A stretch of DNA of 33,627 nucleotides from Fidelibacterota bacterium (lineage in GTDB: Bacteria > Fidelibacterota > Marinisomatia > Marinisomatales > UBA1611), in contig PBFM01000020.1 of NCBI GenBank assembly GCA_002718655.1, positions 1-33,627 on the forward strand. The letters are read 5' to 3'. Below, in pieces: positions 1 to 33,627 of this stretch. The position numbers and the translations under genes were made by a program. The notes beneath the pieces are model-generated. The model made no database searches and had not been told where the DNA came from. It saw nothing but the letters and a program-made list of their open reading frames with translations. Each line of letters starts with the position of its first letter. The first letter of the stretch is position 1.

Positions 1-471
1 CCCTAGCCAGTCTATGTCATTTATAGAACATCCCCACATTTTATTAGGTGAGACAGTTGAATAACGATCAATGAATGCACGGTCAAATCCTGCATTATGA
101 GCTACAATCAAATCTGAATTCTTTAAAATAGCATCTACAATATCCCATGCAATTTGGTGATTAGCTACCATTTCATTAGTTATACCAGTTAACTGAGTAA
201 TTTCTGTTGCGATATTCTCATCGGGATCATTAAATGATTCAAATGCCTTATCTATGGCAATAATCTTACCGGTTTGACCTTCAAACTTGACAAGCTTAAT
301 TGCTATCTCGATAATCTTATCATTTTCTCTGTCTACTCCAGTAGTCTCAGTATCAAGAAAAACAACATTAACAGTATCCAAATTTGTTATAAGTAGCTCA
401 GGTACTGGTGGACCATATTCTTTTAAAAGAACACCTTTTGGATTTGACTGAATTGACTTGATAAATGTCAT
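1..471 (-). CDS. DnaQ-like DEDDh 3'-5' exonuclease (partial, runs off left edge)
   Basis: Own translation from ATG at 471: MTFIKSIQSNPKGVLLKEYGPPVPELLITNLDTVNVVFLDTETTGVDRENDKIIEIAIKL...DLIVAHNAGFDRAFIDRY; DTETTG (Exo I) and AHNAGFDR (Exo II) motifs. Start overlaps the upstream stop as ATGA. Confidence 0.85.
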   Translation of the reverse strand, partial: MTFIKSIQSNPKGVLLKEYGPPVPELLITNLDTVNVVFLDTETTGVDRENDKIIEIAIKLVKFEGQTGKIIAIDKAFESFNDPDENIATEITQLTGITNEMVANHQIAWDIVDAILKNSDLIVAHNAGFDRAFIDRYSTVSPNKMWGCSINDIDWLG

Positions 472-1184
472 GATAATTCCTTACTAAAATTGAGCATTGC
501 TATAATCTCATCTTTCATATAAGGCGCAACATAGGCATTTACATCATCATTCTGTAACTGAACAATCAACTGATTATGTATATTTAGTTCATAGTAAGTC
601 TCTAAAATGTACCTGTATAAAGAAAGTTGTAAAGAATAATGATAGAAATTGCAATCCATTATATTTTTCGTTATATCATGAGTACCCATTTTCCCTCCGT
701 ACGATGATAGTTCAATTTTTTTTGAAGTTTTCCAATCAATAATTTCATAATACCCCGTCTTATTATCCCTAGCTAAAACATCTATTGTTCCAGCTATTGA
801 TATATCTTTACTATAAACTATCGTTTCTGAAAAGACATCAATATCAGATTTTAACCTATAGTCATTTAGCCAATCCTTTCCATTAATGGCTTTAACGTCG
901 ATTGGTTCTATGCCATCCTTGATCCATCTTTCTATTTCATGATGTACTCTTGTACCATGATCTGCAGCAGCATTCCAATCGGCAATCAATGATTCAACTG
1001 TTCTTTCAGCATATTTTGGGTAGTTATTGATTAATTTTTTAGCAACCTTTTTAGGATCAAAACCTTCAAAGAAATGATCAACAAATGTAGTGACGCTCGT
1101 AAACTTGAAGTCAGGTTGATTTTTCAGTTTATATTCATGCGCTTCGCTTTGAAGAACAATATTATTATCAAAAATATTATTCAT
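468..1184 (-). CDS. PD-(D/E)XK (RecB/Cas4/phage-exonuclease-like) nuclease
   Basis: 238 aa; GTRVHHEIERW (GxxxHxxxE-type motif), AGTIDVL (GxxD) and EIIDWKTSK (D-x-K) in the order expected for RecB-like nucleases. Confidence 0.75.
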   Translation of the reverse strand: MNNIFDNNIVLQSEAHEYKLKNQPDFKFTSVTTFVDHFFEGFDPKKVAKKLINNYPKYAERTVESLIADWNAAADHGTRVHHEIERWIKDGIEPIDVKAINGKDWLNDYRLKSDIDVFSETIVYSKDISIAGTIDVLARDNKTGYYEIIDWKTSKKIELSSYGGKMGTHDITKNIMDCNFYHYSLQLSLYRYILETYYELNIHNQLIVQLQNDDVNAYVAPYMKDEIIAMLNFSKELS

Positions 1185-1336
1185 TCAATATTCTTTTCAT
1201 AAACATCATATATTTGAATTTAATATTATTTTAAAGGAATATTATGTTGTTCATTCATAAGAATATTAATTTTAATTAACTTCTTTTATTGTTTTTTAAA
1301 AATTAAATATATCTCTCAATAAAAAATCCTAAGTTT

Positions 1337-3511
1337 GTGTACTCATATTTATGTTCTATGAAAAATCCATTTCTATTTTTTTTTAATTTTTTTTTAATTT
1401 GGAACTGCAGCAGTGATAAAATGAATCAAAAGTTAAAACACCAAAACCGATTAGCTGATTCACCAAGTCCATACCTTTTACAACATGCTAATAATCCCGT
1501 TGATTGGTATCCTTGGGGACAAGAAGCATTTGAAAAGGCTGAGGAAATAAATAAGCCAATTTTCTTATCCATTGGATATTCAACCTGCCACTGGTGCCAT
1601 GTCATGGAACATGAATCTTTTGAGGATTCAACCGTAGCTGCATTAATGAATCAGAATTTTGTCAATATTAAAGTAGATAGGGAAGAAATGCCTGAAGTGG
1701 ACCATCTTTATATGTCGGTCTGCCAGGCTATGACAGGAAGAGGCGGATGGCCACTTACCATTGTGATGACCCCTGAAAAGGAACCCTTCTTTGCTGGCAC
1801 TTATTTCCCAAAAGATGGCCGAGGGCAAAGACCTGGCATGCTACAGCTTATTCCTAGCCTCGCTAATGCATGGTCAACAAAGCAAAGTGAGATTCGCGAA
1901 TCTATCCAGAAGATTGAAGATTATCTGATTCGTATCAATACAAGCATTCCAGGAGATGATTGGAATGAGGCTATGATAAGACATGCATTTGGGCAATATG
2001 TAAGCAGTTTTGACCCTGAATTTGGAGGATTTGGAAGAGCTCCAAAATTTCCATCTCCTCACAACCTAATTCTGCTTTTGAGATATAGCAAATTATACGA
2101 TGACCCTGCTGCTTTAAAGATGGTAGAGACTACTCTCAATTATATGAGGCTTGGCGGTATGTTCGATCAAATTGGTCTGGGCTTCCATCGCTACTCAACC
2201 GATAAACGATGGTTACTACCACACTTTGAAAAAATGCTTTATGACCAGGCTATGCTATCTATGGCATATCTAGAGGCATATCATTTGACCGGTAATAAGG
2301 ACTATGCAAATGTAGCAAAAGAGATTTTTTCCTATGTTTTAAGGGATATGACCGATGAAGATGGTGGGTTCTACTCTGCAGAGGATGCTGATAGCGAAGG
2401 TGAAGAAGGTACTTTCTATGTTTGGACCGAAACAGAATTGATTGAGGTATTAGGTGAAAAAAATGGAAAGATAATGGGAACGGTCTATGGATTCTTGGAA
2501 GTGGGCAATTTCCATGACGAGGCTACCGGTCAGACCACTGGAAATAATATCCCATACCTTAAGGATAATAAACATAAAATAGCCAAAGAATTTGATATGA
2601 CATTGGATGAGTTGAGCGAGGTTATTGAGGCTTCTAGGCAAAAGCTTTTTGAAGTAAGAGAAAAAAGAATCCATCCGCTAAAAGATGATAAGATATTGAC
2701 AGATTGGAATGGGCTTATGATTGCAGCATTTTCACTCGGTGGGCAGATATTGAATGAACCAGAATATACCAAGGCTGCTGAACAGGCAGCTAGATTTGTT
2801 TACAAAAAACTCCGAAATAAAAATGGAAGACTTATGAAAAGATATCGTCTTGGTAAGGCAGGATTATCACCTCATTTAGATGATTATTCTTTTTTGGTAT
2901 GGGGTTTTTTAAATCTTTATGAAGGTACCTTTAACGTGGACTATCTATCTAAAGCTATAGAACTAACCAAAATAATGAATGAGGATTTTTCTGATGAAAA
3001 TGGAGGTTTCTTTATTGGTAGCAAAAATGCAGAGAAACTGATGGTGAGAGCAAAAGATAGCTATGATAGTGCAATTCCCTCAGGAAACTCAGTTGCTGTT
3101 ATGAATCTCTATCGCCTAAGTAAAATGACAAGTAATAAAATATGGACAGAACTTGCAGATAAAACATTGAAAGCATTCACTGACCAAGCAAAACAGGCTC
3201 CTACAGGGTTTGCACATATGTTTACCGGGTTTATGTTTGACATAAAAGATTCAAAAGAAGTGGTGATAGTAGCAAATTCATATGATTCAACTACGGAAGA
3301 ACTTATTCAAAAGATTAGGGCCAATTATTCACCGAATAAAGTGGTACTATTTAAAAACCTATCTGACTCTAAGAAAATTGAAAAGATAGCCCCATGGATA
3401 TCAGCGCATTCGGTTATCGATAATAAACCCACTTTTTATGTTTGCGAGGATTTTACCTGTAAACGTCCAACAACCAATATAGAAACCGTCTTAAATTATC
3501 TTAGTGAGTAA
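1337..3511 (+). CDS. DUF255 thioredoxin-fold / YyaL (SPATA20-like) protein; start probably ATG 1358 or 1421 rather than GTG 1337
   Basis: [32 protein letters not shown]...[23 protein letters not shown]...[14 protein letters not shown], typical DUF255 opening; (a/a)6-like remainder. Confidence 0.9.
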
Positions 3512-3698
3512 ATCATTATCTAAGCAGCTAGGCTCTACCTTAGCACATATCCAAGATTTATTTGATACAGTGATTCATGGATTTCTTAAAACATCGAATA
3601 GAAATGAGGATAACAAAGTAATCAATAATATAAAAGATGCCGGAAACTCTTATTACAAGACATATTCTGATATTAAAAAAGGAAAAGATAACGAATGA
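3504..3698 (+). CDS. Small hypothetical protein (64 aa)
   Basis: GTG start overlaps the upstream stop (3509-3511) and its stop overlaps the downstream ATG at 3695 (ATGA); charged composition; no family recognised. Confidence 0.5.
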
Positions 3699-4987
3699 AA
3701 AAACTGGCTCTTCATTGGCAGATTATCATTGGCCTTGGTCTAGGCTTAGTTTATGGTATTATTGCAACCAATTCTGGCTGGGGTAGTTTCACATCAGACT
3801 GGATTGCTCCTTTTGGAACAATATTCATAAATCTCTTAAAACTCATTGCGATGCCTCTTGTACTTTCATCTTTAATAACAGGCGTTGCGTCTTTATCTGA
3901 CATAAAAAAACTTAGCCGTATTGGTGGAAAGACCATAGGAATATACCTTGGAACTACAGCGTTAGCGGTCACACTAGGACTTATTTCAGTTAACTTGATA
4001 AAACCTGGAGATAAAATACCAAATGACATGAAAGAAAAGCTGCAGCTAACCTATCAAAAGGATGCCTCCAATAAAGCAAATACAGTTCAAGAGGTCAAGA
4101 ACAGAGGTCCTCTACAACCACTTGTTGATATGGTTCCCAGTAACTTTTTTAACTCAGCTTCCAGTAACAGGAATATGCTGCAAGTTGTTTTTATGGCAAT
4201 CTTTATAGGCATTGGTCTGATACAGATACCTAAAGAAAAGGGTAAACCATTAAAACAATTCTTTGAAAGCCTCACTGAAGTAGTAATCAAGTTAGTTGAC
4301 ATTATTATGCTAATGGCTCCCGTTGGTGTATTTGCGCTAATTGCGCAAACTATAAATAAAGTAGCTGGAAACAATCCTTCAGAGATTTTAGAACTGCTGG
4401 GCGCACTTGGCTATTATATGTTTGCGGTCATATTCGGTCTTATTGCACATACTGCAATAACCTATACAGGAATAATGAGACTTATGACAAAAATGCCACT
4501 TGAGACTTTCTATAAAGGTATCTCGCCTGCACAACTTTTAGCATTCTCCACCAGCTCAAGCGGAGCTACCTTACCGGTTACTATGGAACGATGCGAAGAA
4601 GAGCTTGGCGTCAGTGAGGAAGTATCATCATTTGTATTACCTCTCGGAGCAACCATCAATATGGATGGAACAGCTCTATATCAGGCTGTGGCGGCTATTT
4701 TTATTGCTCAAACATTGAATATGCCACTTGATATTAGTGACCAACTTACCATCGTGCTGACTACTGTATTGGCATCGATTGGTACGGCCGCTGTTCCTGG
4801 TGCTGGTATTGTAATGTTAGTAATCATACTTGAATCAGTAGGTGTTCCAAGCGCAGGAATTGCATTAATTCTTGGAGTTGATAGAATTTTAGACATGTTA
4901 AGAACTACAATAAATGTAACTGGTGACGCAACAGTAGCAGTTATTATTGCAGATTCTGAAAATCAGCTTAAAATTCCAGCAAAATAG
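3695..4987 (+). CDS. Dicarboxylate/amino acid:cation symporter (DAACS family, GltP/GltT/DctA-like)
   Basis: AFSTSSSGATLPVTMERCEEELGVSEEVSSFVLPLGATINMDGTALYQAVAAIFIAQ and DRILDMLRTTINVTGDA motifs. Confidence 0.93.
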   Translation: MKKLALHWQIIIGLGLGLVYGIIATNSGWGSFTSDWIAPFGTIFINLLKLIAMPLVLSSLITGVASLSDIKKLSRIGGKTIGIYLGTTALAVTLGLISVNLIKPGDKIPNDMKEKLQLTYQKDASNKANTVQEVKNRGPLQPLVDMVPSNFFNSASSNRNMLQVVFMAIFIGIGLIQIPKEKGKPLKQFFESLTEVVIKLVDIIMLMAPVGVFALIAQTINKVAGNNPSEILELLGALGYYMFAVIFGLIAHTAITYTGIMRLMTKMPLETFYKGISPAQLLAFSTSSSGATLPVTMERCEEELGVSEEVSSFVLPLGATINMDGTALYQAVAAIFIAQTLNMPLDISDQLTIVLTTVLASIGTAAVPGAGIVMLVIILESVGVPSAGIALILGVDRILDMLRTTINVTGDATVAVIIADSENQLKIPAK

Positions 4988-4988
4988 T

Positions 4989-5016
4989 TTTTTCAAAATT
5001 AAATTCTTAATAATAT
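4989..5016 (+). promoter_or_regulatory. Putative sigma70-type promoter for the downstream structured RNA
   Basis: -10-like TAATAT at 5011-5016 with a T-rich weak -35 (TTTTTC/TTTTCA around 4989-4995); predicted start about 5022-5024, just before the 5' strand of the long-range stem at 5027. Confidence 0.5.
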
Positions 5017-5021
5017 TGGGC

Positions 5022-5212
5022 ATAGTTTGAAAGTTCAGCGGGTAGGTTATGAATTTTTTGGATCTATACTCAACTATTGGGTGCTGTACTTCAGGCACAA
5101 AAAACAGGCCTTTCTAAAAATTAGATTAAGGAAGTTTGCTGTGCTCGAGAGGCTCCCGTCATTCATTAAACAAAGAATGATCCCAAAAAACAATCTGCCC
5201 GTACTTTCAATC
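5022..5212 (+). ncRNA. ssrS: 6S RNA-like structured RNA (candidate ssrS)
   Basis: Hand fold: 5027-5034/5203-5210 (8 bp), 5039-5048/5192-5201 (10 bp, two G-U), 5054-5064/5179-5190 (11 bp, one bulge), central bubble 5065-5078 vs 5158-5178, then 5079-5085/5151-5157, 5094-5105/5134-5145, and apical CCTT 5109-5112/AAGG 5128-5131. Total about 184 nt, rod-like with central bubble; G-U pairs favour the + strand. Confidence 0.7.
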
Positions 5213-6472
5213 AACCCAAGTTAATATTTGATTTATCCTTGATTTATTTCCCCTGATTTTTAGTTTAACAACATCCTTTTCATAAATTCGCTCAATTACT
5301 TCAACGCCTTCTTGTGCATTTGCAATATGTTTACCATTATTATAAGGAAATTCAATTTCAACTGTACTATAATTCAATTCCATTTGTTCTACAATTTTTG
5401 TTTTTACATCTCTTAGTTTCAAATGTTGTTTAGCAGAAATTGTAACAGCATCTGGAAAAGTTCGTTTTATCTTATTAATCATATTACTATCTGAAATAAG
5501 ATCAACCTTGTTTAATACTTGGACAGTTTGGATATTATTTGCTCCCATCTCTTCCAACACCTTATTAATTGTGCTCATATGGTCTATAACTTGTGGAGAG
5601 GACATATCCAGGACAATTAAAATTAAATCTGCTTCTAAAACCTCTTTCAAAGTGCTCTTGAAAGAGGCTACTAAATTATGAGGTAATTTTCTTATAAATC
5701 CTACAGTGTCACTAAGTAATAATGTGTGTGAGGTATCTAGATTTAACTTACGAACAGTTGTGTCCAAAGTTGCAAATAATTGATTTTGGATAAAAACATC
5801 AGCTCCAGTCAAAGATTTAAACAAAGTAGATTTTCCAGCGTTAGTGTATCCCACTAAGGAAACACGATACTCTGAACTACGCTTAAGGCTTTGTGTTAAA
5901 CGCTCTTTTTCTATCTTTACAAGTTCTTTTTTTAGTTTAGTTATGCGTGTTCGAATTAGTCGTCTATCTATTTCAATCTGTGTTTCGCCCATACCAGCTC
6001 TAGTACCAATTCCCCCCATTTGACGTTCTAAGTGAGTCCATTGTCGTGTAAGACGAGGCAATAAATATTCTAAAAAGGCTAGTTCTACTTGAGTTGTAGC
6101 CTCTTTGGATCGTGCGTGCTTTTGGAATATATCAAGAATAAGGCCGCTACGATCTAACACTTTTATTTCATCTGACAAATGGTGATAATTCTTTATTTGT
6201 GCAGGACTTAATTCATCATCAAATAATATTAGTTTAGAATCCAGTTCTTTCGCCTGCATTATAATTTGTTTTGCCTTCCCTTTTCCAATAAAAGTAGAAG
6301 GATTAATTTTTGATAATTTTTGTGTAATGCGTCCAACTACACTAGCTCCAGCTGTCTTTGCCAAGAGCTCTAGCTCATCTAGGTGTTCATCAATGATTAT
6401 TTCTGTTAATCCTGGTTGAATAACTCCTACAAGAAGTGCTTTTTCATCTAAAATTTCTCTTTTTTCTATCAT
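5207..6472 (-). CDS. hflX: GTPase HflX
   Basis: GERRxxxx-type N-domain, QMGGIGTRAGMGETQIEIDRR, G1 GYTNAGKSTL, DTVGFIRKLPHNLVASFKSTLKE, NKVD. Confidence 0.95.
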   Translation of the reverse strand: MIEKREILDEKALLVGVIQPGLTEIIIDEHLDELELLAKTAGASVVGRITQKLSKINPSTFIGKGKAKQIIMQAKELDSKLILFDDELSPAQIKNYHHLSDEIKVLDRSGLILDIFQKHARSKEATTQVELAFLEYLLPRLTRQWTHLERQMGGIGTRAGMGETQIEIDRRLIRTRITKLKKELVKIEKERLTQSLKRSSEYRVSLVGYTNAGKSTLFKSLTGADVFIQNQLFATLDTTVRKLNLDTSHTLLLSDTVGFIRKLPHNLVASFKSTLKEVLEADLILIVLDMSSPQVIDHMSTINKVLEEMGANNIQTVQVLNKVDLISDSNMINKIKRTFPDAVTISAKQHLKLRDVKTKIVEQMELNYSTVEIEFPYNNGKHIANAQEGVEVIERIYEKDVVKLKIRGNKSRINQILTWVD

Positions 6473-8535
6473 CCCATTATATTTTTCATACTCTTTGGAT
6501 TTGGACTACCAATTATTGTTTCTAAGAGGAGGAATATTAAGGCTAGCAATAAAAACATCTTCCATAAAGATTTACCTTGTCTTGTTTCCATAAATGAATT
6601 GGAAAAATCATCCTCAATGGTTATCCATACCATATTTTTACTATCAATCACTGATTGAATATCCCGTTGTTTAATAGATTCATTTATATATTCTTTATGA
6701 TGAAGCCTAGTGGGAAATGAAGTGAATTTCTCACCATTTGTATAAACCTTGTAAATTCCCAATTCCTTTGTATTTTTTATCAATAAGCCTTCACGATCAT
6801 ATTGAGGAACTATCATTTCTACTTGACCAGAGGGAGACATAACCTCCCAATCATTTCTTAGTTTACTTTCCTCTATTAATATCCACTTAGGTTCATCAAT
6901 TAATACTGGGGCAGTATTTATCTCATCTGTTCCTGTGAGCAAGGTAAGTCTATACAATAATGGGATCATCATACCTCGAATTGGCATATCATTCCAACGT
7001 AAATCCAATATGGAAGAAAAATAGAAAACATTTCCGCTTCCTTTCGAGAATTCTACTAAAAGTGGATCATTATTATTTAACTCTAAGTGCACTTTGTGTT
7101 TAAAGTTAAAAAGAGGTTTAACATATTTATAAACTTCGGGTAATTCTCTCTCAACATTTCGTACATAAATGTCTTGAAAAATATCCGAATCCTCGGTTTT
7201 AATCCTGGTATTAAAGAACCCCTGTCCTGCATCAACAAGATTTTCTATTGAAGGAAATCCGATTCTAGAAAGCAATTCGGATTGTGGCTTAAATTCATCA
7301 TGATATCCCTGAAACCAAATTAAGCCACCTCCTTCATCAAAAAAATTATTTAAATCATTTATGGCTTGTTCCGTTAAAATTTTTGGATTATGAATAATAA
7401 GTACATCTATATCATCTAAAAAAAGACGATTTATGCTGGCTTGTGCCTTTTTTTCAATCATAAGGAAATGTTCATTAGGGTCAATTGATTTCAAAATCAT
7501 TTCTAATATTTCTATTTCTTCTAATTCGGAGCCAATAATACTGCACCTGATTTGATCCATAATTGGCATAGATAGATACCAATTATTATCATATTCATAA
7601 TCATCCCTTGGAAGTACCATCGAACCTTCAAGTATACCAACTTCAAAAGGAAAAGCTTGGAATAAAAATTCCTTCTCTTTATCAGTTTCGAAGCCTGATA
7701 AAACCTGGCCCACACGCTGATTATTAAAAACTAATTCCAGAGGTGTATTAGGCTTTTCTTGCACACCTGAATTTCTTACTCTTGCATTAAGTTTTACTAA
7801 CTGGTTTAATGTTTTTATTCGGTTGATTGGTTCAACATTGCTTATGCCTAAATTATTCTTTATGCTGCCTGGTTGAATGAAATAAAATTTCCATTCATCA
7901 ATATTGTTTTTTTTTGAAAAAAAAGATGAGTCTGGACCGTACATCATATCACTAAATACTAAACATTCCTTAATTGGTTGAGAGATAATTTTATCTGTCA
8001 AAAACTTATTTATTGCTTGCCAAATATCATCATGAGCAACTGTGGCATTTATTGATCTAATAGAATTCCTTAGTTCAGGATCATTTGATAAACCCGAAAA
8101 AACCACTTTTGGAGGACAAGTTTGTGTGATGAGAATATCAGTTTGTTTATCGAACTGTGGTATTATTGTCATTAAACTACTTTTTGATCGTTCTAAAAAT
8201 GACCATCCTGATTGTTCAGCTGACATACTAGCAGAATTATCTACTACTACAATAAGTTTTGATTCTTGTTCAGCAGATAGCCAACCAGGCATAAATCCAT
8301 GTGTAACTGGTCTTGCCATCATCATAACTAAAGAAGCAATAAAAAAAATTCTAATTAACAATATAATAAATTTTTGAATTTGAACTTTCCTAATGGAATT
8401 AGTTTTTAGCTCTTTTATGTACCGGATTGTACTGAATTCAATTTTATTAAGCCTGTACATACTCAACAAATGGATTGATATTGGTATTGCTATAGCACTT
8501 AATAGCCATAGAACTGATGGGGCTAAAAAAGTCAT
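6469..8535 (-). CDS. BatA-like membrane protein with VWA-type region
   Basis: N-terminal FLAPSVLWLLSAIAIPISIHLL and IEFSTIRYIKEL (BatA N-terminal domain), MIDAS-like VVDNSASMS, C-terminal TM segment. Confidence 0.85.
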   Translation of the reverse strand: MTFLAPSVLWLLSAIAIPISIHLLSMYRLNKIEFSTIRYIKELKTNSIRKVQIQKFIILLIRIFFIASLVMMMARPVTHGFMPGWLSAEQESKLIVVVDNSASMSAEQSGWSFLERSKSSLMTIIPQFDKQTDILITQTCPPKVVFSGLSNDPELRNSIRSINATVAHDDIWQAINKFLTDKIISQPIKECLVFSDMMYGPDSSFFSKKNNIDEWKFYFIQPGSIKNNLGISNVEPINRIKTLNQLVKLNARVRNSGVQEKPNTPLELVFNNQRVGQVLSGFETDKEKEFLFQAFPFEVGILEGSMVLPRDDYEYDNNWYLSMPIMDQIRCSIIGSELEEIEILEMILKSIDPNEHFLMIEKKAQASINRLFLDDIDVLIIHNPKILTEQAINDLNNFFDEGGGLIWFQGYHDEFKPQSELLSRIGFPSIENLVDAGQGFFNTRIKTEDSDIFQDIYVRNVERELPEVYKYVKPLFNFKHKVHLELNNNDPLLVEFSKGSGNVFYFSSILDLRWNDMPIRGMMIPLLYRLTLLTGTDEINTAPVLIDEPKWILIEESKLRNDWEVMSPSGQVEMIVPQYDREGLLIKNTKELGIYKVYTNGEKFTSFPTRLHHKEYINESIKQRDIQSVIDSKNMVWITIEDDFSNSFMETRQGKSLWKMFLLLALIFLLLETIIGSPNPKSMKNIMG

Positions 8536-9125
8536 AAAAATGTACCAGCTAATTTCATTATGTATCCTGAAAAAATTGGTATAGTAATATTATCATTAAT
8601 TCTAAGTGGCAAAAGTTCAATACTCATCGCAGATATTGCACCTATTATTATGATTAATGGCATTAAAGTCTGACTTGATAGAGAAGCCACCAAAATACAT
8701 GCAAAGGTTCCTGCAAGCGTTCCAGATAATGTTTTATGTCCTAATTTTATCTTTGGATAAGATATTCCTACCAAAGCTGCAATTGAATCCCCTATTGTTA
8801 AAAATAATAATGCTGCTATTGCAATTTCTCGCTCAAAAATGAATGCTGTAATGGCAAATCCTAAAAAAAGCCAGGTAGCACCTGTTAAGTCACCCTCAGA
8901 TTCATTTTTTCGTAGTATTGAAATAAAAAAATAATTAAACACTTTAGAAAATAATCTTGAAAATCTTCGCATAAATTCAATAAAAATAGAGATTAATGAT
9001 AATAAACAAAAAAGAATGACCATAATATCTGGGTTTATTTCAAACCACAAATATGCAAGTGGGAAAACAGATGTCAACATATGAATTACTTTGCGAAAAA
9101 TCTCATTTCTTGGAATTTTTTTCAC
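8532..9125 (-). CDS. SEC59/DGK1/phytol kinase-like CTP-dependent polyprenol or lipid kinase family membrane protein
   Basis: Multi-TM protein with RKVIHMLTS near N-terminus and GDSIAALVGISYPKIKLGHKTLSGTLAGT motif. Confidence 0.75.
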   Translation of the reverse strand: MKKIPRNEIFRKVIHMLTSVFPLAYLWFEINPDIMVILFCLLSLISIFIEFMRRFSRLFSKVFNYFFISILRKNESEGDLTGATWLFLGFAITAFIFEREIAIAALLFLTIGDSIAALVGISYPKIKLGHKTLSGTLAGTFACILVASLSSQTLMPLIIIIGAISAMSIELLPLRINDNITIPIFSGYIMKLAGTFL

Positions 9126-9877
9126 TGGTCTATCATCTGATTGAAAATATCTTGCATATCCAAAACGCTTACTGTTAAGTCTATCTTAATTGGTTTTTCT
9201 AAGACAGTTTCTGCTGGTACCGATTGGTCTAAAACAGTATAGGGAATCAGATCTTCATTTTGTCTATAAAAGACTTTTCCTAGCTCAAAGCCTAATCGCT
9301 CTAAGTCTGCAACAGCTTTTTTCTTACTAAGACCAAAAAGATTAGGAACTTGAAAAAAATTAGGAGGTACACCTAGACTTATCGTTAAGTGCAAACCCAT
9401 ACCTTTATTTAGCATATCACCACCTTTCGGATACTGCCACGTTACATTGCCAGATGGAACATCTGAATTATATTCTTTGTACACAGTATCCACTTCTAAA
9501 CCTACTTGGCTTAAAGCTAACTCAGCACTTCTTAGAGACCTTCCAATTAAGTCTGGGATTGGAACCATTTTTTCAGGTTGAGAGATTTTTAACCGTATGG
9601 TCCTTCCCTTTTTTACCCTTGTATTGGGAGCAGGATATTGATCAACTATTGTTTCCGGTTCGTAAGAACCAGAAAAAAGAGTATCTGATACAAGACTACG
9701 GTAACCTTCATCATCTAATACTTTCATTGCATACTTTAACTTTTTGTCAATGACGTTCACCATATATTTCCCTGTATGCATACGTACATATTTTGGCATA
9801 ACATAGTTATCAAATAAAACAATAACTAGTAGACTAAGTATTACAAATACAGTTAGGTATATTGCAGATAATTTCAA
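9122..9877 (-). CDS. PASTA domain-containing membrane-anchored protein
   Basis: One N-terminal TM followed by about three PASTA repeats (VPIPDLIGRSLRSAELALSQVGLEV..., VPNLFGLSKKKAVADLERLGFELG...); no kinase domain. Confidence 0.85.
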   Translation of the reverse strand: MKLSAIYLTVFVILSLLVIVLFDNYVMPKYVRMHTGKYMVNVIDKKLKYAMKVLDDEGYRSLVSDTLFSGSYEPETIVDQYPAPNTRVKKGRTIRLKISQPEKMVPIPDLIGRSLRSAELALSQVGLEVDTVYKEYNSDVPSGNVTWQYPKGGDMLNKGMGLHLTISLGVPPNFFQVPNLFGLSKKKAVADLERLGFELGKVFYRQNEDLIPYTVLDQSVPAETVLEKPIKIDLTVSVLDMQDIFNQMIDQ

Positions 9878-11190
9878 TTTAATCTTTTTAATTTCGCAGC
9901 AAACATTCCATCTACACCGTGAATGTGCGGCAGAGTTTTCAATGTACCTTTTCTGTCAATCCAAGATTTTGGAATTTTAGAATTAATTTTATCTAAAATA
10001 AAATTATCATTCATTTTAAGAAATTTTTCCACCACATTCCAATTTTCCTCAGGTTCAATTGAGCAGGTGGAATATATAATAACTCCATTTGGATTTAAAT
10101 AATGAGCACAGTTATCAAGTATTTCATATTGTAATTTTGCCATTCTGTTTATATCGCTGGGTTTTCTAAGCCATCTTATATCAGGTTTTCTTGCAATTAC
10201 ACCAGTTCCTGAACAAGGTGCATCAATTAATATTCTATTTGCAGCTGGAAATTTATCCTTACTAGCATCCTTAACATACCATTCAATATTATTTTTATGA
10301 TGTCTAAAAAAATCTTTTTCACCTTGTTTTACTCTATCTGGACTTATGTCTGATGCTAACACTTTTCCTTCATTCCCAACTATATTTGCTAAATATAGTG
10401 ATTTTGTTCCAGGTGCAGCACAAACATCTAAAACGGTATCTCCATTCTTAACATTCAAAATATCAACAATTGCAGCTGAAGCTGGATTTTGAATGGATAT
10501 TTGTCCGTTGTTGAATAGATTTGTTTCAAATACTTTACTTAATCCACTTTGGATTTCAAGAAAATTTGGTAAAAATTTTTCAGATTTAATACCAAGCGTG
10601 TTTAATTCTTTTTTCAAAATATCGGCAGAATATTTTTTTGAATCAATTCGAAGAAAATTAGTTGGTATTTTATTTACTATTCTAGCTAATTGAGTGAAAT
10701 CTTTTTGACCGAAGTTTTTTATCCATCTTTTTTGTAGCCAAAGTGGAAGGCTATACCACTGGTGTTTATTTTTAATACTTTTTAAATATTTCAGATTGCA
10801 TTTTTTGGAGGAGAGTTTTCTTAAAATTGCATTTACAAACCCCACCGATTTAAGATTAAGGACATTTTTGGCTAATTCCACAGCTGAATTCACAGCAGCA
10901 TAATCAGGTACTTGTTTATCAATAACTAGTTCATAAAATCCTATTCGAAGAATTAATAGACATTTTTGATTAATTTGTTTGATGTTTTTTCCAGAAATGA
11001 ACTTTATCATCAAATCTAGTCTTCCTTGGAGTCTGATAATATCATTTACCAAAACCGTTGATCTTGATTTTAAAATTTCATCATATGAACAGCTATTAAA
11101 CACCTCATTAATTATTAAACTTACTTTTCTATTTTTCGCATTAAATCTTTTTAAGATTTTATAAGCAACAAATCGAGCATCATTCTTCAT
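9874..11190 (-). CDS. rsmB: 16S rRNA (cytosine967-C5)-methyltransferase RsmB
   Basis: NusB-like N-terminus (PDYAAVNSAVELAK), VLDVCAAPGTKSLYLA, RILIDAPCSGTGVIARKPDIRW, IIYSTCSIEPEEN. Confidence 0.93.
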   Translation of the reverse strand: MKNDARFVAYKILKRFNAKNRKVSLIINEVFNSCSYDEILKSRSTVLVNDIIRLQGRLDLMIKFISGKNIKQINQKCLLILRIGFYELVIDKQVPDYAAVNSAVELAKNVLNLKSVGFVNAILRKLSSKKCNLKYLKSIKNKHQWYSLPLWLQKRWIKNFGQKDFTQLARIVNKIPTNFLRIDSKKYSADILKKELNTLGIKSEKFLPNFLEIQSGLSKVFETNLFNNGQISIQNPASAAIVDILNVKNGDTVLDVCAAPGTKSLYLANIVGNEGKVLASDISPDRVKQGEKDFFRHHKNNIEWYVKDASKDKFPAANRILIDAPCSGTGVIARKPDIRWLRKPSDINRMAKLQYEILDNCAHYLNPNGVIIYSTCSIEPEENWNVVEKFLKMNDNFILDKINSKIPKSWIDRKGTLKTLPHIHGVDGMFAAKLKRLN

Positions 11191-12116
11191 TGGCCCAAAA
11201 ACTCTCCACTAATCATATTTGATCCTCTAAGGAAATCTTTAATTTGCATTTTCTTCTTTCCTTCAATCTGTAACTCGAATATTTCTAATACTCCTTTTCC
11301 AGTGCCTACGTATAAACTTTCTCTGCTTTTTATAAAAATCATCCCAGGAGATAGATTATCCCTTTCAACAATTTTTGTTTTAAAAATTATCAACCTTTTT
11401 TTATCATAGGTTGTAACCATACCTGGATATGGAGATAAGCCCCTTACCCAATTATGAATTTTATAACATGATAATTCCCAATTAATAATTGTCATTTCCT
11501 TAGATATTTTTGGAGCTTGGGTTGCTTTCAAAGGATTTTGCTTTTCACCTTTTATATTTGGATTTTTTTGTACTAAATCAAGTGTATCTATTATCATTTT
11601 AGATCCATACTCGCATAACCTAGAACCAAGTGAAAGCATATTGTCACTTTCTTTAATTGGTATTTCCTTTTGCATCAGGATTTCACCTGTATCCACTTTG
11701 GGCCTAATTTGGAATATTGTCACACCAGTTTTTTTCTCTCCATTAATTAGAGCCCATTGTATCGGCCCTGCACCTCTGTATTTTGGTAATAATGAAGCAT
11801 GAAGATTAATCGAACCATATGTGGGTAACTCTATCAAAGATTTTGGCAATATCCTAAAAGCCACAACTACAAAAATATCAGGTTTAAGGTTTTTTAATTC
11901 ATCATTTAGTTCTTTAGAATTCAATGAAGCAGGCTCTAATAGGTAAAATCTATTTTGTTTTGCATATTCCCCTACCGGAGTAAGACTTAAAGATTTTCCT
12001 CTACCCATTGGTTTTGGAGGATTAGACACAACCGCCACTAAGTCATGATTTGATTTCTGTATTGCCTTTAAAGTTGGAATTGCAAATTCAGGATTTCCCA
12101 TAAAAATAGTTCGCAC
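11187..12116 (-). CDS. fmt: Methionyl-tRNA formyltransferase
   Basis: MRTIFMGNPEFAIPTL, INLHASLLPKYRGAGPIQWALINGEKKTGVTIF. Confidence 0.95.
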   Translation of the reverse strand: MRTIFMGNPEFAIPTLKAIQKSNHDLVAVVSNPPKPMGRGKSLSLTPVGEYAKQNRFYLLEPASLNSKELNDELKNLKPDIFVVVAFRILPKSLIELPTYGSINLHASLLPKYRGAGPIQWALINGEKKTGVTIFQIRPKVDTGEILMQKEIPIKESDNMLSLGSRLCEYGSKMIIDTLDLVQKNPNIKGEKQNPLKATQAPKISKEMTIINWELSCYKIHNWVRGLSPYPGMVTTYDKKRLIIFKTKIVERDNLSPGMIFIKSRESLYVGTGKGVLEIFELQIEGKKKMQIKDFLRGSNMISGEFLGQ

Positions 12117-12146
12117 TGTATATGTCTCAATTAGAAGTATTTATAT

Positions 12147-12698
12147 TTATAAAACGAACCTCTTATTTTGATTCTTTTTTGCTATTAGTGTTTTAGCATG
12201 TGTTTTTATTTCTTTAATTTCCTTTTGATACTTCATTCGCTCTAGTTTCCCAACCCTATCAATAATAAGGATACCATTTAAGTGGTCGATTTCGTGCTGA
12301 ATAGCTCTTGCTAAAAGTCCTTCAAATTCCTTTTCATGCCAGACTTGATCTAATGTTTGATATTTAAGTATGATTTTTTCAGGTCTTAGTACATCCAAAG
12401 CAACACCTGGTATTGATAGACATCCTTCTTGGAAATAACTCTCCTCTGAAGAGAATGAGATAATCTCACTATTGATGAAGACATATGTTTCATTGGACTG
12501 TTCTGTATGAGTTATATCTATTATGAAAAGGTTTAAATCTATATCTATTTGATTTGCAGCTAGGCCAATACCTTCCGCTTCATACATTGAATCAAACATA
12601 TCTTCAATAATTAAAGGTAATTTTTGAAAATCAGTTACTTTATTACATTTCTTTTTTAAAATGGGATTACCATAATGTACAACAGCTTGGACAGACAT
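12147..12698 (-). CDS. def: Peptide deformylase
   Basis: GIGLAANQID, EGCLSIPG, QHEIDHLNGIL motifs. Confidence 0.95.
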   Translation of the reverse strand: MSVQAVVHYGNPILKKKCNKVTDFQKLPLIIEDMFDSMYEAEGIGLAANQIDIDLNLFIIDITHTEQSNETYVFINSEIISFSSEESYFQEGCLSIPGVALDVLRPEKIILKYQTLDQVWHEKEFEGLLARAIQHEIDHLNGILIIDRVGKLERMKYQKEIKEIKTHAKTLIAKKNQNKRFVL

Positions 12699-13021
12699 TA
12701 TGAGGTCTCCAGTTCTTCATCTTTTATTTTTTCTGCTAATCCTGCGATTGCAGTCCTATTAAGAGTGAGATTTGTATTATTATCAACTTTCAACAAAATC
12801 TGCCTTCCTTTTTCTTTAAACCCTTGGACTTGACCATAGATGCCACCCATTGTAATAACCTTGTCACCTTTTTTCAATTTGTTCCGCATTTCATCCTTTT
12901 CTTTCTGTCGTTTTGTTTGAGGACGAATCATAAGAAAGTAAATAATAAACATTATCAAAATAAAAGGTAAAAAGGCAGCCAGGCCTCCACCTTGTTGTGC
13001 TTGTCCGTATAAAAATTCCAT
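12698..13021 (-). CDS. yajC: Preprotein translocase subunit YajC
   Basis: FLPFILIMFIIYFLMIRPQTKRQKEKDEMRNKLKKGDKVITMGGIYGQV. Confidence 0.95.
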   Translation of the reverse strand: MEFLYGQAQQGGGLAAFLPFILIMFIIYFLMIRPQTKRQKEKDEMRNKLKKGDKVITMGGIYGQVQGFKEKGRQILLKVDNNTNLTLNRTAIAGLAEKIKDEELETS

Positions 13022-13068
13022 TTTATCCCTTATTTATACTACTGATATTAACTTTATCAGTAAAAAGT

Positions 13069-14232
13069 TTAAAGACTGATCTCCAATTTAGTACCATTTT
13101 TGATAGATGATTCAATAACTTTAATATTACCACCATGTATATCCTCAATAATCCTATTAGATAATGACAGCCCTAGCCCCCAACCAGCTTTTTTTGTGCT
13201 AAAACCTGGGCGAAAAATATTTTTCCAATCCTTTTTTGGAATACCTTTGCCATTATCTTTTATGATGATTTTAATTTTTTCATTTACTTTTCTTAAAGTT
13301 ATGGAAATTCTACCATCATCACGTTCTATTGCATCAATTCCATTACGTATAATATTTTCAATAGACCATGATAACAGAGATCCGTTTGCGTTTATTAAAA
13401 TTCCAGGGTCAATATCATTAATCAGTTCTACTTTTTTACCAAGGGATGGAAGACGTTTTTTTAAGTAATTAATCGTCTTTTCTAATCTATCTGAAAAATC
13501 AAAATATTCAAAATTAGCCTCTGATCCCATTTCACTAAATCTTCTCCCAATTTGTTCCAGTCTTTGTAAATCAATTTCAATTTCTGAAATAATTTCAATA
13601 GTATCATCAGGATGGGTCTTTAAACGATCAATCCATCCCATTATTGCTGATACTGGAGTTCCTAATTGATGGGCAGTTTCTCTTGCCATCCCAACCCAAA
13701 TATGTTTTTTTTCGTTATTCCTGATAAAACTAAATCCCGAGAAGCCTAAAAATATGAATAATCCAATGGCAACAATTTCGATATAACTCCATAATTGTAT
13801 TTTTTCAACCATTGCTGAATCACCATAATGTAAAAATCCAAAAGTAATTTGGCTCACTTTATCATCTGTATATGTTAGAGGAATAGGTTCATTAAATTTA
13901 TCCATCTTTTTCGCAAAACGGGAAACTTCATTCTTAGTTAAAATATTATCTGGAAGATTCTTCCACATTTGGGGTATTTTATTATTATCAGTTTGAATTA
14001 ATGGAAATTTTACTTTCTGGATAATATTTTCAAAAATAAAATCGAGATTTGCGTTATCATTATCTTTTACAACATCTGCAATCATACTTGCATAGAGTCT
14101 AACAATTTGACGATTATCTTTTCGAAGTTCATTTACTAATAATTGTGTATATGTCAATAATCCAATAACAAGAATAATTCCTAAAATGAATAGTCCAGCT
14201 TTTATATTTCCGGCATTACGGTATAGTTTCAT
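13069..14232 (-). CDS. Membrane sensor histidine kinase
   Basis: Two TM segments; H-box ARETAHQLGTPVSAIMGWIDRL; N-box ENIIRNGIDAIE; DNGKGIP; GWGLGLSLSNRIIEDIHGG. Confidence 0.88.
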   Translation of the reverse strand: MKLYRNAGNIKAGLFILGIILVIGLLTYTQLLVNELRKDNRQIVRLYASMIADVVKDNDNANLDFIFENIIQKVKFPLIQTDNNKIPQMWKNLPDNILTKNEVSRFAKKMDKFNEPIPLTYTDDKVSQITFGFLHYGDSAMVEKIQLWSYIEIVAIGLFIFLGFSGFSFIRNNEKKHIWVGMARETAHQLGTPVSAIMGWIDRLKTHPDDTIEIISEIEIDLQRLEQIGRRFSEMGSEANFEYFDFSDRLEKTINYLKKRLPSLGKKVELINDIDPGILINANGSLLSWSIENIIRNGIDAIERDDGRISITLRKVNEKIKIIIKDNGKGIPKKDWKNIFRPGFSTKKAGWGLGLSLSNRIIEDIHGGNIKVIESSIKNGTKLEISL

Positions 14233-16591
14233 ACTTCTTACTATTTTTTTCTTTATAAAACAAAATACCTAATACAAAAATCACTATAAAAAAGATTGTT
14301 CTTGATAAAAGCCTTGCATTTTTCCAACTTGTATGGTCATACTCAAAAACTATTTCAGATTTTCCATCTGGGATATACACGGACCTTAAGATATGATTTG
14401 TTTGATATATGGATGTTTTTTCTCCATTTACAAATGCTCTCCAACCTGGCTCATAGTAAATCTCTGATAATACTATAAGACCTCCTTGATCTGACTCCGC
14501 ATTCAATATGATTTTATTTTCATTTCTAGAAATCATATTAACGGAACCTTTTGATAATTTTGAAATGGGTTCTCCCTCATAATTTAAAACGACAGCAGAC
14601 TTGGCAGGGTTAGAGCCAACAAGTAAAGTTTGCATTAATGATTCACGTTTCGATTTTACAGATTTTATATCATTAACAAACCATGCTTTAGGTAAAACTT
14701 TCTTATTTTCATAAACTCCAATAAGATTGGGAACTGGTATAAAATCTTTATTATTAATTTTTTTCTTTGTTAGAACATATTTTACATTAAGCATATTTAA
14801 AATGTGTGGACGAGAAAACCCGCCTGCATCCATTAAATCTTGATAATTACGTAATTTAATTGGACGATATCCGCCAATACTTTCCAAATTCCAATAACTA
14901 TATTTATTGGAACCTAACCTATCAGCAGGAAAAATTCTAAAATAATCCTCATCTTGAAGTAGGTGTTTTACTGTTTCGTCCATTTTAAACATATTAATCA
15001 TATCTTTAGCAGGTTTAACGCTAATAAACTCTGAATTGATAACATAGAGATCAGTTACTGTCAATACAATTAATAAACATCCAAAACTTTCAATACTAAT
15101 TTTCTTTTCAAATAAACTCCATACCAACCCAAGAAAACCTATGCTCACAAAAAATGCAAGTAATGCACCTTTTTGAAATAAATCTATCCTAATACTTTTT
15201 ATTTGATTTATTATTGAAGGATTAAATCTTCCATCCTTAGCATTATTAAACTCAAATACTATATCACCAAACAAAAAAGATAAAATAGACAATAGTCCTA
15301 TAAAACCGGAAACAAATAGAACTTTTTTTAAGACAATCTTGTCCTCTACAGTTTTGATAATAATGTCATATCCTTTTGCTGCCAAAACTGGGATTGTAAG
15401 AGCAAGAAGAACATAAATCATTGACGGAATACGAAACTTGGAGAAAAAAGGCAATAATTCAAAAAAAGGTTTATATAATATTGGGAAAGATGATCCAAAC
15501 CCAGTTAATAAAGTCAAGAAGGTTGTTGATAATAAAAACCAGTGCATTCGATCTGGTTTTTTTATAATCGAACCTAAAATGGTAAGTATGATTGCTATTA
15601 ATCCTAAATAATGAGTGGACTGTGTAAATGGCATATATCCCCAATATGCTACAGATTTTAAATCCCTGTCAGGAAAGTTTTGCAATCCATAATGGTAAGG
15701 AAAAATAAAAGAAATCATTTCTCTTGGGTCGAAAGACCATTGTGTTGCATAATCCCAATCTGTTCCAACATTGTTTTTTTTTGATTCATTTAAAACAGAA
15801 CTCTCCCCTCTGTTAGAGTGTTTTTGAAAAGAGTATATATCCCAATATGGATCAGAGACCATTATAATGGATATCAATAAGCTACCAGAGATTACACAGA
15901 ACTTCAAAATTGATGATTTAAAAGAAAATAAATTATTACTCAATGAGTTAAATGTTTCCCACACAAAATAAAAACCAATTACCATCCATGTATAGTATAC
16001 AATTTGAGGATGATTAGCCCATAATTGTAGTGCAGTGACTAAGGAAAAGAACAATACTACTATTAATGATGGTTTTTTCATTAAATGAAAAACCGAAAAA
16101 ATTGCCCAAGGCACATAGGCCATTGCATGTATTTTATTTAAATGCCCTGCATTTACTAAACCAAAGCTATACGGTGTGAGTCCAGCAATAAGCCCACCTA
16201 GGATACACCCAATGGTACTAATTTTTAGGTACCTTAATAACATGAACATACCTATTGAAGTTATGGACATAAAAAACCAAACCTTCATCCCAGGATTAAA
16301 AAAAAGCGTATTTCTAATAACTTTTGTTGGATCACCAGTCATATAAATATAACCACCATAAGATGGCATACCAGAAAAAAGATTAGGAAACCATTGTGGC
16401 ATATCACCCTGGTCTTCCAAGTAAGAATCACGCCACTGATTAATAGGATGCCTTTCTAACTCATCATTAGTTGTTACTACCTCACCGAATAAAATCATTC
16501 TATAAAGAAACACTGCAGGAATGATTAACATAATGAAAGGTAAATATTTTTTAATATAATCTTTTTTATCTTTTCGCATATCAGTTATCAC
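14216..16591 (-). CDS. YfhO family (GT-C-like) integral membrane protein
   Basis: About a dozen TM segments, NAGHLNKIHAMAYVPWA, C-terminal GLIVLSEIYYEPGWRAFVNGE domain as in YfhO family. Confidence 0.85.
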   Translation of the reverse strand: MITDMRKDKKDYIKKYLPFIMLIIPAVFLYRMILFGEVVTTNDELERHPINQWRDSYLEDQGDMPQWFPNLFSGMPSYGGYIYMTGDPTKVIRNTLFFNPGMKVWFFMSITSIGMFMLLRYLKISTIGCILGGLIAGLTPYSFGLVNAGHLNKIHAMAYVPWAIFSVFHLMKKPSLIVVLFFSLVTALQLWANHPQIVYYTWMVIGFYFVWETFNSLSNNLFSFKSSILKFCVISGSLLISIIMVSDPYWDIYSFQKHSNRGESSVLNESKKNNVGTDWDYATQWSFDPREMISFIFPYHYGLQNFPDRDLKSVAYWGYMPFTQSTHYLGLIAIILTILGSIIKKPDRMHWFLLSTTFLTLLTGFGSSFPILYKPFFELLPFFSKFRIPSMIYVLLALTIPVLAAKGYDIIIKTVEDKIVLKKVLFVSGFIGLLSILSFLFGDIVFEFNNAKDGRFNPSIINQIKSIRIDLFQKGALLAFFVSIGFLGLVWSLFEKKISIESFGCLLIVLTVTDLYVINSEFISVKPAKDMINMFKMDETVKHLLQDEDYFRIFPADRLGSNKYSYWNLESIGGYRPIKLRNYQDLMDAGGFSRPHILNMLNVKYVLTKKKINNKDFIPVPNLIGVYENKKVLPKAWFVNDIKSVKSKRESLMQTLLVGSNPAKSAVVLNYEGEPISKLSKGSVNMISRNENKIILNAESDQGGLIVLSEIYYEPGWRAFVNGEKTSIYQTNHILRSVYIPDGKSEIVFEYDHTSWKNARLLSRTIFFIVIFVLGILFYKEKNSKKYETIP

Positions 16592-16625
16592 AAATTTTGT
16601 TTTTAAAAGTATCTTAAATGAATAA

Positions 16626-18797
16626 TTAGGGATGAAATAAAGTATTTGGACTTTTTTTATACCACTTTTTCAAAATTTTCACAATACCTGGTCTCATTAA
16701 ATATTCCGGAATTTCTTCATCATTCATAATTTTTTCTCTTATTCTTGAGCCACTGATTTCTTCTATATTTTTTTGCATATCTATAAATTTTTTCTCAGAT
16801 AAACCGACACCTTCCTCAAACAGGACAGAATCAAAACTTATAATTCTTATTTCCATATCCAATGAATCAATGAATCGCATTGAAGCGTCAGAAGGGTAGT
16901 AATTACCAACTCCTGTATGATCACGACCGACAATAAAATAGTTGCAACCAAAGTTTTGTCGACAAATTGCTGTAAAGACTGCTTCTCTTGGCCCGGAGTA
17001 TCTCGAATGTGTATTGAATGATCCAATCATAGCACCGTAGGGCTTATATGCACTTTCACCAATAAGTAAATTATAGCATTGAATTATTGGTTCACCAAAA
17101 AAATCTCCTGATTTTTTTAGACCAGTGACAGGTGAAATAAAAATACCATCAGCATTTGTATCTTTTAGTGCCTTTTTTTGTATGTATTCGTGCCCAAGGT
17201 GAGGTACATTTCTTGTATGGAAGCCTATAATATTATGCCATCCCTTATGATCGAAAATATATCTACTCTGAGTAGGTGTTAGTTCATATACGTTTTCTGC
17301 TATTTTCAAATAGCTATTTAATAAAAACGGCCGGCCTGAGACAATATAATCACCATTACTATATAATTTGGATACCCCAGGGTGATTAACATCTTCCGTA
17401 CCAAACCATAGTTTAGCAATTTTTTTTATGTTTTTTAATTTTTCAATTTTTTGGATTTTAATAAATGCAAATGGGAATTGTTCACCATTTTTTTTCAAAA
17501 AAATCATATCTTTATTAGGAATAGCCTTAAGGATAGTACTATCTATTTGAAAAATTATAGGTAAAGTCCATAAATATTCATTACCGATTTTATTCTCATT
17601 TAATACGTAGTTAATTTCCTCATATGACATAAATGAATTGATTGGTGAAAAAGTGCCATTTGCAATTTGATGTATATCTAAATAAATCTCATCATCCACA
17701 AATATAGCATCAGAATTATTATCAAAACTTTGATTAGAGAATTGCTGCACAAGCACCCCCCCGTGCGGATTTATCATCCTATCTGACGGGAGATGAAATA
17801 ATTTATCAAGTGCTTTATTTTTTTCATAATTTTCAGTCTCATTCATAATTCTAGATAGAATCCTTACACATTCAACGGGATAATTACCAATCGCAGTTTC
17901 AGCAGCAAGAACAAGTCCCTTTGCGCCACTATTCAATGTTGATTTTATATCATTTACTTCAGCTCGTGTTGGTTTGGAATTCAAAATCATATTTTCCATT
18001 AAATTAGTTGCTACATAAACAGGGGTGTTTGTTATTTTGGCGTTTTCTATGATATGCTGTTGGGCCATAGGTATTTTTTCAAGAGGAACATCCCTTGAAA
18101 GGTCGCCTCTATCTATTAAAATAGCGTTACTTTCTTTACAAATTCCATCTAAGTTAAGAAGTCCTTTTTTGCTCTCTATTTTACTGATTATTTCTATAGC
18201 GTAAGAAAATTTATTACGCAGAGAAATAACATCACTTTTCTCTGAACAAAATGAAAGAAAAAAATGTTTGATACCAATGGAATGTGAAATCTTAAAAATT
18301 TTTTTATCTTTTGTGGTAAAACTGTCAAGATTAATCAAACGGTCTACATTAATTCCTTTATTATTTCCAATTTTACCTGGATGCAGAACGCGACCAATTA
18401 TTTTGTGGTAGGATTTTTCAATTATTTGAACAACGACACCATCAAAATCAATTGTTATTAAATCGCCATTTTTGAATATGTTTTGTATATCATTCCCAGT
18501 TATACCTATTTTATTATTATTTGATAAATTTCTTTTATTAACAAATTCTACTATTTCATACTCTTTTACCAGTCTCTGGTCTATCAATAATGAAGTTCTT
18601 AGTTGTGCACCTTCCGTATCAGGACAAATTGGCTTATTAGTCCATCTCTTCATATTTTCAACAATGGTGAGAAATTCGTCAATTTCAGTGTGAGATAAAT
18701 TTATTCTAAATAAATCAACACCAGCGTCTTCCATCTTCTTAATCGTGTTTTCATTCAAAGATGAAGGACCTACAGTACAAATAATTTTTTTGTGCAT
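16626..18797 (-). CDS. Pyruvate kinase (N-terminal catalytic region) - ATP sulfurylase (C-terminal) fusion protein
   Basis: aa 1-~335 PK-like: KIICTVGPSS, LFRINLSHT, PDTEGAQLRTS, KIESKKGLLN, ILIDRGDLSRDVPLEKIPMAQQ, ATNLMENMILNSKPTRAEVND. aa ~343-723 ATPS-like: INPHGGVLV, GFHTRNVPHLGHEYIQKKAL, SRYSGPREAVFTAICRQNFGCNYFIVGRDHTG, ISGSRIREKI. One uninterrupted frame. Confidence 0.9.
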   Translation of the reverse strand: MHKKIICTVGPSSLNENTIKKMEDAGVDLFRINLSHTEIDEFLTIVENMKRWTNKPICPDTEGAQLRTSLLIDQRLVKEYEIVEFVNKRNLSNNNKIGITGNDIQNIFKNGDLITIDFDGVVVQIIEKSYHKIIGRVLHPGKIGNNKGINVDRLINLDSFTTKDKKIFKISHSIGIKHFFLSFCSEKSDVISLRNKFSYAIEIISKIESKKGLLNLDGICKESNAILIDRGDLSRDVPLEKIPMAQQHIIENAKITNTPVYVATNLMENMILNSKPTRAEVNDIKSTLNSGAKGLVLAAETAIGNYPVECVRILSRIMNETENYEKNKALDKLFHLPSDRMINPHGGVLVQQFSNQSFDNNSDAIFVDDEIYLDIHQIANGTFSPINSFMSYEEINYVLNENKIGNEYLWTLPIIFQIDSTILKAIPNKDMIFLKKNGEQFPFAFIKIQKIEKLKNIKKIAKLWFGTEDVNHPGVSKLYSNGDYIVSGRPFLLNSYLKIAENVYELTPTQSRYIFDHKGWHNIIGFHTRNVPHLGHEYIQKKALKDTNADGIFISPVTGLKKSGDFFGEPIIQCYNLLIGESAYKPYGAMIGSFNTHSRYSGPREAVFTAICRQNFGCNYFIVGRDHTGVGNYYPSDASMRFIDSLDMEIRIISFDSVLFEEGVGLSEKKFIDMQKNIEEISGSRIREKIMNDEEIPEYLMRPGIVKILKKWYKKSPNTLFHP

Positions 18798-18821
18798 TAA
18801 TTTTTTTCCAGACTTGTTTTT

Positions 18822-20096
18822 TCAATTAATCAAAAAATCAGAATCATTTAAAATCTTATTTATCTCATTATATTCAGATTGATTTTCTTTTTTAAATTGG
18901 CTATAAAGATTGCTTTGTTTTAAATCTTTTTCATAAACATAATTTTTGTAGTATTTCATTAATATTTCAAAATTTTTATTAAATCGAGGACAAATAACAT
19001 CTATGATATATTTTAACATTTCATTTAATTCATCATTTGAAAAATTTTTTTTATCATCTTCTTGCACACCTATAGCAATTTTTGAACCTAAAGTTTCTAC
19101 AACAGAAGGTAAAAGTTTATCATCTAATGTTATTAATTTTTGATATTGACCCCAATCTTCACATACCCTTATTACCTCTGGTATTTCAAATTTAAACCTA
19201 CAGCATAATAAAAATGGATTATAATCATTCATCATTATTCTTTTTAATGAAAAATTTTGATAAATATTTCTTCTTTTTTCGGTATTAATTCCTTTTTTTT
19301 TCCACTCTCTTAATGTTTGCATATCAATCCTTATACTAAAGCCATTATAAAGCATAAACCTGTTTGCCAAACCATTTAAACGAGTTTTTATCATTGAAGG
19401 GTTTGATACTTCAAACCCGGCTACTTTACCCATTTTTTCAAAAACCTTATCTGGTGAGTTAAATAGATGTGAATAATCAAATATTTTTACATTATTGAAA
19501 ACATTTGAATATAATTTGTACAAAGAATATATTTTTGCTCTTTCAACAATGAATTTTCTTGAAAAGTTTTGTAAATCATCTTCAATAATTTTTTTGGGTA
19601 AATATTCAAAACAATTATTATCATTTAAAGCTAAAGTTTTCAGAGAATTATAATGATTCATTTTCCAGTGATATCTCCATCCATTCATTGTATTTGGAAA
19701 AGACCAATCACCCACAATCCTTGCTAACTGTCTATTCAATTCAGATTTATAAACGGCATTTAAATCACGAACTGGAAAAAAAATGACTTTTATGCCTAAA
19801 ATATTTTGACATGCTTTGAGAAAATCAACGTTCCTCTTTGAATGCAATGGATATATTAAGTTTCTTCTCAAAGAATGGAAAACAATACCTGATATTGCAT
19901 TTGGATTTTGAATTAATTCCAACTTTAATTTTTTTTTCATTTTATAAAGTGGAGATTTATATCTTCTTTTTAAGAAAGATTTTACAACATAATCAAATTC
20001 ATATCTCGAAGGCATAATGATATTTGATTGGATTTTTAAGTTGATATAAAAAAATTGGCTTGCAACTCTTCCAGTATTCAAAACCATAAAAGACAT
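18822..20096 (-). CDS. Divergent sulfotransferase-like protein
   Basis: N-terminal NTGRVASQFF (5'-PSB-like) and KVIFFPVRDLNAVYKSELNR with the R-x7-S spacing of the PAPS 3'-phosphate binding motif. Confidence 0.55.
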   Translation of the reverse strand: MSFMVLNTGRVASQFFYINLKIQSNIIMPSRYEFDYVVKSFLKRRYKSPLYKMKKKLKLELIQNPNAISGIVFHSLRRNLIYPLHSKRNVDFLKACQNILGIKVIFFPVRDLNAVYKSELNRQLARIVGDWSFPNTMNGWRYHWKMNHYNSLKTLALNDNNCFEYLPKKIIEDDLQNFSRKFIVERAKIYSLYKLYSNVFNNVKIFDYSHLFNSPDKVFEKMGKVAGFEVSNPSMIKTRLNGLANRFMLYNGFSIRIDMQTLREWKKKGINTEKRRNIYQNFSLKRIMMNDYNPFLLCCRFKFEIPEVIRVCEDWGQYQKLITLDDKLLPSVVETLGSKIAIGVQEDDKKNFSNDELNEMLKYIIDVICPRFNKNFEILMKYYKNYVYEKDLKQSNLYSQFKKENQSEYNEINKILNDSDFLIN

Positions 20097-21010
20097 TAAA
20101 GATTTCTCCTAATCTTATTCTCAACAGCTTCAATTAAAGATTTCCAATATTGGAGATTGCCACTTTTCTTTGTTTTCCAATAAAATACACCGGAAGAATA
20201 CATATGTGTCATTATTGGTCTATTTCTATATGTAAATAGTTCAAAATCTTTCGCAATTGCAGCATACTCAAGCTTTCCATCTTTAATAAAATCGGCCTGG
20301 TAGGGAGATTCAAAAATAACTGTACGGAATTTATTGGCAACGCATTCATTTATTATTTCCATTCCTGTATCTGGGGATGTGATACCAGTACTTTTTTCTA
20401 GAATGAAACATAATTTTCTTAGTAAATGGAATTTATTTAATATATGTTTATTTGCAACCCCGCCTAAACGAATTATTTTCCTCACGATACTATTATATAT
20501 TCTTTCAGAAAATGATGGAAATGGGGAAAAAAGTTTTTTCATTTTTTTAATTAACTCTGTTTGAAAGAACATAAAAACAACACTTGGATATTTGTGAACC
20601 TTACCAATTTTCCATTGTGGATATGGAGCGCCTAAAATTGTCTTGGGATCTTTTTCCAATTGACTTGTGCAAAATGTATCCCAATTACACTCAAAAATAT
20701 GAATATCTGGGTCGACAATTAATGTATACTTAGTTTTTATACTTTTTAGACCTAAATCTAAACCCATTGCATGTGACTTAGACCTTTGTCTAGTTTTTTC
20801 ATTATTACAAATAATGTTTACGTTAGGTGAGTTATTAAAATCAACATATAGTTTCCTATCTTCTCCACAAGAATTATCCACAATTAAAAATTGTAATTTT
20901 TCTTGGTTATTGGCCTTTTCAATAAGATTAGAGAATAATCTTTTTAGATGGTTTGAAGAGAAATAGCTGACTGCAAGAATTGTAATTTTTTTTTTGTCAA
21001 GATTCATCAT
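20096..21010 (-). CDS. Glycosyltransferase family 2-like protein
   Basis: ITILAVSYFSSNHLKRLFSNL...FLIVDNSCGEDRK...YTLIVDPDIHIFE (GT-A nucleotide-binding and DxD-type region). Confidence 0.75.
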   Translation of the reverse strand: MMNLDKKKITILAVSYFSSNHLKRLFSNLIEKANNQEKLQFLIVDNSCGEDRKLYVDFNNSPNVNIICNNEKTRQRSKSHAMGLDLGLKSIKTKYTLIVDPDIHIFECNWDTFCTSQLEKDPKTILGAPYPQWKIGKVHKYPSVVFMFFQTELIKKMKKLFSPFPSFSERIYNSIVRKIIRLGGVANKHILNKFHLLRKLCFILEKSTGITSPDTGMEIINECVANKFRTVIFESPYQADFIKDGKLEYAAIAKDFELFTYRNRPIMTHMYSSGVFYWKTKKSGNLQYWKSLIEAVENKIRRNL

Positions 21011-21735
21011 AATAAATTATCGATATCCTTCTCTAAGGCTATAATTTTTTCTGGTAAAATAATTTCCTCACCTGAGCTGTTTTTACTTATAGTTTTATCA
21101 ACAAACTTATTAACAATTTTTGGCTCGAAAGAACACGATAAAAAACTAAACATATTTTTAAAATTCTCTTCTGGTATTTCAAGAATGTTTTCAAATGACA
21201 TATAAAAAGTAGCAATATTATTTTTACTGCAAAAATCAAGTGCCCTTTTGGTATATGAAAACCAAAGTTCTAGTCCTTGATTCAATGGGAGTTGGTTTCT
21301 TGCAGTCAAAGATCTTGCTACGGAGATTGCATCTCTAGTAATAAAAATTATTTTAATTTCTTTTTCAAGATCCATTTCAGAAAAAATTTCCATCCAATTT
21401 TCAATAGTAAGACAAGTACGTGGATCTTTCCATCCCCAGTTTTGATAATTATCCTGATTATATGTAATCAGTTTTTTCATCTTATTCTTATGGCCATCTT
21501 TTAACTCAGATTGGGGTATTTGGGGATTGTAGCTTTTAACATCATAACCATTAAAACTTAAAATCCTATCATTAATTAACCTGAAGTCATAATTCTCATA
21601 AAATCCCTTTGGGTTTTGAGGCAAAGGCCTAGGCCAAAAGTTTTCATAATTCCCCATAATTATGTTATTTAAATGTAATACCCCAGAGACGGTTGAAGTA
21701 CCACTACGATGCATTCCTAATACAATTACTATCAT
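21007..21735 (-). CDS. Sulfotransferase family protein
   Basis: IVIVLGMHRSGTSTVSGVLHL P-loop-like 5'-PSB and KIIFITRDAISVARSLTARN with R-x7-S 3'-PB motif. Confidence 0.82.
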   Translation of the reverse strand: MIVIVLGMHRSGTSTVSGVLHLNNIIMGNYENFWPRPLPQNPKGFYENYDFRLINDRILSFNGYDVKSYNPQIPQSELKDGHKNKMKKLITYNQDNYQNWGWKDPRTCLTIENWMEIFSEMDLEKEIKIIFITRDAISVARSLTARNQLPLNQGLELWFSYTKRALDFCSKNNIATFYMSFENILEIPEENFKNMFSFLSCSFEPKIVNKFVDKTISKNSSGEEIILPEKIIALEKDIDNLL

Positions 21736-22763
21736 TTGTAGTAATTTTTTTTAAATCCCACAAAAGAGTCCTGATTAAAAATAAATCTCCTTATATATGC
21801 TTGTAGGAATCCAATACCATATCCGAATATTTGCGCTGGTATTACAAAAAGTAAAATAGGGAAAATAAAAAAGTCATTTTTTTTTATAGCACCAAAAAAG
21901 GATAACATTAACAATGGTGTGATTAAGATAAGAAAGATTTCATAAATCATAAAATTATTTTTAAAGAGGAATATTACTAATGCTATACAAATAAAAATAG
22001 ATAATGATGGTAGAAAGTGAATGGGCTCAAGCATTGAAGAATCAATTTTCCCCAAGTTTATACGAGCCACCCCCCAATTAAATACTTGCTTGAAAAATTG
22101 CTTAATTGTTGTTCTTCTTCTATGATATACTTTTGCATTCAGCAAAAATTTTACACGAGCTCCTGTTTTAATTATTCGGTTACTAAACTCGATATCTTGA
22201 CCGTGCCTAAGATTTATAAAACCACCTATCTCATTATACAATGATTTCTTTATTCCCATATTATGTGTCCTAGGAAAAAATTTAGAAATCATTTTTTCGC
22301 TGTGACCTCTCATACCACCAGTTGTTATGAAAGACGTCATTGCGAAATCAATTGCTTTCTGCAGTCTAGTGAAGTCTTCTTTTGCAGAATCTGGACCTCC
22401 AAATGCATCAAATGAATCTTTTTTATATTCTTCATAAATTATTCTTATCCAGTCATAATGTGCTTCACAATCTGAATCAATAAATAAGATAAGGTCTCCT
22501 TCAGCATTTTTTAATCCATGATTTCTCGCAGCCCCTGGACCCTGATTATCTTGAGTTATAAATTTAATTTTAAATTTGGAATCATTTTGCCATTTTCTCA
22601 CTGTTTCTGCTGTAGCATCTGTAGAACCATCATCTGATATAATAAATTCAAAAATATCATCATCAATGGATTGCTCTTTTAAAGATTTGTAAAGATGGTG
22701 TAATTCTTCAATACGATTATATGTGGGAGTGACAATACTAATTATTGATGTATGCCTAGACAT
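21732..22763 (-). CDS. Glycosyltransferase family 2
   Basis: ISIVTPTYNRIEELHHLYKSL, EFIISDDGSTDATAE, GPGAARNHGLKNAEGDLILFIDSDCEA, C-terminal TM segments. Confidence 0.93.
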   Translation of the reverse strand: MSRHTSIISIVTPTYNRIEELHHLYKSLKEQSIDDDIFEFIISDDGSTDATAETVRKWQNDSKFKIKFITQDNQGPGAARNHGLKNAEGDLILFIDSDCEAHYDWIRIIYEEYKKDSFDAFGGPDSAKEDFTRLQKAIDFAMTSFITTGGMRGHSEKMISKFFPRTHNMGIKKSLYNEIGGFINLRHGQDIEFSNRIIKTGARVKFLLNAKVYHRRRTTIKQFFKQVFNWGVARINLGKIDSSMLEPIHFLPSLSIFICIALVIFLFKNNFMIYEIFLILITPLLMLSFFGAIKKNDFFIFPILLFVIPAQIFGYGIGFLQAYIRRFIFNQDSFVGFKKNYYK

Positions 22764-22769
22764 CTTATT

Positions 22770-23702
22770 TTATTGGTCAACAGAAATAAATTGACGTATA
22801 CGGTTTTCTTGCCTTTGCTGCGAAACAGCTATCATTTCACCAATCAGTCCAATGGAAAAAAACCAAAGGCCTAAAATAAATGACATAGCACCAAAAGTGA
22901 TTAGTGCAAAATGTTTCTGAAAATTATTCCCTAAAATGAATTTTTTATATAATACTACTATTTCAGCACTCGTCCCTATTAAAATAAAAAGCAAACCAAA
23001 AAATCCAAACAAGTGTAGCGGACGTTGTGTATATCTGTTTAAAAATAAAATTGTAATTAAATCAAAAAATCCATGGAAAAGTCTTGAACCACCATATTTT
23101 GTAACACCAAACTCCCGTGCTCTATGATTTACAATGATTTCAGTGACCTTGAATCTTTTTTGTCCAGCTAATGCAGGGATATATCTATGTCTACCACCAT
23201 ATATATCAATTGACTTTACAACAGATCTTTTATAACCTTTTAAACCACAATTAAAATCATGAATCTTTACGCCAGTAAAAATACGAGTAACAAAATTAAA
23301 AATCTTTGAAGGCAAACGTTTATTTAGTGGATCTAACCTATTTTTTTTCCACCCTGATACCAAGTCCCAACCTTCATTTAGCTTATTAACAAGATTTATT
23401 ATTTCAGCAGGGTCATCTTGCAAATCAGCATCCATTGTAATTATATGCTTGCCCCCAGCAATTTTAAATCCTTCGCTCAATGCAGCTGATTTACCAAAGT
23501 TTCTATAAAATTGGATAAGTTTGAATTTTTTTCTTGTGGAACATAAATCAATTAACCATTCCGTTGAGCCGTCAGTAGAGCCATCATCAATAAAAATAAC
23601 TTCCCATTCATCATAGGATTCAAGGTTAACGATTAACTCATCTAACAAGATAGGTAATGATTCAAGTTCATTTAACACAGGAATAACAATAGATATTTGC
23701 AT
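22770..23702 (-). CDS. Glycosyltransferase family 2 (DPM1/ArnC-like, two C-terminal TM segments)
   Basis: ISIVIPVLNELESLPILLDEL, VIFIDDGSTDGSTE, GKHIITMDADLQDDPAEI, two C-terminal TM. Confidence 0.93.
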   Translation of the reverse strand: MQISIVIPVLNELESLPILLDELIVNLESYDEWEVIFIDDGSTDGSTEWLIDLCSTRKKFKLIQFYRNFGKSAALSEGFKIAGGKHIITMDADLQDDPAEIINLVNKLNEGWDLVSGWKKNRLDPLNKRLPSKIFNFVTRIFTGVKIHDFNCGLKGYKRSVVKSIDIYGGRHRYIPALAGQKRFKVTEIIVNHRAREFGVTKYGGSRLFHGFFDLITILFLNRYTQRPLHLFGFFGLLFILIGTSAEIVVLYKKFILGNNFQKHFALITFGAMSFILGLWFFSIGLIGEMIAVSQQRQENRIRQFISVDQ

Positions 23703-23703
23703 A

Positions 23704-24306
23704 TCAGTAATTTAGTAATCTCCAAAACTTTTTCATATTTATGTCTTCAACATTCATTTTTCTTGATTTAAAATCAATTAAAACAGACTCCATTGTTTGC
23801 CTGTTATAAAATTCAACACCTCCTATAGTTTTACCATTGTAATTACTACGTTTTTTATCAAATGAAAGTTCAATATTCTTTGTAATAGTGCGAGGTAAAT
23901 CTTTTAAGTTCTTTTTATACTCTGGTTCTACCCCCCAAAACATTTTAGTCATATCACTAGGCTTCAATATTGTTAATAGAGGAAAGATGTTAATAATATC
24001 TTCTTGATTATATTGTTTATTTTCCATGAGGTTTCTTGCAGTTATAGAAGATGGAGTTATCCATATTAATAGAGATTTCCTACCTAGAATATCTGCAAAT
24101 TCCAAAAATGTACTATCCCTTTGGGATTTAAATGAGAATAATAATTTCCCTTTTAACTCGCCTTTTGAATCCAAGACACCCCTACCAGTACAGGATTTGT
24201 ATTCTTCTGTGTATTCAAGATATGTCTTATTCTTTACAAATAATTTTTTTTTTGGTAGAGCACATCCTGAAAACATAAAAAAAAAGATAATTATATGACG
24301 CAGCAT
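23704..24306 (-). CDS. Putative outer-membrane lipoprotein, LolA/LolB-like or DUF4292-like
   Basis: MLRHIIIFFFMFSGCALPKKK lipoprotein signal; beta-rich body (GELKGKLLFSFKSQRDSTFLEFADILGRKSLLIWIT). Confidence 0.55.
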   Translation of the reverse strand: MLRHIIIFFFMFSGCALPKKKLFVKNKTYLEYTEEYKSCTGRGVLDSKGELKGKLLFSFKSQRDSTFLEFADILGRKSLLIWITPSSITARNLMENKQYNQEDIINIFPLLTILKPSDMTKMFWGVEPEYKKNLKDLPRTITKNIELSFDKKRSNYNGKTIGGVEFYNRQTMESVLIDFKSRKMNVEDINMKKFWRLLNY

Positions 24307-25833
24307 TCAATCCTTTTGCTCAACCTGAAGAACCTCTCCTGTACTAGCTTCAGCTTTAACCCTAATAACTTCATCTAAATGTTCCTTTATTGTAATATTA
24401 CTAGAGTCAATGCTGAGTGATTCTTTAATATAATGCAGTGCTTTATCATAAAAATCCATTTTAAAATATATCCATCCTATCGTATCAAGGTAAGCTGCCG
24501 ATTTGGGCTCTAATCTAATTGCAATTTGTGCTAATTCTAGCGCTAGGTCTATTTTATGGTTTCTCTCAACCAAGCTGTATGCATAATTATTATAGGCTTG
24601 AGCATCAGTGCTATCACTAGATATTAAATCTAAATAAAGTTTATCTGATTTATCCCATTTCCCTGTTGAGTCATAAATCAATGCTAGGTTATGTTTTGTA
24701 TTCCTAGATTGTGGATATATTTCTAAAGCTTGTGAAAGATGTACTTCTGAGCTATCATATTTTTTTAATTGGTAATATGCAATTCCCAACAAATATTGAA
24801 AAGTAAAATCTTGTCTAAATTTATCAGAATAAGGTTTTAAAACTGATATAGCTTCTTTAGGTTTTTTTCCACCCATTGCCATAACAGCATTATTTATAAA
24901 ACCTCTGGGATCGTCCGGATACTTTTCTAGTATTTTATGATTGTATAATATTGCTTCTTCATTTTTACTTTGATTAATTAAAAGTGTTACTAAACGATGT
25001 AATAAATCAATACTATTACTATCAATCTCTAGGGCAGAGTATATCATTTTCAAAGAAAGTTCTGGTTTATCTAATTCTTCATACAGAGCACTTTTTTGAA
25101 TAAAAATATCTATTGATTTACCTTGAATCAATTGAATCTCATTTAAAATTTCTAAAGATTTCTCATATTGTTTTTTAAAAAGTGAAAGATCTTTCATTGT
25201 TTCAAGAATGTCAAGATTTTCTGGATTATCATTCAATAATATTTCACATACTTCTTCTGCACGAGTGTAATTACCAGTAGTTAATGCAATCTTTAGGGCC
25301 TGCTCTAAACCTGCCACTGCCAAAGGATTAACCTCATATCCTTTAATGTAATAATCAATAGCAGAATTCCAATCACGTTTAATTCTGTATAAATCAGCTA
25401 ATGTAAAAATATAATCAATATTTTTTAAATCTAAATTATGTAGCCTTTTATATGTAAGCTCAGCATCGTCATATTTTCTTTGGTTAAGATATAACTGACC
25501 TAAAATTTCCAGAGCTTCTTTTTCATTTGGATTTAAAGCTAAAGCGATATTTAAATGGTCTTCGGCGCGTTCTTCTTTGCCAAGCCTTCTGTAACCATCA
25601 GCTATTGAGACGTGAATTGTCGATGCATTTGGATCGAGCTCAATTGCTTCCTGAAACTCGAGAATAGCTAGTGCATAATTCCCCTGGTTCATAAGAAACT
25701 CACCCTGCATAAAATGATATAAAGCAATTTCTTTATTTTCTATATCATCTGCAAAAACAAAGCAAGATATTAAAATGAGGATATGTATTATCTTTGGTTG
25801 AGATTTAATCATTTGTCTTAATTTCTTTATCAT
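24307..25833 (-). CDS. TPR repeat protein (start likely ATG at 25812)
   Basis: Signal-like N-terminus then many TPRs (e.g. GNYALAILEFQEAIELDPNAS, ERAEDHLNIALALNPNEKEA). Annotated start overlaps previous CDS by 29 bp; ATG at 25812 overlaps by 8 bp. Confidence 0.9.
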   Translation of the reverse strand: MIKKLRQMIKSQPKIIHILILISCFVFADDIENKEIALYHFMQGEFLMNQGNYALAILEFQEAIELDPNASTIHVSIADGYRRLGKEERAEDHLNIALALNPNEKEALEILGQLYLNQRKYDDAELTYKRLHNLDLKNIDYIFTLADLYRIKRDWNSAIDYYIKGYEVNPLAVAGLEQALKIALTTGNYTRAEEVCEILLNDNPENLDILETMKDLSLFKKQYEKSLEILNEIQLIQGKSIDIFIQKSALYEELDKPELSLKMIYSALEIDSNSIDLLHRLVTLLINQSKNEEAILYNHKILEKYPDDPRGFINNAVMAMGGKKPKEAISVLKPYSDKFRQDFTFQYLLGIAYYQLKKYDSSEVHLSQALEIYPQSRNTKHNLALIYDSTGKWDKSDKLYLDLISSDSTDAQAYNNYAYSLVERNHKIDLALELAQIAIRLEPKSAAYLDTIGWIYFKMDFYDKALHYIKESLSIDSSNITIKEHLDEVIRVKAEASTGEVLQVEQKD

Positions 25834-27535
25834 GAATTGTTATGCCATTACCACCACGCTGCTTCGTTGCATACATTTCTTGGTCTGCTATCTCAATCAG
25901 TTGCCTTATGTTATCCGAATGAGTAGGATATTCAGCCATTCCACCTGATATTGAGAGTCTCGTATCCACACCTTCAAAAGAAAATTTATAATCTGCAATA
26001 TTATCTACAATTCTTTGAGCAACAATATTGGACATCTCAGCAGTTGTATTTATCAATATTATTGCAAATTCCTCACCACCGTAACGTGCTACAACATCAA
26101 CAGCACGAACATTATCTATCATTATTTTAGCAACAGTTTGAATGACATAATCACCATATTGATGACCAAGTGTATCATTTACTTTTTTAAACTTGTCTAA
26201 ATCAAACATCATAACAGCCATTTTTTGTTGAAAGCGTGCTGCGCGCTGGATTTCATCATTAAACCTTTCCTTAAATGTTTGGTGATTTAAAAGCCCTGAC
26301 AATCCATCGTGAGTAGCATTATTATGAATTTTTTCATACTCATATCTCCAGTGAAGAGCAGTACCCATAACCTGTCCAATAAGAGATAAATCATCTAGAT
26401 TCAAATCTGAATGGGTACTTTTTTCCTTAGATTCTAAAATAATCGACCCCCTACTCTCATCTTCAATAATAATTGGCACACCAACAACAGATTTGAATTG
26501 ATATTCTGATGATTCAGAAGATTTAAATCTGAACAAGTTTTGGTATGATTGTTTCCAATCATTTGTCATAAATGATGAACCAGTCACAATGGGTAAGCCA
26601 TGTAAGGAACTATTAGTAGGAAAATCACTACCTTCATTAAACTCATCTTTTTCTCCATCGCATAATTTTATAATTGAAACAACACCTTTGTCATATTTCC
26701 TTCTGTTTTCACTCTCTTTCTTCAATGACATTGTCATTCTATCGTATTTAAAAAAAGTTCGTATCAGGTATTTAAATTGATTAAATATTTTTTGAGAATC
26801 AGATTTAAAATCAGAATTAGATAAAATATCTAAAATAAATGATTTTGTATCTTCACCTATTCTGTGTTTATCAAGACTTTCTAAAGTATCTAAACTCATT
26901 GACACAAACTGTGCCAATGGACCATATAAATTCATTTCATCTTCTGTAGCATCATTGAAATGATCAAAACGTGTTAGAATGAAACCCACTGTATTATCAT
27001 ATAAATTAATTGGATTAAATATGGCGCATTCACTCCCTCTCCAATTATTACCTAAAAAAATCTCTCCCCATAAATCAGGCTGTTCTTTTTGATGCAGTTT
27101 TTTCTTTTCAAAAATCAATTTTCTGATTGAAATATTTTCAGTAGATATATTTTCAGAAAATTCGCTGTCACTGCCCTTTTGCAAGAAAAAACAATTTTTC
27201 TGAGGATCCGCTATGAAAATAGCTGATTTTGAATTGGGATTAATTTTTTGTATTGTATCAAGAACTAGAGATGTTAGAGAATTATAACTATCACTTGCTG
27301 TTTCTTTTGGGTTAATGGATTTCAATTCTTGGTTCTGGTTTTTTTCTAAATCATTTGTGACATTTAACATCTTATTATGCATCATCAATAATATAACTGT
27401 CATTATAATAGTTACATATTTTAAAAAGAAACCAATCTTTGGGAACGAGTCAGGTATAATTGCCTGAAATAATAATAATAAACACAAAACAATTAATGTA
27501 TTCGTGAAAGATTTTGAACTTACCATAGATGACAT
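25805..27535 (-). CDS. Membrane-anchored GAF-GGDEF diguanylate cyclase
   Basis: Two N-terminal TM, GAF-like region, DGLSGLLNHQTF, MFDLDKFKKVNDTLGHQYGD, RAVDVVARYGGEEFAIIL (GGEEF active site and RxxD I-site). Confidence 0.92.
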   Translation of the reverse strand: MSSMVSSKSFTNTLIVLCLLLLFQAIIPDSFPKIGFFLKYVTIIMTVILLMMHNKMLNVTNDLEKNQNQELKSINPKETASDSYNSLTSLVLDTIQKINPNSKSAIFIADPQKNCFFLQKGSDSEFSENISTENISIRKLIFEKKKLHQKEQPDLWGEIFLGNNWRGSECAIFNPINLYDNTVGFILTRFDHFNDATEDEMNLYGPLAQFVSMSLDTLESLDKHRIGEDTKSFILDILSNSDFKSDSQKIFNQFKYLIRTFFKYDRMTMSLKKESENRRKYDKGVVSIIKLCDGEKDEFNEGSDFPTNSSLHGLPIVTGSSFMTNDWKQSYQNLFRFKSSESSEYQFKSVVGVPIIIEDESRGSIILESKEKSTHSDLNLDDLSLIGQVMGTALHWRYEYEKIHNNATHDGLSGLLNHQTFKERFNDEIQRAARFQQKMAVMMFDLDKFKKVNDTLGHQYGDYVIQTVAKIMIDNVRAVDVVARYGGEEFAIILINTTAEMSNIVAQRIVDNIADYKFSFEGVDTRLSISGGMAEYPTHSDNIRQLIEIADQEMYATKQRGGNGITIHDKEIKTND

Positions 27536-27612
27536 AATTACATAATATTCTTGCAGATAAAATTAGCAAGGTTCAATGGTGATTAAAACTTGTTTACATA
27601 TTTAATACTTAA

Positions 27613-28158
27613 TTAATCATTGACCAAATGTATTTTGCTTGAGAAATCTTTTTTTTGTGGTTTTAATGAGTCATGCTTTATCGAATCTTTTGGTGTATTC
27701 AATCTATTTTGTTCATCCAAATCTGCTATATTTATTTTATCAACAGGTTCCATTTTATTTTCTGGGGTTTGGTTTGCGTAATTAACATTTTCCGTCATTT
27801 TCTTTGATGTGTATAACTGGATGCATAGAAAAATTAATGAAGCAAATAAACCACTCAAGATTGTAGCATGCATGGGGGCAAAACCTAAAATTGTTCCTTT
27901 ATTATATTTTCGATTATTTTCTTTTTTTAGAATATTAATTTTTTTTAATAATTGAGCATTGAATTTCTTATTAACCTTTGACTTCGGTAAAGTATTTAAC
28001 AATTCAACATTTGATTCAATTGATGAAATCATATTCTTTGCTTCTGGATTTTCATTTAAATAAGAATCGAATTCTTTTCTTTTTGACAATGATAATTTAT
28101 TTTCAATATAATCAGATATCGAATCTTCAAATTGATAGCGATTCATGTCTAATATCAA
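27613..28158 (-). CDS. Putative anti-sigma factor (single TM, no zinc-binding HxxxCxxC)
   Basis: Immediately downstream of and overlapping the ECF sigma gene; DYIENKLSLSKRKEFDSYLNENPEAKNMI N-terminal, one TM (ILSGLFASLIFLCIQLY), extracytoplasmic tail. Confidence 0.65.
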   Translation of the reverse strand: MILDMNRYQFEDSISDYIENKLSLSKRKEFDSYLNENPEAKNMISSIESNVELLNTLPKSKVNKKFNAQLLKKINILKKENNRKYNKGTILGFAPMHATILSGLFASLIFLCIQLYTSKKMTENVNYANQTPENKMEPVDKINIADLDEQNRLNTPKDSIKHDSLKPQKKDFSSKIHLVND

Positions 28159-28817
28159 CTCCTTATGTATTCTTTTATTTCTTTTAATTCCACTCTAAGC
28201 TGCAATCTTGCTCTATTTATTCGGGATTTAACTGTTCCTAATGGCAAACTAACAATTTCACTAATATCATCATATGATAATTTCTGTATGTCTCTAAGAA
28301 TAATTATCAATCTAAAATGTTCGGGCAAGTTATTTATTGCTTTTTCAATTTGATTCATAACAAATTCGTTGTTCATACCTTGTTCTACACTTTCCTGAAT
28401 AGCTGGAATATCATACTGTGTCTCTTTTTTAGTCATATGACTTAAATATGTTATTTTCCTTCTTTTTATTTTCCTTAATTCAGTATTTGCCAAATTTCGA
28501 GCAATTGTATAAAGCCACGTGGAAAATTTTGCAATCTCTTTATAATAATGTTTCTTTTGATATAACTTTATCATAGTTTCTTGGACAATATCCTCTGATA
28601 ACTCAGAATCGCCTAAAAAATAGTAAACAAAATTATATAATCTATCCTTATACCGATTAACGAGCTCAACGTAGGCAGCTTCATCCCCTTCTTGAAATAG
28701 CTTAATAAGTTCTTCATCAGAATATATGAATTTTGACTGCTTATTTAGTGACATAGCTGATAAACTGGACAAGTTCTGTTTCATCATTTGTGTAAGTTGT
28801 TTTTTGTCTTTTATCAA
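28155..28817 (-). CDS. ECF RNA polymerase sigma factor (RpoE-like); likely start ATG 28754
   Basis: DEAAYVELVNRYKDRLYNFVYYFLGDSELSEDIVQETMIKLYQ (sigma2), ILRDIQKLSYDDISEIVSLPLGTVKSRINRARLQLR (sigma4). Confidence 0.93.
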   Translation of the reverse strand: MIKDKKQLTQMMKQNLSSLSAMSLNKQSKFIYSDEELIKLFQEGDEAAYVELVNRYKDRLYNFVYYFLGDSELSEDIVQETMIKLYQKKHYYKEIAKFSTWLYTIARNLANTELRKIKRRKITYLSHMTKKETQYDIPAIQESVEQGMNNEFVMNQIEKAINNLPEHFRLIIILRDIQKLSYDDISEIVSLPLGTVKSRINRARLQLRVELKEIKEYIRS

Positions 28818-29727
28818 TTTCCCCTAAAAAATTGAGAATTTGAGTTAATTCTGCTAATTCAAAATTTTGTGAGAAAAATGGAATTTTCTTTTTTATTGAT
28901 GGCGGTAAGACCCTATAACTATTGTAACCACTAAAAAGTTCCCTTTTAATTAAAAAAAATAAAATTTCCTGAAATAAAAAGTGCAAGGGTATCAAAAGCG
29001 ATAACATAGACTCATTTTTTGAAAGAATATTCTTACCTAATGTTATTGATTTAGAATATTTCTTTGAACCTAAGGCTAACAAAAATTCCCATCGTTTTCT
29101 CTCACGCTTCCAAATAGTAAACTTCATTATGTCATCAATTTGTATCTCATTAGATTCGCCTAGGAATAAACAAATTTTTTCTATCTCATTTTCTAAATGT
29201 CCTACACTATCCCCTGCTATATCGATTAATGCTTGTTTTACATAATCATCCGAGTATTTTCCTTTTTTTTTCATCAAATAACTAACCCATTTTTTTAAAT
29301 CTTTATCAAATGGAGTTCGAACATCAATTGGAATAATTGCTTCTTCAATTTTATTTATAAATGTTGATTTTAATGTCCAATCATCATTGACTAGAATGAT
29401 TAAATAATCGCTACTAGGTTTTTTGCATATACTTAATATATCAGATAATGATTTACCTTTCATTTTTTGAGGATTACGAACAATGAAAATCTTTTTATTT
29501 GAAAAAAGGTCACGAGTACTAATTTTATCAACGATATCTTTACCACTCATATAGCCTGGTGATAGAAATATTTTTTCTACAGGATCGGTAACAAAATATT
29601 TTGAAGATACATAATCAATAAAAAAATTCTGTAAATAGTAGTCATCACCCTTTAAAAAGTAAATCGGGTGAATAATACCTTTATCTATGTCATTAATTAT
29701 TTGCCTAAGATTTATCATATTCAACAC
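28741..29727 (-). CDS. holA: DNA polymerase III subunit delta
   Basis: PIYFLKGDDYYLQNFFIDYV, FIVRNPQKMKGKSL, GDSVGHLENEIEKICLF. Confidence 0.85.
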   Translation of the reverse strand: MLNMINLRQIINDIDKGIIHPIYFLKGDDYYLQNFFIDYVSSKYFVTDPVEKIFLSPGYMSGKDIVDKISTRDLFSNKKIFIVRNPQKMKGKSLSDILSICKKPSSDYLIILVNDDWTLKSTFINKIEEAIIPIDVRTPFDKDLKKWVSYLMKKKGKYSDDYVKQALIDIAGDSVGHLENEIEKICLFLGESNEIQIDDIMKFTIWKRERKRWEFLLALGSKKYSKSITLGKNILSKNESMLSLLIPLHFLFQEILFFLIKRELFSGYNSYRVLPPSIKKKIPFFSQNFELAELTQILNFLGEIDKRQKTTYTNDETELVQFISYVTK

Positions 29728-31243
29728 GACTAATAATATAGACAGCTAAAAATGCTAAAATAAAGCTTGATAATCTTTCTGAAACCATTGCTTTTAATTC
29801 TGGAATGTTAGCCCATATAATTGTTGTTAGGAAACCAATAACCAATCCACAGATAACTCCCTTCCTAGTTGTTTTCTTCCACCAAAGCGTAAGCACAAGT
29901 GCAGGACCAAAAGCAGCACCAAGACCACTCCATGCATAACTAACAACGCTGAAAATATTTTTGCCCATTAATTCAGAATATAAAGCAATGCCAAGGGCTA
30001 TTAAACCAAGAATTATTATAACAAAACGACTGATTTGCACTAATACACTTTCCGAAACTGGTAATTTTAGATATTGGTGCAAAAAATCCTCTGTTATCGC
30101 TGAGGTAGAGACCAACAATTGAGAGTCTGCAGTTGACATCATTGCTGCAACAGCACCTGAAATAAATAATCCAGCAACAATTGGATGTAAAACCTTACTT
30201 GCTAATAATGGCATAGCTTTTTCAGGATCGACTAATTGAAAATATTCCGGGCCAAAATGTAATAGTGCAACAATACCAACAAAAAATGCGCCTATAATTC
30301 CTGGGATTGCCCATATGATAGCTATTTTTCTTGCAATACCTATTTCTTTTGTGCTACGAATAGCCATATACCTAATAACTAAATGAGGCTGTCCCATATA
30401 TCCTAAACCCCAACTTAAACCACCTAATAAAATTGCTAATGCTTCAAAACCTGTCTTACCACTAAATATCTTATGGTTTTGGTTGCTAAATACTATATTG
30501 GCTTTTTCAAGACTACTGGTTATGGAAAGGTTTGAATCATATATTTCTATAAAACCTGCAATGGGAAGGATGACTAATGTCCCGAGCATCAGTATACCTT
30601 GTGCTAAATCAGTCCATGCTACAGCTAAAAATCCACCTAAAAGGGTGTACAAAATAATTATAGATGCACCTAATGTAATACCAATCCATGAATCTAATCC
30701 AAATAATGAATTTAGGACCTTCCCAGATGCATGAAATTGTGCAGAAACGTAAAATAGAAAGAAAAAAGCAATCACAAAAGATGAAAATAACCTAATAACA
30801 TTAGATTTATCATTGTATTTCCTGTGAAAATATTCTGGAATGGTCAATGTTTGATATTTTTCAGTTTCCTCCCTGAGCTTTTCTGCAATGAGATACCAGG
30901 AACTAATAATACCGATAATAATACCAATAACAGACCATATCTCGCCCATTCCTATTGTAATTGCGGCTCCAGGTAATGCTAATAACAACCAAGCAGATTC
31001 ACCAGAGGCTCTTTCAGAAAAAGCTGTAACCCAAGGGCTTAAATTTCTTCCAGCTAATAGATAATCTTCCTGTGTTTTAGAATACCTGTATGTTAACACA
31101 CCAATGGATAGGAGGAAAAATAGATAAATGATAAAGATAAAGTTAATTAAATCCATTTGTACACATTCACAATAGCACCTATAATTAAACAATAAACTCC
31201 AAAATAATGGAATTTTCCATCCTCTAACCATCCTAGCAACCAC
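29705..31243 (-). CDS. Sodium:solute symporter (SSS/PutP-like); likely start ATG 31156
   Basis: DYLLAGRNLSPWVTAFSERASGESAWLLLALPGA, GLSWGLGYMGQPHLVIRYMA, AAMMSTADSQLLVSTSAITEDF. The first 29 aa of the listed ORF lie within uppP and are unlikely to be used. Confidence 0.92.
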   Translation of the reverse strand: MVARMVRGWKIPLFWSLLFNYRCYCECVQMDLINFIFIIYLFFLLSIGVLTYRYSKTQEDYLLAGRNLSPWVTAFSERASGESAWLLLALPGAAITIGMGEIWSVIGIIIGIISSWYLIAEKLREETEKYQTLTIPEYFHRKYNDKSNVIRLFSSFVIAFFFLFYVSAQFHASGKVLNSLFGLDSWIGITLGASIIILYTLLGGFLAVAWTDLAQGILMLGTLVILPIAGFIEIYDSNLSITSSLEKANIVFSNQNHKIFSGKTGFEALAILLGGLSWGLGYMGQPHLVIRYMAIRSTKEIGIARKIAIIWAIPGIIGAFFVGIVALLHFGPEYFQLVDPEKAMPLLASKVLHPIVAGLFISGAVAAMMSTADSQLLVSTSAITEDFLHQYLKLPVSESVLVQISRFVIIILGLIALGIALYSELMGKNIFSVVSYAWSGLGAAFGPALVLTLWWKKTTRKGVICGLVIGFLTTIIWANIPELKAMVSERLSSFILAFLAVYIISRVEYDKS

Positions 31244-31914
31244 TTCAAAGCTAAAATACCAACAATAAAAGAACTCACAAATGCAGATAATGATGTAAAT
31301 AGTTCCATTTGAAAATTATTATCTAAATCAATTGCAGTTAAAATACCTGCACCACCAATAATAGGAATAGCCAGTAAAAAGGAATATCTAGCTGCTATTT
31401 TTGAGTCTAAGCCCAACATCAATCCACAACTTATTGTCATCCCACTTCTTGAAACACCTGGAATGATGGCTATCGCCTGCGCAAATCCAATAAGAATTGA
31501 AATTATTATATTCTGTTTTTTGTTACGAATTTTAAAAAAGTAAGAACAAATTAGAACTATTCCAGTGAACATTAATGCAGAAGCAACTACAATATTATTA
31601 TCAAAAAGTGATGTCAATTCATCTTTCAACCCAAGACCGATAGCCACTGCGGGCATAGTTCCAATAGTAACAAAGAAAAGAAATTTTTGGGTCTGTTTAG
31701 ACCTCAAAGAAAAAAGAAGGCATTTAATATCATTATAAAATACAACTAATATACTACAAAGAGTTCCTATGTGTACTAAAATTTCAAATTCATTACCTGG
31801 TTGTTTTATTCCAAGTAATTCTTGTGCGAGTACTAAGTGACCAGAACTACTAATCGGAAGAAATTCAGTAAATCCTTGAATGACACCTAGAATAACTCCT
31901 TCTATAAAATTCAT
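31147..31914 (-). CDS. uppP: Undecaprenyl-diphosphatase UppP/BacA
   Basis: GVIQGFTEFLPISSSGHLVL, IIPGVSRSGMTISCGLMLGLD. Confidence 0.95.
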   Translation of the reverse strand: MNFIEGVILGVIQGFTEFLPISSSGHLVLAQELLGIKQPGNEFEILVHIGTLCSILVVFYNDIKCLLFSLRSKQTQKFLFFVTIGTMPAVAIGLGLKDELTSLFDNNIVVASALMFTGIVLICSYFFKIRNKKQNIIISILIGFAQAIAIIPGVSRSGMTISCGLMLGLDSKIAARYSFLLAIPIIGGAGILTAIDLDNNFQMELFTSLSAFVSSFIVGILALKWLLGWLEDGKFHYFGVYCLIIGAIVNVYKWI

Positions 31915-31925
31915 ATTATCAAATA

Positions 31926-32693
31926 TTATGGATTAAAAATCTTCTTTCTTGATTTTGAATTAGGTTCCTCAATACCAATCATTCCAAACATCCTTCCTGC
32001 GTTTTCACCATCCCTTCTATATGAATGATATTTTTCAGTATTGCAGAAGGTACATTCTTTTGATGTTTTAATATTTACTTTACTCATACCTAATTCAACT
32101 AAGTTATTTAAAGCATAATTTTGTAAATCTACGAAATCTTTTCCTAATTTAATTTTATGTAAAATAAATTTGGAATGAAATTTTTCTATAATATCATCTT
32201 TTATTTCAAAACAACATTTTTGAATAGATGGTCCAATGATGACTTCGAAATCACTCAAATCATATTTATTTCTATTTAATACTTTTTCAGATTTTTGAAG
32301 TATGCCATTTACTAAGCCTCTCCAACCCACATGGAGAAGTCCAAAAACATTTTCCTTGTAATGCGCAAAGAAAACTGGCATACAATCTGCCACTTGTATG
32401 GAACAAACATTTTGAGCATTACTTGTGAAGACCCCATCACACTTTTGTTTTAATCCTGGTTTATTACAAAAAGTAACATTGATAGAGTGAGTTTGAATTG
32501 GTATAATTAATTTCTGATGGTTAAATCCCAGCTTTCTTGCAAAAATCATTCTTGAATTATCAAGATTAATTGGAAAAGATTTCAATGAGAATCTAGCTTT
32601 TATATTCGGATTACTAAAATCACTATCCAATCGCATCCATAATGGATTATCGTTTGATTTTGGTAATTGTTTTGCCATCATAAATAATGCCAT
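31926..32693 (-). CDS. pgeF: PgeF/YfiH-type (DUF152, laccase-domain) protein; probable start ATG 32678 or 32636
   Basis: QVADCMPVFFAHYKENVFGLLHVGWRGLVNGIL, IGPSIQKCCFEI, YHSYRRDGENAGRMFGMIGI. Confidence 0.9.
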   Translation of the reverse strand: MALFMMAKQLPKSNDNPLWMRLDSDFSNPNIKARFSLKSFPINLDNSRMIFARKLGFNHQKLIIPIQTHSINVTFCNKPGLKQKCDGVFTSNAQNVCSIQVADCMPVFFAHYKENVFGLLHVGWRGLVNGILQKSEKVLNRNKYDLSDFEVIIGPSIQKCCFEIKDDIIEKFHSKFILHKIKLGKDFVDLQNYALNNLVELGMSKVNIKTSKECTFCNTEKYHSYRRDGENAGRMFGMIGIEEPNSKSRKKIFNP

Positions 32694-33627
32694 TCTTAAG
32701 GGAATTATCAGAGTATTCTATGATAATTGCTGCACCATTTTCATTATTATTATATCCTTGAAATCTAATTGAAGTATGATTCCCATCATAGCTATCATAA
32801 TTTTTTAATTTTTCAATAAAATGGTTGCGTTTATTTATTCCAGACTCAATGATTGAATAAATAAATGAAATATGGTCTTTTCCTAAAGAATAATAATTAG
32901 TAAAAGAATCTTGCTCCCCATTAATAATTGCAGAATTCACATCAGAAATTATTCGCATACCATTGATATGTGGTCCAATAACCTCTTCATTTAATAAGGG
33001 CATATCTAACCAGTTTTCATTTACAAATAATTTTGTTTTCAAGTTGTAAAGTGGTAATTGGGTACCGATATATGTCAATTCATCAGGCCTAATTGGCATA
33101 TATAGTGCTTCAATAGTTTCAAGAATGACCTTAGCGGAATCTTTTGCATCCATTTCATCTTCTTCGTTTTGAGATGGAGGAAGTTGGAAAAAATCTGCTA
33201 CATCGACATCGAATAAAGCATCAAGACTATCAATCTCTAAATTTAATGACAAATCATCTGGTTCATCTTCTGGAACTAAATCCCATGCTGCTCTACGAAT
33301 ATTGGTTAATTGTCTTGAAACATCTTCTGGCTTACCAATATACCATTCTATCCTTACAGGATCAACACCAAGTTGAAAACATTCTTCTAAAAAATAATCT
33401 GTAGAGGATTTTATTTTACCATCTCCTGGCGATAATACACCAATACTTTTCAATCCTAATTCTTTTATTATAATTTGGGCAGTTCTCTTAGCAATGATCT
33501 CTGAGGATGGTGATAAAAAATAAAGATTCTCAGAAATTTCAGCAACTCCAGATAGGTTAGTTTTTGGAACTAAAATTGGTAATCCGACTTCTAATCCAGA
33601 TAATGATAAAACTTCTTCATTTGTCAT
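32647..33627 (-). CDS. Periplasmic-binding-protein type I (LivK/LppC-like) fold protein, truncated at right edge
   Basis: VGLPILVPKTNLSGVAEISENLYFLSPSSEIIAKRTAQIIIKELGLKSIGVLSPGD...LTYIGTQLPLYNL. ATG sits at the window end, so the ORF probably continues upstream. Confidence 0.6.
   Translation of the reverse strand: MTNEEVLSLSGLEVGLPILVPKTNLSGVAEISENLYFLSPSSEIIAKRTAQIIIKELGLKSIGVLSPGDGKIKSSTDYFLEECFQLGVDPVRIEWYIGKPEDVSRQLTNIRRAAWDLVPEDEPDDLSLNLEIDSLDALFDVDVADFFQLPPSQNEEDEMDAKDSAKVILETIEALYMPIRPDELTYIGTQLPLYNLKTKLFVNENWLDMPLLNEEVIGPHINGMRIISDVNSAIINGEQDSFTNYYSLGKDHISFIYSIIESGINKRNHFIEKLKNYDSYDGNHTSIRFQGYNNNENGAAIIIEYSDNSLKNGIIYDGKTITKIKR

Follow-up and report, generated by a model that had tools for sequence, protein, structure and literature searches.

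A pyruvate kinase–ATP sulfurylase fusion, probably dedicated to sulfate activation for glycan sulfation, in Fidelibacterota and other phyla

The window, a stretch of 33,627 nucleotides from a Fidelibacterota bacterium, encodes a single protein in which a pyruvate kinase (PK) is joined to an ATP sulfurylase (ATPS). This fusion is probably a dedicated bifunctional sulfate-activating enzyme that serves PAPS formation and glycan sulfation, with the PK half recycling, from PEP, the ADP produced by APS kinase. Since fusions of this type usually lie near genes for sulfated surface sugars, the protein probably powers sulfation with ATP recycling of its own.

An earlier note, made from the letters of the window, had described one frame of 723 amino acids (aa) at positions 16626 to 18797. 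The open reading frame (ORF) check bore out position and length and supplied the strand, minus, which the note had not given; the start codon is ATG. The gene is composed as follows.

16626..18797, minus strand: PK-ATP sulfurylase fusion, 723 aa (ORF, Pfam, AlphaFold2 model, Foldseek)
17865..18791, minus strand: pyruvate kinase A/B domains, PF00224, aa 3-311, catalytic residues present, without the C-terminal domain (Pfam, alignment)
17775..17864, minus strand: linker, aa 312-341, where the PK C-terminal domain would be (Pfam domain borders)
17331..17774, minus strand: PUA_2 of ATP sulfurylase, PF14306, aa 342-489 (Pfam)
16665..17288, minus strand: ATP sulfurylase catalytic domain, PF01747, aa 504-711, with HTRNVPHLGH and GRDH (Pfam, motifs)

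The order of PK followed by ATPS in one chain, as the earlier note had read it, was confirmed by Pfam. The PK barrel with its B domain matches aa 3-311 over the full profile (4-328; E 4.5e-60), which identifies the N-terminal region as PK, and is followed by PUA_2 (E 4e-27) and the ATP-sulfurylase domain (E 1.1e-57). No PK C-terminal domain was found in the ORF by Pfam at E ≤ 0.001 and PUA_2 begins at aa 342, in agreement with the view that ATPS has taken its place. The blocks that had been quoted for the two halves (KIE, RGDL, ATNLM, PTRAE, NPHGG, HTRNVPHLGH, GPREA, GRDH and ISGSRIR) all occur in the ORF, and Pfam found no APS kinase domain within it. Scores against the NCBIfam models TIGR01064 (pyruvate kinase equivalog; 253.8 bits) and TIGR00339 (sopT; 251 bits) lie below the respective cut-offs of 306.4 and 322.95. 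The AlphaFold2 model of the protein, built with 44 homologues, has a mean pLDDT of 89.7 and a pTM of 0.83, and places helices at 307-327 and 330-334 in the linker region. Among PDB structures, Foldseek matches it best to ATP sulfurylase 8a8d and to a large number of pyruvate kinases.

The fusion thus resembles ordinary pyruvate kinase (EC 2.7.1.40, PF00224; E. coli PykF, rabbit PKM1) in its A and B domains, classical catalytic residues and fold, but differs in lacking the C-terminal domain and in falling below the TIGR01064 cut-off. It shares both domains and the active-site motifs with Sat-type ATP sulfurylase (PF14306 and PF01747), of which the best match with a solved structure is the 8a8d enzyme of Methanothermococcus (about 34% identical; TM-score, by target length, 0.89), but bears an N-terminal PK. 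An assembly chimera was ruled out, because a collinear copy, 64% identical, is present in another genus within the same family and at least 80 near full-length homologues are known from the scan described below.

The catalytic residues of the PK half are conserved throughout. Counterparts of the E. coli catalytic residues R32, N34, D66, R73, K220, E222, D246 and T278 are all present in the window PK. Across the 83 alignable fusions, a set that includes some near-duplicate loci (e.g., L040/L047 and L092/L093), residues R31, N33, S35, D60, R67, K147, K206, E208, D232, T264 and E300 are invariant (83/83). The patterns with which fusions were scanned for, ATNL[LM]E[SN]M and TRAEV[NH]DI, bias the sample towards conservation in their own two blocks, not at K206, E208, D232, R31 or E300. 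A dead PK region is ruled out at the residue level by this invariance. The ATPS motifs HxRNxxHxxH and G[RC][DN]H are intact in 80 of the 83, and those of the window protein, HTRNVPHLGH and GRDH, match the (Q/H)xRNxxHxxH and GRDH of the Sat type. In L115 (9986-12160), L117 (10001-12142) and L124 (6671-8830) the ATPS motifs are degraded and the PK residues intact; in L115 an APS kinase gene is still adjacent.

Compared with 40 canonical PKs, the fused PKs carry a family-wide signature of Q65 for the canonical Glu/Lys117, D229 for Ala, S234 for Gly and N265 for Gln. Position 65 aligns with rabbit Glu/Lys117, which has been described as the K+-dependence switch of PKs, the known signatures at rabbit 113/114/117 being T/K/E in K+-dependent and L/Q/K in K+-independent enzymes (PMC8835810, PMC4284704). 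In contrast, the fusion has Thr or Ser, Glu and Gln at these positions, and Gln65 fits neither class. Owing to these substitutions in the active site, the acceptor or the regulation could differ from that of an ordinary PK.

The gene for APS kinase lies within 100 bp downstream of the fusion in 37 of 85 loci (L050, in which it is on the opposite strand, is counted here) and anywhere in the locus in 47 of 85. The junction is often a 4-bp stop/start overlap. In Flavobacterium sp. Leaf82 and [Flexibacter] sp. ATCC 35103 (L122/L126), alone among the 85 loci, APS kinase is part of the same chain, as a 925-aa triple fusion of PK, PUA_2, ATPS and APS kinase. APS kinase is encoded in 38 of the 40 fusion-bearing genomes tested. 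The window locus belongs to the roughly half of the 85 that have no APS kinase gene nearby. The earlier note had proposed a look through the parent genome (2.1 Mb, 60 contigs, 80% complete) for APS kinase and for another full-length pyk, and both were found: two ATPS-APS kinase fusions (L042 527-2170 and L043 8502-10133) and a separate 481-aa PK on contig C58. Each of the two ATPS-APS kinase fusions sits within a nucleotide-sugar/polysaccharide cluster. A normal PK is retained in most genomes sampled; in several genomes of Omnitrophota, Elusimicrobiota and Patescibacteria no PF00224 gene other than the fusion was found, absences that are limited by the incompleteness of metagenome-assembled genomes (MAGs).

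The earlier note had recognised the fusion and missed the sulfotransferase/glycosyltransferase cluster that surrounds it. The neighbouring genes, one downstream and five upstream, are listed below.

14216..16591, minus strand: YfhO-like membrane protein, directly downstream of the fusion, syntenic in genomes G005 and G006 (Pfam, synteny)
18822..20096, minus strand: 424-aa conserved protein without Pfam match (Pfam, phylum survey)
20096..21010, minus strand: 304-aa protein, glycosyltransferase-like by eye, no Pfam match, syntenic (Pfam, synteny)
21007..21735, minus strand: sulfotransferase, PF13469/PF00685, with the PAPS-loop-like GMHRSGTS (Pfam)
21732..22763, minus strand: family 2 glycosyltransferase (Pfam)
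22770..23702, minus strand: family 2 glycosyltransferase, ArnC-like (Pfam, NCBIfam)

This gene order is kept in G006. On contig C22 of G005 the whole block is present with the fusion gene missing between the YfhO and 424-aa genes, and contig C24 of the same genome carries a PK-ATPS of a distant clade. That a sulfation cluster without a local fusion is accompanied by a different PK-ATPS elsewhere in the genome suggests a functional need; with three genomes only, the pattern is suggestive and not proof. Among the phylum's 245 genomes, the 424-aa protein is confined to 3, exactly those with the fusion. It has no Pfam match, and phmmer gave no meaningful structural relative among PDB sequences. 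Its N-terminal TGRVASQ resembles, by eye only, the PAPS loop of sulfotransferases, and the protein is possibly a divergent member of these.

A similar setting recurs across loci. In a tally of 107 immediate co-directional neighbours, from which APS kinase and near-duplicate loci had been removed, the commonest Pfam family is the sulfotransferase PF13469 (19/107). The Pfam tallies were used in place of a regular expression for the sulfotransferase PAPS loop, which matched 9 of 85 loci and was too insensitive. The sulfotransferase clusters c10 and c29 are nearly always within two genes of the fusion. Other genes of the loci encode epimerases, DegT aminotransferases, NeuB, cytidylyltransferases, glycosyltransferases and flippases. 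In four Patescibacteria genomes of 0.6-0.8 Mb, the single detected PF13469 sulfotransferase adjoins the genes for the fusion and APS kinase; in G250 the match scores below the curated cut-off. The CysH-type reductase PF01507 gave no match in three of these four Patescibacteria genomes and none in 8 of 18 carrier genomes; it is present in some carriers. Two further kinds of neighbour recur: cluster c5 (15 loci, e.g., L112 12570-14228) is a protein of the Na+/H+ exchanger family, and c25 (6 loci, e.g., L065 13140-13871) a TauE/SafE-like transporter. Both might transport sulfate or ions for the module.

The fusion is rare and patchy: full-length copies were found in 3 of the phylum's 245 genomes and, within the Omnitrophota group, in 9 of 285. 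When GTDB species genomes were scanned, at least 80 loci nevertheless emerged, all near full length, from about 20 phyla, a breadth that the earlier note, which had asked for the phylogenetic spread, had missed. Among the matches listed are Pseudomonadota, Planctomycetota, Omnitrophota, Elusimicrobiota, Myxococcota, Bdellovibrionota, Verrucomicrobiota, Actinomycetota, Nitrospinota, Chloroflexota, Bacteroidota, Ignavibacteriota, Acidobacteriota, Gemmatimonadota, several Patescibacteria and one archaeon, a Pacearchaeote (DPANN). Most carriers are MAGs; isolates among them include Methyloversatilis, Mesorhizobium, Ensifer, Flavobacterium and Salsipaludibacter. In the PK-half tree, a branch with SH-aLRT 100 divides the fused PKs from 21 canonical PKs, and in the ATPS-half tree the fused domains are likewise separated, with support 100, from 9 stand-alone and 7 SAT-APSK enzymes, both trees being quick ones with limited outgroups. 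Pairwise distances in one half correlate with those in the other at r = 0.87, as would be seen in halves that co-evolve. The simplest reading would be a single fusion event followed by transfer as a unit, of which the trees give no proof. Among plasmid records the full-length fusion is found only on Ensifer and Sinorhizobium megaplasmids (two records), and phage records gave generic PK matches only; a plasmid or phage origin of the window gene was rejected on these grounds.

Sulfate activation is among the least favourable metabolic steps, and cells are thought to pull it through APS kinase and pyrophosphatase. The ATPS reaction itself is strongly unfavourable; APS kinase pulls it but yields ADP. 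We infer the enzyme activities, their coupling and a sulfated product from the architecture, family, conservation and context set out above. The C-terminal half, as a Sat-type ATP sulfurylase, would convert ATP and sulfate to APS and PPi. A separate, adjacent or fused APS kinase would then form PAPS and ADP from APS and ATP, and the N-terminal PK would turn ADP and PEP into ATP, removing the ADP that inhibits APS kinase. The net reaction of the module would be ATP + PEP + sulfate to PAPS + pyruvate + PPi, with PAPS passing to the sulfotransferases encoded alongside for the sulfation of surface glycans. For the organism of the window, the two ATPS-APS kinase proteins encoded at other sites of the genome would provide APS kinase in trans.

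A parallel to this scheme exists in vitro, where human PAPSS1 required recycling by PK and PEP, without which PAPS was practically missing and ADP accumulated (PMC9885120). That system combines the same ATPS, APS kinase and PK, but is a man-made mixture of separate enzymes to which pyrophosphatase was added (PMC9885120). PAPS synthases and bifunctional ATPS-APS kinases likewise join ATP sulfurylase to a second enzyme of the PAPS pathway, whereas the partner in the fusion is PK and not APS kinase; the Flavobacterium protein has both (PK-ATPS-APSK). What a cell would gain from recycling of its own kind for sulfation is not obvious, because cells have ATP anyway. Local removal of ADP, coupling of sulfation to PEP supply, and channelling are conceivable gains.

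The earlier note had offered two roles for the PK half. The regeneration of ATP from the ADP of APS kinase is favoured, because APS kinase lies directly downstream in those 37 of 85 loci and is fused twice, and the PK catalytic residues are invariant. Its more speculative proposal, that PK replaces APS kinase in a PEP-dependent formation of PAPS, would account for the lack of an adjacent APS kinase at the window locus and for a 10.8-kb marine viral contig that has a sulfotransferase, a PK of the family and a small nucleotidyltransferase but no APS kinase. It is nonetheless highly improbable, because 38 of 40 carrier genomes encode APS kinase, which is adjacent or fused in many members, and the window's genome has two such genes. 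There is slightly more room, still little, for an acceptor other than ADP, such as another nucleotide of the sulfation cycle. The invariant Q65, D229, S234 and N265 separate the family from canonical PKs of the same genomes and the fused PKs form a separate group in the tree, but the catalytic and cation-site residues are unchanged and nothing positive points to another acceptor.

A regulatory role is the strongest of the alternatives, if an unlikely one. Fungal ATPS has a regulatory kinase-like domain, and the PK domain could in parallel be mainly a PEP sensor, or a structural or oligomerisation module, that switches sulfate activation on at high PEP, with turnover incidental. The substitutions around the active site and the replacement of the usual PK regulatory domain by ATPS would suit this. 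Against it, all classical catalytic residues are invariant, including Lys206, which a pure sensor would not need. That an enzyme of ordinary sulfate assimilation or a glycolytic PK was fused by chance, with no link to sulfation, has very little probability: the fusion is the only PF00224 gene in several genomes and some carriers have PF01507 reductases, but the sulfotransferase/glycan surroundings recur in many phyla, PF01507 went undetected in those 8 of 18 carriers, and most sampled genomes keep a normal PK.

It is a reasonable possibility, somewhat short of an even chance, that the fusions constitute an undescribed, widely transferred and self-powered PAPS-forming family, with APS kinase separate or fused, whose activation of sulfate for glycan sulfation is driven directly by PEP. 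Such a family would take in Patescibacteria in which no CysH-type reductase was detected and at least one marine virus, there in split form, and its PK may have evolved a specialised acceptor or a channelling function. The earlier note did not recognise the architecture as a standard enzyme, and no description of a PK-ATPS fusion was found in the open-access literature; in surveys of fusions, pyruvate kinase gave no keyword match. As the search covered open literature only, novelty is not proven. A conserved natural PK fusion across many phyla suggests a third solution to the unfavourable activation of sulfate, private ATP recycling from PEP. The fusion could serve as a genomic marker for sulfated glycans where little is known of them, as in Patescibacteria, Omnitrophota, Marinimicrobia, Planctomycetota and rhizobia, and the triple fusion as a ready-made catalyst for enzymatic sulfation.

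Relatives of the components also occur in viruses. The marine viral contig IMGVR_UViG_3300038530_000728 (L127 3842-5865) carries three overlapping genes. One encodes a PF13469 sulfotransferase, another a PK of the fusion family that stands alone at 311 aa (DTEGAQIRT, IDRGDLSKE), and the third a nucleotidyltransferase-like protein of 123 aa (HDGH and ISATKIR); the trio is possibly a split viral version of the PK-ATPS module. In L157-L176, relatives of the 123-aa protein adjoin or are fused with an APS-kinase-like P-loop kinase on many viral contigs (PHROG 10255), perhaps as a minimal viral sulfate-activation pair. In L159, a sulfotransferase-like gene lies nearby.
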